DNA of 64,000 nucleotides from Desulfobacteraceae bacterium (GTDB taxonomy: Bacteria; Desulfobacterota; Desulfobacteria; Desulfobacterales; JAABSP01), in the NCBI GenBank assembly GCA_011390345.1, contig JAABSP010000009.1:1-64000 (forward strand), given 5' to 3'. Positions 1 through 64,000 of this stretch are shown in pieces. The position numbers and the translations under genes were made by a program. Within the stretch, counting starts at the first letter, position 1. Each line of letters starts with the position of its first letter. The notes under the pieces were generated by a model, which made no database searches, was not told the origin of the DNA, and was given only the letters and a program-made list of their open reading frames with translations.

Positions 1-1529
1 CACAGTTCAAGCTGCCGGACCCGGGTGAGGGGATTCACGAAGCCGAGATCGTCGAAGTTCTGGTGGAGGAGGGGGAGAGTGTCGAAGAGGATCAGTCGGT
101 TCTGGTGATCGAGACCGATAAGGCGACCACCGAAATTCCGTCGCCGGTGGACGGCACGGTGAAGGAGATCCGGGTGAAGGCCGGGGATACCGCGAAGGTG
201 GGGGATATTTTGATGGTCTTTGAAGAGGAAGGCGCGGAGCCGGAAGAAGAAGAGGGGGAAAGGGCCGTGCAACCCGATAAGGGTAAAAAAGACCAAAAGG
301 ACAAAAAGGACGTAAAGGACAAACCCCCGAAAGCAGAAAAGGACCAAAAGGACAAAAAAAAGGCCGAAAAAGATAAGCCTGAGAAAGAACCGGAGCCGGA
401 AGCCGAAGAAGAAGAGAAGCCTGAGAAAAAATCGGAACCGGAAGCCGAAGAGGAGGAAGAAGAGGAGACAGAGAAGAAAACGGCGGAAAGGGAAGAAGAG
501 AAGGAAAAGCCTTCCGGAAAGGCGCGGAAGGGGCCGGTGCCGGCTGCGCCTTCAACCCGGCGCCTGGCCCGGGAGCTGGGGGTGGATATCAATTCGGTGC
601 CGCCCACGGGGCCCGGGGGCCGGGTGATGGCCGAGGATGTGAAGAAATTCGCTGGGGAGGAAAAAAAGACGGAGGCGCCGGAGAAGAAGCCGGAAAAACC
701 CGAAAAGGTCGGGAAGGCCGAGAAAGCCGAAGGGGAAAAGCCGGAAAGAGAAGCGCCGGAAGAGAAGAAATCCCGGGAGGAGACCAAGATCGAAGCGCCT
801 GGGCTGCCCGACTTCAGCAAATGGGGGCCCGTGGAGCGGGTGGCCCTCCGCTCGGTGCGCAGGGCAACGGCCAAGCAGATGGCCCTGGCCTGGTCCCAGA
901 TTCCCCATGTGACCCATCAGGACGAGGCCGATATCACCGACCTGGAGGATTTCCGGCAGCATCGAAAAGAGAACGTGGAAGCGGATGGCGGCGCGCTTAC
1001 CATGACCATCTTCGCGCTGAAGGCCGCGGTAGCCGGGCTGAAGAAGTATCCCAATTTCAATGCGAGCCTCGATATGGAGGCCGGGGAGATCATCTACAAG
1101 CGCCATTACCATATCGGCGTGGCCGTGGATACGGAGCGGGGGCTGCTGGTTCCGGTGGTCCGGGATGTGGACAGGAAGAGCCTTGTCGATCTGGCGAAAG
1201 AGCTGCCGGAATTGGCGCAGCGGACCCGGGACCGGAAGCTGGACCGGGAGGAGATGTCCGGCGGAACCTTCACCATCACCAATATCGGCTCCTTGGGAGG
1301 GACCGCATTCACGCCGATCATCAACTATCCCCAGACCGCGATCATGGGGATGGCCAAAGCCCGGATGCGGCCCATCATCACGGACAAGGGAAGGATTGCC
1401 CAAAGATTGATGCTGCCCATTCTGGTCGGCTTCGACCACAGGATCGCAGACGGCGCGGATGCGGCCCGGTTTCTCAACATCGTCATCCGGGCACTGAGCC
1501 ATCCCGAAGAGATGATGATGGTGATATAG
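1..1529 (+). CDS. 2-oxoacid dehydrogenase E2 (dihydrolipoyl acyltransferase), 5' end outside window
   Basis: The frame is open from the window edge (codons from base 3), so the start lies upstream. The product is the E2 core of a pyruvate, branched-chain or similar 2-oxoacid dehydrogenase complex, moving acyl groups from E1 to CoA on a lipoyl arm. Seen: an N-terminal lipoyl domain with the lipoylated lysine in ETDKATTEIPSP (about bases 111-146); a linker of about 110 residues almost entirely Lys, Glu, Pro and Asp; a peripheral-subunit-binding domain (RRLARELGVDINSVPPTGPG); a second charged linker; and a catalytic acyltransferase domain ending with FDHRIADGADAARF, which holds the active-site His and Asp. 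The E3 gene follows after 19 bases. E1 genes are presumably upstream. Which 2-oxoacid is used cannot be told here. The long charged linkers are unusual for the normal Ala/Pro-rich type. Confidence 0.93.
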   Translation, partial: QFKLPDPGEGIHEAEIVEVLVEEGESVEEDQSVLVIETDKATTEIPSPVDGTVKEIRVKAGDTAKVGDILMVFEEEGAEPEEEEGERAVQPDKGKKDQKDKKDVKDKPPKAEKDQKDKKKAEKDKPEKEPEPEAEEEEKPEKKSEPEAEEEEEEETEKKTAEREEEKEKPSGKARKGPVPAAPSTRRLARELGVDINSVPPTGPGGRVMAEDVKKFAGEEKKTEAPEKKPEKPEKVGKAEKAEGEKPEREAPEEKKSREETKIEAPGLPDFSKWGPVERVALRSVRRATAKQMALAWSQIPHVTHQDEADITDLEDFRQHRKENVEADGGALTMTIFALKAAVAGLKKYPNFNASLDMEAGEIIYKRHYHIGVAVDTERGLLVPVVRDVDRKSLVDLAKELPELAQRTRDRKLDREEMSGGTFTITNIGSLGGTAFTPIINYPQTAIMGMAKARMRPIITDKGRIAQRLMLPILVGFDHRIADGADAARFLNIVIRALSHPEEMMMVI

Positions 1530-1548
1530 GTAAAGGAGGGTTTTCTCT

Positions 1549-3042
1549 ATGGTGATGGGCGAGTTTACACAGGAGACCGAGGTGCTGATCCTGGGCGGAG
1601 GTCCCGGCGGATATGCCGCGGCCTTTCGCGCGGCCGATCTGGGGCTCGATGTGACCATGATCGATCTCGAAGAGCGGCCCGGCGGGGTCTGCCTCTTCCG
1701 GGGATGCATTCCTTCGAAATCATTGCTCTATATTTCGGAACTGCTCCATGACACCCGCAGGGCCGGGGAGATGGGGCTTTCCTATAAAGAGCCGGAGATC
1801 GATCTGGACAAGCTTCGGGAGTGGAAGGACAGCGTCATCGATAAGCTTGCGGGAGGGCTGGCCGGTCTCTGCAAGAAGCGGGGGGTGCAGTTGATCCGGG
1901 GGCGGGCCGTCTTCGAGGGCAAGGATCGGGTACGGATCACCGATTCCGACAGCGATCTCAACCATTTCAAGTTCAAACATGCGATCATCGCGACCGGCTC
2001 GAGCGTGATTTCTCTTCCGGATACGGAATTCGTAAAGGGGGGACGGATCATGAGTTCCGCGGGCGCGCTCTCCCTGCCGGACATTCCAAAGAAGCTGCTG
2101 GTGGTGGGCGGCGGCTATGTGGGGGTGGAGCTGGGCTCGGTCTATGCCACGCTGGGCAGTGAGGTGACGCTGGTGGAGATGGCGGACAGGCTCATGGCGG
2201 GCGCGGACCGGGATCTGGTCAAGCCTCTGCTTTCCAGGCTGGAGGAGAGCTTCGAGGGAATCTACACCGGGGCAAAGGTGACGAAGATCGAGGAGGATGA
2301 GGAGGGGGTCGATGTGACCATTGAAGGGGGGCCTGATGAATCGGAGGTCCGGTTCGACCGGGTGCTCGTCGCCATCGGAAGAAAGCCCAATTCCGAGGAG
2401 ATCGGCCTGGACAAGACCGGCGTCAAGACCGATGACCGGGGCTATATTCTTGTGGATGAGCAGCAGCGGACCGACGAGAAGCGGATTTTTGCCGTGGGCG
2501 ATGTGGTCGGCGGGATGATGCTCGCGCACAAGGCCATGTATGAGGGAAAAGTGGCGGCCGAAGTAATCGCAGGGCAGCCGGCCGCTTTTGACGCGGTCGC
2601 GATTCCGGCCGTGGTCTATACCGATCCGCAGATCGCCTGGTGCGGCCTCACCGAGACCGAGGCAAAGGCCCAGGGCCGGGAGGTCAAGGTTGGCCGTTTT
2701 CCCTGGTCCGCATCGGGCAGGGCTGCATCCATGCAGATCTCAAAGGGGCTGACCAAGATGATCATCGACCCGGAGACCGAGCGGATTCTGGGGGTCGGGA
2801 TCGTTGGCCGGGAGGCCGGGGAGATGATCGCAGAAGGGGTGCTGGCGGTCGAGATGGGCGCGCTGGCAGAGGATCTTGCCCTCACCATCCATCCCCATCC
2901 CACCCTCTCCGAAGGGGAGGAGGAGGCTGCGGGGGCATTTCTGGGAAGCTCCACCCACATTCTCCCCCGAAAAGAGAAACAACCCCGAAAAAATAAAGAT
3001 AAAGAAAAGGAGAAGGGGAAAAAGGAAAAGAAAGAAAAATAG
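1549..3042 (+). CDS. lpdA: dihydrolipoyl dehydrogenase (E3)
   Basis: FAD flavoprotein that reoxidises dihydrolipoyl groups of the E2 encoded just upstream and reduces NAD+. The 497-residue product shows the FAD Rossmann motif GGGPGGYAAAFRAADLG (residues 16-32), the redox disulfide in CLFRGC (Cys48, Cys53), a second NAD-binding motif VVGGGYVGVELGSVYATLGS, and the C-terminal dimer-interface HPHPTLSE with the catalytic His-Glu pair. The start is ATG after AAAGGAGG, 19 bases behind the E2 stop, so the two are co-transcribed. The residue after the first redox cysteine is Leu-Phe rather than the usual Leu-Asn. The protein carries about 25 extra C-terminal residues that are nearly all Lys, Glu, Asp and Arg. 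Family assignment is secure; the 2-oxoacid complex served is not. Confidence 0.96.
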   Translation: MVMGEFTQETEVLILGGGPGGYAAAFRAADLGLDVTMIDLEERPGGVCLFRGCIPSKSLLYISELLHDTRRAGEMGLSYKEPEIDLDKLREWKDSVIDKLAGGLAGLCKKRGVQLIRGRAVFEGKDRVRITDSDSDLNHFKFKHAIIATGSSVISLPDTEFVKGGRIMSSAGALSLPDIPKKLLVVGGGYVGVELGSVYATLGSEVTLVEMADRLMAGADRDLVKPLLSRLEESFEGIYTGAKVTKIEEDEEGVDVTIEGGPDESEVRFDRVLVAIGRKPNSEEIGLDKTGVKTDDRGYILVDEQQRTDEKRIFAVGDVVGGMMLAHKAMYEGKVAAEVIAGQPAAFDAVAIPAVVYTDPQIAWCGLTETEAKAQGREVKVGRFPWSASGRAASMQISKGLTKMIIDPETERILGVGIVGREAGEMIAEGVLAVEMGALAEDLALTIHPHPTLSEGEEEAAGAFLGSSTHILPRKEKQPRKNKDKEKEKGKKEKKEK

Positions 3043-3129
3043 GAAAACGGACAGATCTATGATAAGGGGAGGGGTGAAAGGATCGCATAGGTCCGTAAAA
3101 AGTATCCACAAGAGAAGAGGGAGAAGAGG

Positions 3130-3756
3130 ATGCGGCAGGGAGGGTTGATCGGCATTTGCCTTCTGGTGGCGATGGGTTGGATGGCCGGGTGCGCTACAAT
3201 GGGAGGGCCTGAGATAGAGGTGGATAAGAACTCCCGGGAGCCGGGGTCATGGGTCGATTTCAATGGCAAACCTCATGACCTCATCGGAAAGGGTATCCAG
3301 GTGGGGGATCGCCTTCCTTCGGTTCCCCTCACCGATGCATCCAGAACCACTCCGGTGGTCCTCTCCAAGGAAAAGGGGATGGTCCTTTTCCTGAGCATTG
3401 TCCCATCACTTGACACCGGTGTCTGTGACGCCCAGACCCATTATCTCGGAGAGGAGGGGGATGAGCTGCCGGTATCGGTGAAGCGGATCACCATCAGCCG
3501 GGATACACCCTATGCACAGCAGCGATTTGCCCGGGAGGCCGGTCTTGGGGATATCCAGTACCTGTCCGACTACAAGGCCGGTGATTTCGGCAAGGCTATG
3601 GGTCTTCTTGTGGAGGATCTGATGCTGCTGGCCCGCGCGGTCGTGATTGCCGACAAGGAGGGCGTGGTCCGCTACATTCAGGTGGTTCCGGAGATGGCTC
3701 ATCTGCCAGACATGGAGGCAGCTTTCAAGATGGCCAGAAAACTGGCACACCGCTGA
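3130..3756 (+). CDS. thiol peroxidase (Tpx)-like lipoprotein lacking the resolving cysteine
   Basis: A 208-residue peroxiredoxin of the Tpx family. It begins with a signal peptide and a lipobox MAGC (Cys21), so it should be a lipoprotein outside the inner membrane; ordinary Tpx is cytoplasmic. The peroxidatic site is SLDTGVCDAQT, with Thr96 and Cys99. In Tpx proteins the resolving cysteine lies in an RFC motif on helix 3; here the matching stretch is QQRFAREAGL, so it is Ala. Apart from the signal peptide and the lipidated Cys21, Cys99 is the only cysteine. The enzyme must therefore use an external thiol partner (1-Cys mechanism) or act differently. The start follows an AGAGGGAGAAGAGG purine tract. 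It lies 87 bases after the E3 gene and is followed by a strong terminator. Family call firm; activity inferred. Confidence 0.85.
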   Translation: MRQGGLIGICLLVAMGWMAGCATMGGPEIEVDKNSREPGSWVDFNGKPHDLIGKGIQVGDRLPSVPLTDASRTTPVVLSKEKGMVLFLSIVPSLDTGVCDAQTHYLGEEGDELPVSVKRITISRDTPYAQQRFAREAGLGDIQYLSDYKAGDFGKAMGLLVEDLMLLARAVVIADKEGVVRYIQVVPEMAHLPDMEAAFKMARKLAHR

Positions 3757-3788
3757 TCGATCCCCTTCTTCATGGGCACAAAAAATCC

Positions 3789-3826
3789 AAAACCCGATCC
3801 GGATTACCGGGTCGGGTTTTTATCTT
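3789..3826 (+). terminator. rho-independent terminator after the Tpx-like gene
   Basis: A 14-bp hairpin (one G-T pair) with a 4-base ATTA loop: arm AAAACCCGATCCGG at 3789-3802, arm CCGGGTCGGGTTTT at 3807-3820, then T-rich sequence. It ends transcription about 30 bases past the Tpx-like stop and separates that operon from the following kinase gene. Confidence 0.9.
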
Positions 3827-3954
3827 CTTGACAATCTTTTTGAAAATCATGTATTTCAGGTGTATCTAAGCTTTTCCCTGCTGGAGGGATGAAAGATATT
3901 TCTCCTCCTCCAAAAATCTTGTCGATGGTGATCCGGAAGATCGAAAGAGGTAAT

Positions 3955-5592
3955 ATGTCTGCCCGGCCCACATATCAGGAACTGGCGCAAAGAGTTGCAG
4001 ACCTTGAAAAGCGTCTTGCACTCACTCAATTCGACCATCTCCAGGAGCAGTTAAAAAAAAGCAGACACCGGTTCCAGGAGATCATGAACCGGGGCCCGGC
4101 CGTGATCTACGTCAAGGATACAAAGGGGAAATATACCTTTGTCAACCGTCATTTCGAGGATCTCTCCGGATACCGGAGAGAGCAGATTCTCGGCAAGACC
4201 GACAGGGATCTCTTTCCGCCGGAAGTGGTGGAAAAATCGACGGCCAATGACAAACAGGTGTTGGAGACGGGAAAGCCCATGGAGATCGAGGAGACAGGGC
4301 CTGTGGACGGCGAAATGCACACCTTCATCTCCTTGAAGTTTCCCATCTTCGATGACACCGGAGGGGTCAGCGAACTCTGCGGCCTCTCTACCGACATCAC
4401 CGACCGCATCCGGGCCGAGGCCGAGCGGAAACGGCTGGAAGAGCAGCTCCGCCAATCCCGGAAGATGGAGGCCATCGGAACCCTGGCCGGGGGGATCGCG
4501 CACGATTTCAACAATATTTTAGGCATCATTCTGGGCAATACCGAGCTTGCGGTGGAGGATGTGCCGGACTGGAACCCGGCCCGGCGCAATCTCGACGAGG
4601 TGATCAAAGCCTGCTTCCGGGCAAGGGATATGGTCCGGCAACTCCTCAATTTCAGCCGGAAGAACGATCTGGAGAAGAAGCCGATCAAAATCCCCTCCCT
4701 GATCGATGAATCGTTGAAGCTGCTGCGCTCCTCTCTTCCCGCGAGCATCGAGATCCGGCAGCACCTGCCAAAGATTTGCCCGGCCATTCACGCGGACTCG
4801 ACCCAGATCCATCAGTTGCTGATCAATCTCTGCACAAACGCGGCCCACGCGATGGAAAAGAAGGGCGGTGTGCTGGAGATCGCGGTCTCAGATATCTTTC
4901 TGGATCAAGAGGCCGCGGCCCGGTATTACAAGATGGGTGAAGGCCATTATGTCCGGCTGTCGGTGAGCGATACCGGGGAGGGGATCGATCCGCTGATTCT
5001 GGATCGGATCTTCGATCCCTACTTCACCACCAAGGGCGTGGGAAAGGGAACCGGTATGGGGCTGGCCGTGGTGCATGGGATCGTGGAGGGTCACAAGGGC
5101 GGCATCACCGTCTACAGCGAGCCGGGCCGGGGAACCCGGTTCCACATCCTCTTTCCAGCCATCAAGGCCGATGTTCCGGACGAGGTCACGATTTCCACAG
5201 AAATTGCCGGCGGAAGCGAGCGGATACTTTTTGTAGACGATGAAGAGGCTGTGGTCATGGTGGCAAAGCAGATGCTGGAACGCATCGGCTATGATTTCGT
5301 CGGCTTTACAGCTCCTGATGAAGCCCTCCAAAGGTTTCGGAAGAACCCTTTGGCTTTCGATCTTCTCATCACCGACATGACCATGCCGAAAATGTCCGGG
5401 GATCTGCTGGCTCAAGAGGTCCTCTCCATTCGGCCCGGGATGCCCATCATCATCTGCACCGGCTTCAGCGAGAAGATCACCCGGGAGACGGCAATGAACA
5501 TCGGCATCCGGGATTATCTGGAGAAGCCCCTCAACCGCCAGGAGCTTTCGGCAAAGGTCCGGGAGGCCATAGAAGCGGCCAAAGGGGCATAG
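3955..5592 (+). CDS. PAS-domain hybrid histidine kinase with C-terminal receiver
   Basis: Soluble hybrid sensor kinase of 545 residues, no membrane segment. Order: short coiled coil (TYQELAQRVADLEKRL), a PAS domain (IYVKDTKGKYTFVNRHF and onward) with a PAC-like tail ending GLSTDITDR, a HisKA domain with the phosphorylated His in LAGGIAHDFNNIL, a HATPase domain with the N box LLINLCTNAAHAM and G boxes DTGEGID and GTGMGLAVVHGI, and a receiver (RILFVDDEE; phospho-Asp in LLITDMTMP; Lys in LEKPL). The start at 3955 has a GAAAGAGG ribosome site six bases upstream and matches the usual beginning of such kinases; an in-frame ATG at 3889 would add 22 unlikely residues. It stands alone, so its input and partners are unknown. 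Confidence 0.9.
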   Translation: MSARPTYQELAQRVADLEKRLALTQFDHLQEQLKKSRHRFQEIMNRGPAVIYVKDTKGKYTFVNRHFEDLSGYRREQILGKTDRDLFPPEVVEKSTANDKQVLETGKPMEIEETGPVDGEMHTFISLKFPIFDDTGGVSELCGLSTDITDRIRAEAERKRLEEQLRQSRKMEAIGTLAGGIAHDFNNILGIILGNTELAVEDVPDWNPARRNLDEVIKACFRARDMVRQLLNFSRKNDLEKKPIKIPSLIDESLKLLRSSLPASIEIRQHLPKICPAIHADSTQIHQLLINLCTNAAHAMEKKGGVLEIAVSDIFLDQEAAARYYKMGEGHYVRLSVSDTGEGIDPLILDRIFDPYFTTKGVGKGTGMGLAVVHGIVEGHKGGITVYSEPGRGTRFHILFPAIKADVPDEVTISTEIAGGSERILFVDDEEAVVMVAKQMLERIGYDFVGFTAPDEALQRFRKNPLAFDLLITDMTMPKMSGDLLAQEVLSIRPGMPIIICTGFSEKITRETAMNIGIRDYLEKPLNRQELSAKVREAIEAAKGA

Positions 5593-5627
5593 ATCGGAAA
5601 ACGGCTTTTGGGTTTTTGATGATGTCT

Positions 5628-6204
5628 TCAGCTTAGAATCGCTGCGCGGTTTTGCTTCATCTTTTCGATAGCGGCCTTTCCCCCCTGGGGGGTGACGGGT
5701 TTGGTTCCCTCCAGGATCACCAGGGTCTCGATCCCCGCATCCCGGGTGGCCAGCACACAGACATCCAGGGCCAGCCCCCCGATCCAGAGCCGCTTGATCC
5801 CCTCCCGGTTCAGGTATTCGGCAAATCCGGTCTGATCCAGGGCCTGATCCAGGGCCGAATTCTGATCCTGATCAAAGCGCACCCCCTTGGTGACGATCAC
5901 CGCATGGGCCGGCAGGTTCAGCCCCGGATGAAAGGCCGCACCATCGGTATCCTGAATGCAGTGGGGGGGCCAATCCCCGCCCTTCTCCCTGAAGCTGACA
6001 TTGACATGCCCCTTGGGATGCCAGTCCCGGGAAGGCATAGACCGGAATGCCGGCCTCTTCTGCGGCCTCAATCCAGTCGTTCAATATCGGAACGACCGCA
6101 TCCCCCTCCTCGATCGCCAGGGCCCCGCCCGGGCAGAAGTCTTTTTGTACATCTATCAGCAGCAGGGCGTCTCCTTTCTTCAATTCTTCTTTCGGAATGA
6201 TCAT
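5628..6204 (-). pseudogene. pncA: nicotinamidase (PncA-like) with a one-base frameshift
   Basis: Two overlapping leftward frames together encode a complete nicotinamidase, which converts nicotinamide to nicotinate in NAD salvage. The first frame gives the start and ALLLIDVQKDFCPGG (catalytic Asp) up to GIPVYA near 6038. The second continues from SRDWHPKGHVNV with TKG (catalytic Lys) and ALDVCVLATRDAG (catalytic Cys), ending at 5628. Joining needs removal of one T in the coding strand around 6028-6040 (GCCTTCCCGGGAC where GCCTCCCGGGAC is expected). The rest looks undamaged: the metal-site DWHPKGH and all triad residues are present. It is either a recent frameshift mutation or a sequencing error. 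The start ATG follows a GGAGGAGC sequence. Confidence 0.85.
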
Positions 6205-6350
6205 TGCTCCTCCTTTTGATGGTGAAGGGTTCTCTTTTCAGGATATCATGGAAAATCGGTTGAAGTTCCGTTCCGTTTATACTATAAGAGGAAAAGCAGT
6301 ACAGGTAAAGGCGTAACCCAATTTTCATCTCCTCTGGACAGGAAAGACCT

Positions 6351-7742
6351 ATGGATGTCGTTACCCTATCCCGAATACAGTTCGGCCTGACCACCGCCTT
6401 CCACATTCTATTTCCCACCCTCACCATCGGCCTTGCGATCTTTCTGGTAGTCATCGAGTTCTTATGGCTGAAGACCCGCAAGGAGATCTACTACCGGATG
6501 TACCGCTTCTGGGTGCGGATCTTCGCGATCAACTTCGCAGTGGGTGTGGTCTCGGGCATCACCCTGGAGTTCCAGTTCGGAACCAATTTTGCCCTCTTCT
6601 CCGAGGCCGTGGCCAATGTCATCGCGCCCCTCATGGCCTACGAGGGGATGACCGCCTTCTTTCTGGAGGCCGGTTTCTTGGGCATCATGCTCTTCGGCTG
6701 GAACCGGGTTTCGCCGGCAATCCATTTCTTCTCCACCTGTATGGTCGCGGCCGGAGCCTCCCTTTCGGCCTTCTGGATCATGGCTGCCAATGCATGGATG
6801 CATACCCCGGCCGGATTCGAGCTGGTGGATGGCCGGTTCATGGTGACAAGCTACTGGGATGCCATCTTCAATCCGGCCTTTCCCACCCATCTGGCCCATA
6901 TGCTCATGGCCTCCTACGAGACGAGCGCGTTTGCCGTGGCCGGCATCAGCGCCTGGTACCTGCTCAAGGGGGAGAAGGTTCCCTTTTTCCGCCGCTCCCT
7001 CGCGCTGGCGCTGATCATGGCCGCGGTCTGCGCGCCTCTTCAGGTGCTGATAGGGGATCTCCGGGGGCTGAATGTAGCCGAATACCAGCCCGCGAAGCTG
7101 GCCGCGATGGAGGCGCACTGGGAGACCAATCCCGAGGGCCGGGGCGCGGACTTCGTGGCCTTTGCAATCCCGGATATGGAAGAAGAGAAAAACCACTTTG
7201 AGGTGGTCATCCCGGAGTTATTGAGCCTTCTCATCACCCACTCCGCAGACGGGCAGATCAAGGGGCTGAAGGAATTTCCCAGAGATGAGCGGCCCAATGC
7301 GCTGGTGCTCTTCTGGACATTCCGGGCCATGGTGGCCGTCGGCTTTCTCTATTTGCTGGTGATGCTCTGGGCTCTGGTCCTCTTTCTGAAGAAGCGGCTC
7401 TACGACACCCCGGCCTTTCTGAAGACTCTGATCGTGATCCAGCCCCTGGGCTTCATCGCGACGATCATGGGCTGGATCACATCGGAGATGGGGCGCCAGC
7501 CCTGGACAGTCTATGGCCTCATGCGCACCGCAGACAGCGCATCTCCCATCGCGGCCGGCAACGTGGTCTGGTCATTGACGCTCTTTGTCCTCTTTTTCGG
7601 TCTCATCGGTGCGAGCTTTTTCTACTATATCTTCAAGACCCTCAAAAAGGGCCCTGACATGGACAGCGAGATTCCGCCGGTGCAGCTGCTTGCCGGCATG
7701 GAGCCCTTTGGCGAGGCCCAAGAGAGCATGGAGGTGAAATAA
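6351..7742 (+). CDS. cydA: cytochrome bd ubiquinol oxidase subunit I
   Basis: Inner-membrane quinol oxidase subunit carrying the haems; it reduces oxygen to water using quinol. The 463-residue protein has about nine hydrophobic helices. Visible ligands: His18 in FHILFP and a second His near residue 183 (THLAHMLMASYE), the Glu pair in YEGMTAFFLEAGF (Glu98, Glu106), and the signature GWITSEMGRQPWTVYG. The periplasmic Q loop after KLAAMEAHWETNP is short, so this is the short-loop (CIO-like) class rather than the 520-residue enterobacterial type. cydB begins one base after the stop. In a sulfate reducer this enzyme is normally linked to oxygen detoxification. Ribosome site: GGAAAG before ATG. Confidence 0.96.
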   Translation: MDVVTLSRIQFGLTTAFHILFPTLTIGLAIFLVVIEFLWLKTRKEIYYRMYRFWVRIFAINFAVGVVSGITLEFQFGTNFALFSEAVANVIAPLMAYEGMTAFFLEAGFLGIMLFGWNRVSPAIHFFSTCMVAAGASLSAFWIMAANAWMHTPAGFELVDGRFMVTSYWDAIFNPAFPTHLAHMLMASYETSAFAVAGISAWYLLKGEKVPFFRRSLALALIMAAVCAPLQVLIGDLRGLNVAEYQPAKLAAMEAHWETNPEGRGADFVAFAIPDMEEEKNHFEVVIPELLSLLITHSADGQIKGLKEFPRDERPNALVLFWTFRAMVAVGFLYLLVMLWALVLFLKKRLYDTPAFLKTLIVIQPLGFIATIMGWITSEMGRQPWTVYGLMRTADSASPIAAGNVVWSLTLFVLFFGLIGASFFYYIFKTLKKGPDMDSEIPPVQLLAGMEPFGEAQESMEVK

Positions 7743-7743
7743 G

Positions 7744-8739
7744 ATGGCGCTCATTCATATCTGGATCAGTCTGGTCGGCCTGGTAGTCATCCTCTATGTG
7801 ATGCTGGACGGCTTTACCCTCGGGGTGGGGCTGCTCTTTCCCGGGGCAAAGGACGAGGAGGAGCGCAACCTGATGATGAACACGATCGCGCCGGTCTGGG
7901 ATGCCAATCAGACCTGGATCGTCTTCGGGGGCGGCGCGCTCTTTGCGGTCTTTCCTCTGATCTATACGGTCCTCTTCAGCGCACTCTACATCCCCCTTCT
8001 TACCTTTCTCTTCGGTCTCATCTTTCGAGGGGTGGCTTTCGAGTTCCGGGCCACATCGAATAGAAAAGTGCAGTGGAACCGGGCCTTCTTCTGGGGAAGC
8101 CTTGTGGCCACTTTTGCCCAGGGGCTGACCCTGGGGGCTTATATTTCCGGCATCCGGACCGTCAACAACCGCTTTGCCGGCGGGGCATTTGACTGGTTCA
8201 CCCCCTTCTCCGTCACAGTGGGGGCCGCGCTCATCGCCGGCTATATTTTGCTCGGTTCGACCTATCTGATCATAAAGACCGAAGGCGAGATCCAGCGCAG
8301 GGCATACCGGCAGGCAACGTGGGCCGCATGGATAGTGGCCGGTTTCATGCTCCTGGTGAGCGCATGGACTCCGTCGGTCGATCCTGCCATTGTGGAGCGC
8401 TGGTTCAGCCATCCCCGGGTCCAGTTCATCTGGTTCTTTCCGGTGATGGGGTCCGCGGCCTTTCTCTTTCTGCTGGTATCGCTGAAGCGGCGGTATGAGA
8501 TCTATCCCTTTGTGGCGAGTCTTTCTCTATTTCTGTCGGCCTATCTGGGGCTCGAGGCCGCGATCTATCCCATGGCCATCCCCCCCCACATGACCATCTA
8601 CGAAGCGGCCGCGCAGACCGAGACCATGATCTTTACCTTATGGGGCGTCGGGATCGTGCTGCCGGTGGTGCTGGGATATACGATCTACTCCTACAGCGTC
8701 TTCAGGGGGAAGGTGACAGCGGAAGAAGGGTATCATTGA
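7744..8739 (+). CDS. cydB: cytochrome bd ubiquinol oxidase subunit II
   Basis: Second membrane subunit of the bd oxidase, 331 residues with eight to nine predicted membrane helices. The N-terminus LVVILYVMLDGFTLGVG and the segment PVWDANQTWIVFGGGALFAV are family hallmarks; the conserved Asp of MLDGF and the WDANQTW motif are present. It starts one base after the cydA stop, so translation is coupled. No CydX-like small subunit was seen in the 60 bases that follow, before the convergent gene. Length and motifs are normal. Confidence 0.95.
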   Translation: MALIHIWISLVGLVVILYVMLDGFTLGVGLLFPGAKDEEERNLMMNTIAPVWDANQTWIVFGGGALFAVFPLIYTVLFSALYIPLLTFLFGLIFRGVAFEFRATSNRKVQWNRAFFWGSLVATFAQGLTLGAYISGIRTVNNRFAGGAFDWFTPFSVTVGAALIAGYILLGSTYLIIKTEGEIQRRAYRQATWAAWIVAGFMLLVSAWTPSVDPAIVERWFSHPRVQFIWFFPVMGSAAFLFLLVSLKRRYEIYPFVASLSLFLSAYLGLEAAIYPMAIPPHMTIYEAAAQTETMIFTLWGVGIVLPVVLGYTIYSYSVFRGKVTAEEGYH

Positions 8740-8799
8740 CCTTGCAGCCTGTCCGGTCATGTACCGATCGGTTTTTTCGGTCGATTTGCCCGAAGGGGT

Positions 8800-9534
8800 C
8801 TATCCGGATGACGGCTTTTTGGAGAGCAGTTTTTCCAGCTTCTCCTTCCAGACCGGAAATTCCGTCACATAATCATAGCCGCAGACGAGTCTCACTGCCC
8901 GGTCCTCAGCAGTATCCAGGATCCGGCGCAGTCCCTGCCGGGTGTCGCGCTCTGACCCGAAGGGGTTGAGCCTGGTTCCGTGGTTTCCATCCCTGAAGAA
9001 GACATAGTCGCAGACAAAGATGACGTCGTTGAATCGGTAGAAGGTGAAGCCCGGGGTATGGCCCCCGATGTGAAATGCGTCGATACTGTCTTCGCTGTAA
9101 TCTCCGGTGAAGCGCACATCCAAGGGAAAATTCCGGCTCAGGGTATGCCGGGCATCCTCCTCATGGATGTGGATAGCGCAGTTGAAGAGCTTCTTGTACT
9201 GGTTGGATGATCCCATGAAATGGTGATGAGTGAAGCGGATCGCGTCTATGGAGCGCAGGGACTTGTCAAAGATCGAGGGGCAGTCGATCCAGAAGCTCTT
9301 GCCGTCCGAGTCGATCCGGTAGGCTGAATGGCGATATCCGAGTTCCGGAACCGTCTGAACCCGGAAGACCTCGTCTGTGATCTGAACCTCCTCCACATGG
9401 TACTCCAAGGAACACTGCTCCGACGGGATCAGCTTCATCTGTGCCGCGCTGCAGAAGGGGCACTGCTCTTTCATATAACCAATTATATTATAGCCGCATA
9501 TTCTGCAGACATATTGTTCCTGTTCATGTTCCAT
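8800..9534 (-). CDS. rubredoxin-like zinc ribbon fused to a degenerate metallo-beta-lactamase fold
   Basis: A 244-residue soluble protein. Residues 8-30 form a rubrerythrin-type rubredoxin or zinc knuckle (YVCRICGYN ... EQCPFCSAAQ). The rest resembles a metallo-beta-lactamase-fold hydrolase: THHHFMGSS, HIGGHTPGF and FVCDYVFF match the metal-binding loops. In the first loop the normal HxHxDH is HHHFMG, so the Asp and last His are replaced by Met and Gly, which suggests a mononuclear or altered metal site. The ATG at 9534 follows CGAGAGA; a TTG codon 18 bases earlier is less likely. It converges with cydB. A rubredoxin plus this fold hints at electron transfer to oxygen or NO as in flavodiiron proteins, but no flavodoxin domain is present and the role is unknown. 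Confidence 0.75.
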   Translation of the reverse strand: MEHEQEQYVCRICGYNIIGYMKEQCPFCSAAQMKLIPSEQCSLEYHVEEVQITDEVFRVQTVPELGYRHSAYRIDSDGKSFWIDCPSIFDKSLRSIDAIRFTHHHFMGSSNQYKKLFNCAIHIHEEDARHTLSRNFPLDVRFTGDYSEDSIDAFHIGGHTPGFTFYRFNDVIFVCDYVFFRDGNHGTRLNPFGSERDTRQGLRRILDTAEDRAVRLVCGYDYVTEFPVWKEKLEKLLSKKPSSG

Positions 9535-9629
9535 AAGTCTCTCGAATCCCAAGGGTCTGTAAGATGGACACCACTGCCCCCAGGCAGCGGTGTCCTATGT
9601 TATCAACGTCCGTAGACACCGGACGCGGA

Positions 9630-9857
9630 TCAGTGCGTATGATCGCTGGGCATCTCATGGCTATGTTCATGGGATACATCATCCTTGGGATCATGGCCAT
9701 GGTCATGGGGGTGCGGATGGCTGTGGGTCATATCCCCGTGAGAATGCTCATGGGAATGGACCATGATATCTCCGCTGCCGCCGCAGGTATGGCAGTTCCG
9801 GGCGCTCATCTTTCCCGTGCCCTCACATTCCGGACATTCCTGTTTCTTTTCCGTCAT
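9630..9857 (-). CDS. small DnaJ-type zinc-finger protein with a His-rich tail
   Basis: A 75-residue protein. Residues 8-30 contain two CxxCxGxG-like repeats (CPECEGTG and CHTCGGSG), as in the DnaJ cysteine-rich domain, able to bind one zinc. The last 40 residues hold 15 histidines in HS, HE, HP and HD pairs (for example HSHPHPHDHGH), a strong candidate for Ni, Zn, Cu or Co binding. The start at 9857 has an ideal AGGAGGT eight bases upstream; a longer frame exists but lacks this site. No J domain is present. It could be a metal store, metallochaperone or metal sensor accessory; the neighbours do not decide. Confidence 0.75.
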   Translation of the reverse strand: MTEKKQECPECEGTGKMSARNCHTCGGSGDIMVHSHEHSHGDMTHSHPHPHDHGHDPKDDVSHEHSHEMPSDHTH

Positions 9858-10019
9858 CTCGAATCCACCTCCTCTCACAAATCACAAATTTGAAGAATAA
9901 AGCCTCTGTTCATTCTTTCATGCTAATTCGGCCCCCAATAATTCTAAATAGGGATATCCCTGTATATTGAAAGAAAGGAAGATGTATTTAACCGGAAAGA
10001 ATGCTTTAGCTTAAGAGGT

Positions 10020-10199
10020 GAACGGATATTCCGCAGAGAAAAACATGGAAGTTAGGCTGATGCGGTGGCGTCGGCAAGTCTGAAGAATCAACTTGCTGAA
10101 ACCATACGATACCCTCAACGGGACAGACCATAACGACTGCGTGGAAGGAGGTAACGAACCGAGGCAGGACCGGTTCGCCGAAGCGGAAATCGGACAGGT
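10020..10199 (+). ncRNA. structured RNA-like segment, possible group II intron domain I remnant
   Basis: The 342 bases between 9858 and 10199 contain no convincing gene. The part from about 10020 is rich in complementary arms: TCGGCAAGT with ACTTGCTGA (9 bp, one G-T pair) around 10071-10104, CCC/GGG near 10110, and GAACCG with CGGTTC around 10156-10177. Phrases such as GGAAGGAGGTAACGAACC resemble domain I of bacterial group II introns, by memory only. No reverse transcriptase and no domain V hairpin were seen, so it would be a truncated, inactive copy. It ends at the stop codon of the next gene. A covariance-model search against group II intron families would settle it. Confidence 0.35.
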
Positions 10200-10928
10200 T
10201 CAGGAATTACGAAACAGGGAAAAGGCCGCGCAGACCGCATCCGAAAGGTCCGCATCCTCAAGGTCGTTGTTTTCGATGACGACAGCATTCAGATATTTCC
10301 GGGCCAGCCAGACCAGAAATGCCTCGATCCGCTCGGAGCGAACCTCGTCTTCGGCCATATACCGGTCGAAGTTGTCCACGGTTCCAGAGGACATGCGCCT
10401 GGCAATCCGCCCTTTTCGGATATGATCCGCGATGTCGAGGACGATGGTCTTTGCCCCAGTGACCGGAAGGATGGATCGGAGGGCCCGATCCAGCGGCTTC
10501 GGTATACGAATCCGATGGATTTCGGAGAAGCGGTGCCCCAGGTAGAACGCCAGCAGCCGAAGGGGCGTATGGCTGATCACGATCAGCTTGTCCGGGCTCT
10601 TTTCAAAGCGCCGGAGATCCTTCCGGATGATACCGGTCAGCATATAGGGCAGCAGCACCTGATTATATCGGAAGGTGGCGAGAAAGGTCTTCTCCTTGAA
10701 AAGATCCAAAAAGCCCTTGTTCTCGCTGGTGACGGTATCGGTGGAAGGCTTTGAGAATCCGCCCTGCCGTTTCTCCACCAGATGGCCCGCGGCCTGCAAT
10801 GTCCGGGTGATGAAGTCTGCGATATAGTCCTTGCCCGCGGCATCTGTGCCGATGATCAGCAGGGTGTCCGGCGGCAGGACCGTCTTGAATCGTTCGGATC
10901 GACAGGGGATGGCGGTGTATGGTTTCAT
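10200..10928 (-). CDS. unknown protein with a P-loop-like motif
   Basis: A 242-residue soluble protein. Near the N-terminus TLLIIGTDAAGKDYIADF resembles the Walker A of thymidylate-kinase-like enzymes, but the Ser/Thr after the invariant Lys is Asp, so canonical Mg-ATP binding is uncertain. A later hydrophobic strand KLIVISHTPLRLLAF and the basic SILPVTGAKTIVLDI are compatible with a P-loop kinase or sulfotransferase-like fold. The start at 10928 follows AAGAGGAGC; an upstream in-frame extension of 43 residues would cross the terminator region and is not favoured. It stands alone between an RNA-like segment and an ABC exporter terminator. I do not recognise a specific function. Confidence 0.6.
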   Translation of the reverse strand: MKPYTAIPCRSERFKTVLPPDTLLIIGTDAAGKDYIADFITRTLQAAGHLVEKRQGGFSKPSTDTVTSENKGFLDLFKEKTFLATFRYNQVLLPYMLTGIIRKDLRRFEKSPDKLIVISHTPLRLLAFYLGHRFSEIHRIRIPKPLDRALRSILPVTGAKTIVLDIADHIRKGRIARRMSSGTVDNFDRYMAEDEVRSERIEAFLVWLARKYLNAVVIENNDLEDADLSDAVCAAFSLFRNS

Positions 10929-10968
10929 GCTCCTCTTATAGGGGATCGGCCGGGGATTGTAAAGCCAT

Positions 10969-11009
10969 AAAAAAGCGCGCCAAAAGAGATTTTCCCCCTT
11001 CGGGCGCGC
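10969..11009 (-). terminator. rho-independent terminator of the ABC exporter operon
   Basis: Reading leftward, GCGCGCC (11009-11003) pairs with GGCGCGC (10981-10975), followed directly by six T residues. It lies about 75 bases past the stop of the ABC ATPase gene. Confidence 0.75.
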
Positions 11010-11083
11010 CGTTATCATATCCCGTTTAAAGAAAGGGGGACGCAGCAGGAAAGCCAAAATTTTTTGAAATGCCGAACTTGCTG

Positions 11084-11788
11084 CTATTTCAGAATATCAT
11101 CTGCCACCTGCCCGTCCCTGATCCGGACGAGCCGCCGCGCATATTCCATAACCATCCGATCGTGGGTGGAGAAGATGAAGGTGACCGATTTGGATACATT
11201 CATCTCCCGCATCATCTCTAAAAGCCCCCTGCCGGTCTCCGAGTCGAGGTTTGCCGTGGGCTCGTCCGCCAGAACGATGGCCGGGTTCGATACGATGGCC
11301 CTGGCAACGGCCACCCGCTGCTGCTGCCCCCCGGAAAGCTCATGGGGCCGCCGGTCGTATTTGCCCGACAATTCCACATCGTCCAGAATGGCCCGGGACC
11401 GGTCCCGACGCTCCTTTCTGGATATCCCCTGCAGCAGCATCACATACTCCACATTCTCAACGGCCGAGAGCACCGGAATTAAATTGTATGACTGAAAGAC
11501 AAAGCCGATCTTATACAGCCGCAGCCTGGCCAGATCCGAATCCCGCATCTCGTTGAACCGGTTGCCGTCCACGGTGATCTCCCCGGCATCGGCCTTGTCC
11601 AGCCCCCCGATGATGTTCAACAGCGTTGTCTTTCCCGATCCCGAAGGGCCCGCAAGAGCTGTGAACTCCCCCTTTTCCACCGAAAGGCTGACCCCCCGGA
11701 GCGCATGCACCGCAACGCTCCCCTGCTGATAGGTCTTCACCACATCGGCAACCTGAACAATTTTGGCAGGATGATCCGTCATATCCAT
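11084..11788 (-). CDS. ABC transporter ATP-binding protein, LolD/MacB type
   Basis: A 234-residue ATPase that powers the adjacent FtsX-type permease. Seen: Walker A GPSGSGKTT, Q loop FVFQSYNLIPVLSAVENV, signature LSGGQQQRVAVARAI, Walker B AIVLADEPTANLD and the switch FIFSTHD. The sequence pattern after Walker B (ANLDSETG) is typical of the LolD/FtsE/MacB/SalX group, which moves lipoproteins, peptides or envelope substrates rather than importing solutes. It starts 22 bases downstream of the permease stop, so the two genes form one operon ending at the 10969-11009 terminator. Substrate unknown; no periplasmic adaptor gene is adjacent. Confidence 0.9.
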   Translation of the reverse strand: MDMTDHPAKIVQVADVVKTYQQGSVAVHALRGVSLSVEKGEFTALAGPSGSGKTTLLNIIGGLDKADAGEITVDGNRFNEMRDSDLARLRLYKIGFVFQSYNLIPVLSAVENVEYVMLLQGISRKERRDRSRAILDDVELSGKYDRRPHELSGGQQQRVAVARAIVSNPAIVLADEPTANLDSETGRGLLEMMREMNVSKSVTFIFSTHDRMVMEYARRLVRIRDGQVADDILK

Positions 11789-11810
11789 TGGCTGAAATAA
11801 AATGTCCGTG

Positions 11811-13037
11811 TCAAATATGGGTCATGGCCTGAACCGGCGTGAACCGGGCCGCCTTGATAGCAGGATAGAGGCTGATGAGAAGCCCCAGAAAGAAGACCAC
11901 GAGGTTTGCCGTAACCAGATCCTGCCGGTTTAAAACCGGAAGGACAATCCGGGAGACGCCGGAGTATTCGATGCCGGCCGCAAATGCGGAAAGGTCGATT
12001 CCGCCGGCATGGGAGAGGAGAAAGATGCTGCCCAGAGAGAGAAGATTCCCCGCGGCCATCCCCAGCAGAAGCAGCAGACAGGACTCCGTCAGAACGCCCC
12101 GGACGATCCACCAGGGACGCATCCCCAGTGCCTTGAGCACCCCGAACTCCCGCATCCGCTCGAAGACCGCCATCAGGATGGTATTGACGATGCCAAAACC
12201 CATCGCGATGAAGATAATGAGATACCAGAGGAGCATGAAGCCGTCGAAGATCTCCAGATATCCGGCGATGGCCGACAGCAGCTCCTGCCAGGTATGGACT
12301 TCATAATGGTCCGGCAGCTTCTGCTTCAAAATTTCCGCGGTGGCAGGAACCTTTTCCCGATCCGGCAGCACAATCGCGATCTCCGAAAGGCCGCGGCCCA
12401 TCTTCAGCATCTTCTGAGCTGCGGATCGATTGACAAAGACGAATCCCTTTTCCGCGGCCGCCATCTCTGCATCGAAGACCCCGGTGATCCGAAACGCGCG
12501 GGAAGCCACTTCACGGTCTGCATCCTGTGCCATCAGAACGAGTTTGTAGCCCAGATGGGTTTCAAATTTCTCCAGCAGCGCCTTCCCCACCAGAATGGCG
12601 TTGCTGTCGTCCTTTTGCAGATAGCGGCCTTCGATGAGGGTCTCGGGTCCGATAAAGGAGACAAGGGGCTCTGTTTCCGGGTCGATGCCCACAAAGGCCA
12701 CGCCGGCCGAATGGCGCGCGTTATTGGCCATCGCGTGGACCCGCACCCGGCCGGCCCAGTCCGATCCGGGCGGAAGGATCGCATCCAAATCGGACAAAAC
12801 CGGCTCCGGATCGGTCATGGTATATTCGATGGCCGGATCGCTCCGATAGCCCTTCTGATGGATCTGGATATGGCCCGTCAGGGTATCTATGGCGTTTTTC
12901 ACCATGCCGCCGGCCATTCCCCGCATGAGCGATCCGAGAAAGATCATGGCCCAGACGCCGATGATGATGGCTGCCAGAATGACCGCGGTCCGTCTCGGGT
13001 TGCGCCAGATGTTTCGCCAGGCGAGTGCTGTGTGCAT
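11811..13037 (-). CDS. ABC transporter permease, FtsX/MacB family
   Basis: A 408-residue inner-membrane protein with one N-terminal helix (AVILAAIIIGVWAMIFLGSL), a periplasmic MacB-like domain of about 220 residues, and three C-terminal helices (around FMLLWYLIIFIAMGFGIVN, LLLLLGMAAGNLLSL and LVVFFLGLLISLYPA). The cytoplasmic MRPWWIVRGVLTES loop and the ending YPAIKAARFTPVQAMTH are characteristic of FtsX-type permeases, including LolC/E. Together with the ATPase it should form a MacB- or Lol-like mechanotransmission exporter. First gene of the pair; its upstream region is shared with the divergent dsr promoter region. Substrate cannot be read. Confidence 0.9.
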   Translation of the reverse strand: MHTALAWRNIWRNPRRTAVILAAIIIGVWAMIFLGSLMRGMAGGMVKNAIDTLTGHIQIHQKGYRSDPAIEYTMTDPEPVLSDLDAILPPGSDWAGRVRVHAMANNARHSAGVAFVGIDPETEPLVSFIGPETLIEGRYLQKDDSNAILVGKALLEKFETHLGYKLVLMAQDADREVASRAFRITGVFDAEMAAAEKGFVFVNRSAAQKMLKMGRGLSEIAIVLPDREKVPATAEILKQKLPDHYEVHTWQELLSAIAGYLEIFDGFMLLWYLIIFIAMGFGIVNTILMAVFERMREFGVLKALGMRPWWIVRGVLTESCLLLLLGMAAGNLLSLGSIFLLSHAGGIDLSAFAAGIEYSGVSRIVLPVLNRQDLVTANLVVFFLGLLISLYPAIKAARFTPVQAMTHI

Positions 13038-13213
13038 CGAAACCGCAATCCCCCTTTCCGGTTGAAGATCCTGAGCATCTGCCCTTGGTTTCTATATGGC
13101 ACAATTCATGGGGAAATGCAATTTCGGAGACCAAACCTCGCCGCGTCGCGGAACTTCGATTCTGATTTTCCCTCGGTTTTCGAACCCATCCGGGGCGTTC
13201 GCGAGCTTTTTTG

Positions 13214-13242
13214 TTGACAAAAGGGGCAATTCTTCATATATC
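13214..13242 (+). promoter_or_regulatory. sigma-70-type promoter of the dsr operon
   Basis: A perfect -35 TTGACA at 13214-13219, a 17-base spacer, and -10 TATATC at 13237-13242. Transcription should begin near 13249, giving a leader of about 205 bases before dsrA. The strength of the match fits the very high expression of dsrAB in sulfate reducers. Confidence 0.7.
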
Positions 13243-13386
13243 TGCATCTTTAAAAATAGGTTCTTGTCGAAATGGAAACAGGAATGCCTGCAGGAAAGAT
13301 ATGAATTAAATACAGGATAAATCAAAAATAAAGAAGACAAAAAGCATCCATTTTTCGAGAGGAGGTGACCTCAAACCGACGATAAG

Positions 13387-13408
13387 GATAACAAGAGATC
13401 TTGTTATC
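13387..13408. promoter_or_regulatory. palindrome in the dsrA leader
   Basis: GATAACAAGA and TCTTGTTATC are perfect 10-base inverted arms separated by GA. It is downstream of the predicted promoter and 46 bases before the dsrA start. It could be an operator for a dimeric regulator or an RNA hairpin in the leader. It has no T-run, so it is not an intrinsic terminator. Confidence 0.6.
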
Positions 13409-13454
13409 GAATTGTAGGGTTAATTCATTAACAAAGGATGGAGGTATTAAGAGC

Positions 13455-14771
13455 ATGAAATTGAAACATGAAACCCCGATGTTGGATGAGCTGGAAAGCG
13501 GCCCCTGGCCGAGTTTTGTCAGCGACATCAAAGATGAAGCCGCCAAACGGGCTAAAAACGAGAAGAACGTCGAGTACCAGATTCCCACGGATGTCTGTGA
13601 CGACCTGCTGGGCATCCTGGAACTCTCCTTCAAACATGGGAGAACCCACTGGAAGCACGGCGGCATCGTGGGTGTCTTCGGCTACGGCGGCGGCGTCATC
13701 GGCCGTTACTGTGACCAGCCCCAGAACTTCCCGGGCGTGGCGCACTTCCACACCATGCGGGTCAGCCAGCCGGGCGGAAAATACTACAATACAGACTTTT
13801 TGAAGCAGCTCTGCGACCTGTGGGACCTCCGGGGCAGCGGCGTCACCAACATGCACGGCTCCACCGGAGACATCATCCTTCTGGGAACCACCACCCCGCA
13901 GCTCGAGGAGATCTTCTACGAGCTGACCCACAATATGAACCAGGACCTGGGCGGCTCGGGCTCCAACCTGAGAACCCCGGCCGACTGTCTGGGACAGTCC
14001 CGGTGCGAGTATGCCTGCTACGATACCCAGCACCTCTGCTACACCCTGACCCAGGAGTATCAGGACGAGCTGCACCGTCCGGCCTTCCCCTATAAGTTCA
14101 AGTTCAAGTTCGACGGCTGCCCCAACGGCTGCGTCGCCTCTATCGCGCGTTCCGACATGTCTTTCATCGGCACATGGAGAGACGACATCCGCATTGATCA
14201 GGAAGCGGTTCAGGCCTACATCGGCGGCGAGATCGCACCCAACGGCGGCGCACATGCCGGCCGCGACTGGGGCCCCTTCGACATTCAGAAGGAGGTCATC
14301 GACCTCTGCCCCACCGAATGTATGTGGATGGACGGCAAAGAGCTGAAGATCGACAACAAGGAATGCGTCCGCTGCATGCACTGCATCGACGCGATGCCCA
14401 GGGCACTGAGAATCGGCCAGGATACGGGTCTCTCCATCCTGGTGGGCGCAAAGGCTCCGATCCTCGACGGCGCACAGATGGGAACCATGCTGGTGCCCTT
14501 TATCAAGGCCGAAGAGCCCTACGACGAGATCAAGGAAGTCATCGAATCCATCTGGGACTGGTGGATGGAAGAGGGCAAGAACCGCGAGCGCCTCGGCGAG
14601 CTGATGAAGCGCCAGGGCTTGCAGAGAATGCTGGAGATGACCAACCAGAAGCCCGACCCGAGAATGGTCAAGGAGCCGCGGCACAATCCGTACATCTTCT
14701 GGAAAGAAGAAGAGGTCGAGGGCGGATTCGAGCGGGATGTCAACGAGTTCAGAAAACACCACCAGCGATAA
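13455..14771 (+). CDS. dsrA: dissimilatory sulfite reductase subunit alpha
   Basis: Catalytic-complex subunit of cytoplasmic dissimilatory sulfite reductase, which reduces sulfite (with DsrC) in the last step of sulfate respiration. The 438-residue length is standard. Cluster/siroheme ligands: Cys178 and Cys184 (CLGQSRC) with Cys222 and Cys226 (CPNGC), then the inserted ferredoxin domain with Cys285, Cys289, Cys304, Cys307 and Cys310 (CPTEC and CVRCMHC). The start MKLKHETPML is chosen over an upstream in-frame codon because of GGATGGAGG in front of it and agreement with the family N-terminus. dsrB follows after 15 bases. Together with DsrD downstream this marks the reductive, not the sulfur-oxidising, type. 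Confidence 0.98.
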   Translation: MKLKHETPMLDELESGPWPSFVSDIKDEAAKRAKNEKNVEYQIPTDVCDDLLGILELSFKHGRTHWKHGGIVGVFGYGGGVIGRYCDQPQNFPGVAHFHTMRVSQPGGKYYNTDFLKQLCDLWDLRGSGVTNMHGSTGDIILLGTTTPQLEEIFYELTHNMNQDLGGSGSNLRTPADCLGQSRCEYACYDTQHLCYTLTQEYQDELHRPAFPYKFKFKFDGCPNGCVASIARSDMSFIGTWRDDIRIDQEAVQAYIGGEIAPNGGAHAGRDWGPFDIQKEVIDLCPTECMWMDGKELKIDNKECVRCMHCIDAMPRALRIGQDTGLSILVGAKAPILDGAQMGTMLVPFIKAEEPYDEIKEVIESIWDWWMEEGKNRERLGELMKRQGLQRMLEMTNQKPDPRMVKEPRHNPYIFWKEEEVEGGFERDVNEFRKHHQR

Positions 14772-14786
14772 GGAGGGAGAAAAACC

Positions 14787-15935
14787 ATGGCATTTATCTC
14801 TTCGGGATATAATCCAGACAAACCGATGGAAAACCGGATCACCGACATCGGTCCGCGCAATTATGAAGAGTTCTATCCTCCGATCATCAAGAAGAACAAG
14901 GGTAAATGGCTCTATCACGAGATCCTGGAGCCCGGCGTGCTGGTCCATGTGGCCGAGTCCGGAGACGAGGTCTATACGGTCCGCGTCGGCGGCGCCCGTC
15001 TCATGTCCGTCTCTTTGATCCAGGAAATCTGCGAGATTGCAGACAAGCACTGCGACGGCTATGTCCGGTGGACCACCCGGAACAACATCGAGTTCATGGT
15101 CGACAGCAAGGACAAAGTCGAGCCCCTGAAGAAGGACCTGTCCGGCCGGAAGTTCGATGCCGGCTCCTTCAAGTTCCCGATCGGCGGAACCGGCGCGGGT
15201 GTCACCAACATCGTCCACACCCAGGGATGGCTCCACTGCCACACCCCGGCAACGGACGCTTCCGGACCGGTCAAGGCGACCATGGATGTGCTCTTCGACG
15301 ACTTCCAGAACATGCGCCTGCCGGCACAGCTCCGCGTCTCCCTGGCCTGCTGCCTCAACATGTGCGGCGCGGTCCACTGCTCCGACATCGCGATCCTCGG
15401 CTACCACCGGAAGCCGCCGATGCTGGACCATGAGTATCTCGACAAGATGTGTGAGATTCCGCTGGCGGTCGCGGCCTGCCCCACGGCAGCCATCCGGCCC
15501 ACCAAGGTGGAGCTGCCGGACGGAAAGAAGGTCAACTCCGTCGCGGTGAAGAACGAGCGCTGCATGTTCTGCGGCAACTGCTACACCATGTGCCCGGCCA
15601 TGCCTCTGGCAGACAAAGAGGGTGACGGCATCGTGATCATGGTCGGCGGCAAGGTCTCCAACCGGATTTCCGAGCCCAAGTTCTCCAAGGTCGCGGTGGC
15701 CTTTCTTCCCAACGAGGCGCCCCGCTGGCCCCAGACCACATCGGTCATCAAGAAGATCACCGAGGCCTATGCCAACGGCGCCCGGAAGTATGAGCGTCTG
15801 GGCGACTGGGCAGAGCGAATCTCCTGGGAGCGGTTCTTCGAGGTCTGTGAGCTGGAGTTCACCCACCACCTGATCGATGACTTCCGCGATCCGGCATACT
15901 ACACCTGGCGTCATTCGACCCAGTTCAAGTTCTAA
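14787..15935 (+). CDS. dsrB: dissimilatory sulfite reductase subunit beta
   Basis: Beta subunit of DsrAB, 382 residues, carrying the catalytically active siroheme. The siroheme/[4Fe-4S] ligands are Cys151 ([13 protein letters not shown]) and the group Cys188/189-Cys193 ([11 protein letters not shown]); the ferredoxin domain has Cys231 (CPTAAIRP) plus Cys259, Cys262, Cys265 and Cys269 ([11 protein letters not shown]). ATG follows AAGGAGGGAG. The gene ends with two stops (TAA TAG), then a strong hairpin before dsrD. All conserved residues that I can check are in place. Confidence 0.98.
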
Positions 15936-15948
15936 TAGCATTACATCC

Positions 15949-15995
15949 GCCGGAAGGAGGAGAGGCTACACCGTTTCTCCCGCCTTCCGGCTTTT
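15949..15995 (+). terminator. hairpin with T-run between dsrB and dsrD (partial terminator)
   Basis: GCCGGAAGG (15949-15957) pairs with CCTTCCGGC (15983-15991), with an inner GGAGA/TCTCC stem, and is followed by TTTT. It has the form of an intrinsic terminator placed inside the operon, so it may reduce transcription of dsrD and dsrN relative to dsrAB or protect the dsrAB message 3' end. Confidence 0.7.
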
Positions 15996-16026
15996 CCGGT
16001 AGATCCGGGTAAAAAGGAGTTGAAAT

Positions 16027-16266
16027 ATGGAATACGAAGAAGCAAGACAGAGGATTTTCGATACGCTGACCAAAAAGCAGAAGTCAAAATCAAAGTTCTA
16101 CTTCTCTGACCTGGCAAAGATCCTCGAAATTAAACCCAGAGATGCCAAAAAGCTCATCAACAAGATGGTGGAAGACGGAACCCTGGAGTACTGGTCATCC
16201 GGTTCCACCTCCATGTACGGCCTCAAGGGCACCGGCAAGCAGGCGCACACGGAGCACGAAGACTAA
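16027..16266 (+). CDS. dsrD: DsrD, small winged-helix activator of DsrAB
   Basis: A 79-residue protein with the winged-helix arrangement expected for DsrD: a helix-rich N-terminus (EEARQRIFDTLTKKQKSKSK), the recognition-type helix RDAKKLINKMVEDGTLEYW and a wing ending MYGLKGTGKQ. DsrD is found next to dsrAB of reductive sulfate and sulfite reducers and has been reported to stimulate sulfite reduction by DsrAB. ATG follows AAAAAGGAGTTG. The gene lies behind the hairpin at 15949-15995 and ahead of dsrN. Normal length. Confidence 0.95.
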   Translation: MEYEEARQRIFDTLTKKQKSKSKFYFSDLAKILEIKPRDAKKLINKMVEDGTLEYWSSGSTSMYGLKGTGKQAHTEHED

Positions 16267-16333
16267 TCTTTTCAGCAGATTGAATTTCGCATCTTTTTTG
16301 ACAGCCTCATTGCAATAGACGCCGGAAACGCTC

Positions 16334-17830
16334 GTGCATGATCCGCAGAAGGCCGCCATCCCCCGGATCGTCATCTCCGCACTGCGGGGGGGCTCCGGCA
16401 AGACGGTCATAACACTTGGCATCCTTGCCGCGCTCAAGAGGCTCGGAAAGAAGATCGCCGTCTTCAAAAAGGGTCCGGATTATATCGACGCGGGTTGGCT
16501 GGCAAAAGCGGCCGACCGGGCCTGTTATAATCTGGACACCTTTCTTGTCCTCCCGGAAGTCATCCGCCACTCTTTTCATTCCCATACCACGGACGACGAC
16601 ATCGCAGTCATCGAAGGCAACCGCGGCCTCTATGACGGCATCGACACCGAGGGGCTGACCAGTACGGCCGAGCTGGCAAAGCTTCTGGGCGCGCCGGTTC
16701 TGCTCTGCCTTGACTGCACCAAATCGACCCGGACCATGGCCGCGATCGTCCAGGGCTGCGTCGGATTCGACCGGGATGTCCGGATCAGGGGGGTCATCTT
16801 AAACCGGGTTGCGGGCGCGCGCCATGAGAATGTCCTCCGGCAGAATATCGAAAGCCACTGCGGGGTTCCGGTGGTGGGGGCTCTGCCCAAGCTGAAGCGG
16901 CAGAGCTTTCCGGAGCGGCATATGGGGCTGATTCCGACGCCTGAACATGCGGGGGCGGCCGCATCCATTGAAGCGGCTGCGGCTGCGGCTGAGGATTATA
17001 TCGACTTGGAGGCTGTTCTTGGGATTGCCCGAGAGTTGGAAGGGGAGAGGGCTGAAAGGACCGAAAGGACGAAAAGGACAGGAGTGGCCACGGCCGCGGA
17101 AGCCGCCAGGGAAGAGAGGTGGCGGGGCCATCCACAGCAGGTTGCAACTGGCCCTACTTCACCGGGTCCGTTGTTGAAATCCGGAAACATCCGCATCGGG
17201 GTGATCCGGGATTCGGCCTTCCAGTTCTATTATCCGGAAAATATCGAGGCTTTGAAAAAGGCCGGCGCGGAAGTTCTCTTTATCAGCCCCCTTGGAGAGA
17301 AGTATCTTCCCCGGCTCGACGGCCTCTACATCGGCGGCGGCTTTCCCGAAACCCACGGGGAGCAGCTTGCAGAGAACCTTCGCTTCAAGGCCGACTTAAA
17401 GGAGCGGGTGGCAGATGGCCTTCCGATCTATGCGGAATGCGGGGGGCTCATGTATCTCGGGGAGGAGCTTCGGCTGGCAGAGGGAACCTTCCCCATGGCC
17501 GGGATTCTTCCGGCCGTCTTCGATGTGACGAAAAAGCCCCAGGGTCACGGCTATACCCAGATCACCGTCTCGGAAGAGAATCCTTATTTCAAGGTGGGAG
17601 CCCGCATCCGGGGCCATGAATTCCACTATTCCCGGGTGATTGAATGGCGGGGGGGGAAATCGGATCTCGTCTTTTCGGTGGATCGGGGCGTTGGACTCCA
17701 TGAGGGGCGGGACGGAGCGGTCCATCGGAATGTGCTGGCCACCTACACACATATCCACGCGCTCGGGGTTCCGGAATGGGGGCCTGCGCTGGTCTGTCTC
17801 GCGCAAAAATACCGATCCGGAATAATATAG
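16334..17830 (+). CDS. dsrN: DsrN-type siroheme amidase (cobyrinate a,c-diamide synthase family)
   Basis: CbiA/CobB-family amidotransferase of 498 residues. The N-terminal ATP-binding synthetase domain starts RIVISALRGGSGKTV (P-loop) with the substrate motif FKKGPDYIDAGW; the C-terminal class I glutamine amidotransferase-like domain has YAECGGLMYLGEE with the catalytic Cys and a terminal His in THIHALG. Next to dsrABD this is best read as DsrN, proposed to amidate siroheme for DsrAB; a true cobalamin enzyme cannot be excluded. The start is GTG, with no strong ribosome site. Between the domains lies a charged, Ala/Glu/Arg-rich linker of about 50 residues (RAERTERTKRTG and onward) not typical of CbiA. 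A strong terminator follows. Confidence 0.85.
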   Translation: MHDPQKAAIPRIVISALRGGSGKTVITLGILAALKRLGKKIAVFKKGPDYIDAGWLAKAADRACYNLDTFLVLPEVIRHSFHSHTTDDDIAVIEGNRGLYDGIDTEGLTSTAELAKLLGAPVLLCLDCTKSTRTMAAIVQGCVGFDRDVRIRGVILNRVAGARHENVLRQNIESHCGVPVVGALPKLKRQSFPERHMGLIPTPEHAGAAASIEAAAAAAEDYIDLEAVLGIARELEGERAERTERTKRTGVATAAEAAREERWRGHPQQVATGPTSPGPLLKSGNIRIGVIRDSAFQFYYPENIEALKKAGAEVLFISPLGEKYLPRLDGLYIGGGFPETHGEQLAENLRFKADLKERVADGLPIYAECGGLMYLGEELRLAEGTFPMAGILPAVFDVTKKPQGHGYTQITVSEENPYFKVGARIRGHEFHYSRVIEWRGGKSDLVFSVDRGVGLHEGRDGAVHRNVLATYTHIHALGVPEWGPALVCLAQKYRSGII

Positions 17831-17865
17831 CCGAAACCCGCGCATCGAAAAGGATCATCTTCAAT

Positions 17866-17915
17866 AAAAGACAGGGCACACCGAAATCATCATCGGCACG
17901 CCCTGTCTTTTTTTG
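17866..17915 (+). terminator. rho-independent terminator of the dsr operon
   Basis: AAAAGACAGGGC (17866-17877) pairs perfectly with GCCCTGTCTTTT (17900-17911), with a smaller CCGA/TCGG stem in the loop, followed by further T residues. It closes the dsrABDN operon; the symmetric A/T ends could also serve the convergent cytochrome gene. Confidence 0.9.
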
Positions 17916-17989
17916 CGGATCATCCGCAGGCTGTCGGGATTATTCCTGTGCTGTGAAACCCAGCAGCAGTTCCCGAACCGGAATGATCC

Positions 17990-18472
17990 CTACTTCTTTT
18001 CCTTGGGATGGCACTTGGAGCAGGTTGTCGGAGCGGCTCGGGTGTTGTTCTTCTTATTGAAATCCTTATGGCAGTCCCGGCAGTTGTCGTGAAGCGCCTC
18101 CGCGTGATACTCCCTGGCCTCCTTGTCGGAGAGCTTCGGGGCATCCTTTCCCTTGGGCTTCTGCCCCGGCTTCTTGTGGCATTCGATGCAGTTTTGCACA
18201 TCCTCGCCCATCTTCAGGCCGGTCAGGGGTTTGCCCTCCGCGTCATGATGGCATGCGCCGCACCCGTTCTTGTAGAGTTCGGGATTGGCCTTGGCATAAT
18301 CTTCGGCATGCTTTTTGTGGCTGAACTCCACGATGCCCTTGTCATGCTTCTCATAGGCCTTGTTCTGCATCTTGACCACATCGGGAACCGTAGTCCCGGC
18401 ATAGATTCCGGCCGCGAAGAGAAAAGCAACACCGACGATAGCCGCCGTAATCAGCAACATTCTTCTTTTCAT
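17990..18472 (-). CDS. periplasmic tetraheme cytochrome c3
   Basis: A 160-residue precursor with an N-terminal signal segment (LLITAAIVGVAFLFAAGIYA) and four CxxCH haem sites: CGACH (71-75), CIECH (95-99), CRDCH (131-135) and CSKCH (151-155). Spare histidines (HKKH near 52-55, HH at 75-76, His123, His128) can provide the sixth ligands expected for class III cytochromes. In sulfate reducers these carry electrons from periplasmic hydrogenases and formate dehydrogenases to membrane complexes. ATG follows GGAGAGGAGGTG; a promoter-like sequence lies at 18529-18557. The hydrophobic segment could also stay as a membrane anchor. Confidence 0.92.
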   Translation of the reverse strand: MKRRMLLITAAIVGVAFLFAAGIYAGTTVPDVVKMQNKAYEKHDKGIVEFSHKKHAEDYAKANPELYKNGCGACHHDAEGKPLTGLKMGEDVQNCIECHKKPGQKPKGKDAPKLSDKEAREYHAEALHDNCRDCHKDFNKKNNTRAAPTTCSKCHPKEKK

Positions 18473-18528
18473 CTCTTGATTTCACCTCCTCTCCTTTTTA
18501 TGGTAAAATCCATCCAGCATATGAAGAG

Positions 18529-18557
18529 CATTTATCAAGTTATACAAATCCTGTCAA
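18529..18557 (-). promoter_or_regulatory. promoter candidate for the cytochrome c3 gene
   Basis: Reading leftward, TTGACA (18557-18552), a 17-base spacer, then TAAATG (18534-18529) as a weak -10. The start codon is about 57 bases further on. The perfect -35 supports it; the -10 matches only partly. Confidence 0.5.
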
Positions 18558-18733
18558 CGGGAAAAGGAATCGAAGAATGGGTTGAATTTTATTTGACAAT
18601 TCACTATTCTCCATTTGGTGGAATCCGAAGTTGGGGAATGGAAAGCCGTTGAAAGTTGTTCTGCAAAACGATATAGATCCTTTCAAGGGTTAAAAAAAAG
18701 GTCCGAAAGGAGCGCCCTACAGGAGAGAAGTTT

Positions 18734-19867
18734 ATGATCGATCCCGCGCCGGAACTGATACCGGAAAAAATCTATATCCTTGTGGTGGATGACGAAGAGG
18801 TGATCCGGGAGATGCTTCAGGAGGCCATCGGGTATGCCGGATATAATTGCTCCATCGCGGAGAACGGAACCCGGGCTCTGGAAATTCTGAAAAAGGAGAG
18901 GGTGGATGTGGTGATCACAGACATTAAAATGCCCGGCATCAGCGGCATCGAACTGCTACGGGAGGTCAAGGAGAATCATGAGGCCGATGTGATCGTCATG
19001 ACCGGTTTCATCGAGGACTTCACCTATGAGAAGATCATCCACCTGGGGGCCAGCGATTTCATCGGAAAACCCTTTCGGAACAAGGAACTGCTGGTGCGTC
19101 TCAAACGGGTGCTCAAGGAGCGGAATCTTCTTGTGGAACGGATGCGGATTCATCAGCAGCTTCTCGACAGCATGTCCGAGCTGCAGGATGCCCATGAGGC
19201 CGTACATGACGCGTATCTCGATACCATTAAACGTCTGGCCATTGCCGCGGAATACAAAGATGAAGAGACCGGGGAGCATATCAGCAGGATCAGCAGCTAC
19301 TGCGAGCTGATTGCGCTGAATCTGGGGCTGCCCCGGAGTATGGTCGAAAACATCCGGTATGCCTCCCCCATGCATGATGTGGGAAAGATCGGCATTCCGG
19401 ACAAGATCCTGCTCAAACCAGGAAAGTTGACGGCCCAGGAACTCGAAATTATTAAAAGCCATACCACCATCGGTGAAAACATTCTGGCCGACTCCAGTGC
19501 AGAGATCCTCCAGTATGCCCACCAGATCGCAGGCTCCCACCATGAACGGTGGGACGGCAGAGGATATCCCCGGGGGCTTGCAGGGGAGGCGATTCCCATC
19601 ACCGGACGGATCGTGGGAATTGCCGATGTCTTTGATGCACTCACCTCAGCCCGCCCCTATAAGGAGCCCTACCCTGCCGAGGTGGCCTTTGAGATTATCC
19701 GGCAGGACCGAGGGAAGCATTTTGATCCTGCTGTGGCGGATGCCTTTTTCAAAGATCGGGAAAAGGTCATCTGTATCCTGCAGAATATGAATCCGACCTG
19801 TCCGATCCAACACATCAAACCGTTCCAATGGAGCGACCGGGAGGAGGGGACACTGTCCATCTGCTGA
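18734..19867 (+). CDS. response regulator with HD-GYP phosphodiesterase domain
   Basis: A 377-residue RpfG-like protein. The receiver (ILVVDDEE, phospho-Asp63 in VVITDIKMPG, Lys in IGKPFR) is followed by an HD-GYP domain, which hydrolyses cyclic di-GMP: HD pair His214-Asp215 in MHDVGKIGIPD and HHERWDGRGYPRG with GYP at 277-279. All catalytic motifs are present, so it should be active. ATG follows GGAGAGAAG. Its stop overlaps the start of the next gene (TGATG), coupling it to a soluble MCP-like protein. This starts the rightward half of the chemosensory cluster and links it to c-di-GMP. Confidence 0.92.
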   Translation: MIDPAPELIPEKIYILVVDDEEVIREMLQEAIGYAGYNCSIAENGTRALEILKKERVDVVITDIKMPGISGIELLREVKENHEADVIVMTGFIEDFTYEKIIHLGASDFIGKPFRNKELLVRLKRVLKERNLLVERMRIHQQLLDSMSELQDAHEAVHDAYLDTIKRLAIAAEYKDEETGEHISRISSYCELIALNLGLPRSMVENIRYASPMHDVGKIGIPDKILLKPGKLTAQELEIIKSHTTIGENILADSSAEILQYAHQIAGSHHERWDGRGYPRGLAGEAIPITGRIVGIADVFDALTSARPYKEPYPAEVAFEIIRQDRGKHFDPAVADAFFKDREKVICILQNMNPTCPIQHIKPFQWSDREEGTLSIC

Positions 19868-21702
19868 TGCGCATAAAAGAGATCATGGCTTCAATCCCAA
19901 ATCTTTTACCGTCAATCCTCTTCCGCGGCGACTGCAGAATCGCTGTCGAAGAAATCCTCCGCTGCCGCAGATCTTTGGAGCGGATCTGCCGGGAGTCGGA
20001 ATCTCCATTTATCGATATCGGAAATGCCCTGGAATCGGTATCGAATGAGGGCAGTGCCATTGCAGAGAAGATCCTGGAAACGATCGGCTCGATCAGCAGC
20101 GATGCAGAGGAGAATCTTCTGGATCGAATGAACAAAATGGTCAAAGAGGCCCTTTGCGATCTCGACAGCCGTCATCACGAGGTGAGCCTCCGCCTGGAGC
20201 AGATCAGACACCTGATCGATGACCTGAACCGGCTTCAGCACTCCTGTAAAACTGTTGAAAAGATCTCGGTCTCGTTAAAGGGAATCGGATTCGGAATTCG
20301 GGTGGAGAGTGCGGGTTCCGAATCCTCAGAAGCCCTTTTTGGCGTAGTCTCACTGCAGATCGGCCATCTTTCCCAGGAGATCTCCCGGCTGACAAAGCAG
20401 ATCCAGGAAGATGCCCGAAAAACCGGGCGGGAGCAGGAGGAGATCTATCAGGAGGTGACGGAGGAGGCCGGCCGAATCAAAGGGCTTACCCGAAACGCAC
20501 AGCAGACCGTGGAGACCTCTGCCGAAGCGGCCCGAAAACTGATTGCCTGGTCCATCTCTTCCATAGAGCAGGCCAATACCCACGGCCGGGAGATCCGCCG
20601 ACAGGTAGGCGAAGTCGTGGTGGGCATGCAGCTCCATGACAGCATGAACCAGCGGGTGGAACATATTCTTCATGCACTGGAAGATGTGGAATCCCTCTGC
20701 GGAAAGGGCAAAGGCCGATATGCAACTGCACTGGCCATCATCGAACTGCAGCAGGGGCAGATCGAGCAGACCCGGGAGGAGATCGAGAGGGTCCATGACA
20801 GGACTCAGCAGGCATTCTACGCCATCCAGAATGAGATCGACGGCCTTACCCAAAGCCTTTCGTTACTGAGCACCGATCATCACCAGAAACCCTTTGAAGC
20901 CCTTCAAAAGGATCTGAAAAACTTAAAGGAACTCCGCCATCAGGCCAGATCCGCAACCGAACGGGTTCGAAGCACCGCGAGGGCTGCGGCCGACATCAAT
21001 CAGCGCCTTACGGGCCACATGGAACAGGTGGAGAATATCGGCTTTCAGACCCATTTTCTCTCCTTGAACGCGATCATCAAGGCGGCCCACCTCGGAGAGA
21101 CGGGTCGCACCCTGGAAGTACTGGCTCAGGAGGTGACGCACATCTCCCGGCATACGGGCCGCTTTGTGGAAACGGTCAAGGAGATTCTGAATGAGATCTC
21201 CGGACTGGCGGGCAAAATGGCTGCAGATGTGGGAGAAGAGGAAATGGTGACGGAGACCGGCACGTCAGACAGAGGAATTGCCGGATTGACCGAAATCTAT
21301 GACGACTTTGTCCGGAATTCCGATGCATCGCTGCACCGGGCCGGGGTGCTGAAGGAGGCAATTGAAGATGTCCTGTCAAAGCTTGAGTTCCTTCAATCCC
21401 TGTCCGATGAACTGCTTGGAGAGATCGATCAGTTGGAGAAACTGAAAAACAGAATCGGGCGCCAGAAGCGAAAGGCCGATTTCAAAATCTCTTCGGAAGA
21501 GGCGCAAAGGCTTGCAGATCGCTACACCATGCATCAGGAACGAGGGGTACATGAGCGCCTCGTGGGCTCCCATTCAATGACGGCTCTCCCCGGCGCTCAA
21601 AATCTTCTGCAGGGGCCGGATCAAAAACCGGATCAAAAGCCGGATCAAAAATCAGATCATGAGGAAGAAGAGGCGTTCGGCGACAATGTGGAACTATTTT
21701 AG
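19867..21702 (+). CDS. soluble, degenerate methyl-accepting chemotaxis protein-like protein
   Basis: A 611-residue, almost wholly helical protein with no membrane segment and no known input domain. The hairpin tip region VENIGFQTHFLSLNAIIKAA aligns with the MCP tip ([20 protein letters not shown]), but several tip residues are changed, and GETGRTLEVLAQEVTHIS replaces [18 protein letters not shown]. It may bind CheA/CheW weakly or scaffold something else. The tail has the repeat DQKPDQKPDQKSDH followed by Glu-rich residues. The start at 19867 overlaps the HD-GYP stop; another ATG at 19885 has a better AAGAGAT ribosome site. cheY follows after 15 bases. The coupling suggests it works with the HD-GYP protein. 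Confidence 0.75.
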   Translation: MRIKEIMASIPNLLPSILFRGDCRIAVEEILRCRRSLERICRESESPFIDIGNALESVSNEGSAIAEKILETIGSISSDAEENLLDRMNKMVKEALCDLDSRHHEVSLRLEQIRHLIDDLNRLQHSCKTVEKISVSLKGIGFGIRVESAGSESSEALFGVVSLQIGHLSQEISRLTKQIQEDARKTGREQEEIYQEVTEEAGRIKGLTRNAQQTVETSAEAARKLIAWSISSIEQANTHGREIRRQVGEVVVGMQLHDSMNQRVEHILHALEDVESLCGKGKGRYATALAIIELQQGQIEQTREEIERVHDRTQQAFYAIQNEIDGLTQSLSLLSTDHHQKPFEALQKDLKNLKELRHQARSATERVRSTARAAADINQRLTGHMEQVENIGFQTHFLSLNAIIKAAHLGETGRTLEVLAQEVTHISRHTGRFVETVKEILNEISGLAGKMAADVGEEEMVTETGTSDRGIAGLTEIYDDFVRNSDASLHRAGVLKEAIEDVLSKLEFLQSLSDELLGEIDQLEKLKNRIGRQKRKADFKISSEEAQRLADRYTMHQERGVHERLVGSHSMTALPGAQNLLQGPDQKPDQKPDQKSDHEEEEAFGDNVELF

Positions 21703-21717
21703 AAAAGAGGCAGATGC

Positions 21718-22083
21718 ATGGCAAAAGTCATCATGACCGTAGACGATTCCGCAAGCGTCAGACAGATGGTCCGCTTCACCCTTACCGGGGCGGGCTATGA
21801 GGTGGTTGAGGCTGCGGACGGCCAGGACGCGTTGAACAAGCTGGGGAAAACATCTGTACATATGCTCCTTACCGATCTGAATATGCCGGAAATGGACGGC
21901 ATCGAGCTGATCCGAAAGGTTCGGGCCATGCAGGAGTATCGATTTGTCCCCATTGTCATGCTGACCACGGAATCCCAGCAGAAGAAGAAGCAGGAGGGAA
22001 AGGCCGCAGGGGCGACCGGCTGGATCGTCAAGCCTTTCAAGCCGGAACAGCTTCTGGCGGTGGTCAGGAAAGTACTGGGATAG
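21718..22083 (+). CDS. CheY-like single-domain response regulator
   Basis: A 121-residue receiver: acidic pair in MTVDDSASVR, phospho-Asp in MLLTDLNMPEMDG, the Thr of VMLTTES and the Lys of WIVKPFKPEQ. The sequence is of the chemotaxis CheY type (ASVRQMVRFTL, KAAGATGWIVKPF), so it probably carries the signal from the cluster's CheA to a motor or other effector. It follows the soluble MCP-like gene by 15 bases and comes 94 bases before cheW. Two other, more divergent receivers lie in the leftward half. Confidence 0.9.
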   Translation: MAKVIMTVDDSASVRQMVRFTLTGAGYEVVEAADGQDALNKLGKTSVHMLLTDLNMPEMDGIELIRKVRAMQEYRFVPIVMLTTESQQKKKQEGKAAGATGWIVKPFKPEQLLAVVRKVLG

Positions 22084-22177
22084 CGCCCGGCCCAATCAAT
22101 CCTATTTCCAAAGAAAAGCGATCCAATATCATAAGATTATAAAAAGCGTCCGGAATTACGGCAAGGAGGAATCGAAG

Positions 22178-22690
22178 ATGAAACGAGTGGTGGAGACCAT
22201 GGATCAGGCGGTTAAGGCGATGGGGGAGCGGGAGGGCAAATATCTCACCTTCACCCTGGCCGAGGAGGAGTACGGTATCGGGATATTGAAGATCAAGGAG
22301 ATAATAGGTATGATGCCCATCACGCCTGTTCCCAGAACCCCTCAGTTTGTCAAGGGCGTGATCAACCTGCGGGGAAAGGTGATCCCGGTGATCGATCTGC
22401 GGCTCCGGTTCGGCCTCAAGGCCGAGGAATATACTGACCGTACCTGCATCATTGTAGTGGAAATCCCGGGGGAGAGCGGAAATGTCATGATCGGAATAGT
22501 GGTGGATACAGTCTCGGAAGTGCTGAACATCAAGGCCGATGACATCGAAGATTCCCCGGCCTTTGGCAGCCGTCTCGAGACCGACTATATCCTGGGGATG
22601 GCCAAGATGGAGGGGGGCGTGAAGATTCTGCTGGATATCGACAGAATCCTCAAATCCGAAGAGATCAACCTGCTGGAAAGCACAAGCTGA
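22178..22690 (+). CDS. cheW: chemotaxis coupling protein CheW
   Basis: A 170-residue CheW: YLTFTLAEEEYGIGILKIKE, the receptor/kinase-binding PVPRTPQFVKGVINLRGKVI and VIDLRLRFGL are family hallmarks. It bridges MCPs to CheA. The start follows AAGGAGGAATCGAAG. The N-terminus has about 20 extra residues before the first beta strand. It lies nine bases before the membrane MCP gene, so the two are co-expressed. It is the only separate CheW in the window; CheA has its own CheW-like C-terminal domain. Confidence 0.93.
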   Translation: MKRVVETMDQAVKAMGEREGKYLTFTLAEEEYGIGILKIKEIIGMMPITPVPRTPQFVKGVINLRGKVIPVIDLRLRFGLKAEEYTDRTCIIVVEIPGESGNVMIGIVVDTVSEVLNIKADDIEDSPAFGSRLETDYILGMAKMEGGVKILLDIDRILKSEEINLLESTS

Positions 22691-22698
22691 CAGGAGCG

Positions 22699-24381
22699 AT
22701 GAACCTTATGGAAGAGCGTACGGCAAAAGGGATGAAACTGCGGTTCTTTACACCGATTCTGGTGCTGGTGGGCATTATTCTCGTCTGCACCTTCTACTAT
22801 GCATACTGGAAATCGAAGACCGAGATCATCGATCTCGGCGGGACCATGTTCAAAAACATCAACAGCAATATGATCGGCTTCATGGATGCCATGAACGAAG
22901 AGGTCAAGGCCGGAAATCTGACCCTGGAGCAGGCGCAGGAGACCGTGAAGACCTATGTGCTGGGTCCAATCCGAGAGAACGGGGTCCGGGATATAGCTGG
23001 AAGTCGGATGTCCATGAACAGCAAGACCTTTGCCTGGGCAGTGAAAACCCAGGGGGACGAGCGGGGGGTGCTGGCCATGCATCCCTCTCTAGAGGGGAAA
23101 AACGCCTGGAACATTAAGACCCAAGGGAAATATACAATTCAGGATACCTGGGCAAACCGGCAGATTGCCGACAGGATCGTCGAGGATGTCTGGCAGAATC
23201 CGGGCAAGCCTGTGGAAACATTTTTGGCCTACCAGTCCTACTTCGCGCCCTGGGACTGGATGGTGGGCGTCGGCGGCAGCAAGGAAGATCTTCATGCGGA
23301 TCGACTCCAGGAGATTCAGATCCTTTTTATCGTCATCGGAGTCCTCTTTGTCATCGGCGGAGGACTTTTCCTTATCTATGTCAACCGCCTGCGCGGCACC
23401 TTGGGCGGAAGCATCCGGATGCTCACCGAGAGCGCAGAGCAGATCATCGGAGGTGCGCAGGAGGTGGCGGCCGCAAGCCAGTCCCTGGCCGAAGATGCCT
23501 CAGAGCAGGCCTCGGTCATCCAGCAGACCTCCTCATCTTTGGAGGAGATGTCTTCCATGACCCGCCAGAATGCGGACAATGCCAAGCAGGCCAATCATCT
23601 GATGAAGGCCGGCAAAACCTCGATCCAGAGCGCAAATGACTCCATGAACCAGTTGACAGCATCCATGGACGACATTGTCAAATCGAGCGAGGAGACCTTC
23701 AAGATCATCAAGACCATCGACGAGATCGCGTTTCAGACCAATCTGCTGGCCTTGAATGCTGCGGTGGAGGCGGCCCGGGCCGGGGAGGCCGGGGCCGGAT
23801 TTGCGGTGGTGGCCGACGAGGTCAGAAACCTCGCGATGCGGGCCGGAGACGCGGCCCGGAACACGGCCGGCCTCATCGAGATCACGGTGAAGAAGATCAA
23901 GGACGGCGGAGAACTGGTGGGGAAGACCAACTCGGTCTTTGCCGAGGTGACGGAGAGTTCCGACAAGATCAGCGACCTCATCGGAGAGATCGCGGCCGCG
24001 TCCGATGAACAGGCCCAGGGGATCGAACAGGTCAATACCTCGGTGGCCGAGATGGACAAGGTGACTCAGAAGAATGCGGCCAACGCGCAGCAATCGGCAT
24101 CCGCGTCCGAGCAGATGCATGCCCAGGCTGAAAAGATGAAGGATTTTGTGGAGGATCTGGTCCACCTGGTGGGCCAGAAGGAGAAGAAGCGAGCAACCAA
24201 AGCAGAGCCGTTCCGACCCCAACAAACCGCGCAAAAGCATCCTTCAAAATCAAAACCAGCTCCCCCGCCCTATAAACCCAGGGAAGAAAATGCCCAAAAG
24301 AGAGCGCCGGCCCCGGCCCAAAGGGAGGTCTCTCCCAATGAGATCATCCCCCTGGATGATGATGATTTCAAGGATTTTTAA
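22699..24381 (+). CDS. methyl-accepting chemotaxis protein with single-Cache-type sensor
   Basis: A 560-residue membrane receptor. A first helix (residues 15-35), a periplasmic domain of about 170 residues resembling sCache_2 (repeated aromatic/Gly pattern, YFAPWDWMVGVGGS at its end), a second helix near 210-230, then a signalling domain with the tip [20 protein letters not shown] and [15 protein letters not shown], all canonical. No clear HAMP is seen. The tail after the coiled coil is Lys/Pro-rich and ends in an acidic DDDDFKDF, which is not the NWETF-type CheR tether. ATG follows CAGGAGCG. It converges with cheD. Confidence 0.92.
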   Translation: MNLMEERTAKGMKLRFFTPILVLVGIILVCTFYYAYWKSKTEIIDLGGTMFKNINSNMIGFMDAMNEEVKAGNLTLEQAQETVKTYVLGPIRENGVRDIAGSRMSMNSKTFAWAVKTQGDERGVLAMHPSLEGKNAWNIKTQGKYTIQDTWANRQIADRIVEDVWQNPGKPVETFLAYQSYFAPWDWMVGVGGSKEDLHADRLQEIQILFIVIGVLFVIGGGLFLIYVNRLRGTLGGSIRMLTESAEQIIGGAQEVAAASQSLAEDASEQASVIQQTSSSLEEMSSMTRQNADNAKQANHLMKAGKTSIQSANDSMNQLTASMDDIVKSSEETFKIIKTIDEIAFQTNLLALNAAVEAARAGEAGAGFAVVADEVRNLAMRAGDAARNTAGLIEITVKKIKDGGELVGKTNSVFAEVTESSDKISDLIGEIAAASDEQAQGIEQVNTSVAEMDKVTQKNAANAQQSASASEQMHAQAEKMKDFVEDLVHLVGQKEKKRATKAEPFRPQQTAQKHPSKSKPAPPPYKPREENAQKRAPAPAQREVSPNEIIPLDDDDFKDF

Positions 24382-24460
24382 AAAGGAAAACGGCCGGAAA
24401 AAAGGATTGATTTTCTTATGCCCCAAAAGGCATCTGACGTAAATCAGGACAGGCTTAGGG

Positions 24461-26085
<1,625 letters not shown>

Positions 26086-26460
26086 TTACAGGTTCATGAG
26101 CGTTTTGATGGTATCCCGGATCGCTTCGGGCGTAAAGGGTTTGTGTATGAATGCCGCGCCCTTTTCTTGCAGACGTTTCAGCCGGGCTTCGCTTCCCTCG
26201 GTGGAGATGACCACAATGGGGAGATCGGAGAATCCCGGGTCCGAGCGCATGCGGTCGATCATCTCCTCGCCGTTCATCACCGGCATGTTGATATCCACCA
26301 CCACCAGATCCACCCAGTTCTCGCCGAGGATATCAAGCCCTTCCTGGCCGTTGCCGGCCTGAAGCACCTCGCCGATCTCCAGACCGCTCATGCGCATCGA
26401 CTTGAGGATCATCGCCCGCATTACCGCACTGTCATCTACAATAAGGACATTGATTGCCAT
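26086..26460 (-). CDS. single-domain response regulator (receiver)
   Basis: A 124-residue receiver: [13 protein letters not shown], phospho-Asp in LVVVDINMPVMNG, Thr in VVISTEGSE, Lys in FIHKPFTPE. It is closely similar over its whole length to the receiver at 27529-27903 (shared phrases SAVMRAM, GLEIG, DINMPVM, STEGSE, KGAAFI), so one arose from the other by duplication. The start follows AAGAGGTTATTCG. It lies between CheD paralogue 2 and CheB and may be a CheY or a phosphate sink for the cluster. Confidence 0.9.
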   Translation of the reverse strand: MAINVLIVDDSAVMRAMILKSMRMSGLEIGEVLQAGNGQEGLDILGENWVDLVVVDINMPVMNGEEMIDRMRSDPGFSDLPIVVISTEGSEARLKRLQEKGAAFIHKPFTPEAIRDTIKTLMNL

Positions 26461-26510
26461 CGAATAACCTCTTATCACCCTTCATATTTTGTAAGATATC
26501 GGTAAAAAAA

Positions 26511-26963
26511 TCAGCTCGTAATCTTGATCTCGCCTGTGGAGATATCGAATTGCACTGTTCGATTGGTCGAGCCGCCGATATCCTCGAATTCGAGAAGAAT
26601 ATTATTTTTCCAGAGAATCTTTTTCAGCACCGCGTAGTTTTTCTCCCCGATCTTGAACATCTCGTTATCGCCTTCGGGCCGGGAGCAGCCGGTAGCCTTG
26701 ACGATCAGTCTCGATTTCTCGCCGCCCTGATTGTAGACTTCTTCCAGCAGCTTCGGAACCCCCGTGTCGACAAAGATGCAGGGGTTGGCTTCCGCCTTTT
26801 TCGGATCGGATTTGGACAGGGGCAGCATGGCGTGCAGCAGCCCGCCGATCTTTGCCACCGGATCATAGGCCACAAGCCCCAGACTGGTTCCCAGGGCATA
26901 GGTTACGATGGTATCCCCCTCTTTTCCAACCTTCAAATTTCCAACTAAAACAATATGTTTCAT
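26511..26963 (-). CDS. cheD: CheD paralogue 2, catalytic Cys replaced by Ser
   Basis: A 150-residue CheD. Thr21, the LG turn and the His (LLHAMLPLS) are all in place, but residue 27, the catalytic Cys in Thermotoga CheD numbering, is Ser (YALGTSLGLVAYDP). The Ser codon is AGT, one base from Cys TGT. It is strikingly similar to paralogue 3 at 30275-30748 (KIGEKNYAVLKKILWKNNIL against KIGERNHTVLKKLLWKNNVL), so the pair is a recent duplication. It sits next to cheX, whose products bind CheD in other bacteria. Deamidation is probably lost or weak. Confidence 0.88.
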   Translation of the reverse strand: MKHIVLVGNLKVGKEGDTIVTYALGTSLGLVAYDPVAKIGGLLHAMLPLSKSDPKKAEANPCIFVDTGVPKLLEEVYNQGGEKSRLIVKATGCSRPEGDNEMFKIGEKNYAVLKKILWKNNILLEFEDIGGSTNRTVQFDISTGEIKITS

Positions 26964-27037
26964 GGATCCCTTCTACTCCGACAGAAAATTGATGAAGCGC
27001 TCCTTCCTGCAGGCAGGCGCCGGCCCGGGCCATCGAT

Positions 27038-27532
27038 CTATTCGCCGTCCGATTCAGCCATCCCGTCCGGAGGGATCTCGCCGTCCGTAAAGAATATAAG
27101 ATCGCATGCACCCTCTTCAATGGAAAGCCGTGTGACGGCAAGGGGAGGTCTTTCCTGTTTCTCTGCTTCGATCTCATCCGAGGAGACGATCTGGGGAGCA
27201 TTGACATTGAAGATGATCCGCTTTCCGGATAGCCGGGGCAGAAGATTTCCGCAGATCACATTGATCAGCTCCTTCAAGGCATCCTGCTGCTGATCCTGGG
27301 TGGTCTCCTCGTCAATGCCGAGCATATTGCCGGCCAGTTCCGGCAGAATGTCCGGGGAGACCGCCAGAAAGAGGCGTCCCTCAAAGTCGCCGCCAAAGGT
27401 GACGCTGGCAATCATTGCGTCGGAATAGTTCATATCCCCCCGCTCCTCTTCTCTGAAGGAGAACATGAATGCAAGCCGCTCCAGCACATCCTCCGTCACC
27501 TGGTAGATCGTCTCCTTGATCTGATCTGTCAT
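27038..27532 (-). CDS. cheX: CheX/CheC-family CheY-phosphate phosphatase
   Basis: A 164-residue protein with the CheX pattern: the acidic/amide motif ELINVICGN (Glu and Asn three apart, the phosphatase pair) in KELINVICGNLLPRLSG, and a beta strand VTFGGDFEGRLFLAVS before it. Such proteins dephosphorylate CheY and, in CheC, bind CheD. Only one E-x2-N motif is seen, as in CheX. The start follows GGGGAGGAAATC and overlaps the preceding receiver stop by four bases. The C-terminal 25 residues are acidic. Confidence 0.85.
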   Translation of the reverse strand: MTDQIKETIYQVTEDVLERLAFMFSFREEERGDMNYSDAMIASVTFGGDFEGRLFLAVSPDILPELAGNMLGIDEETTQDQQQDALKELINVICGNLLPRLSGKRIIFNVNAPQIVSSDEIEAEKQERPPLAVTRLSIEEGACDLIFFTDGEIPPDGMAESDGE

Positions 27533-27903
27533 GATTTCCTCCCCATGATCTTTTGTATGGTATCCCGTATCTTTTCCGGTGAAAAGGGCTTTTGTATAAA
27601 CGCGGCCCCCATCTCTTCCAGTTGCTCCCATCGGGTCTCGCTGCCCTCTGTGGAGATGACCAGAATCGGTATCGAAGCGGTCTCATCCGCTGCCTTCATC
27701 CGGCGGATCATCTCCACGCCATCCATAACCGGCATATTGATGTCTGCCACCACCAGGTCCACCGGATGCGAGGACAACTGCGCAAGCCCCTGCTGCCCGT
27801 TTTCAGCCTCAAATACATCCCCGATCTCTAAGCCCGTCATGCGAAATGATTTCAACACCATAGCCCGCATAACCGCACTGTCGTCGACGATAAGAATGTC
27901 CAT
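27529..27903 (-). CDS. single-domain response regulator (receiver), paired with CheX
   Basis: A 124-residue receiver: ILIVDDSAVMRAM, Asp in LVVADINMPVMDG, Thr in LVISTEGSE, Lys in FIQKPFSPEKI. It overlaps cheX by four bases (ATGA), a natural receiver-phosphatase pair. Paralogue of the receiver at 26086-26460. The HDOD gene ends 39 bases upstream. Confidence 0.9.
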   Translation of the reverse strand: MDILIVDDSAVMRAMVLKSFRMTGLEIGDVFEAENGQQGLAQLSSHPVDLVVADINMPVMDGVEMIRRMKAADETASIPILVISTEGSETRWEQLEEMGAAFIQKPFSPEKIRDTIQKIMGRKS

Positions 27904-27942
27904 GCGATTAAAGACCTCTTTTCCTATATGAACAAAAAAAGT

Positions 27943-28788
27943 TTACAGTGACGCCCTTAAGAGTTCGGGCAGATCCTTGATCCATTGTAGCGTATGGCTT
28001 GCCACCAGTTCAAGATGTCTTGTTGTCACCTTCAGCCGTTCCAGGGCCGCGGGAGAACTTTTATACTGCAATCCCTCCTGCCCCACACCGATGCCGATGC
28101 TCAGGCAGAGGACATTGGCCACATGAAGGATATCCGCGACCGGGCTTCCCGGCTCGGCCGCATCCGGATCATGGCTCCAGCGGACAGCCCGCAGGATCTC
28201 TCCGGAAAAGCCCCAGCAGCGCAGCATATGCTCTCCCAGTTGCGTCTGGTCCACCCCCAGCACCCGCCGCTCCGCGATTTCAAAAGAGAGGCCGTTTTGG
28301 GTCATGCTCTGGATCTTTTCCAGATACCTCTCCACATAATCTCCCAGCACCAGCTTTCCCACATCATGGAGAAGCCCGGCCATAAATTCGATCTCATGCT
28401 CTTTCCGGCCCGCGATCTTCCCGATCTCCTCCGCGGCCACCGCCACACCCATGGCATGGAACCAAAGCTCCCCGGCTTCCAGATGATAGCCGGAGACGGG
28501 CCGGTTCATCAGCTTCCGCAGGGATGCGGCCAGGCAGACCTCAAAAAAAGTACGCGGACCCAGTCGTTTTTCAGCCTCGGCCAACGAGTTGATGCCCTTC
28601 TCCCGGTTGAAATAGCCCCAGTTGGAAAGCCCTAAAATCCCCTGGACAAGCTCCGGATCGGCCATTCTCTCCACTGCACCGGCATCGATGGTTTCAGGGG
28701 AGAGCGGGAGTGGAAGGGACTTCAATCTGCTGCTGCAGAACCGCTCGGCCTCGAGTTTGATCTCTTCCCAACGATTGTTCTTCTTCAT
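27943..28788 (-). CDS. HDOD-domain protein
   Basis: A 281-residue soluble protein of the HDOD family, which is related to HD phosphohydrolases. The middle contains MAGLLHDVGKLVLGDY, so the HD pair and the following Lys are kept, then HMLRCWGFSGEILRAVRWSH. In many HDOD proteins the metal site is lost and they act as signalling scaffolds; here some metal ligands survive, so activity is open. The start at 28788 comes one base after the preceding MCP stop, with GGAG ten bases upstream, within the MCP end. It is thus translationally coupled to the receptor. Confidence 0.85.
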   Translation of the reverse strand: MKKNNRWEEIKLEAERFCSSRLKSLPLPLSPETIDAGAVERMADPELVQGILGLSNWGYFNREKGINSLAEAEKRLGPRTFFEVCLAASLRKLMNRPVSGYHLEAGELWFHAMGVAVAAEEIGKIAGRKEHEIEFMAGLLHDVGKLVLGDYVERYLEKIQSMTQNGLSFEIAERRVLGVDQTQLGEHMLRCWGFSGEILRAVRWSHDPDAAEPGSPVADILHVANVLCLSIGIGVGQEGLQYKSSPAALERLKVTTRHLELVASHTLQWIKDLPELLRASL

Positions 28789-28789
28789 T

Positions 28790-30262
28790 TCAATCTCCGG
28801 ATCCGGTTCCCGGCAGGGCGCGGACGGATCGTTTCTCCCGCTCCTTCCTGGTATGACCATCGGCCGGGAGAAGCGGTTTTCGGTTCCAGTCATCATCTAC
28901 TGCAGGGGTACCGGAGCCTTCCCCTCTATTGCCGCCGCGAATGAGACTAGTCAGCATGGATACATGGGACTTCATGTTCCCCAACTGTCCGTTGATCTCC
29001 TCCAGAGCCCCGGCCACCTCCTCGGTGCTGGCCATGTTGTCCTGAGTGACCTGATCGATCTGGGTCATGGCCTGACTCACCTGGTTGATCCCCTGGGTCT
29101 GCTCTTCGGATGCCGCGGTGATTTCATTCAAGAGGGACTCCACCTTTGCCGACCCCTCACGAACATTCTCAAAGGCCTCGTTGGCCTTGAAGACAAGGGT
29201 TCTGCCGCTTTTGATCCCCTCGATGGAGGTCTCGATAAGGCCCGTGGTATTCTTTGCGGCCTGGCTCGACCGCATGGCCAGGTTCCGCACCTCATCGGCC
29301 ACGACCGCAAAACCGGCTCCCACCTCCCCGGCCCGGGCCGCCTCGACCGCGGCGTTCAGGGCCAGCAGATTCGTCTGGAATGCGATCTCCTCGATAGTTT
29401 TGATGACCTTCCGGCTCTCCTCACCGGTATTGGAGATGCTCTCCATGGAGCGGGTCAGTTCCACCATCGATGCGGCAGCATCCTCTACCACCTTTGCAGT
29501 CTCTGTCATCAGATCGTTTGCATGGCGAAGATTTTGAGCATTCTGCCGGATCATCGAGGACATCTGCTCGAGTGAGGAGGAGGTCTCCTGCACCGCTGCG
29601 GCCTGTTGAGAGGCCCCCTCGGCAAGCTCCCGGCTGGTGACGGAAACCCGGCCCACCGCATCGTTTACATCATCTCCGACAGCATCGAGCCCCCGGGAGA
29701 CGGCCGCGATGGGACGAACGATAAACCAGTGGACTATCAGCAGAAAGAGGGCCACCAGCAGAACGCTCATCAGTACCACTTTGACGGCCATAAAGAGCAT
29801 AAGATCATTCAGCTTCTCATTCATAAACCGTTCGGTAAAGAGGGTCTCCACCGATCCGATGATCTTGTCTCCGTATTCCACCGATCTTTTCATGGAGACG
29901 TAATCCCCCGAGATCTCCTGTTTGGACCGCAGCAGATCTTCCCACCCCTCGCCCCGATGCATGGTGGCAAAAATGGTCTTTCCGTCCGATTCCCGGACCA
30001 CCACTCCGAAAAGGGTCTTTTCGATCATCTCCTGTTCGATGAGTTTGTGGATCTGGTTTTCATCCAGAAACCAGAGAGGCTTCTCCAGTCCGTTGGCCAG
30101 GCGTTGGGTAATGGGCTTGACTGTCCCCTGAAAATTGGCCCGGAGCTGCCGTTTTTCCCGATTGTAATCGATGAGATTGGAGAGTGCAGATACGGTAATC
30201 GCTATGATCACCATGATCAGCGAGAGCTTTCCCATCTTCTTTCCTACCGTCTCCTGGCGCAT
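28790..30262 (-). CDS. methyl-accepting chemotaxis protein
   Basis: A 490-residue membrane receptor: helix 1 near residues 13-30 ([18 protein letters not shown]), a small periplasmic domain of about 125 residues ([18 protein letters not shown], typical of a small sensor fold), helix 2 near 158-180, and a canonical signalling domain with [20 protein letters not shown] and [18 protein letters not shown]. It has the DEVRN region and Gln/Glu residues that CheD, CheR and CheB could modify. It lies between CheD paralogue 3 and HDOD, unlike the other membrane MCP, which is with CheW. Ligand unknown. Confidence 0.92.
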
Positions 30263-30274
30263 TGCATCTCCTTG

Positions 30275-30748
30275 TCAGATCTCCCTTTTGACGCCGCCGC
30301 TGGAAATGATCGTCTGCCCTGTTGAAAGGTCGAAATGAACTGTTCGGCTCGCTGTTCCGCCGATTTCCTCGGCATCCAGCAGCACATTGTTTTTCCATAA
30401 GAGTTTTTTTAAAACCGTATGATTCCGTTCTCCGATTTTAAACATCTGATCGTTGCCCAGAGGTCGGCCGCACCCCACAGCTTTTACCACCAGCCTCGAT
30501 TTCTGAGCCCCCATATTGTAAAGGGACTTGAAGAGAAGCGGAACGCCTTTGTCCACGAACATGAATGGGTTATCCCGAGCCTTTTCCGGGTTGATGTTGG
30601 ACAGGGGCAGCATGGCATGGAGCAGCCCCCCCACCCGGATAACCGGATCATAGACCATCAGCCCCAGACAACTGCCCAGAGCATGGGTTACCAGCGTATC
30701 CTCCTTCTCGCCAACCTTCATATCCCCCACATAAACCACAAGTCTCAT
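30275..30748 (-). CDS. cheD: CheD paralogue 3, the copy with the catalytic Cys
   Basis: A 157-residue CheD with a complete active site: Thr21, Cys27 (HALGSCLGLMVYDP) and His (LLHAMLPLS). It should deamidate receptor glutamines to glutamates. It is the only one of the three CheD copies in the cluster to keep the Cys. It starts 25 bases after cheR and is followed by an MCP, its probable substrate. Close paralogue of the copy at 26511-26963. Confidence 0.92.
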   Translation of the reverse strand: MRLVVYVGDMKVGEKEDTLVTHALGSCLGLMVYDPVIRVGGLLHAMLPLSNINPEKARDNPFMFVDKGVPLLFKSLYNMGAQKSRLVVKAVGCGRPLGNDQMFKIGERNHTVLKKLLWKNNVLLDAEEIGGTASRTVHFDLSTGQTIISSGGVKREI

Positions 30749-30773
30749 TTCAAACCGGTAATCTTTTCAGATA

Positions 30774-31589
30774 TCATTTTCGGTAAATGGCCGGACGGAC
30801 ATAATGAAACTTGTGCGTGATGGCCGAAAGCCCTTCGGAGTGTCCTACGAAGAGATAGCCGCCCGGTCCTATATACTCCCACAATCGATTGATCAAGCGC
30901 TGCTGTGTGGCTCTGTTGAAATAGATCATGACATTCCGGCAGAAGATCACATCAAAGGGCCCCTTCATCGGCCACGGGTCCATCAGATTTAGCCGGGCAA
31001 AGCGCACCATCGCGCGGATGTTTTTCTGCACCTCGTATACTTTTGGGCCGGGGCTGTTGACTCTCCAGAAGTACTTCTGGAGATAGGGGGGAGGGATCTC
31101 CTGAACCACATCCTGGGAATAGAGGCCGCTTTTGGCCCGATCTATCATCCTTGAAGAGATATCGGTTGCCAGGATCTTCACATCCTTCCGATCGATATCC
31201 CGGATGTTCTCCCGGAGGAGAATGGACAGAGAAAAAGGCTCCTCTCCTGAGGAACAGGCCGCGGTCCAGAAGCGCATCCGATGCCGATGGATATCCGGCA
31301 GGATCTGATCCCGCAGAAAGTCGAAATGGGCCGGTTCCCGGAAAAAGCTGGTCTTGTTGGTGGTGATCACATCCACCATCATCCCCAGCTCCGCGCCCCC
31401 CCTGTCGCTTTCAATGTATTTGATATAGGCGTCGAAGCTCTCCATGCCCATGGCCCGCAGCCGTTTCATCAGCCGGGCCCGCACCAGAGCCTCCTTCCCC
31501 TCCTTTAGGTGGATGCCGCAGAGGTCATGGACCAGTTGGCTCACCTTCCGGAACTGCTTCTCCGTCAACTCAGCCAACAAAAGGCTCAT
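30774..31589 (-). CDS. cheR: chemotaxis protein methyltransferase CheR
   Basis: A 271-residue S-adenosylmethionine-dependent methylase of MCP glutamates. N-terminal helical domain (LTEKQFRKVSQLVHDLCGI), then the SAM-binding WTAACSSGEEPFSLSIL, the ILATDISSRMIDRAKSGLY acidic loop and FDVIFCRNVMIYF, all as in CheR. The start at 31589 lies inside the cheA 3' end (20-base overlap); an upstream in-frame extension is not favoured because it would replace the normal N-terminus. Complete. Confidence 0.94.
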   Translation of the reverse strand: MSLLLAELTEKQFRKVSQLVHDLCGIHLKEGKEALVRARLMKRLRAMGMESFDAYIKYIESDRGGAELGMMVDVITTNKTSFFREPAHFDFLRDQILPDIHRHRMRFWTAACSSGEEPFSLSILLRENIRDIDRKDVKILATDISSRMIDRAKSGLYSQDVVQEIPPPYLQKYFWRVNSPGPKVYEVQKNIRAMVRFARLNLMDPWPMKGPFDVIFCRNVMIYFNRATQQRLINRLWEYIGPGGYLFVGHSEGLSAITHKFHYVRPAIYRK

Positions 31590-33891
31590 GCTGCTGCGCC
31601 GCCCCTCTCTTTTTCTCGTTGGCCATCCGGACCAGTCCACCCACATCGAGGATGAGGCCCACCCGGCCGTTGGGCATGATCGCACTGCCTGAAATCCCGG
31701 GGATATCCCCCAGCGCCTCCCCAAGGGTCTTTATGACGATCTGCTGGCTGCCGATCAGTTCGTCCACCATCAGCCCCGCGTGCCGGTCATCATCTTCCAC
31801 CACCACCACGATGGCTTTGGTATAGTCGGTCTCCGCGCCCTTGATGCCGAAAAGCTCCCCTAAGCGGAAGAGGGGAATGAGCCGGCCCTGGAGCTTGAGC
31901 ATCTCTCCCCGTCGGAAGACGGTGTTCATATCCGACTTTTCCGGCTGAACCGAACGGACAATAGAGACCGTCGGGATCACATATTTCTGATCCCGCAGCC
32001 GGACCACCATGCCGTCGATGATGGCCAAAGTCAACGGCAGGCTCATCTTGAAGACGCATCCCCTGTCCGGCTTGGAGTGGATCTCCACATTCCCCCGAAG
32101 AGATTCGATGTTGGTCTTGACCACATCCATGCCCACCCCCCGGCCCGAGACCTCGGAGATGGTTGCGGCCGTGGAGAAGCCCGGCTCAAAGATCAGGTTG
32201 TAGATCTCCCGGTCAGTCAGGGCCTCGCCGTCCGCGATCAGCCCCCGAGCCTCGGCCTTTGCGATGATACCCTCTCTGTCCAGCCCTTTCCCGTCATCCC
32301 GGATCTCCACCACCACATTGCCGGCCGAATGGTATGCGTCCAGTTGAATGGTTCCGTTGACCGGCTTGCCGGCCCGCTCCCGTTCCGTGGGGGACTCGAT
32401 GCCATGATCCACGGCATTGCGCACCATATGGACCAGGGGGTCGTTGATGATGTCCACCATGTTCCGGTCGATCTCCGTATCCTCCCCTTCGGTGAAAAAG
32501 GTGATATTCTTGCCGGCCTTTCTGGAGAGATCCCGCACCAGCCGGGCCATCTTCTGAAATGTGGTCTTCAAGGGGATCATCCGCATGGACATCGACATTC
32601 CCTGCAGCTCCCGGACGATCTTTCCGCTCTGGCCGACCTTTTTGAAGAGTTCATGGTTCTGCCCATCGGTCACCACCTCGTCCTGGGCCACCATGGAATG
32701 CGCCACCACCAGCTCCCCCACCATGTCGATAAACCGGTCCAGCCTGTCCACCGGAACCCGGATGGAGGACTCCACATACCCTTTGGAGGTGTCGCGGGAG
32801 GTCGTCTTATTCTCGTCGGCCTCCTCCTTTTTCTTTTTGTCGGATACGGCCGCATCAGCATGGGACACCGGCTCTTCTGAAGGGGAGGCTTCCGTCTCCG
32901 GTTCCCTGTTTTCCGCAGAAGGGGTTTCCGCAGAAGGAGTTTCCACAGAAGGGGTTTCCGGGCCGGCCGCCTCGGGATGATCCAGAAGGCCGATCAGCTC
33001 ATCATACTCCTCAAAGATCAGAAAGGGCTTACCGTTGATCGCCCCCTGGGCCGTTGCCAGCAGATCTTTCAAGAGATCGATGGATCGCAGTGCAAGATCG
33101 GCATAGCCCCCGCCGTACCGGATCTCCCTGTCCCGCACCTGGCTCAGCAGAGACTCTGCCCGATGGGCCAGATCGGAGATCGGCTTGAGTTCGAGGAAGC
33201 CGGAGGTTCCCTTGATGGTATGGAATGCCCGAAAGACGGTACTGACCGCATCCATATCCTCTGGATTCTCCTCCAGAGCCAGCAGGGCCTCTTCCGCGCC
33301 GCTGATCAGGTCAGCGCTTTCGGTGAGAAATGCCTCCATCAGATCCAGATCTGCAGATTCCGGCAACGGAAACTCCCGGGGGCCCGAAGAGGCCGATTCT
33401 TCGGCTTTGGGCTCTGCATCATCTGCTTTGAGTTCGAAAGCAGGCCCGGGCATCGCTTCTGTTTCCGGCTCCGGCTCCGGCTCTGCTGCCGGTTCGGTTT
33501 CAAGCGCTGTATCCGCTATATCTGTTCCGGTTCCGCGGTCATCGGAGGCCTGGCCCGGACGCCCTTCCACCTTCTCATCATCATCAAGGGCATTCAGGGC
33601 ATTTTCAATCCCTTTCCCGATCTCCGACAGCTCGGATTCAATCCCGGAAGAGGAGACAGAAGGGGTCTTCAGCGCACCGATCCTTTCCAGCGCCGAGTCT
33701 ACACTCCTTTTGCAGTTGGGGGTGATGGTTTCATCTTCAACAACCATCTGCAAAAAGGTCTCCAGTTGGGACAGCTCCGAGAGATCCTCCGCATCCATTC
33801 CGATCAGAAGCGCGGCCGCATCATTTAAAGATGTCCTTGTATTTGGTTTCGGCAAAAGTCCCTCCGATTCTACCGTGCAGGATTCGACCAT
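31570..33891 (-). CDS. cheA: chemotaxis histidine kinase CheA with a long N-terminal extension
   Basis: A 773-residue CheA. Residues 1-110 are a helical region I do not recognise; 110-175 is acidic, Pro/Glu-rich linker. Then Hpt with the phosphorylated His224 (FRAFHTIKGTSGFL), a linker of EEETP-like repeats, dimerisation and ATPase domains (MVRNAVDHGIESP N box; EIRDDGKG; GRGVGMDVVKTNI) and a CheW-like regulatory domain to the end. No CheY-binding P2 domain is seen in the linker. The ATG at 33891 lacks a ribosome site; a TTG at 33855 has GGAGG five bases before it and may be the real start, which would remove 12 residues. cheR overlaps the end. Confidence 0.94.
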   Translation of the reverse strand: MVESCTVESEGLLPKPNTRTSLNDAAALLIGMDAEDLSELSQLETFLQMVVEDETITPNCKRSVDSALERIGALKTPSVSSSGIESELSEIGKGIENALNALDDDEKVEGRPGQASDDRGTGTDIADTALETEPAAEPEPEPETEAMPGPAFELKADDAEPKAEESASSGPREFPLPESADLDLMEAFLTESADLISGAEEALLALEENPEDMDAVSTVFRAFHTIKGTSGFLELKPISDLAHRAESLLSQVRDREIRYGGGYADLALRSIDLLKDLLATAQGAINGKPFLIFEEYDELIGLLDHPEAAGPETPSVETPSAETPSAENREPETEASPSEEPVSHADAAVSDKKKKEEADENKTTSRDTSKGYVESSIRVPVDRLDRFIDMVGELVVAHSMVAQDEVVTDGQNHELFKKVGQSGKIVRELQGMSMSMRMIPLKTTFQKMARLVRDLSRKAGKNITFFTEGEDTEIDRNMVDIINDPLVHMVRNAVDHGIESPTERERAGKPVNGTIQLDAYHSAGNVVVEIRDDGKGLDREGIIAKAEARGLIADGEALTDREIYNLIFEPGFSTAATISEVSGRGVGMDVVKTNIESLRGNVEIHSKPDRGCVFKMSLPLTLAIIDGMVVRLRDQKYVIPTVSIVRSVQPEKSDMNTVFRRGEMLKLQGRLIPLFRLGELFGIKGAETDYTKAIVVVVEDDDRHAGLMVDELIGSQQIVIKTLGEALGDIPGISGSAIMPNGRVGLILDVGGLVRMANEKKRGAAQQHEPFVG

Positions 33892-34056
33892 ACGGCCAAA
33901 TGGGTTTTCATACCCTTATCATATCTACTTTTTTAATTGAATTTTCCAATATCGAGCAACCCTTTTTTCCCAAACAGGCCCGAGAGTATAAATCGATCTG
34001 ACAGATCAATCACCCCGGGAAGGCATCCTCCGGCGGAAAAAGGGTCGGAGAAAGGA

Positions 34057-35451
34057 TCAGGAGGTGAGATTAGGGATCATGGTGCGCAAGAAGTTCTTGT
34101 CATCTTCGTCGATCTTCCGGAGCCCCTCCATCAGCAGGTGCATGAAATCGCCCAGCTCCGGCGCCTCCATCTCTTCAGGAGAGAGCCCCGGAATGAACTT
34201 GAACCGCCCTTCCTTCATTTTCAAAAGCTCGAAAAAAGCCTCCTCCCCTTCCCTTTCCCGATACTTGGCCCGGATCAGCTCCCCCTCCCGAAACGATAGA
34301 TAGGCCGAATCCCGGGGAAATTTCAGGGTCAGCACCCCGGTCTTCTGGTTGACGTTCAGGGTCTGAAAAAGCTCGGCCGGCGGCATTTCCGAAAGCTTTC
34401 CGGTCATTCCCGAGGCAAATTCTTCGGAACGGGCCATATTGATTTCGGCCATCCGGCGGGCCAGCAGCCGGGTGAAGTTGAGCTGGAGCATGGGCATCTC
34501 ATTCAAGATCTTCTTGAAATCGGACGCGCTGATATAGAGCACCGTCACCGGCTCCACCACCTTGATGGTCGCACCCACAGGGTCCCCGCTCAGAAGGCTC
34601 ATCTCGCCGAAGACCTCTCCGCTGTCCATGAACGCAATGGACATGCCGTCGTCGCTGACCACCTCCACCCGCCCCGATACGAGGATGAAAAGGCTCCGGC
34701 CCGGCTCCCCCTTGCGTAAGATAATGTCTCCCTCCTCATACTTGTCAAGTCTCAAAAAGGAGACCAGGTCCCGGATATTGTCCTCGGTCAGGTTTTTGAA
34801 GATGGAAAATCCGCTGAGCAGACGCACCACCGCCTTGATATAGTTGTCGGTCCCGGGCCGGATATCGGCCAGTTCCTCTTTTTCCTTTTTCTCTTTGTAC
34901 TTGAAGGTGATCCGGCCCGTACATCCGCTGCAGTAAAAGGAGGGGTTGCTCCCGCCCGTTGCCTTCTGCCCCTTGCCGTGCAGAATCCGAACCACATCCT
35001 TTGCCAGAATCAGACAGGGGGCTTTGGTCTTGGGAACACGAAAGATCCTGCCCACAAGCTGGAATTCATCGCTCAGCGCATACAGGGGACAACTCTCATC
35101 CTTGGTGATCTTGAAGATCGGGGGGCTGTCACCGGTATCCGGGGACGGGGAAGCCGCAGCCGCCGGCTTCTCCCCATCTGACGGGGCTTCACTCTCGGAT
35201 GTTCTCTTCTCCTCGGTGCTGCTGCGCATTTCATCCTGTAAGGCTTGAATCTCCTTTCCCACAGAATGGTCTTCTTTGCCGGATATTTTCGGGCCTGCCG
35301 CCGGTTTTTCCGCGGCCCGAGGTGCAGATTTCTGGGCCAGGGCTCTGAAGATGTTCCCGCATTCAGAGCAGCGAATCTTTGCCCCGGGCTTTTTCAGCCG
35401 GGTTTCATCGATTTCAAAGGATGTTTCACATCTGTCGCACCGCACATTCAT
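34057..35451 (-). CDS. zinc-ribbon, cyclic-nucleotide-binding, DUF4388-like protein
   Basis: A 464-residue protein with an MJ0042-type zinc ribbon (MNVRCDRCETSFEIDETRL ... IRCSECGNIF, residues 1-37), an acidic/Ala-Pro linker, a middle region with a second CxxC (FYCSGCTG near 180), a cyclic-nucleotide-binding domain (residues about 215-330: KYEEGDIILRKGEPGRSLFI, GEVFGEMSLLSGDPVGATIK), and a C-terminal DUF4388/PATAN-like domain (GKLSEMPPAELFQTLNVNQK). The PBC-type GEMSLLSG motif is present, so it may bind cAMP, cGMP or another cyclic nucleotide. It begins the leftward run before cheA, 165 bases apart. Probably a signal input or output for the chemosensory cluster. Confidence 0.8.
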   Translation of the reverse strand: MNVRCDRCETSFEIDETRLKKPGAKIRCSECGNIFRALAQKSAPRAAEKPAAGPKISGKEDHSVGKEIQALQDEMRSSTEEKRTSESEAPSDGEKPAAAASPSPDTGDSPPIFKITKDESCPLYALSDEFQLVGRIFRVPKTKAPCLILAKDVVRILHGKGQKATGGSNPSFYCSGCTGRITFKYKEKKEKEELADIRPGTDNYIKAVVRLLSGFSIFKNLTEDNIRDLVSFLRLDKYEEGDIILRKGEPGRSLFILVSGRVEVVSDDGMSIAFMDSGEVFGEMSLLSGDPVGATIKVVEPVTVLYISASDFKKILNEMPMLQLNFTRLLARRMAEINMARSEEFASGMTGKLSEMPPAELFQTLNVNQKTGVLTLKFPRDSAYLSFREGELIRAKYREREGEEAFFELLKMKEGRFKFIPGLSPEEMEAPELGDFMHLLMEGLRKIDEDDKNFLRTMIPNLTS

Positions 35452-35682
35452 GGCAAGACCCTTATGGTTTGATCACAGACGGACTGTAATGTAATATGCA
35501 CGATTGCCCCGCTGCAGCAGGATCATCTGAGAATCGCTCTTCGAATCTTTCCTTTTTTTCCAACTGGCATCTTTGGCATTGGCAATTTCAATGTTATACT
35601 CTATAATAACCCGCTTACGTCCGGTTATAAAACATTTATGTTTTTTTTGAAACTCAAATTTTTAAACTTTCTAGCATATACC

Positions 35683-38136
35683 ATGATCCTAAAGACCGTT
35701 CAAGACCTCTTGCCGCACGCCCAATGTCCCAGCCGATATATCGGCGGCGAGATCAATACCGTGCGCAAAGATCCAGAATCCGTCTCCTGCAGCTTCGGAC
35801 TCGCGTTTCCGGATCTCTACGAGATCGGAACCTCCCATTTCGGGATTCAGATCCTCTACTCCATGCTCAACGGACGGCCCGACACCGGGGCCGAGCGATT
35901 CTTCACCCCTGCCCCGGACATGGCCGAACTCCTTCGGAAAGAGCATACGCCCCTCTTCTCCCTGGAGAACCGGCGTCCCATGATCGATTTCGACATCATC
36001 GGCTTCAGCCTGCTCTACGAACTCAACTATACCAATGTGCTGATGATGCTCGATCTGGCCGGCATCCCCTTCCGGGCCCGGGATAGAGATGAATCCCACC
36101 CCTTTATTATCGCAGGTGGGCCCTGTACGTGCAACCCTCTTCCGGTAGCCGACCTCTTCGACGCAATTGTTGTAGGTGAAGGGGAAGCCGTGATCCATGG
36201 CCTGACCGATGCTTTCATCGACTGGAAAAAGAGTGGGAGCGGAAATCGAGAGGCGCTTTTGGACCGCTGGGGAGAGATCAAAGGGGTCTGGATCCCCTCC
36301 CGGTCCCCGGGTGTCCGGCGGGTTCTGGTTACGGATCTGAATACCTCTCCCTTTCCCACGGCCCCGATTCTTCCCTATGGAAAACCGGTCCATGACCGGC
36401 TCCGCCTGGAGATCGCCCGCGGCTGTACCCGGGGATGCCGCTTCTGTCAGGCCGGGATGATCTATCGGCCCGCGCGGGAGCGTTCCCCCGAGACCCTTAT
36501 GGATCTTGCCCGGGATTCCCTTGCCGCGACCGGATATACAGATATCTCCCTCCTCTCTTTAAGCACCGGAGATTACCGCGCGATCGCTCCTCTGATGGAA
36601 GGTCTCATGGGGCGCTGTGCCGAGGACCGGGTGGCGGTCTCCCTGCCCTCTCTTCGGGCCGGCACCCTGACGCCGGGGCTGATGCACCTCATCCAAAAGG
36701 TTCGAAAAACCGGGTTCACCATCGCGCCCGAGGCCGGAAGCGATCGGCTGCGCAGGGTCATCAACAAGAACATCACCGAAGCCGACATCCAAAAAACGGT
36801 TTCGGACGCGATCGATATGGGGTGGAAGGTGATCAAGCTCTACTTCATGATCGGCCTGCCCGAGGAGACCGATGCGGATCTGGCCGAGATGGTGGCGCTG
36901 GTGGACCGGCTCCGGCGTTTTCCTGCGGCCAAAGGGCGCAGACCCCAGATCAATGTGAGCGTCGGAACCTTTATTCCCAAGCCCCACACGCCCTTTCAAT
37001 GGGCGCCTCAAATCTCTTTGAAAGAATCAAAGGAGAAGATCGAATGGCTCCGGGAGAAGCTTCGGCTGCCGGGGGTTCGATTCAAATGGCAGCAGCCCGA
37101 GGTGAGCCTTATCGAGGGGCTCTTTGCCCGGGGGGACCGGCGGCTCAACGCACTTCTGATCCGGGCCTATTCTCTCGGATGCCGGCTCGACGGATGGAGC
37201 GACCATTTCTCCTTCTACCGTTGGACCCAGGCCATGGCCGATACGGGAATCGATATGGATGAATTCACGACCCGGGCCCGATCTGACCATGAGCCGCTGC
37301 CCTGGGACCTGGTGGACATGGGGATTGAAAAGAGGTTTCTGGTGGAGGAATGGCACCGGGCAAAGGCGGGAGACCAGACCGGAGACTGTCGGGATGGAGA
37401 GTGCAATGGCTGCGGGGTCTGTGATTTCGACACGATAGCGCCCAGGACCTTTCCCCCGGAGATCGTCTCTCTGGCGGTTTCGGATCAGAAGAGAGAGGGA
37501 GGGAAGGAAATCTTTCAAAATATTACGGCCTTCTATTCCAAACGGGGGGATGCCCGCTTCTTGGGCCATCTGGAGATGGTCAACATCTTCATCCGCGCAA
37601 TGCGCCGGGCCGGGCTGCGCCTCAAATACTCCCAGGGATTCCATCCGCTGCCGAAGATCTCCTTTGAAGACCCTCTGCCCATCGGCCTGGAGAGCGAATC
37701 CGAGGCTTTCTATTTCACCCTTGCAGAACCGGTTCCCGCGGAAATGATCCCGGAGCGTCTCAATCCACATCTTCCCGAGGGGCTCTGCCTCACCGGCATC
37801 CGGGCCGGGGGAAGGAAATCCCGGCAGATTCCGGATCGCACCCGATACACCATCCGGCTAAAAAACGGCTACCGCTTCGATCCGGAGGCTATCGGCCGCT
37901 TCCGGAGCAGCGCAGAATGGGTTGTCGAGCGGATTCGGCCCAACGGAAAGATCCGCCGGGTGGACCTGGCCGAGGTACTCTCGGAGATCCGGCTGGAGGA
38001 AGATCAGCTTCTGCTGACGGTCCTGCGACTGGAGGGAAAGGCGGTGCGGCCTGCAGAGGTTATGGCCTCCCTCTTCGACCTGCCGGAGGAAGCGGTCATT
38101 TCCGCGGAGGTTCTGCGATTGGCCGATCATGTATAG
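35683..38136 (+). CDS. radical SAM protein fused to a DUF2344-like domain (TIGR03960/TIGR03936 type)
   Basis: An 817-residue fusion. The N-terminal half is a B12-binding-like domain plus radical SAM core with CTRGCRFCQAGMIYRPAR (CxxxCxxC) and FTIAPEAGSDRLRRVINKN; the end of this half has a Cys cluster CRDGECNGCGVC. The C-terminal 240 residues (FYSKRGDARFLGHLEMVNIF, YSQGFHPLPKISF) match the radical-SAM-linked DUF2344 family. Function is not established to my knowledge; it commonly stands beside rng. An in-frame ATG at 35638 would add 15 hydrophobic residues, but similarity starts after 35683. Its stop overlaps rng by eight bases. Confidence 0.82.
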   Translation: MILKTVQDLLPHAQCPSRYIGGEINTVRKDPESVSCSFGLAFPDLYEIGTSHFGIQILYSMLNGRPDTGAERFFTPAPDMAELLRKEHTPLFSLENRRPMIDFDIIGFSLLYELNYTNVLMMLDLAGIPFRARDRDESHPFIIAGGPCTCNPLPVADLFDAIVVGEGEAVIHGLTDAFIDWKKSGSGNREALLDRWGEIKGVWIPSRSPGVRRVLVTDLNTSPFPTAPILPYGKPVHDRLRLEIARGCTRGCRFCQAGMIYRPARERSPETLMDLARDSLAATGYTDISLLSLSTGDYRAIAPLMEGLMGRCAEDRVAVSLPSLRAGTLTPGLMHLIQKVRKTGFTIAPEAGSDRLRRVINKNITEADIQKTVSDAIDMGWKVIKLYFMIGLPEETDADLAEMVALVDRLRRFPAAKGRRPQINVSVGTFIPKPHTPFQWAPQISLKESKEKIEWLREKLRLPGVRFKWQQPEVSLIEGLFARGDRRLNALLIRAYSLGCRLDGWSDHFSFYRWTQAMADTGIDMDEFTTRARSDHEPLPWDLVDMGIEKRFLVEEWHRAKAGDQTGDCRDGECNGCGVCDFDTIAPRTFPPEIVSLAVSDQKREGGKEIFQNITAFYSKRGDARFLGHLEMVNIFIRAMRRAGLRLKYSQGFHPLPKISFEDPLPIGLESESEAFYFTLAEPVPAEMIPERLNPHLPEGLCLTGIRAGGRKSRQIPDRTRYTIRLKNGYRFDPEAIGRFRSSAEWVVERIRPNGKIRRVDLAEVLSEIRLEEDQLLLTVLRLEGKAVRPAEVMASLFDLPEEAVISAEVLRLADHV

Positions 38137-39679
38137 GCAGCTCGTCATCGAAGCCGCGGAGCATGAGACCCGGGTCGCGCTTCTGGAGGACGGCACCATT
38201 GCCGAACTCTTCATCAAGCGCCGGGGGGATGCCGATATCGCGGGAAACATCTACAAGGGCCGGGTACAGCGGGTGCTTCCGGGGATGCAGGCCGCATTTG
38301 TCGATATCGGACTTTCCCAGGCCGCGTTTCTCTACGTCAATGACATTTTCCCCGCCAATCCCGGCGGAGAATCCGGGCCATTATTCTCCGATACCCAGGA
38401 GATTTTCACGGACGAAGAGATGGAAGAGGCTCTCAAAACCCCTCGGTCCCCGCCGGCAAACGGCAGGAAGATTCAGATCGAAAACTTTCTGACCGAGGGG
38501 CAGGAGATTCTGGTCCAGGTCTCAAAAGGGCCGCTGGGAACCAAAGGAGCCCGGGTCACCACCTATGTCTCCATTCCGGGACGATTACTCGTGTTCATGC
38601 CCACCACGGATCATGTGGGCATCTCCCGACGGATCGAAGATGAAGCGGAAAGATCCCGGCTCAAGGATCTGATCACCTCCCTGCGCCAGGACAGCATGGG
38701 GTATATCCTCCGCACCGCCTCGGGAGGGGTGAATGGGGAGAAGCTCATCTATGAAATGGCCTTTTTGCGAAATCTCTGGGAGAACATCATCGCCCGGTAC
38801 AGGACGGCCGCGCCCCCTTCCCTGCTCCACCAGGAACTGACCGTGAGTCTGCGCGCGGTTCGGGACCTTCTGCTCCACGAGGCCGAGAAGGTGGTCATCG
38901 ACTCCCGGGAGGGGTATGGGGCCATCGTCTCCTTTTTAGACACCTTCATGCCGAGCCTCAAGGAATCGGTGGAGCTGTATGATGACCCGGAGCCGATCTT
39001 CGACGCGTACAACCTCGAAGGCGACATCTCAAGGGCACTGAAGCGCAAAGTCTGGCTCAAATCCGGAGGCTACATCGTCATCGAGCAGACCGAGGCCCTT
39101 GTGGCCATCGATGTCAACACGGGCCGGTATGTGGGCAAACACAACCTGGAGGAGACGATTTTAAAGACCAACCTCGAGGCTGTCAAGGAGATCGCCTACC
39201 AGATCCGGCTCAGAGACATCGGCGGCATCATCATCATCGACTTCATCGACATGGAGAAGCGGACCAATCAGGAGAAGGTCTACAACGCACTGAAGGAGGC
39301 CGCCAAGCGGGACCGGAGCAGGACACACATCCTTCCAATGTCAGAGCTGGGCCTGATGCAGATGACAAGGAAACGAGTCCGGCGGTCCCTGACCCGGACC
39401 CTGTGCGAGCCCTGTTTCTACTGCGAGGGGGAGGGATTTCTCATCTCCAGCCAGACCATATGCTACAACATCTTCCGGGAGATCATGCGGGAATCGAGGG
39501 ATATGCAGGGGGTCCGCCTCACCCTTCGGGTCAATCCGGAGATCGCGGACCTTCTCCACGGAGAGGAGCGCCATGTCATCACCTCGCTGGAACGGATCAT
39601 CGGAAAGCAGATCGTGATCTATCCCAACGCGAAATTTCACATGGAGGAGTTCGACATCTTCGAAATCTTAAAAGATTAA
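38129..39679 (+). CDS. rng: ribonuclease G/E family endoribonuclease
   Basis: A 516-residue RNase G. An S1 RNA-binding region (NIYKGRVQRVLPGMQAAFVDIG, within residues 35-60 and onward) is followed by the nuclease domain, with DVNTGRYVG and the catalytic Asp region GGIIIIDFIDM, and the zinc-link CEPCFYCEG near residue 420. It processes 16S rRNA ends and decays mRNA. It overlaps the upstream radical SAM gene by eight bases, so it is translated with it. No long C-terminal scaffold as in RNase E. Confidence 0.94.
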   Translation: MYRQLVIEAAEHETRVALLEDGTIAELFIKRRGDADIAGNIYKGRVQRVLPGMQAAFVDIGLSQAAFLYVNDIFPANPGGESGPLFSDTQEIFTDEEMEEALKTPRSPPANGRKIQIENFLTEGQEILVQVSKGPLGTKGARVTTYVSIPGRLLVFMPTTDHVGISRRIEDEAERSRLKDLITSLRQDSMGYILRTASGGVNGEKLIYEMAFLRNLWENIIARYRTAAPPSLLHQELTVSLRAVRDLLLHEAEKVVIDSREGYGAIVSFLDTFMPSLKESVELYDDPEPIFDAYNLEGDISRALKRKVWLKSGGYIVIEQTEALVAIDVNTGRYVGKHNLEETILKTNLEAVKEIAYQIRLRDIGGIIIIDFIDMEKRTNQEKVYNALKEAAKRDRSRTHILPMSELGLMQMTRKRVRRSLTRTLCEPCFYCEGEGFLISSQTICYNIFREIMRESRDMQGVRLTLRVNPEIADLLHGEERHVITSLERIIGKQIVIYPNAKFHMEEFDIFEILKD

Positions 39680-39687
39680 TTTTGATA

Positions 39688-39716
39688 TTGACACCTCCGG
39701 TTGCATGTGATTAGAT
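39688..39716 (+). promoter_or_regulatory. promoter of the rpmH operon
   Basis: TTGACA at 39688-39693, a 17-base spacer and TTAGAT at 39711-39716, starting transcription near 39723, about 100 bases before rpmH. It lies nine bases after the rng stop. Confidence 0.6.
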
Positions 39717-39824
39717 TTCTTGGTTAAACATTTAATTGTTTCGTACCGGACGTCATCAGAGGGCGCATCAGCACCGTAAATGGTAGAACCTTAAATTTTT
39801 TGAAAAGGATAAAGGAAACGGATT

Positions 39825-39959
39825 ATGAAAAGAACCTTTCAACCCAGCCGAATCAAGAGGGCCAGAACCCACGGATTCTTAAAGCGAATGTCCACAAAGG
39901 GAGGCCGCCGGATCATCAACCGGCGCAGAGCCAAGGGAAGAAAACGGTTGTCGGCCTGA
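39825..39959 (+). CDS. rpmH: ribosomal protein L34
   Basis: 44 residues: [18 protein letters not shown] at the start and [11 protein letters not shown] at the end, the full standard L34 of the large subunit. ATG follows AAAGGAAACGG. It precedes rnpA by 11 bases, the usual order near the replication origin. Confidence 0.98.
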
Positions 39960-39970
39960 GCCGGCCCTGC

Positions 39971-40327
39971 ATGAAGCCGGCGGAACATCCTTTCTCGTTT
40001 TCCAAGGCGGACAGGCTGTTGAAACGTTCCCAGTTCCTCAGCCTGTCCGAGTCCGGAAGGCGGATTCAGAACCGACACTTTATCGCGGTCGCAGCCCCGG
40101 GGCCGGCCGGCCGCCACCGGCTGGGCCTCACTGTTTCGAAGAGAGTGGGCGGCGCTATCACTCGCAACCGGGTCAAGCGGTGTATCCGGGAATACTTTCG
40201 GCACCACCGGCAGGCCCTTCCCGGATGCTGGGACATCAATATAATTGCAAAGCATACCACAGCGCAACTGCCGACCGACGCGATCTTTCGATCCTTATCG
40301 GAGATCTTTAACCGAATACCGAGGTGA
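39971..40327 (+). CDS. rnpA: ribonuclease P protein component
   Basis: 118 residues. The RNA-binding motif [20 protein letters not shown] is the RNase P protein signature. It matures tRNA 5' ends with the RNA subunit. The ATG at 39971 starts [16 protein letters not shown]; no clear ribosome site is seen, as expected for coupling to rpmH. yidD follows 22 bases after its stop. Confidence 0.95.
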
Positions 40328-40349
40328 TGGGATATCAGATTTTAAAGTC

Positions 40350-40559
40350 ATGGCAAGCCCTCTGCTGCTGCTGATCCGGGCATATCAGTATCTCATATCT
40401 CCTGTTATCGGCCCCTCGTGCCGCTTTCACCCAACCTGTTCCGCCTATGCCTACCAGGCCATCTCCCGCTATGGTGTGATCAAGGGATCATGGCTTTCCA
40501 TCGGCCGGGTCCTGCGCTGTCATCCGTTCCATCCGGGCGGCTTCGATCCGGTTCCTTAG
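40350..40559 (+). CDS. yidD: YidD membrane protein insertion efficiency factor
   Basis: 69 residues with the family motif [18 protein letters not shown] and the end [15 protein letters not shown] small cytoplasmic, membrane-associated protein that helps YidC-dependent insertion. The ATG at 40350 lies 22 bases after rnpA. yidC follows after 109 bases that contain no other gene. Confidence 0.93.
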
Positions 40560-40668
40560 CGGGAAAATGACATCCCCATTTCACGATCATCCAGTAATGA
40601 AAATCTCAACACCATTGACCCCCGGCCTGACCATTATCGGCAAAATCGAGGAGAAGAGCTAAAAGAAT

Positions 40669-42366
40669 ATGGAACATGCGCGACTATTAATTGCCATCGT
40701 ACTTTCCTTCCTTGTCTTTTTTTTGTGGGAATTATTTTTTGTGGATCAGGAGGCTGTCAAACCGCCTCCCCAACAGCAGAGCCAGAAAGAGACTCTCCCG
40801 GGGCCGGAAACGGGTCCGGCCGTCACTCCGGAACCGGAAGGGGGCGAAACCCTTCAGCCGCAGCAGAGACAGGCTGAAACGCTTCTCCCTGCGGAAGGGA
40901 CAGGAGCAACAGAGCCGGAGACCCCTATTATTCCGCTCAGGAAGATCACCGTGGAGACACCGCTCTATACGGTGGAGATCTCTGAAAAGGGCGCGGCATT
41001 CACCAGCTTCCGGCTTCATGAGTATAAAGAGACCGTGGAGAAGGATTCCCCCCCCAAGGAGCTGGTTCCGGCAGCAGCCGGAAGAACCCTCTACACCCGT
41101 TTTGAAAACGGAACCGCTGCGCCTCTTGCCGACGCCCGCTTTATCGCGGACACGAGACAGGATCGGATTTCCGCGGTCGGAAGACCCCGGGAGCTGGCCT
41201 TTACCTGGCAATCCTCTGAAGGGTTGACGGTTCAGAAAGTCTTCCGGTTTTCGCCCGATACATATCTCATCGGCATGAAGATTTCGGTGAAGAACCTGAC
41301 GGAACTCCCTCTGAATGCGCCGCTGGCCATCGGTCTTGCCGGAAACAGAGAGGATTCCGGAAGCTACGCGTTTGAGGGGCTCAGCACCCTGAAGGACAAC
41401 GATCTGGAGCAGATCCGTCCCAAGGACATCAAAGGAGAGCAGACACTTGCCGGAGAGATCCAGTGGATCGCATCCGAAACCCAGTATTTTATCGCGGCAA
41501 TTCTGCCGGATCAGCCGGTGGCCGCCAAAATGCATCTGGCGGAAAAGGAGATCGGTATCGCGGGGGAATACATCACACCGCCCCGGGCAGTCCCGGCCGG
41601 CGGGAGCCAGACCTATGATTTCCATCTCTATTTCGGCCCCAAAAGCCTATCCATCCTGAACGGAATCAACAATCAGTTGGCCCGGGCCATAGACTTCGGC
41701 TGGTTCGATTTTCTGGCCAAGCCGAGCCTCTGGGTGATGAATTTCCTCTACGGCTTTATTCCCAACTACGGCATCGCGATCATCATCCTCACGACGATGA
41801 TCAAGCTGATCCTCTGGCCCCTGGGCAACAAGGGGTACAAGTCGATGAACGAAATGAAGAAGCTCCAGCCGGAAATGACGCGCATCCGGGATAAGTACAA
41901 GGATGACAAGAAAAAGATGAACGAGGAGATGATGGGGCTGTATAAGACCTACAAGATCAATCCCATGGGGGGGTGTCTGCCCATGATCCTCCAGATCCCG
42001 GTCTTCATCGCCCTGTACCGGATGCTCTATGAGGCCATCGAGCTTCGCCATGCCCCCTTCTTCCTCTGGATCAATGATCTCTCCGCGCCGGACCGGCTCT
42101 TCAACTTCGATGTGGGATATATCCCACTTATGCAACCCCCTTACGGCATACCCGTATTGACGATTATCATGGGCGCGACCATGTTTTTTCAGCAGAAGAT
42201 GTCTCCGCCGCCCGGAGATCCCACACAGGCAAAGATGATGACCTTTCTGCCCATCGTCTTTACCTTTATCTTCATCAATTTTCCCTCGGGGCTGGTGCTT
42301 TACTGGATGGTGAACAATGTTCTGTCGATCGCGCAGCAGTACTACATCTCTAAGAAACAGGCATAA
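40669..42366 (+). CDS. yidC: membrane protein insertase YidC
   Basis: A 565-residue insertase: N-terminal helix (LLIAIVLSFLVFFLWELFF), a Pro/Gln-rich linker, the large periplasmic domain of Gram-negative YidC, then the five-helix core (WVMNFLYGFIPNYGIAIIIL onward, with the cytoplasmic loop TRIRDKYKDDKKKMNEEM and GGCLPMILQIPVFIAL). Inserts inner-membrane proteins alone or with SecYEG. ATG lies after GAGGAGAAGAGC. jag follows after 18 bases. Confidence 0.97.
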   Translation: MEHARLLIAIVLSFLVFFLWELFFVDQEAVKPPPQQQSQKETLPGPETGPAVTPEPEGGETLQPQQRQAETLLPAEGTGATEPETPIIPLRKITVETPLYTVEISEKGAAFTSFRLHEYKETVEKDSPPKELVPAAAGRTLYTRFENGTAAPLADARFIADTRQDRISAVGRPRELAFTWQSSEGLTVQKVFRFSPDTYLIGMKISVKNLTELPLNAPLAIGLAGNREDSGSYAFEGLSTLKDNDLEQIRPKDIKGEQTLAGEIQWIASETQYFIAAILPDQPVAAKMHLAEKEIGIAGEYITPPRAVPAGGSQTYDFHLYFGPKSLSILNGINNQLARAIDFGWFDFLAKPSLWVMNFLYGFIPNYGIAIIILTTMIKLILWPLGNKGYKSMNEMKKLQPEMTRIRDKYKDDKKKMNEEMMGLYKTYKINPMGGCLPMILQIPVFIALYRMLYEAIELRHAPFFLWINDLSAPDRLFNFDVGYIPLMQPPYGIPVLTIIMGATMFFQQKMSPPPGDPTQAKMMTFLPIVFTFIFINFPSGLVLYWMVNNVLSIAQQYYISKKQA

Positions 42367-42384
42367 TACGGAGGTCTAAAACCC

Positions 42385-43626
42385 ATGCCGACAAGTTTGG
42401 AATTCGAAGACAAGCTCGTCGAGAATGCGGTGGAAAAAGCGTGCCGCGAATTGAACATTTCCAAAGAGAAGCTCAAGTACGACGTGATCTCCTACGGCTC
42501 CAGCGGCATCTTCGGCTTGGTCGGAACCAAAAAGGCGCGCATCCGCGTCACTCTGCCCGATGCCCATAAACATCGGCCCAAGGCCGAGGAAGCGGCAGGA
42601 ATCGGTGCAAGAGAAGAGGAAAGAATCGCACAGGAGGAGATCCGGGAGACGGTCAGTTCGCTGGTAGAGGAAGCTTTTGAGAGCACCCCTCCCCAGGAGG
42701 AGCCTTTTGAGGCTGCAGTTGAGAACGGATTCTCTCAGGAATCAGACAAAGAATCATCTCCGGACTCGGTGCAGAGTTCAGCACCGAATTCCGCGCAGGA
42801 ACCGGAAAAAGTGAGTGAGCCGGCATCCCCTGAAAAACCGGAGCCGGAGAGGAGATCCAAGTCCTCGGGAAAACCGCGGCGGAAATCCTCCCGATCCAAG
42901 CGAAAATCGAACAAAGGCGAAGCGAGCAGCCCAGGAGATGCCCAGGGAAAGAGGGGCAAGGAGCCCCTTCCCTCTTCCGAGCCCCATCCGGATCTGACTG
43001 AGGCCCCTGTGGAGCCCTCGGGCAGGGACGACAGCCGAAATCTCCCGGAAGATGTCCGCCTGGGTACGGGTCTGGAACGGTCCTGCGAGGATCTCGCCGA
43101 GACCGAACCCATCGGTTCTGACAGCGCCGAAGAATCCGGAGAAGATACCACAGGCCCGGCCATCGAGAAGGGCGAGGCGGTTCTCCAGCGCGTCATCGAT
43201 TTCATTACCACCGGCGCGGCCATCTCTGTAAAGCGGGAGAAAGAGCGGGTGCTCTATCAGGTCAATGGAGGAGAGACCGGCGTGCTGATCGGCAGGCGGG
43301 GGCAGACCCTGGAGGCGATTCAGTATCTGGTGGAAAAGATCGTCAACAAACATGCCAGTGAGCGGATTCGGGTCCAAGTCGATATCGAAGGCTACCTCGA
43401 CGGCCGGAAAAACCGGCTCAAGAATCTGGCCAACCGCCTTTCGGAAAAGGCCAAGCGGACCGGAAAGCCGGTGACGATCGGACAACTCAACTCTCATGAC
43501 CGGCGGATCGTTCACCTCTCTTTAAAAGAGGACAATGGCGTCCGAACCCAGAGCATGGGGGACGGCTTCTACCGGAAACTGGTGATCTTTCCGAAAAAGA
43601 AGAGTTCAGGGCAGAAAAAGAAATAG
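42385..43626 (+). CDS. jag: RNA-binding protein Jag (SpoIIIJ-associated)
   Basis: A 413-residue Jag/KhpB. Residues 1-60 are the Jag-N domain (LEFEDKLVENAVEKACREL, GSSGIFGLVGTKKARI); residues about 70-265 form an unusually long Ser/Pro/Glu/Lys-rich linker; the C-terminus has a KH domain with GXXG (GVLIGRRGQTLEAIQYLV) and an R3H domain (HDRRIVHLSLKED). Binds RNA, role in translation or cell envelope control. Ordinary copies are 200-300 residues. It begins 18 bases after yidC and ends 17 before mnmE. Confidence 0.92.
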   Translation: MPTSLEFEDKLVENAVEKACRELNISKEKLKYDVISYGSSGIFGLVGTKKARIRVTLPDAHKHRPKAEEAAGIGAREEERIAQEEIRETVSSLVEEAFESTPPQEEPFEAAVENGFSQESDKESSPDSVQSSAPNSAQEPEKVSEPASPEKPEPERRSKSSGKPRRKSSRSKRKSNKGEASSPGDAQGKRGKEPLPSSEPHPDLTEAPVEPSGRDDSRNLPEDVRLGTGLERSCEDLAETEPIGSDSAEESGEDTTGPAIEKGEAVLQRVIDFITTGAAISVKREKERVLYQVNGGETGVLIGRRGQTLEAIQYLVEKIVNKHASERIRVQVDIEGYLDGRKNRLKNLANRLSEKAKRTGKPVTIGQLNSHDRRIVHLSLKEDNGVRTQSMGDGFYRKLVIFPKKKSSGQKKK

Positions 43627-43643
43627 GCGGTTTTTTCGGCTCC

Positions 43644-45062
43644 ATGAAGAATGAAACCATTGCCGCGATCGCAACACCGCCGGGCAGTGGCGGGATCGGC
43701 ATCATCCGGATTTCTGGCGGAAAAACCCGCCTGGTGATGGAAGAGATCTTCCGAAGAGCCGGGAATGAAGCCGGTCATCTGCCCCCCCATCGCCTCTGTT
43801 ACGGCCATATTGTGGCCCCGGAATCGGATCGGGTGATCGACGAGGTTCTGGCGGTTCTGATGCCGAAACCGGCATCCTACACCCGGGAGGATGTGGCCGA
43901 GATCCAGGCCCATGCAGGGCCTGCGGTACTGGAGGCGATTCTCGATCTGATCCTGAGCCGGGGGGTGCGCCTGGCCGAGCCCGGGGAGTTCACGCGGCGG
44001 GCATTTATGAATGGCCGCATCGATCTGACCCAGGCCGAGGGAATCATCGATATCATTACGGCCGGCACCGATCGGGCACTTGCAGCAGCATCGGCTCAGA
44101 TGAGAGGCGCCATCGGCCGAAAAATGGAAGCGCTTCGGAATCGGCTCCTGGAGATCCTTGGAGAGCTGGAGGCAGCTATCGATTTTCCCGACGATATCGA
44201 GGGGGAAAAAATCCTTCCGATCCAGGAGCGAATTGCAGATCTGAAAAAGATCTCTGACCGAATTGAGGAGATGATCGCCCGGAGCCGGGATTCGAGAATA
44301 GTTCGGGAGGGTCTCAAAGTCGTGGTACTGGGAAGGCCCAATGTCGGCAAGTCCAGCCTGATGAATGCGCTTCTGGGTCAGGAGCGGGCTATTGTTACAC
44401 CGATACCGGGGACGACCCGGGATGCCATCGAAGCTCCCTTTGCGGCTGGCGGAATGGTGCTCTCTCTCATCGATACTGCAGGCATCCATGAGAGCCGGGA
44501 TACGGTGGAAAGGATCGGTATCCATCGAACCCGGCAGTGCATTCAGGAGGCCGATCTGCTGATTTTTGTGCTGGAGGGGAGCGAGTTCACCGCGGATGAC
44601 CGGCAGATCTATGGAGAGATTCAAAAAAAGCCAAAAATTATCCTCCTCAACAAATGGGATCTGGTAAAGGAAACCGCGCCCATTCCCGAGACGCCCTTTG
44701 CATCGGGTTCGGATAAGGGAACGGCGTGGGCCCCCGGGGACAAAGAGAATGATACTATCCTGAAAACCTCAGCCCTCTTCGGAGAGGGCATCGACGAACT
44801 CCGAATGGCCATTGGAGGATGGGTGCAGCGATTGACACCGGATGAAAGCCCAATCCTCCCCAACCTTCGCCACGGGGCGCTGCTGGCCTCTGCGCAGGAT
44901 CTTCTGACCTCGGCCATCGAGGGTTTCAAAGATGGCATCCCCCCGGATCTGATCGCAATCGATATCCGGGAGGCCATCCGCACCATCGGAAAGATCACCG
45001 GCGAGGAGGCGGAGCCCGATCTGCTGGATGAGATTTTCTCCCGATTCTGCATCGGGAAATAG
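43644..45062 (+). CDS. mnmE: tRNA uridine-5-carboxymethylaminomethyl modification GTPase MnmE
   Basis: A 472-residue tRNA-modifying GTPase acting with MnmG at U34. N-terminal folate-binding domain (DTIAAIATPPGSGGIGIIR region), helical domain with EPGEFTRRAFMNGRIDL, G domain (GRPNVGKSSLMN, LIDTAGIHE, NKWDL) and the C-terminal FCIGK with the functional Cys. The helix before G3 contains an inserted segment after NKWDL (ASGSDKGTAWAPGDKEN). mnmG is not next; a parS-like site follows instead. Confidence 0.96.
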   Translation: MKNETIAAIATPPGSGGIGIIRISGGKTRLVMEEIFRRAGNEAGHLPPHRLCYGHIVAPESDRVIDEVLAVLMPKPASYTREDVAEIQAHAGPAVLEAILDLILSRGVRLAEPGEFTRRAFMNGRIDLTQAEGIIDIITAGTDRALAAASAQMRGAIGRKMEALRNRLLEILGELEAAIDFPDDIEGEKILPIQERIADLKKISDRIEEMIARSRDSRIVREGLKVVVLGRPNVGKSSLMNALLGQERAIVTPIPGTTRDAIEAPFAAGGMVLSLIDTAGIHESRDTVERIGIHRTRQCIQEADLLIFVLEGSEFTADDRQIYGEIQKKPKIILLNKWDLVKETAPIPETPFASGSDKGTAWAPGDKENDTILKTSALFGEGIDELRMAIGGWVQRLTPDESPILPNLRHGALLASAQDLLTSAIEGFKDGIPPDLIAIDIREAIRTIGKITGEEAEPDLLDEIFSRFCIGK

Positions 45063-45063
45063 T

Positions 45064-45079
45064 GGTTTCACGTGGAACA
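45064..45079. other. parS-like centromere site (ParB binding)
   Basis: GGTTTCACGTGGAACA matches the Bacillus-type parS TGTTTCACGTGGAACA at 15 of 16 positions, with the central CACGTG intact. It lies two bases behind mnmE, in the origin-proximal rpmH-mnmE block where parS sites cluster. ParB, not present here, would load at it. Confidence 0.75.
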
Positions 45080-45119
45080 TGAAGCCGCAAAAACTTGTTT
45101 TTAAAGGAGATACAATCGA

Positions 45120-45806
45120 ATGAACGTCGATTTTGAACCATTTTTCAAGCGATATGAAGCCCTCGTAATAGCGGCCGATGAGGCATTCCAGAGGGTACAG
45201 GCGGAAAATACCGATGAGGTTCGCTGCAGCATCGGCTGTTCAGACTGCTGCCATGCGCTCTTCGATCTCACCCTCATCGAAGCCATCTATGCCAATCAGA
45301 AATATCGGGAAACATTGGACCCGGAAAAGCGGGCAGAGCAGACAGAGCGGATCAACCGCGCCGACCGACAGATCTACAAGATCAAAAAAGAGGCATTTAA
45401 GCAGTTGGAGGCCGGTGAGGATGAGGAGAAGATCATTCATGAGATGGCCGGGGTCCGGGTGAGATGCCCCATGCTCAACGATGAGAACCGGTGCGATCTC
45501 TATGATTATCGCCCCATAACCTGTCGCCTCTACGGGATTCCCACAGCCATCAACGGCCATTCCCACACCTGCGGGATCTCCGGATTTGAGCCGGGCACCC
45601 CCTACCCCACCGTCAATCTGGATGCCATCCACAATTCACTGCTCCGAATCTCGGCCGATTTTGTGGCATCTTTAAAGACCCGGCACGTCCGGATGGGGGA
45701 CATTCTTGTGCCGCTCTCCATGGCGCTGCTGACCAATTACAATGAGGAATACCTCGGGATCAAGCCGCCGGAAAAGGAGAAGGAAAAGGAGAAATCCGAT
45801 GCCTGA
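45120..45806 (+). CDS. YkgJ-family cysteine-cluster protein
   Basis: A 228-residue protein with the CxxxCxxCC motif (CSIGCSDCC near residue 36) and a second Cys cluster CPMLNDENRCDLYDYRPITC, as in YkgJ-family proteins, which are thought to hold zinc or iron-sulfur. Residues 60-100 are charged helix. It ends in KEKEKEKSDA. The ATG follows AAAGGAGATACAATCG. It overlaps the next gene by eight bases, so the three genes to 46654 form an operon. Function unknown; the YkgJ domain has been annotated only as a putative metal chelator. Confidence 0.8.
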   Translation: MNVDFEPFFKRYEALVIAADEAFQRVQAENTDEVRCSIGCSDCCHALFDLTLIEAIYANQKYRETLDPEKRAEQTERINRADRQIYKIKKEAFKQLEAGEDEEKIIHEMAGVRVRCPMLNDENRCDLYDYRPITCRLYGIPTAINGHSHTCGISGFEPGTPYPTVNLDAIHNSLLRISADFVASLKTRHVRMGDILVPLSMALLTNYNEEYLGIKPPEKEKEKEKSDA

Positions 45807-46146
45807 GTTCACTTCCGAAGAGACCGAAGACCGGAAAAAGGCCATCTTCGACAGCATGTCGGAACGGCGGCAGAAGCATATCCTGAAGAGGGGGTATGAA
45901 AAGTGGGACCCTTTTGCTGAGCCCAAAGACCCGATTGATATCCGCAAGGACCCGACCAAGAGAACCTCGAAAATGCTGATCCGGGAGTTTCTCCAGAGCT
46001 ATACCGAAAATTGCAGCACGCAGTTTTCGGGCGGGGCCCTCGAGATCTGTCTGGGGATCATCAACGATGACGATCGTTACCGGGGGATGTTTGAATTCTC
46101 CTGCTGGTATTATGATCTATTGAAAAAAGAAGGACACCGGAAGTGA
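45799..46146 (+). CDS. small conserved-looking hypothetical protein
   Basis: 115 residues, charged, no membrane segment, no recognised domain. It begins with MPEFTSEETEDRKKAIFD, has MSERRQKHILKRGYEKWDPF in the middle, and ends with an aromatic WYYDLLKKEGHRK. The start ATG at 45799 lies within the preceding gene, with AAGGAGAAATCCG before it, so translation is coupled to the YkgJ protein. Two cysteines only. I do not recognise a function; coupling suggests it works with the YkgJ protein. Confidence 0.75.
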   Translation: MPEFTSEETEDRKKAIFDSMSERRQKHILKRGYEKWDPFAEPKDPIDIRKDPTKRTSKMLIREFLQSYTENCSTQFSGGALEICLGIINDDDRYRGMFEFSCWYYDLLKKEGHRK

Positions 46147-46162
46147 CCAAAAGGAGGTCGCG

Positions 46163-46654
46163 ATGAAACAGCAGTATACCATTGTCAGAGATGACGGGAA
46201 AGCGGAACTGGTAATCAGCGAATTTGCGGAACTGGACAAAGACAGCTTCTCCCTTCTCTGCGAGCAGAGGTATCCGGCCGGTACCATAGAAGCTGCATTG
46301 AAAAAGGGAAAGGAATCCCTGATCCTGACCATACGAACCCTCAATCTCTATCCGCCCGGAGCCTATGCAGCACGGATTGCCGATGCCATCGCGGATCTGT
46401 ATGAGAATTCCGAGGAGAAGAATCGGATCGAGATCACCCTGGATGATCTTATTGAACTGGGCCGGGGGGAAGAGATCGAAGAGATTGAAGAGGAGGAGGA
46501 TATCGAAGAGGAGGAAGAGGAGGAGGAGGATATCGATGAACTCCTGGACGAGGATCTCGATGACGAGTTTGACGAGACCGAGTCGATCGACCCGATCAAC
46601 TCCCCGCTTCAGATTGCAGACGATGATTCATTGGATGGGGATGATGACACCTGA
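46163..46654 (+). CDS. small hypothetical protein with a very acidic tail
   Basis: 163 residues. The first 105 look folded (QQYTIVRDDGKAELVISEF, SLLCEQRYPAGTIEAALKKG, YPPGAYAARIADAIADLYE); the remaining 58 are nearly all Glu and Asp. ATG follows AAAAGGAGGTCGCG. It lies 16 bases after the preceding gene. No family recognised. The acidic tail resembles those of proteins that bind basic partners or ribosomes, but this is only a comparison of composition. Confidence 0.75.
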   Translation: MKQQYTIVRDDGKAELVISEFAELDKDSFSLLCEQRYPAGTIEAALKKGKESLILTIRTLNLYPPGAYAARIADAIADLYENSEEKNRIEITLDDLIELGRGEEIEEIEEEEDIEEEEEEEEDIDELLDEDLDDEFDETESIDPINSPLQIADDDSLDGDDDT

Positions 46655-46669
46655 CGAAAGGGTCCGGCC

Positions 46670-48049
46670 ATGTCCTCTCCCCTTCTGAGCCGCGGCCTTG
46701 CTGCAGTTCTTCTCTTTACCATCTTCGGCTTCATGGGCTGCAGCGGCACCCCGGAAAGGGTTCCTGCAGCCCCTCCCGTTACTGAGCCGGATGGTCCCCT
46801 TCGGGCCATCCGGCCCGACCCCTTCTGGTGGAAGGGGTTTTCCGATCCCCTTCTCGATGTGCTGGTGGAGACAGCCCTCCATGAAAACCTCCGGCTGAAA
46901 ACAGCGTTTGCCCGGCTGGAAACGGCCAGAGCCGCGGCGGCCCAGGCCGGTTCCCGCCTCTTCCCGGGGATCACCGGAGAGGGAGGTGCGGGACGGAGCC
47001 GGGCCATCTCTCCTGCCGGTGACGGCGATGCGGTCTATTCAAACCGATACACCATCGGGGTTGCGGCCGCCTATGAGGTGGATCTCTGGGGCCGCCTGGC
47101 CGCGCTTAGAGAGGGGGCCGAACTGGATGCACTGGCGGCCCAAAGCGATGTCGCGGCCATGCGGGTCACCATTACCGCAGAGGTGGCCGAGGCCTGGTTC
47201 TCCTTAGAGGCAGAGCGGGCAAGATTAAAGCTGCTCAGGGAGCAGATCCAAACCAACGAGACCTACCTGAAGCTGACCAAGCTCCGGTTCGGCCAGGGGC
47301 TTGCCGGTGCCGCGGACATCTACCAGCAGCGGGTGCAACTGTCGGGAACCAAGGCACAGCTTCCCCTCACCCTTGCACGGATCGCGAGGCTGTCGCACCG
47401 GCTCAATCTGCTCATGGGAAGAGCCCCCCAGTCCCCCATTCCAGAGATATCGGAGATCACCGATCCCCCGGCCCCTCCGACAGGGGATCTACCCACGACC
47501 CTTCTGCAGCTTCGGCCCGACATCGAGGCGGCGCGCCTCCGGGTGGCTGCAGCCGATCAGCGGGCTGCGGCAGCGCTAGCGGATCGGTTTCCCGCGCTGC
47601 GCCTCAGCCTCTCTACCGGGTTTCGCGCGTCGGAGATCGCACAGCTCTTTGAAAGCTGGATATGGGATCTGGCAGCAGCGCTTTCCGGAACCATCTACGA
47701 CGGCGGCGGAGAGGCCGCGGCGGTCCGGCGAGCCCGGTCCGTGGTTCAGGAGCGGATCTGGGAATATGCCGGAACCGCACTGAGAGCCTATGGGGAGGTG
47801 GAGGATGGGCTGGCGCAGATTGCCGGGGCACAGGAATACCTGGAGGCGTTGAACCAACAGATCGGACTGGCGGAAAACAGCCTCCGGGAGACCCGCTCCA
47901 GGTATGTCAACGGCCTTTCCGACTATCTTCCGGTCTTGACGACCCTGCAGACACTTCAGCGGCTGGAGTTGGAGCGGATCGACGCTAGGCGTTCCCTGCT
48001 TTCGGACCGGATTACCCTCTGTCGGGCATTGGGAGGATATTGGATATGA
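46670..48049 (+). CDS. RND efflux outer-membrane lipoprotein (TolC/NodT type)
   Basis: A 459-residue outer-membrane channel: signal peptide with lipobox GFMGCSG, then WWKGFSDPLLDVLVETALHE and the two repeated helix-strand halves of the OEP family (GVAAAYEVDLWGRLAALREG; LRPDIEAARLRVAAADQRAA). It completes a tripartite pump with the two genes that follow. Its stop overlaps the start of the adaptor gene. 15 bases after the acidic-tail gene, so it may share its transcript. Confidence 0.92.
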   Translation: MSSPLLSRGLAAVLLFTIFGFMGCSGTPERVPAAPPVTEPDGPLRAIRPDPFWWKGFSDPLLDVLVETALHENLRLKTAFARLETARAAAAQAGSRLFPGITGEGGAGRSRAISPAGDGDAVYSNRYTIGVAAAYEVDLWGRLAALREGAELDALAAQSDVAAMRVTITAEVAEAWFSLEAERARLKLLREQIQTNETYLKLTKLRFGQGLAGAADIYQQRVQLSGTKAQLPLTLARIARLSHRLNLLMGRAPQSPIPEISEITDPPAPPTGDLPTTLLQLRPDIEAARLRVAAADQRAAAALADRFPALRLSLSTGFRASEIAQLFESWIWDLAAALSGTIYDGGGEAAAVRRARSVVQERIWEYAGTALRAYGEVEDGLAQIAGAQEYLEALNQQIGLAENSLRETRSRYVNGLSDYLPVLTTLQTLQRLELERIDARRSLLSDRITLCRALGGYWI

Positions 48050-49314
48050 GAGCCTTTTACAAGCTGGTCATCGTTCTGCTGATCCTCGGGGCCGGGCTTA
48101 TGGCGGCCCGATGGCTGACCGCTACCAAACCAACCGCGCGGCGTCAGCCGGTTTCCGTGGGCCCTGCACTGGTGGATACGGTAAAGGCCCTCCCCGAAGA
48201 TATTCAGGTCTATATCGATGCCATGGGAACCGTGATTCCGGCACGGGAGGTGACACTCCAACCGCGGGTTTCCGGCAAGGTGGTTTCGGTGCATCCGGAT
48301 CTGGTTCCCGGAGGCCGCTTCCAGGAGGGAAAAGTGATACTGACCATCGACGACAAAGATTATCAGTATGCCCTGGAGCAGCGTAAGGCCGATGTGGCCA
48401 GAGCCCGGATGGAGCTGCGGTCCGAAGAGGGACGGGCCGCGATCGCAGCCCAGGAGTGGGAGCTTCTGGCCGGGGAGATCCCCACCACGCCACAGGGGAA
48501 GGCGCTGGCCCTGCGGAAACCGCAGATCCGGAGCGCGCGTGCCGCGCTGGAAGGTACATTGGGCGCACTGAAAAAGGCCAGGCTGGACCTGGAGCGGACC
48601 GTGATCAAAGCCCCTTTCAACGCATTTGTGAAAGAGAAAATGGTCGATCTGGGCCAGCAGGTTACGCCCGCCTCACCGCTGGTCTCCCTGGCCGGAACAA
48701 ATCAGTTCTGGGTTCAGATTTCGGTTCCGGTGGACCGCCTCCCCTACATTCGGCTTCCGATCTCAAATACAAAACAGGGGGCCGAGACGCGGATCTTTCA
48801 GGAGACAGGGGGCCGCGACCCGGCTGCAGTTCGAAAGGGATATGTTGTCCGACTTCTGGGAGAACTGGACCCGGCAGGCCGGATGGCCCGTCTGCTGGTC
48901 GCCATTCCCGATCCATTAGGGCTGGAATCCCCTGAAACCGATGAAACCGATCAAAACCAGGAAAGCTGGGAAAGCCGGAGGGAGGAGATTCCGCTCCTGT
49001 TGGGGGCATACGTCCGTGTAGCAGTGGAAGGGCCGGTATTGGAAGATGTCTTCTCCATCTCCCGCCAGACTTTGCGGGAGGGAGACGTGGTCTGGCTGCT
49101 GGATGAGAATGACAGACTGGCCATGGCCCAAGTGGAGATCGTCTGGCGCCGGAAGGACGATCTGCTGGTCCGGGGGCTTTCCCCCGGGAGCCGGATCATC
49201 ACCAGCCGGATCTCAGCACCTGTTCCCGGCATGGCGCTGATCCCGTCGGAAACCCGCCCCGATACCGATCTTCCCCGTACCGAAGAAATCCAACTCGACC
49301 CCGAAAAAGGATAA
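48046..49314 (+). CDS. RND efflux periplasmic adaptor (membrane fusion protein)
   Basis: A 422-residue adaptor with an N-terminal anchor (LVIVLLILGAGLMAARWL), the lipoyl/barrel halves (MGTVIPAREVTLQPRVSGKV and TVIKAPFNAFVKEKMVDLGQ), a helical hairpin and a C-terminal beta domain. Connects the inner-membrane pump with the outer-membrane channel. The ATG at 48046 overlaps the preceding stop by four bases (ATGA), which I prefer over a TTG two codons earlier. The segment ETDETDQNQESWESRREE near residue 300 is an unusual charged insert. Confidence 0.92.
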   Translation: MRAFYKLVIVLLILGAGLMAARWLTATKPTARRQPVSVGPALVDTVKALPEDIQVYIDAMGTVIPAREVTLQPRVSGKVVSVHPDLVPGGRFQEGKVILTIDDKDYQYALEQRKADVARARMELRSEEGRAAIAAQEWELLAGEIPTTPQGKALALRKPQIRSARAALEGTLGALKKARLDLERTVIKAPFNAFVKEKMVDLGQQVTPASPLVSLAGTNQFWVQISVPVDRLPYIRLPISNTKQGAETRIFQETGGRDPAAVRKGYVVRLLGELDPAGRMARLLVAIPDPLGLESPETDETDQNQESWESRREEIPLLLGAYVRVAVEGPVLEDVFSISRQTLREGDVVWLLDENDRLAMAQVEIVWRRKDDLLVRGLSPGSRIITSRISAPVPGMALIPSETRPDTDLPRTEEIQLDPEKG

Positions 49315-49320
49315 GCTCTA

Positions 49321-52300
49321 ATGAAGCGGTTCTCCTCTGTCGCCTGGATGGCCCGCAATCCGGTTGCGGCCAACCTGATGATGCTCGTCTTTATCGTGGG
49401 GGGCGCGGTGATCCTGCTCACCCAGACCCGCCAAGAGATCTTCCCCGAATTCGAAACCGACCTGATCATCATCTCGATTCCCTATCCCGGCGCATCCCCG
49501 GAGGAGGTGGAGAAGGGAATTCTTACCGCAGTGGAAGAGGCGGTGCAGGGGATCGACGGCGTCAAGCAGGTGGTGGCCACAGCATCCGAAGGCGTCGGAA
49601 ACATCAATGTGGAACTCTTCTACGGCGTAGACAAGAACAAGCTGCTGGCGGACCTCAAGAATGCGGTGGACCGGATAGCCTCCTTTCCCGAGGATGCCGA
49701 GGACCCGATGGTCCGGGTTCCCTCTACCCGGCGGGAGGTGCTGAGCCTGGTGATCTACGGCGACATAAGCGAACGGACCCTCCGGGAGCTGGGGGAGACG
49801 GTGCGGGAGGATCTCCTCCGGAGCGAGGCGATTACCCAGGTGGAGCTGGAAGGCATCCGACCCCCGGAGATCGCTGTGGAGGTTCCCCAGTCCGCGCTCC
49901 GGGGATACGGCCTGACTCTGGGCGGGATTGCGGAACAGATCCGGAGAACCGCTGTGGAGCTGCCGGCCGGCCGAATCCGCACCGAGGCCGGGGAGATACT
50001 GCTGAGAACCTCAGAACGGAGAGACTGGGCCCGGGAGTTTGCCGATATCCCGATCATCAGCACCCGGACAGGGGCCAGGGTCAGCTTAGGCGAGATCGCG
50101 ACCGTGCGGGAATCCTTTGAAGATGTCGATACTTTAAGCTTTTTCAATGGAAAGCCGGCAGTAGGAGTCAATGTCTTCCGGATCGGCGATGAGACCCCGC
50201 TCGGGGTGGCCGGGGCAGTCAAAGCCTATGCAGTCGAACTGGAAAAATCTCTGCCGCCGGGGGTCGGGATCGCGATTCGCCGGGACCGTTCCGAGATATT
50301 CCACGATCGGATCGACCTGCTGCTGAAAAATGCCCGCATCGGCCTCTTTCTGGTGCTGGGGGTGCTGGGCCTCTTTCTCGAGCCGCGGCTGGCCTTCTGG
50401 GTAACGATGGGAATCCCGATCTCCTTTCTCGGCTCCTTTCTCTTCCTGCCTGCGGCCGATGTCTCCATCAATATGATCTCCCTTTTCGCATTCATCATCA
50501 CCTTGGGCATGGTGGTCGATGATGCCATTGTGGTGGGAGAGAATGTCTATGTTCACCGCAGGGCACTGGAGGGGATCAACGGGAAAACCGGCAGCCGGGG
50601 CGGAAACAGCTATCTCCATGCCTCGATCGACGGCGCATCGGAAGTGGCCGTACCCGTGATCTTCTCCATCCTCACCACCGCAACCGCCTTTGCCCCTCTC
50701 TTTTTCGTCGAGGGGATCATGGGGAAAATCTTCCGGATTCTCCCCTCGGTGGTCATCATCGTTCTCTTCATCTCCCTCTACGAATCCCTTTACATCCTGC
50801 CGGCCCACCTGGGCCATCTGGGGCCGCCGAAAAAGACCGGCATCATCGGCGCGATCGCCCGGTTTCAGCGAAAGTTTGCCGGGATCGTCGAATATACGGC
50901 ACAAGATATCTTTGGCCCGGCCATCGGCTGGGTGGTGCGGAACCGCTGGATCACCTGTGCAATCGCGGTGGCCCTGCTGATTGTTGCCGTCGGCTTTGTC
51001 CAGGGGGGACGGGTCCGCATCACCATGTTTCCCAAGATCGAATCGGACTGGATCGTGGCCAACGGAGAACTCCCCTACGGCGCGCCCGTGGAAGAGACCT
51101 TGTCGGCCGCCAGGCGTCTGGAGGCCGCAGCCCTTTCAGCCATCGAAGATCATTCTCCTGCAGCCGGCCCTTCCATCGGAAAGGGGATCTACACCCGGAT
51201 CACCAACGGGTACCGCCTGACGGTCATGGTCTCTCTGGTTCCCATGAATCAGCGGGATATCAGCGGAACCGGCTTTGCCCGGGAGTGGCGGGAAAGGGCC
51301 GGCCGGCTTCCGGAGATGGAATCGCTGATCTTCGATGCCACGGCCGGCGGCCCCCGGGGCGGAAGCCCCGTGGATGTCCAGTTGAGCCATCGAGACATGG
51401 AGGTGCTGGAACGGGCCGCCAAAGACCTGGCCGCAGCCCTGCAGACCTACGAAGGGGTGGTGGACATAGATGACGGGTTTGCCGCGGGAAAGCCCCAGTT
51501 CGATCTCTCCATCCGGCCCGAGGCCGAAAGCCTGGGCCTGACGCCCCTGGAGCTGGGACGCCAGATCCGCTACACCTTCTGGGGAGCAGAGGCGCTCCGG
51601 CAGCAGCGGGGCCGGGATACGGTCCAGGTGATGGTGCGGCTGCCCCAAGCCGAGCGAACATCGGAACAGGATGTGGAGCAGTTGATCATCCGCACCCCCG
51701 AAGGCGGAGAGATCCCGCTATCTGCCGCGGCCGAGGTCAGGCGGGGCAGCTCATACACCAGCATCACCCGAACCGATGCACGGCGCACCATCCATGTCAC
51801 AGCCGACATCGAAGAAAAAGTGACCGGCGGGGGGAAGGTGATCGCCTCCCTGACTTCCGGGGAACTGCCGGCCCTGATGGACCGGTATCCGGGGCTCCAT
51901 TACTCTCTCGAGGGGGCCGAGCGGGAGGGGCGGGACTCCATGAGGAGCCTCTTCAAGGGCTTTGCCATCGCGCTGATGGTGATGTATGTCCTCATCGCGA
52001 TCCCCTTCAACAGCTATATCCAGCCGGTGATGGTTCTGTCGGCCATCCCATTCGGATTCATCGGTGCGGTGGCCGGCCATATGATCATGGGCTACAGCCT
52101 CAGCCTGATCAGCATGATGGGGCTTCTGGCGCTGTCCGGGGTGGTGGTGAACGATTCCCTGGTGCTGGTGCATACGGCCAACGGAATGCGGAATGGGGGA
52201 ATGGCGGTGAAGGATGCTGTGGTTGCAGCCGCGGTCCGGCGATTCAGACCGATTCTCCTCACCTCCCTGACCACCTTTTTCGGTCTGATGCCGATGATCT

Positions 52301-52524
52301 TCGAGACATCGCTCCAGGCCCGTTTCCTCATTCCCATGGCCATCAGCCTCGGCTTCGGAGTGCTCTTTGCCACCTTTATCATTCTGCTGCTGGTGCCGGC
52401 CTTCTACATCATAATCGAGGATCTCCGGGGGCTTCTGGCGGAACTACGGGAGGATGCGGGCCAAATTCGGAACCGGATCTTCAAAAGGAAAAGGGGAGGG
52501 GAACAAGCCGAAAAAGGGAAGTAA
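49321..52524 (+). CDS. RND multidrug/solute efflux transporter (AcrB-like)
   Basis: A 1067-residue inner-membrane proton-driven pump with two repeated halves of six helices and two large periplasmic loops. Starts AWMARNPVAANLMMLVFIVG, typical of the HAE1/AcrB-like group. The proton-relay Asp pair lies in ITLGMVVDDAIVVGENVY on helix 4. The second half has SMMGLLALSGVVVNDSLVLV. It follows the adaptor by six bases; the three genes form one pump operon. Substrate unknown. It ends in a Lys/Arg-rich tail. Confidence 0.95.
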   Translation: MKRFSSVAWMARNPVAANLMMLVFIVGGAVILLTQTRQEIFPEFETDLIIISIPYPGASPEEVEKGILTAVEEAVQGIDGVKQVVATASEGVGNINVELFYGVDKNKLLADLKNAVDRIASFPEDAEDPMVRVPSTRREVLSLVIYGDISERTLRELGETVREDLLRSEAITQVELEGIRPPEIAVEVPQSALRGYGLTLGGIAEQIRRTAVELPAGRIRTEAGEILLRTSERRDWAREFADIPIISTRTGARVSLGEIATVRESFEDVDTLSFFNGKPAVGVNVFRIGDETPLGVAGAVKAYAVELEKSLPPGVGIAIRRDRSEIFHDRIDLLLKNARIGLFLVLGVLGLFLEPRLAFWVTMGIPISFLGSFLFLPAADVSINMISLFAFIITLGMVVDDAIVVGENVYVHRRALEGINGKTGSRGGNSYLHASIDGASEVAVPVIFSILTTATAFAPLFFVEGIMGKIFRILPSVVIIVLFISLYESLYILPAHLGHLGPPKKTGIIGAIARFQRKFAGIVEYTAQDIFGPAIGWVVRNRWITCAIAVALLIVAVGFVQGGRVRITMFPKIESDWIVANGELPYGAPVEETLSAARRLEAAALSAIEDHSPAAGPSIGKGIYTRITNGYRLTVMVSLVPMNQRDISGTGFAREWRERAGRLPEMESLIFDATAGGPRGGSPVDVQLSHRDMEVLERAAKDLAAALQTYEGVVDIDDGFAAGKPQFDLSIRPEAESLGLTPLELGRQIRYTFWGAEALRQQRGRDTVQVMVRLPQAERTSEQDVEQLIIRTPEGGEIPLSAAAEVRRGSSYTSITRTDARRTIHVTADIEEKVTGGGKVIASLTSGELPALMDRYPGLHYSLEGAEREGRDSMRSLFKGFAIALMVMYVLIAIPFNSYIQPVMVLSAIPFGFIGAVAGHMIMGYSLSLISMMGLLALSGVVVNDSLVLVHTANGMRNGGMAVKDAVVAAAVRRFRPILLTSLTTFFGLMPMIFETSLQARFLIPMAISLGFGVLFATFIILLLVPAFYIIIEDLRGLLAELREDAGQIRNRIFKRKRGGEQAEKGK

Positions 52525-52607
52525 GTACCTCGGCAGTAGATTCGTAACAGTGCTCCGGAGTGCATAAAATATAATTGACGCCCTCCCAAACCCTTTAACC
52601 AGGATAC

Positions 52608-53798
52608 TTATCGGTCCGGGGCCGCGGAAAGAGTGATGGTGAAGACCGCGCCCTTGCCTTGGGGCGCGTTTTGGGCCCGGATTTCGCCGCGGCATTGTCG
52701 GATGATCTCCCGACAGACCGAAAGCCCCACCCCCAGCCCCCCGGCCTTTCTTCGGGTATAGAAAGGCTCGAAGATATGGGGCAGATCCTCCTCCGAAATC
52801 CCGGTTCCGGTGTCAGATACCTGCACCTTAATCCACTCCCCGGCCATCCGCGTCCGAATGGAGACCTTTCGATCCTCTCCCTTTCCATGCTCCACCGCGA
52901 AAAGGGCATTGTCGATGAGATTCATGAAGACCTGCCCCAATTCCCCTTGGGAAGCCCAGATCCGGGGCAGATCCGGCGTCAGATCCAGATCGACGGCCAC
53001 TTTACGTTCCCTGGCCATCCCATTTAACAGCGCGGCCGTCTTCCGGATCACGCTGTTGACATCGACCGACTCCTCCTGGCGGGAGGCCGGCAGATTGAGA
53101 TGGTAGAGCCTCTGAACCGTCTCTCGAATCCGGTGGAAAGCCTCTTCGATGAGATTTGCGATCTCCAGCAGATCCTCCTGCCCCTCGCACCCGTCCATCA
53201 GAGGAACCAGCAGCGCGGCGATTCCCTGCAGGGGGCTGTTGATCTCATGCGCGATGGTCGCGGCCAGCCTTCCGGTCGCGGCCTGGGTCTTGGAGCGGAT
53301 CAGATCCTCCTGCATGGCCTTCACCTTGATGATCTCGGTCTGGAGCCGTTTGTTCATCTCCTCCAGCTCCAGGGTCCTCTCCTGAACCATCTCCTGAAGC
53401 TGGTCCCGATGGGCCTTCAGTTCGAGATGGGTCCGGATCCGGGCCCGGACGATCTCCACGGAAAAGGGCTTGTTGAGGTAATCGACCGCGCCGAGGGAGA
53501 ATCCCAGAGCCTCGTCTGATGGGCGGCTTTTGATGGTGATGAAGATGATGGGGATATCAGCGGTCTCTGGATTCTCTTTGAGCCTGCGGCAGACCTCATA
53601 GCCATCCATTTCCGGCATGACCACATCCAGCAGAATGAGATCGATGGCCTCTTCCTCAGAGAATGTGATCTCCAGGGCCTCGGGGCCGCTTTTGGCAAAT
53701 CGGACATCATAGTTTCCCTCCAGGATCTCTCCCAGGGCGCGGATATTGTGGGGGCTGTCATCGACGATCAGGATCTGATATGGTTTCGAGGGTTTCAT
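52608..53798 (-). CDS. receiver-first histidine kinase
   Basis: A 396-residue protein in the order receiver (ILIVDDSPHN; phospho-Asp in LILLDVVMPEMDG; Lys in LNKPFS), coiled coil (LQEMVQERTLELEEMNKRLQ), HisKA (ATIAHEINSPLQGI) and HATPase (QVFMNLIDNALFAV; VSDTGTGI; GGLGVGLSVCREI). A cytosolic relay kinase that probably takes phosphate from the next gene's hybrid kinase. It begins 35 bases after the hybrid kinase's stop and is the last gene of the leftward run with it and the binding protein. Output regulator not seen. Confidence 0.92.
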   Translation of the reverse strand: MKPSKPYQILIVDDSPHNIRALGEILEGNYDVRFAKSGPEALEITFSEEEAIDLILLDVVMPEMDGYEVCRRLKENPETADIPIIFITIKSRPSDEALGFSLGAVDYLNKPFSVEIVRARIRTHLELKAHRDQLQEMVQERTLELEEMNKRLQTEIIKVKAMQEDLIRSKTQAATGRLAATIAHEINSPLQGIAALLVPLMDGCEGQEDLLEIANLIEEAFHRIRETVQRLYHLNLPASRQEESVDVNSVIRKTAALLNGMARERKVAVDLDLTPDLPRIWASQGELGQVFMNLIDNALFAVEHGKGEDRKVSIRTRMAGEWIKVQVSDTGTGISEEDLPHIFEPFYTRRKAGGLGVGLSVCREIIRQCRGEIRAQNAPQGKGAVFTITLSAAPDR

Positions 53799-53833
53799 GG
53801 GGTCCGGCTTCTTTTCAGTGGTGAAAAAAGAGA

Positions 53834-56800
53834 CTACTTCAACCCGGAGAGAATCTGTTGCAGAATTTTTCCTGCACGGGTGAAATCGAGGCTTTCAATG
53901 TTCGATACCAGGGTTTTCACGGTTTCGGTAGATGCGGTCTGGGAGATCCGATCCCGAAGGCGCTCCATCTCCGGAATAGCTCGGATATTGTTCTTCTGCA
54001 ACAGCTTCTCAAGGGCGCAAAGCTCTGAATAGAGAACTTGTTTCATCTTCGGGGATAAGGTTTCCGGAGAAGGGGAGGGCAGATCCATCTTCTCCAAAGG
54101 GGGGCATTCTTCTGCATTATCTCCATTGACTTTTTCCGAATCTGTTCGGAGGCGGTCGATCTCCGCCATCACCCGATCCAGTTCCTCTGTAAACTGATCC
54201 AGATCTCCGTTGTGATCCCGGCCATCCCGGATCGTCTTCTCGAGCTGCTCTGCAGCCTTCACCAGGCGTCGGGCAGCACAATTTCCCGCGGTCCCCTTGA
54301 AGGTATGAATCTGCTGCAGTACATTTTCCCTCCGGCCATTGCTCAGATCCTGGGCGAGCTTTTCCCCGGCCTGGTGATAGTGGGTATGAAACAGAAAGAG
54401 GATCTTCTTGAAGACCTCGAGCTTTCCCCCCATCCGGATCGCGCCCTCCTTGTAGTCGATAACGGTCCCATCCGATGCTGTTCGGGTTCCTGTCCCGAGA
54501 TCGGGATCGGCAGGTTCAGAAAAGGGGAGGGGGCCTTTCTCCTCATGGCTCCCCAAGGGGATCTGCATCTTCTCCTGCGCCGGCGCACTGTTGTTGTAGG
54601 GCGTTTTGATCCATCGGGAGAGGGTCTCCATCAGCAAGCTCGGGTCCAAGGGTTTGGTCAGAAAATCATTCATCCCGGCATCGAGGCAGGCCCTTCGGCT
54701 TTCGCTCAGGGCATGAGCGGTCATGGCAATAATGGGAATCCTTGCAACCTTCCCCGGAAGCCCTCTGATCTTTCGGGTCACCTCGAGACCATCCATCTCC
54801 GGCATCTGCAGATCCATCAGAATCAGGTCGTAACATTGCCGCTGCACCGCATGCCATGCCTCTTTTCCATCCACTGCGATATCCACGGTCATCTTCAGGG
54901 GCTCGAGAAGAGAGAGTGCCACCTCTTGATTGACCTCATGATCTTCGGCAATGAGAATCCGAGCCCCGGCAAAAGAGGGATAATGACCTTTTTGGGGGGG
55001 TGCGGCAATCTTTTTCCGAAGGCCCTTTTCGAGCAGCAGGGAGAAGCAGAAAGTGGTGCCCCGGCCCGGCTCACTCATGGCCTGAATGTTGCCGTCCATC
55101 AGTTCGACAAGCTGTCGGCAGATGGAAAGGCCGAGACCTGTGCCGCCGTAGCACCGGGTCATGGAATCATCTGCTTGTGTGAATGCATCGAAGATGGCCC
55201 CGATCTTCTCCGCTGGAATACCGATGCCGGAATCCGAGATCTCAAAACCGATCCGGATCTCTTCAGAATCTTCTTTCAAGAGATGGGCATCTACCTTGAC
55301 AAATCCGCTTTCCGGGGTGAATTTCAGTGCATTGCCGATGAGATTGATCAGAATCTGTTTGATCCTCTCGGCATCCCCGTTGAGATCTTCGGGAATCTCT
55401 CTATCCCAACCCATGGAAAGCTCGATCTTCTTTTCCCGGGCCTTTTCGGCAAACATGTCTTCGATGTTTGTCATCAGCAGGGACCAGGAGAAGGGGATCT
55501 TCTCCAGGTCGAGTTTTCCGGCCTCGATTTTCGAGATATCCAGCACATCATTGATCACCCTCAACAGCAGTCGGGAGGAGGATTCGATCTTTTCCAGATA
55601 ATCGGCCTGTTTCGGGGTCAATTCGGTCTGCCCCATCAGCATCACCATTCCCGAAATCGCGCCGAGGGGGGTGCGGATCTCATGGCTCATGTTGGCCAGA
55701 AAACGGCTCTTGGCATCGGCTGAAGCCTCGGCCGCCTCCTTTGCGATCTTCAGGCGCTCGGAGCGCTTCTGATCCGTGAAATCCCGGATCAGCCCCTCGA
55801 AAATCCTTTTCCCGTTCCGGCCCTCCTCGATCGTGTGGAGATGAACCAGCAGAAAGAGATCCTGTCCGGACCGGTTCTGGCAGCCGATTTCGATGGCCCT
55901 GGAGAAATCCGCGCCCGGATGGTTCATCAGCTCCGCGTTTTGCTCATGCGTCATGTTGAGAAGGGAGAAGATATTGACCCGGCCCTGGCACATTATTTCC
56001 GCAGATTCATGATCAAAAATCCGGGCCATCGCGGGATTAGCAGTGATGAGATCTCCATCGATATCCGCCTGAAAGATACCATCGGCCGCGTTTTCAAAGA
56101 TAGAGCGATATTTATGCTCTGAGTTCTGCAGCGCCTCCTCCCGGGAGCGGAGGGAGGTGGCCATGTCGTTGAAGGAGAGCGCCAGCGCGCCGATCTCGTC
56201 ATCGGTCTCCGGATGGATCTTTTCTGAATCCAGCCCCAGTCCCAGGGCCCTCACCCCTTTGATCAGCCGGTTCAAAGGCCGGGTGAAGCGGCGGACGAAC
56301 AAGAACATCACGAAACATCCGATGAGCCAGAATAGCAGCCCGAACAGGCCGGCCCGACGGGCAATGTCGATGATATTTTGCTTCAGGGGTTGGCGATCCA
56401 TCACCAGACCGATGACCCCTGCCATCTGTTGGGTGGGGCCCTGCCTCATATCCATGCCGAGAACCATCGCCTCCTCGGTACGAAAGCGCGGCGCGTAGAT
56501 GACACCGCACCAGAATTCATCCGCATCCCTCCGGCCCTGGTGGAGAAAGGGGTAATCTTGTTCCGGATCATGGGGAACGGGAAAACCGGCAAAGTCTGCA
56601 ATGATCTTTCTGATCTCTTCCCGGGAAGGGGCAGCAGGCGAATCTTCAGGATAAAGGGCATTTCGATTCGACCCCATCAGCAGGCGGGCCTCCTGATTAT
56701 AGACAAAGACCTGAACCACATCCTCCTTTTCAAATGCGCTCCAGACCGCATCGGAGAGCAGTTCTGTGCTTTCGGACATCACCCCGAGGGTTACATTTCT

Positions 56801-56971
56801 TGCGATGATTTCAGCAAGCACCCTTCCGTTTTCCATCTGCATCCGGGTGAGGAGTCTGTACTGGTGATGGATGAAGAAGAGGGTGAAAAAAGTACTCACC
56901 AGCAGCGTAAAGAGGGTGAAAGCCAGAAGCATCTTCAGAAAAAAGCTCTGTCTGATGGTTTGAAGCAGCAT
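53834..56971 (-). CDS. BarA-like hybrid sensor kinase (TM, HAMP, PAS, HisKA, HATPase, receiver, Hpt)
   Basis: A 1045-residue multidomain kinase. Helix 1 near residues 12-35, a periplasmic domain of about 170 residues, helix 2 near 210-230 (GLLFWLIGCFVMFLFV), HAMP, PAS (YRSIFENAADGIFQADIDG), HisKA with His in FLANMSHEIRTPLGAI, HATPase (INLIGNALKFTP; SDSGIGI; GGTGLGLSICRQL), a receiver (ILIAEDHEVN; LILMDLQMPEMDGL; LTKPLD) and a C-terminal Hpt (QIHTFKGTAGNCAA). All phosphorelay residues are present. The periplasmic-binding-protein gene ends 13 bases upstream, which suggests the binding protein feeds a ligand signal to this sensor. Confidence 0.94.
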   Translation of the reverse strand: MLLQTIRQSFFLKMLLAFTLFTLLVSTFFTLFFIHHQYRLLTRMQMENGRVLAEIIARNVTLGVMSESTELLSDAVWSAFEKEDVVQVFVYNQEARLLMGSNRNALYPEDSPAAPSREEIRKIIADFAGFPVPHDPEQDYPFLHQGRRDADEFWCGVIYAPRFRTEEAMVLGMDMRQGPTQQMAGVIGLVMDRQPLKQNIIDIARRAGLFGLLFWLIGCFVMFLFVRRFTRPLNRLIKGVRALGLGLDSEKIHPETDDEIGALALSFNDMATSLRSREEALQNSEHKYRSIFENAADGIFQADIDGDLITANPAMARIFDHESAEIMCQGRVNIFSLLNMTHEQNAELMNHPGADFSRAIEIGCQNRSGQDLFLLVHLHTIEEGRNGKRIFEGLIRDFTDQKRSERLKIAKEAAEASADAKSRFLANMSHEIRTPLGAISGMVMLMGQTELTPKQADYLEKIESSSRLLLRVINDVLDISKIEAGKLDLEKIPFSWSLLMTNIEDMFAEKAREKKIELSMGWDREIPEDLNGDAERIKQILINLIGNALKFTPESGFVKVDAHLLKEDSEEIRIGFEISDSGIGIPAEKIGAIFDAFTQADDSMTRCYGGTGLGLSICRQLVELMDGNIQAMSEPGRGTTFCFSLLLEKGLRKKIAAPPQKGHYPSFAGARILIAEDHEVNQEVALSLLEPLKMTVDIAVDGKEAWHAVQRQCYDLILMDLQMPEMDGLEVTRKIRGLPGKVARIPIIAMTAHALSESRRACLDAGMNDFLTKPLDPSLLMETLSRWIKTPYNNSAPAQEKMQIPLGSHEEKGPLPFSEPADPDLGTGTRTASDGTVIDYKEGAIRMGGKLEVFKKILFLFHTHYHQAGEKLAQDLSNGRRENVLQQIHTFKGTAGNCAARRLVKAAEQLEKTIRDGRDHNGDLDQFTEELDRVMAEIDRLRTDSEKVNGDNAEECPPLEKMDLPSPSPETLSPKMKQVLYSELCALEKLLQKNNIRAIPEMERLRDRISQTASTETVKTLVSNIESLDFTRAGKILQQILSGLK

Positions 56972-56984
56972 AATTCCGCCTCGC

Positions 56985-57884
56985 CTATTTCCCCATTTCC
57001 AGAAGGGTCATCTCTGCGGCATCGAGATCGGACTCGATCCTCAGACGCTTCCCCACGGTCTTGTTGATCTGAATCACCGGCTTTCTCGCCTCCGTGTTCA
57101 TCACCCGCCGCCCCGAGGTCCCCTTTAGAATCTTTTGGGCCATCTCCCCGGCCTGCCGGCCTAAATCCTCCGGGTCAAAGGTGACGGAAAGAAATGCCCC
57201 CATATCAAGATACTTTTCTGAAAAAGAGAGTACCGGAAAACGGTTCTCCAGCGAGACCTGCAGCAGGTGCTGGATGGTCTCGGGGGTATAGACGATGATG
57301 TCGGGGATCATCCAGAACCCGTCAATCTCTTTGACGATCTCTTTGAGCCTTTGGGCCATGTCCGCGGATTTATGAACGGCCACAGAGAGGAGTTGAACCC
57401 CCAGTTCATCGGCCGCTGCCTTGGCCTTTTCTGCAAAAATCCGGTTTCGATCCGGATTGTAGAGAAATCCGACCCGCTCTACATCGGGCGCGGCTGTAAT
57501 GAGAATCTCCAACTGCTTTTTCTGCGGAATGTTCATGCTGACGCCGGAGATGTTTTCCTGGTCTTCGACGATATCCCAGGGGTTGAAGACCATGAGATAG
57601 ACGATGGGAATATGGGTGACGGAGAGTACCTTGCCCAGTGCCTCGTTTCCCACAGCCAGTATCAGTCGGGGTTTCTCTTCCTCGATAAGGGATAGGAGAG
57701 CCTCCTCTCCCAGTTCCGAGATCAGAAACCGTTTTGTGGTGCAACTGCAGGCTTGGCCGAATCCGTCGATCGCGGCCTCGTAGGGCGGAATCCTGATGCT
57801 TTCCACCACCGCCACCAGGCTGGAGGCCTGAGCCGGCAGGGAAATATTCAGCAGCAGGAGGAATAAGAGGAGAAGCCGTTTCAT
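56985..57884 (-). CDS. ABC-type substrate-binding protein (PF04392-like)
   Basis: A 299-residue secreted protein with a signal peptide (LLLLFLLLLNISLPAQASS) and a periplasmic-binding fold of the TrpX/PF04392 type: RLILAVGNEALGKVLSVTHI, PIVYLMVFNPWDI, GVSMNIPQKKQLEIL, VGFLYNPDRNR and the C-terminal INKTVGKRLRIE. No permease or ATPase is adjacent. It lies 13 bases before the hybrid sensor kinase and is the first leftward gene, so it is better seen as a sensor partner than a transporter. Opposite, 375 bases away, is the TonB receptor gene. Confidence 0.85.
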   Translation of the reverse strand: MKRLLLLFLLLLNISLPAQASSLVAVVESIRIPPYEAAIDGFGQACSCTTKRFLISELGEEALLSLIEEEKPRLILAVGNEALGKVLSVTHIPIVYLMVFNPWDIVEDQENISGVSMNIPQKKQLEILITAAPDVERVGFLYNPDRNRIFAEKAKAAADELGVQLLSVAVHKSADMAQRLKEIVKEIDGFWMIPDIIVYTPETIQHLLQVSLENRFPVLSFSEKYLDMGAFLSVTFDPEDLGRQAGEMAQKILKGTSGRRVMNTEARKPVIQINKTVGKRLRIESDLDAAEMTLLEMGK

Positions 57885-58259
57885 AGGGAAAGGTTTCTCT
57901 GTCGCCGGCTCCTGCCGTTTCGGCGATAATGGGAATATGGACCAACCTTCATAGCGTCTCAGATGAAAGCCAGGGAAATATATTCGGAAAAAACAGATGC
58001 CGCATTTTTAACCCTCTGCCGCTTTTGTTTCTTATCAGAAATCTGCACAAAAAGTCTACAGGAAAAGTGAAGAAAAGGGAAGGGGAGAGAAGAGGTTTTT
58101 TTTGACTTGCACGAGGAAAAGGGGTGTGATATCTTTGAATTCCTCGTTTGCGGAGGAGACTCGCCTTGTCTGGTGTCGGAACGGGCTTTTCCAAAACGCT
58201 TCCCGATGCGATGCATTTATCCTTAAACCCCGCTTTTATTTTGTAAAGTGAGTTCAAAG
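57885..58259. other. divergent control region between binding protein and TonB receptor
   Basis: About 375 bases without a gene. On the right-hand strand TTGACT at 58102-58107 is followed by TGTGAT (17-base spacing) or TGATAT (19), a possible promoter for the receptor. TCCTC...GAGGA arms at 58140-58157 form a short hairpin behind it. I could not identify a known riboswitch, but the leader of about 120 bases leaves room for one. Confidence 0.4.
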
Positions 58260-60197
58260 ATGTTTCCAAAATTCTTTTCCCGCCGATTGTCCGCCATCGT
58301 TTCCATGCTGCTGCTTCTTTTTCCTTTTTCCGCGGCACAATCCCAGACCGAAGAGGAGATGGCCATTCTCTCCCTCTACTACCGGCCCGAGGAGCTGCAG
58401 GTGATCAGCGCGACGCGGTCTCTCAAGCCCATCTCCCAGGTTGCGGAGAACATCACTGTGATCAATGCAGCCGAGATCCGGGCCATGAACGCGCACACGC
58501 TGGGAGAGGTGCTCCGGCAGGTTCCAGGGATCTTTATCTCCAGCAATCAGGATTTCGGAGCAATTTCCCTGCCGTACATTCAAGGCTCCGAGCTTCGACA
58601 CATACAGGTCTATGTGGATAACATCCCCTGGAACTCGGTTTACTCCGGAGAACCCGCAATCCAGTCGATACCCGTCGGTGCGGTGGAGCGGATCGAGATC
58701 GTCAAAGGGCCTGCATCTTCATCATGGGGTTCTTCTCTGGGCGGCGTCATCAACGTCATCACCAAGTCCGCAGGCCATACGCAAAAGCCGATAGGAATGC
58801 TTCAAGCTTCCTATGGCGAGGCCGCATCTCAAAACTACCAGGGGGAGATCTCTGGTAAGGCAGGGAATACCGGCTACTATCTCTTTGCAGACCATCAGGA
58901 ATCCGACGGGCTGGAGCCCACGCGGGAGTATGAAAACAGCAGTCTCTTTTCAAAGCTGCGCATCCCTCTGTGGGAACGCACAGCGATGGGCATTACCTTC
59001 GGCTACAGTGAGCCCTGGAATGATTTGGGGGAATATACGGAAGGGGATATGGTTTCTGATATTCAGGACAGGACAGTCTGGGGCGCCATTGACTTCAATA
59101 CCAGCCTTTCAGAGAGGATGGCGTTCTTTCTTTCCCTCTATGGATTCCGGCAGAAATACAATACAAATACCAGCACTCTGGGAGCTGGCATTTATTCGGA
59201 TAGACCGGAACTCCTGTTGAACACCGGGGGTGATCAGCGAATTTTTGGATTTGCCGGAAATCTGACATGGGAGAACGAAATCCATCGGCTGGTGCTGGGC
59301 GCGGATGGGAACCGTGCCGATATGGAAAGGGTAAACGCATACGGTCCCCTGTACCAGGGATATGGAGCACCGCCGAAGATGGAATCCGATTCAAAACGGA
59401 ATCTGTGGGCTCTCTATCTCAACGATACGGTAACGCTGGGAAATTTTGCCATTACTCCCGGAATCCGCTACGATCACCACGAATTCATAGGCGGATTCAT
59501 CAGCCCCAGTCTTGATCTGACCTGTCATTGGAAAGAGATCCTCTTCAGAGCGGCTGCATCAAGGGGCTTCTCCGCACCCGGCATCGGTTTGGTCAAAATG
59601 GGTGGCTTTCTTCTGGCCCCGAATCCAGATCTGGATTACGAAAAGATCTGGTCATATCAGCTCGGCGCGGAGACAAGTGCCATTCCCTATCTGTGGGCCA
59701 GAATCAATCTCTTTCAGCATGAAATCGAAGATATTCTTTCCAGAGAACTCTATGCTGAAGGTCCTCCAGGAAACACGATCATGCTGAATAAGAACGAAGA
59801 TCGACGACGGGGATTTGAGATCGAGATGGAGACCCTGCCAATCCATGACTTTTCTTTCTTCGGCGGATTCTCCTATGTCATTACGGATAATCAGGCGCAG
59901 GAGGAAAATGATGAAAAGAAGTACAAATGGGTTGCAGGGCTTCGATATAATAACCCGAAGATCATAAGCCTCCGTCTGGCAGGGATCTATACCTGGTGGG
60001 ATGAGCCCTCCTCGTCAAATGCGAGCTATGATGACCCCATATGGGATCTCAATCTGCGCCGAAACGTCAGCATCGGAGAAATCAATGCCGACCTCTTCGC
60101 AACCATCCATAACATGTTCGACGGATCTTCCTATGATTTTGACTATTACGATAATCCGAAACGGTGGATGGAGGCGGGGATACGCTTCCACTTCTAA
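58260..60197 (+). CDS. TonB-dependent outer-membrane receptor
   Basis: A 645-residue receptor with signal peptide (RLSAIVSMLLLLFPFSAAQS), a plug domain (INAAEIRAMNAHTLGEVLRQ, VERIEIVKGPASSSWGSS, GGVINVITK) and a beta-barrel ending in RWMEAGIRFHF, with the terminal Phe. A possible TonB box is the stretch EELQVISATR. Smaller than siderophore receptors with an extra signalling domain; closer to BtuB/catecholate-like size. I start it at ATG 58260; a GTG at 58248 would add four residues. The ligand is unknown. It lies 24 bases before the peptide gene. Confidence 0.9.
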   Translation: MFPKFFSRRLSAIVSMLLLLFPFSAAQSQTEEEMAILSLYYRPEELQVISATRSLKPISQVAENITVINAAEIRAMNAHTLGEVLRQVPGIFISSNQDFGAISLPYIQGSELRHIQVYVDNIPWNSVYSGEPAIQSIPVGAVERIEIVKGPASSSWGSSLGGVINVITKSAGHTQKPIGMLQASYGEAASQNYQGEISGKAGNTGYYLFADHQESDGLEPTREYENSSLFSKLRIPLWERTAMGITFGYSEPWNDLGEYTEGDMVSDIQDRTVWGAIDFNTSLSERMAFFLSLYGFRQKYNTNTSTLGAGIYSDRPELLLNTGGDQRIFGFAGNLTWENEIHRLVLGADGNRADMERVNAYGPLYQGYGAPPKMESDSKRNLWALYLNDTVTLGNFAITPGIRYDHHEFIGGFISPSLDLTCHWKEILFRAAASRGFSAPGIGLVKMGGFLLAPNPDLDYEKIWSYQLGAETSAIPYLWARINLFQHEIEDILSRELYAEGPPGNTIMLNKNEDRRRGFEIEMETLPIHDFSFFGGFSYVITDNQAQEENDEKKYKWVAGLRYNNPKIISLRLAGIYTWWDEPSSSNASYDDPIWDLNLRRNVSIGEINADLFATIHNMFDGSSYDFDYYDNPKRWMEAGIRFHF

Positions 60198-60221
60198 ACC
60201 CAGTAAAGTAAGGAAAGCCCT

Positions 60222-60365
60222 ATGGAAAAAGATGAAAAGCAGAGCGATTCTTCAGTGGAGATCCTCGACAGGGGGATCGAAGGGAACAATGTAGAGGGGT
60301 GCTGTTTAATTGATCCAGTACCTTTTACCAAAGCGCCGGAGCCGGAGCCAAAGCCAAAACCTTGA
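60222..60365 (+). CDS. candidate modified-peptide precursor (47 residues)
   Basis: A tiny gene with a good ribosome site (AAGGA, seven bases before ATG) between the TonB receptor and a radical SAM/SPASM maturase. The product starts MEKDEKQSDSSVEILDRGIE, has a Cys-Cys pair at 27-28 (VEGCCLIDPVPFTK), and ends in PEPEPKPKP. The first 25 residues are charged like a leader; the Cys pair and the Pro-rich end would be the core. Size, place and Cys content fit a ribosomally made, post-translationally modified peptide precursor of the radical SAM type (geopeptide-like; family by recollection). The identity of the core and product is unknown. Confidence 0.65.
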   Translation: MEKDEKQSDSSVEILDRGIEGNNVEGCCLIDPVPFTKAPEPEPKPKP

Positions 60366-60372
60366 CTTTAAA

Positions 60373-60399
60373 GGGAGGGGCGGATCATCCGTCCCTCCC
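60373..60399 (+). promoter_or_regulatory. strong hairpin between peptide and maturase genes
   Basis: GGGAGGGGCGGA (60373-60384) pairs with TCCGTCCCTCCC (60388-60399), 12 bp with one G-T pair and a TCA loop. No T-run follows, so it is not a clear terminator. It lies eight bases after the peptide stop and 14 bases before the maturase ATG, which has no other ribosome site. It could stabilise the peptide mRNA or limit maturase translation. Confidence 0.65.
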
Positions 60400-60413
60400 C
60401 CGGCCATTTCTCT

Positions 60414-61700
60414 ATGCCGATATCCACTTACACGAAGATCTACCCCTGCGATGAGAAGCTTGATCACCGTATCCTTTATTCCACCCTAAAGGCGTCCGTG
60501 GTACGGGTTCCGGCGGCCATGATCCCGGATATCGAGGCCGGCCGCCTCACACCGGACCAGGAAAAACTCTTCTCCGATCTGAAGCTCATCACGCAGGATA
60601 AAAAGGCCGAACAACAGGAGATGCTCGACGGCTTCAAAAAGCGGAACGCGAGATCGAAGAAGTTCGATATCACCGCGGTGCTGACCCTGGACTGCAACTT
60701 CGCCTGCACCTACTGTTTTGAAAACCGTATTAAGTCCCATCAGCACATGTCCCAACAGACTGCAGAGGAACTGATCCGGTTCGTAAAGGCCCAGTGGGAT
60801 CAATTTGCAGTACCCAAAGAGCACCTGACTGTCAACTTTTACGGCGGAGAGCCCCTGCTGAAAACAGATCTGATCCGCTACATCTCCGAAAGGCTCAAAT
60901 CCTTTGCCGAAGGGAAAGGTGCCCAGTACGATGCGATATTGACCACCAATGGCTCTCTTCTGACCCGAAATACGGTCGAATTCCTGCTCCCTTTTGGTCT
61001 GACCCTTGCTGCGATCACCCTTGATGGCCCAAAAACGATCCACGACCGCAGCCGGCCCTTTGCAAATGGGACTGGCAGCTTTGAACGGGTGATTGGAAAT
61101 GCGGCCGCAGTCTGCGATCTCATCCGAATAGGAATCAGCGGAAATTTTCTGCAGAAAAACTACATGGATTTCCTACCCCTGCTCGACGAGCTGGAAAAGG
61201 CTGGCCTCACCCCAGACCGGATCGATTCTCTCCGATTCATGCCGGTCAGCTTTGAACCCGTAAGCAATACCGGCTGCAGTTCCTTCAATGAGTCTTGGCT
61301 GATTCATCCTATATTGACGCTTCGGGAGGTGGTTCTCTCCCGGGGCTATTACACCCCCAAACCCGGCCCCCTCCACTGCATGATCGAGACCGACGACCTC
61401 TTCGTGGTCCACTGGGACGGGGCCGTCTACAAATGCCCCGCGCTCATCGGTATCGAGGAATTTGCCGTAGGTCATGTGAATACCGGTCTCGACCCTCAGA
61501 AGGCTGCCCGTTCCCATGGATTGGAGATCTGGAAGAACAAGGAGTGCCTGGCCTGCCCCTATCTCCCCCAGTGCTTCGGCGGCTGCCGCCAGATGGCCTA
61601 CTTCCGCGATGGCCGAATCGGGCGGGACTGCATGAAGCCCTTTCTGGATGCGGCGCTCGAGTCCCTGGTCAAGCAGGACCTGCGGTATCGGCCCGCATGA
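60414..61700 (+). CDS. radical SAM/SPASM peptide maturase
   Basis: A 428-residue radical SAM enzyme with a SPASM-type C-terminal Cys domain. CNFACTYCFE (CxxxCxxC) binds the 4Fe-4S/SAM cluster; NFYGGEPLL and LTTNGSLLT are typical. Auxiliary-cluster cysteines: LHC, YKCPALIG, KECLACPYLPQCFGGC and GRDCMKP. The N-terminal 65 residues (TYTKIYPCDEKLDHRILYST) look like the RRE-less start found in peptide maturases of the geopeptide group (recollection). It should carry out a C-based crosslink or thioether on the neighbouring Cys-Cys peptide. No ribosome site in front of ATG. Confidence 0.85.
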   Translation: MPISTYTKIYPCDEKLDHRILYSTLKASVVRVPAAMIPDIEAGRLTPDQEKLFSDLKLITQDKKAEQQEMLDGFKKRNARSKKFDITAVLTLDCNFACTYCFENRIKSHQHMSQQTAEELIRFVKAQWDQFAVPKEHLTVNFYGGEPLLKTDLIRYISERLKSFAEGKGAQYDAILTTNGSLLTRNTVEFLLPFGLTLAAITLDGPKTIHDRSRPFANGTGSFERVIGNAAAVCDLIRIGISGNFLQKNYMDFLPLLDELEKAGLTPDRIDSLRFMPVSFEPVSNTGCSSFNESWLIHPILTLREVVLSRGYYTPKPGPLHCMIETDDLFVVHWDGAVYKCPALIGIEEFAVGHVNTGLDPQKAARSHGLEIWKNKECLACPYLPQCFGGCRQMAYFRDGRIGRDCMKPFLDAALESLVKQDLRYRPA

Positions 61701-61775
61701 AAAACATCATCCCCTTGATTTTTTTCCCATCCGGTGTCATGATCAGTTCATAAACCGCTAACCGGAACGGAGCCT

Positions 61776-61853
61776 ATGACCGAACATAAAAACAAAAAGC
61801 CCTACGACAGTTTCTTCAAAGATGTCTTTTCAAGGATTTTCACGGAACCGTAA
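61776..61853 (+). pseudogene. fragment resembling the start of an Rpn/PD-(D/E)XK transposase-type nuclease
   Basis: 25 codons, MTEHKNKKPYDSFFKDVFSR and five more, with GGAG before the ATG, then a stop. The phrase PYDSFFKDVFSR resembles the conserved N-terminus of Rpn-type recombination-promoting nucleases, but nothing of the catalytic part follows. It is probably a truncated remnant; a real small protein cannot be ruled out. Confidence 0.35.
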
Positions 61854-61862
61854 AGAGCTGTT

Positions 61863-63017
61863 ATGGGAAATCGAAGAATCGTACACCGGACCCCTCTGAT
61901 CTCCGGCTGGCATCTGATACTGTTCGGCGCATGCATCGCAGCCCTGGGTTTTCGCTATCTCCTGTCGGATCATCCGAACAAGATCGAATACGGCTACTCC
62001 CGGATGATCTACCCTTGGCTGGCCGATCTCCTTTCCTGGCCGGCCCGGCTCGTTCCGGCCCCCTATTCAGCTACGGAGCTGCTCCTCTATCCGGGCCTTT
62101 TTGCCGGGATTCTGGGAACCCTTATCCATCTGCGCCGTGCCCGAAAGCAGCGAAAGCCGATTTCACGAACATTTGTTCGCCTCTTTTTCCACTGGACAGC
62201 CGTGGCCGCGGGCCTCTTTGCCCTCTACCTCGGGGGGTGGGCTTACAACTATCTCCGGCTCCCCTACTCGGCAGTTCTGAATCCGGAGGTTCAGCAGATG
62301 CCAACCCATGCCGATTACAGCGCATTGGGCCGGGAGATGATCCTTCTGCTCAATCACATCCGGCCAAAGATCGCTGCGGACCTGGATGCGCGGGATCTGG
62401 ACTCTATAGAGATCCGCGTTGATCATGCGGTGCGGAAAAGTGTTTCGATCACGGGCCTTTCCCATATTCCCAATCCGCCCGAGACAAAGGAACTTCTGGC
62501 GGACCCGCTGTTGAGCATGCTGGGGATCACCGGGTTCTTTTCCCCTTTTCTCATGGAGCCTCATGTCAACGGAAGGCTGATGCACTGGGAGCAGCCCTGG
62601 GTCCGTGCCCATGAAAAGGCGCATTTCATGGGATTTGCCTCGGAGACGGATGCCAATCTTATAGCATATGTCTCCTGTCTCGGGTCTCCCGACGATCTGC
62701 TTCAGTATTCGGGAGCCCTCAATGCCCTGCTGGATCTGCGGGGATATATACCGGAAGAAAAGTGGAAAGCGATGATCAATGAGGGATTGAGTGAGGCAGT
62801 AAAGGGGGATATCCGTCGGCGAAGCGAAAATATCCGGCAATATCGACGGCAATATGCCCGATGGATTGCACTGCGCCGAAAGGTGAACGACACCTACCTG
62901 AAGCTCAATGATCAGCCCCTGGGAATGGCCTCGTACCGTGCGGCCGTGCCCCACCTGACGATCTGGTGGGAGAAGGGGCTCAGGAGATCTTCTGTATTTT
63001 CCTGCTCCTTCCGTTGA
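61863..63017 (+). CDS. membrane protein with zinc-metalloprotease-like HExxH (DUF3810-like)
   Basis: A 384-residue protein with three N-terminal membrane helices (LILFGACIAALGFRYLL, TELLLYPGLFAGILGTLI and HWTAVAAGLFALYLGGWA) followed by a large domain. The segment RAHEKAHFMGFASETDANLI contains HEKAH (HExxH) and a downstream Glu, as in DUF3810, a family that I recall as uncharacterised with this motif. It may be a membrane zinc protease. It lies near the peptide and maturase genes (a 25-codon remnant between), so it could process the peptide, but this is inference. It ends 38 bases inside the convergent PHP gene. Confidence 0.75.
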   Translation: MGNRRIVHRTPLISGWHLILFGACIAALGFRYLLSDHPNKIEYGYSRMIYPWLADLLSWPARLVPAPYSATELLLYPGLFAGILGTLIHLRRARKQRKPISRTFVRLFFHWTAVAAGLFALYLGGWAYNYLRLPYSAVLNPEVQQMPTHADYSALGREMILLLNHIRPKIAADLDARDLDSIEIRVDHAVRKSVSITGLSHIPNPPETKELLADPLLSMLGITGFFSPFLMEPHVNGRLMHWEQPWVRAHEKAHFMGFASETDANLIAYVSCLGSPDDLLQYSGALNALLDLRGYIPEEKWKAMINEGLSEAVKGDIRRRSENIRQYRRQYARWIALRRKVNDTYLKLNDQPLGMASYRAAVPHLTIWWEKGLRRSSVFSCSFR

Positions 63018-63882
63018 ATCGCTCCTTGACTCTGTCTTTTAAATCCTTTGACTTGGAATTGAGCAGCGAACAACTGTACCGGATATTCTTTTCAAAAAGA
63101 TCGGGACAGTTTTTGATGTTGCAACGCAGCTTGACGCTGTTGGAGGTCATCTTCCGGATCAGATGCACCTCTTTGCCCACCACCCAAGTCTTCCGGTCCC
63201 GAATAGCGTCGAGAAATGAGCGCCGGTCCAAACCGCACCGGGAGTAGGTGACGCATTTGCCCATATGATACAATGTGTGGCCGTCGCTGCCCCCGGTAAT
63301 GCCTTTGCCAAGATTGAACCCGAGCAGCGCACACTTGTAGTTCCACTTGTTCAGGTTCTCGGCATTGATCACCTCGACCCCGTCCACCTTTTCAAAGAGC
63401 CGGTCCAGGCGATCTTTGGGAAACTGGATATTGCAGATGCCGGTATAGACCGCGGAATAGGGGTGGGGAAAGACGATGACGGTCTCATAATTTCTTGCCC
63501 GATGGATGATCTCCTCCATCTCCAGCGCAATGGAGGACATGATCTCATGACCCATATAAGGGATGATATCCTTCCGGTAGAACCGGATCAGGCTTTTGAT
63601 ATCATAGAAATAGACGAGCAGGTGGGTTCCCTCCCGGGAGGTGATCTCGATGCCGGGAACCGTCAGAATATCTTTATACCGGTCGATCTCCACCGCGCCG
63701 CCGATCTCGTTATGGTCGGTGATCGCGATACCGATCCCCAGCTCCCGGGCACGCTTTACGATGCTCTCCACCCGGTTCAATCCATCGGAATACCGGGTGT
63801 GGAAATGAAGATCCACCACCGTATGATCCGCAAGCAGCGCCTGCAGTTGGGGCTTTTCAAAAGCGATGCGATGATTTTCCAT
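62980..63882 (-). CDS. PHP-domain metal-dependent phosphoesterase
   Basis: A 300-residue PHP protein. Metal-binding motifs: VDLHFHTRYSDG, IAITDHNEIGG, VPGIEITSREG, VIVFPHPYS and TGGSDGHTLYHMGK. This set is typical of PHP phosphoesterases such as those near histidinol phosphatase or the nucleotide 5'-3' exonuclease type; the substrate is not readable. It ends in a Lys/Arg-rich tail, the last 12 codons overlapping the end of the convergent DUF3810-like gene. Single gene; the 118 bases beyond 63882 show no further gene. Confidence 0.88.
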   Translation of the reverse strand: MENHRIAFEKPQLQALLADHTVVDLHFHTRYSDGLNRVESIVKRARELGIGIAITDHNEIGGAVEIDRYKDILTVPGIEITSREGTHLLVYFYDIKSLIRFYRKDIIPYMGHEIMSSIALEMEEIIHRARNYETVIVFPHPYSAVYTGICNIQFPKDRLDRLFEKVDGVEVINAENLNKWNYKCALLGFNLGKGITGGSDGHTLYHMGKCVTYSRCGLDRRSFLDAIRDRKTWVVGKEVHLIRKMTSNSVKLRCNIKNCPDLFEKNIRYSCSLLNSKSKDLKDRVKERFNGRSRKIQKIS

Positions 63883-64000
63883 AGACCGTATCTGTCCTCA
63901 ATCTTTTTTGAGATTTTTCGCCTGTGGCGAGGCTATGGCGCAGGATAATGCCAAAAGAGGTCCCTGTCAATCGCAATTTTTCTTTGAAAGGCGGCTTCAT

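Follow-up and report, generated by a model that had tools for sequence, protein, structure and literature searches.

Geopeptide-like precursor and radical SAM/SPASM maturase beside a TonB receptor and a putative sensory relay in a Desulfobacteraceae genome

What is made from a gene of 47 codons lodged between a TonB-dependent receptor gene and a radical SAM enzyme gene, and what is its product for? The question is raised by a locus of a Desulfobacteraceae bacterium (assembly GCA_011390345.1), analysed here within a stretch of 64,000 nucleotides termed the window (contig JAABSP010000009.1, positions 1 to 64,000). The reading favoured here, with a probability of about 0.6, is that a modified peptide of the geopeptide group is both produced and sensed by this locus, and would act as ligand of a receptor-to-kinase relay of its own.

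The precursor gene and its maturase

The small gene (60222..60365, + strand) encodes 47 residues, MEKDEKQSDSSVEILDRGIEGNNVEGCCLIDPVPFTKAPEPEPKPKP. A Shine-Dalgarno sequence, AAGGA (60210..60214, +), lies 7 nt 5' of its ATG. The gene starts 25 nt past the end of the receptor gene and stops 48 nt 5' of the maturase gene, the three being arranged head to tail on the + strand. The gene, its ribosome site, its CC pair and its location, with a TonB receptor on one side and a radical SAM enzyme on the other, had all been described in a sequence-only reading of this DNA and are confirmed from the sequence. The peptide comprises a leader motif (VEILDRG), a core (CCLIDPVPF) and a Pro-rich, lineage-specific tail. 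The same reading had placed the core in the CC pair and the tail together. The pair (C27 and C28, codons at 60300..60305, +) is indeed invariant in the aligned sets A3 and A4, whereas the tail (KAPEPEPKPKP) has a counterpart in no other peptide and is not supported as core; the conserved core is CC-x5-P followed by a hydrophobic residue.

Two independent leave-out profiles, made from the geopeptides of other organisms with the window peptide excluded, rank this gene first among the 696 small open reading frames (ORFs) of the window, with scores that are weak in absolute terms (E 0.0004 and 0.01). The curated geopeptide model TIGR04229 (22 positions, curated cut-off of 30 bits) gives no match to the peptide even at E 10, nor does a Pfam scan. 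Most peptides of its relatives also fall below the TIGR04229 cut-off, the best reaching 29.6 bits in one set scanned. The geopeptide-like group is defined here as small genes beside a TIGR04280 maturase that carry a leader of the form [IVLM]x[VIFLM][LIFV]..G and a CC pair. The window gene has all three traits and is, judged by its sequence, geopeptide-like and outside the curated TIGR04229 model.

The maturase (60414..61700, +; 428 residues) scores 489.3 bits against TIGR04280, for which the curated cut-off is 400, with residues 1-426 aligned on model positions 1-428. Its radical SAM motif CX3CX2C (C94, C98, C101; 60693..60716, +) and its seven-Cys SPASM region (C322-C406; 61377..61631, +) are invariant in 19 homologues. 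The SPASM pattern is complete (C322-X13-G336-X4-C341, C378-X2-C381-X5-C387-X3-C391, C406), in agreement with the SPASM-type cysteines noticed earlier. The enzyme is the sole close match in its own genome, a paralogue count that rests on searches. It occurs in none of 16 other sampled genomes of the same order, and the TIGR04280 cut-off is exceeded in 31 of the 395 genomes sampled from the phylum; its distribution is thus patchy.

The AlphaFold model of the maturase (pLDDT 89.7) has its best structural match in CteB (5why, Z 26.4, residues 4-424). TigE matches it over nearly its full length (Z 24.9), and for the radical SAM/SPASM part the matches of anSME and the ChlB enzyme are about equally good. 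Three strands followed by three helices are predicted for residues 7-80, and the CteB alignment, a full-length comparison, starts at residue 4; residues 1-80 of the model resemble an RRE/PqqD-type domain. The ranthipeptide maturases, CteB (5wgg and 5why) of the SCIFF system and PapB, share with the window system the SPASM clusters and a short Cys-containing precursor. The fold match with CteB takes in the N-terminal region, identity is about 20%, and the window core has one CC pair in place of many spaced Cys. CteB-like enzymes form Cys thioethers. So does PapB (PMC9413430). By analogy with these relatives, thioether formation would be the most likely chemistry of the window maturase. Among the homologues, three maturases (L130:3628-5793, L132:5019-7100 and L133:8020-10200) are extended at the C-terminus by a fused domain, some 270-300 residues long, with a common RYxDDFIDxxLWP motif; a Pfam match is lacking for that of L133.

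The gap between precursor and maturase genes holds a GC-rich 12-bp hairpin (60373..60399, +; -30.4 kcal/mol, z -4.4). The 90 nt located 3' of the precursor fold better than shuffled sequences in two-thirds of 69 systems (median z -2.8). The hairpin likely attenuates or stabilises the transcript, keeping the precursor in excess of the enzyme. An Rfam scan of 57800-61900 found no known RNA element, and promoter and terminator scans stayed at chance level. Directly 3' of the maturase, a DUF3810 membrane protein (61863-63017, +) bears a metallopeptidase-like motif, HEKAH...E. It was considered as a leader protease and set aside, being present in only one of the compared loci.

Relatives of the peptide and their two core types

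The sequence-only reading had proposed a geopeptide-like pair of peptide and maturase, to be checked by searching for a conserved CC and leader near homologous maturases and contradicted if these lacked a similar small gene. With a fixed leader-plus-CC pattern and a ribosome site required, 41 of 112 small ORFs near such maturases fit, compared with 7 of the 2315 in the rest of these loci. Five of these seven are themselves geopeptides, lying either on the other strand from the maturase or next to a cut-off cluster. A precursor-like ORF is also found in nearly all 40 loci of a second set (the Geobacter-like family of genome G153). Since leader-plus-CC ORFs almost always accompany the maturases, the pairing of precursor and maturase is not due to chance, and the proposed pair stands, with a maturase above the TIGR04280 cut-off and similar small genes beside nearly all of its homologues.

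The leader shared upstream of homologous maturases is of the VLDxG type, in the form [ED]IxVLDxG, and the CC pair follows about 8-20 residues later. Beyond this pair, two types of core are distinguished. Geobacter-type peptides end in CC-[T/S/K], small residues and R or K. In a second, sister group, CC is followed by five residues, Pro and usually a hydrophobic residue, as in CCWGPMAPFR, CCYSSIGPIRV and CCISMFFPWR. The window peptide fits best here (CCLIDPVPFT, or CC-LIDPV-P-F), and the window maturase is nearest to the maturases of this group. CC and Pro are invariant in 14 aligned CC-x5-P peptides, a set chosen for that pattern. The window system is therefore like the named geopeptide system (TIGR04229/TIGR04280) in its maturase above the cut-off and in its leader-plus-CC precursor directly upstream, and unlike it in its CC-x5-P-hydrophobic core and long Pro-rich tail, which differ from the CC-[T/S]...R of the Geobacter type. 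Both the maturase and the peptide family already carried NCBIfam names; what the window contributes is a divergent member that the curated peptide model does not cover, with a peptide, a receptor and a maturase that are all divergent and have no close relatives.

Some variants of the precursor deserve mention. CTC replaces CC in the geopeptide variants of at least two systems (L206 and L225). Two similar geopeptides lie in tandem 5' of one maturase in L148:7645-7967. In a Nitrospirota locus (L038), a geopeptide-like ORF located some 292 nt 5' of the maturase has a long Lys/Thr/Ala-rich, histone-like N-terminal part, followed by AEVAGAACCMGKPYVLK.

The receptor, the binding protein and the kinases

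The TonB-dependent outer-membrane receptor (58248..60197, +; 649 residues, PF07715 Plug) adjoins the precursor and maturase genes. The sequence-only reading had treated it as a border gene alone; it is the most specific partner found. When the window receptor was searched against the same 395 genomes of the phylum at E<=1e-60, 31 genomes matched: 29 of the 31 above the TIGR04280 cut-off, against 2 of the 364 others. A more distant receptor adjoins the maturase in the two cut-off genomes that lack a homologue at this threshold. As for receptor-positive genomes below the cut-off, G096 does possess a maturase, and G154 has the receptor, a periplasmic solute-binding protein (SBP) and a kinase with no maturase. 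The receptor family is almost confined to maturase genomes in the sampled phylum, and its members adjoin the maturase genes in the compared loci. In genomes with two systems, such as that of L120, different receptors lie beside different peptides.

Divergent from the receptor gene, the window encodes an SBP of the PF04392 family (56985..57884, -). In 62 of 69 systems, the receptor gene has an SBP gene of this family no more than 2.5 kb away. The SBP gene of the window is followed by a hybrid sensor histidine kinase (53834..56971, -) with HAMP, PAS, HisKA, HATPase, REC and Hpt domains, which from its adjacency is the likely reader of the SBP, and by a REC-HisKA-HATPase protein (52608..53798, -), the probable next step of the relay. 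These three genes run opposite to receptor, precursor and maturase. Gene clustering over 50 neighbourhoods recovers the maturase in 43, the receptor in 40, the PF04392 SBP in 35 and a kinase in 34, with contig ends and overlapping ORF calls among the causes of the misses. No ABC permease is recognised beside the SBP or among the recurrent neighbours, and the compared neighbourhoods conserve neither an exporter nor a leader protease. In L136 (by Pfam) and in L137 and L148 (by similarity), the maturase has an MFS protein as its neighbour.

The association of receptor and SBP extends beyond the maturase. SBP relatives at E<=1e-25 are found in 54 genomes, so that a specificity equal to that of the receptor is not supported for the SBP; in three genomes without a maturase (G160, G350 and G124) these relatives sit at the end of a contig and weigh neither way. 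The genome of the window itself holds two maturase-free clusters of a TonB receptor and a PF04392-like SBP (L165 on G000:C168 and L164 on G000:C9), partnered by a kinase/NtrC regulator or by a chemoreceptor. These clusters indicate that the sensory design is wider than geopeptides. Receptor, SBP and kinase or chemoreceptor possibly form a general outer-membrane-to-kinase sensing design able to see other ligands, and the geopeptide may have been recruited into such a nutrient-sensing design.

Co-variation with the partners and the role of the product

The co-variation of the peptide with its partners was analysed in 69 complete systems, the core being taken as the eight residues after CC. Core distances correlate with receptor distances given the maturase (partial correlation 0.34) and hardly with maturase distances given the receptor (0.06). 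For the leader, the values are 0.43 with the maturase given the receptor and 0.21 with the receptor given the maturase. Regression gives the same picture, with coefficients of 0.29 (receptor), 0.33 (SBP) and -0.03 (maturase) for the core and of 0.24, 0.08 and 0.43, respectively, for the leader. The leader thus varies with the maturase, and the core with the receptor and the SBP. Permutation p values are small, but the tests take no account of shared ancestry; the evidence is the contrast between leader and core, which survives dereplication; removal of any single system barely shifts the core-receptor value. In the systems left when Geobacter-type maturases are set aside, the core follows maturase and receptor equally strongly (0.24 and 0.22). 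A single natural mismatch, L122, combines a maturase from the Geobacter-type clade (set with 99% SH-aLRT) with a CC-x5-P core, and its receptor groups with those of CC-x5-P systems, in agreement with a core that tracks the receptor and not the maturase.

Under the reading favoured here, the acidic leader (VEILDRG) of the 47-residue precursor would bind the maturase, probably at the RRE-like N-terminal domain, a contact suggested by their co-variation. The maturase would then modify the short core starting at CC (CCLIDPVPF...), whose cysteines would most likely form thioether bonds. Leader and tail would be removed, and the product exported by proteins encoded outside the locus. The TonB receptor, tied to the system by its genetic linkage and its co-variation with the core, would bind the product and import it, alone or carrying a metal or other cargo, across the outer membrane. 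In the periplasm, the PF04392 SBP, a regular neighbour that also co-varies with the core, would take it up, and the adjacent histidine kinase would report on it. These data suggest that the bacterium may make the finished peptide as a signal to itself or as a scavenger. The recurrence of kinases, and the fact that no ABC permease is recognised among the recurrent neighbours, speak for a self-signal or status sensor rather than for uptake alone. Four observations count against the favoured reading: the lack of a conserved exporter or leader protease, the maturase-free sensory clusters of this genome, the three receptors close to the geopeptide type that have no maturase nearby, and the equal co-variation of core with maturase and receptor outside the Geobacter-type maturases. 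A more general proposal, put forward tentatively, is that this is a widespread form of autocrine signalling in Gram-negative bacteria, in which a radical-SAM-modified peptide would act through its own TonB receptor, a PF04392 SBP and a kinase, with cores and receptors matched within each lineage.

The alternative that survives best, although we consider it unlikely, is a metallophore. The CC peptide would be secreted to bind a metal or nutrient, the receptor and SBP would recover the loaded form, and the kinase would set expression according to metal status; siderophore and methanobactin systems achieve this in other ways. Two cysteines side by side can bind soft metals; however, CC alone is conserved in all cores, and the residues that track the receptor are mostly not metal ligands. 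Methanobactin operons (MbnA/B/C and MbnT) also unite a precursor with its maturation enzyme and a TonB transporter, and some include a sensing system; the receptor, precursor, maturase and regulator genes resemble this layout, and the TonB transporters of methanobactin operons re-import the loaded peptide (PMC3621798). The window system differs from them by its radical SAM enzyme in place of MbnB/MbnC, its histidine kinase in place of a FecIR-type sigma factor, its PF04392-type SBP and the lack of a conserved MATE exporter. No MbnB/MbnC (MNIO) domain was found by Pfam in the six genes of 56985-63882, and no metal gene is recognised among the recurrent neighbours, which, like the missing permease, speaks against a metallophore. 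A metallophore whose loaded form is sensed is possible.

That the core tracks receptor and SBP rather than the maturase, and that the receptor family hardly occurs outside maturase genomes, would be unexpected if receptor, SBP and kinase sensed an unrelated compound and the peptide were a regulated output, for instance an antimicrobial or a cofactor. This explanation, which appears improbable, draws on the maturase-free receptor-SBP clusters with a kinase or chemoreceptor in the same genome and on the regulator outputs, which differ among loci (NtrC regulators, HD-GYP). Finally, a spurious small frame, with the maturase acting on another substrate, is very improbable: the curated model does give no match and the leave-out scores are weak, but the frame comes first of 696 with both profiles, is preceded by a ribosome site, lies where a precursor gene is expected and contains a CC-x5-P core, and has similar genes beside nearly all homologous maturases.

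In LuxP/LuxQ-type sensing, a periplasmic binding protein works with a histidine kinase. The favoured reading, a peptide sensed by its own relay, is comparable in having an SBP with no recognised transporter beside a sensor kinase, known here from adjacency, and differs in that the ligand would be a modified peptide needing TonB-dependent entry first. Searches of PMC papers, which leave most subscription journals outside, returned no literature on geopeptides or TIGR04280 and no paper joining radical SAM, RiPP, TonB-dependent receptor and histidine kinase. Likewise, PMC papers, among which few subscription journals are covered, yielded no description of the receptor-SBP-kinase association or the leader/core partition. 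Geopeptides are thus a named family for which the PMC literature yielded no assignment of product or function. The contrast of core with receptor and SBP against leader with maturase provides them with a testable function, that of ligand of their own sensory relay, together with a natural set of swaps. Geobacter-type anaerobes matter for metal cycling; were the product a signal, they would possess a previously unrecognised peptide language, and its perception would pass through an outer-membrane transporter.

Among the receptors, one TonB receptor of a geopeptide locus (L145:5914-7827) is broken by a single in-frame TAG, possibly through decay or a sequencing error. Three other receptors (L196-L198) are close to the geopeptide type with no maturase or precursor nearby, nor anywhere in the genome in the case of G154, and with SBP or kinase relatives present; their bearers are possible eavesdroppers.
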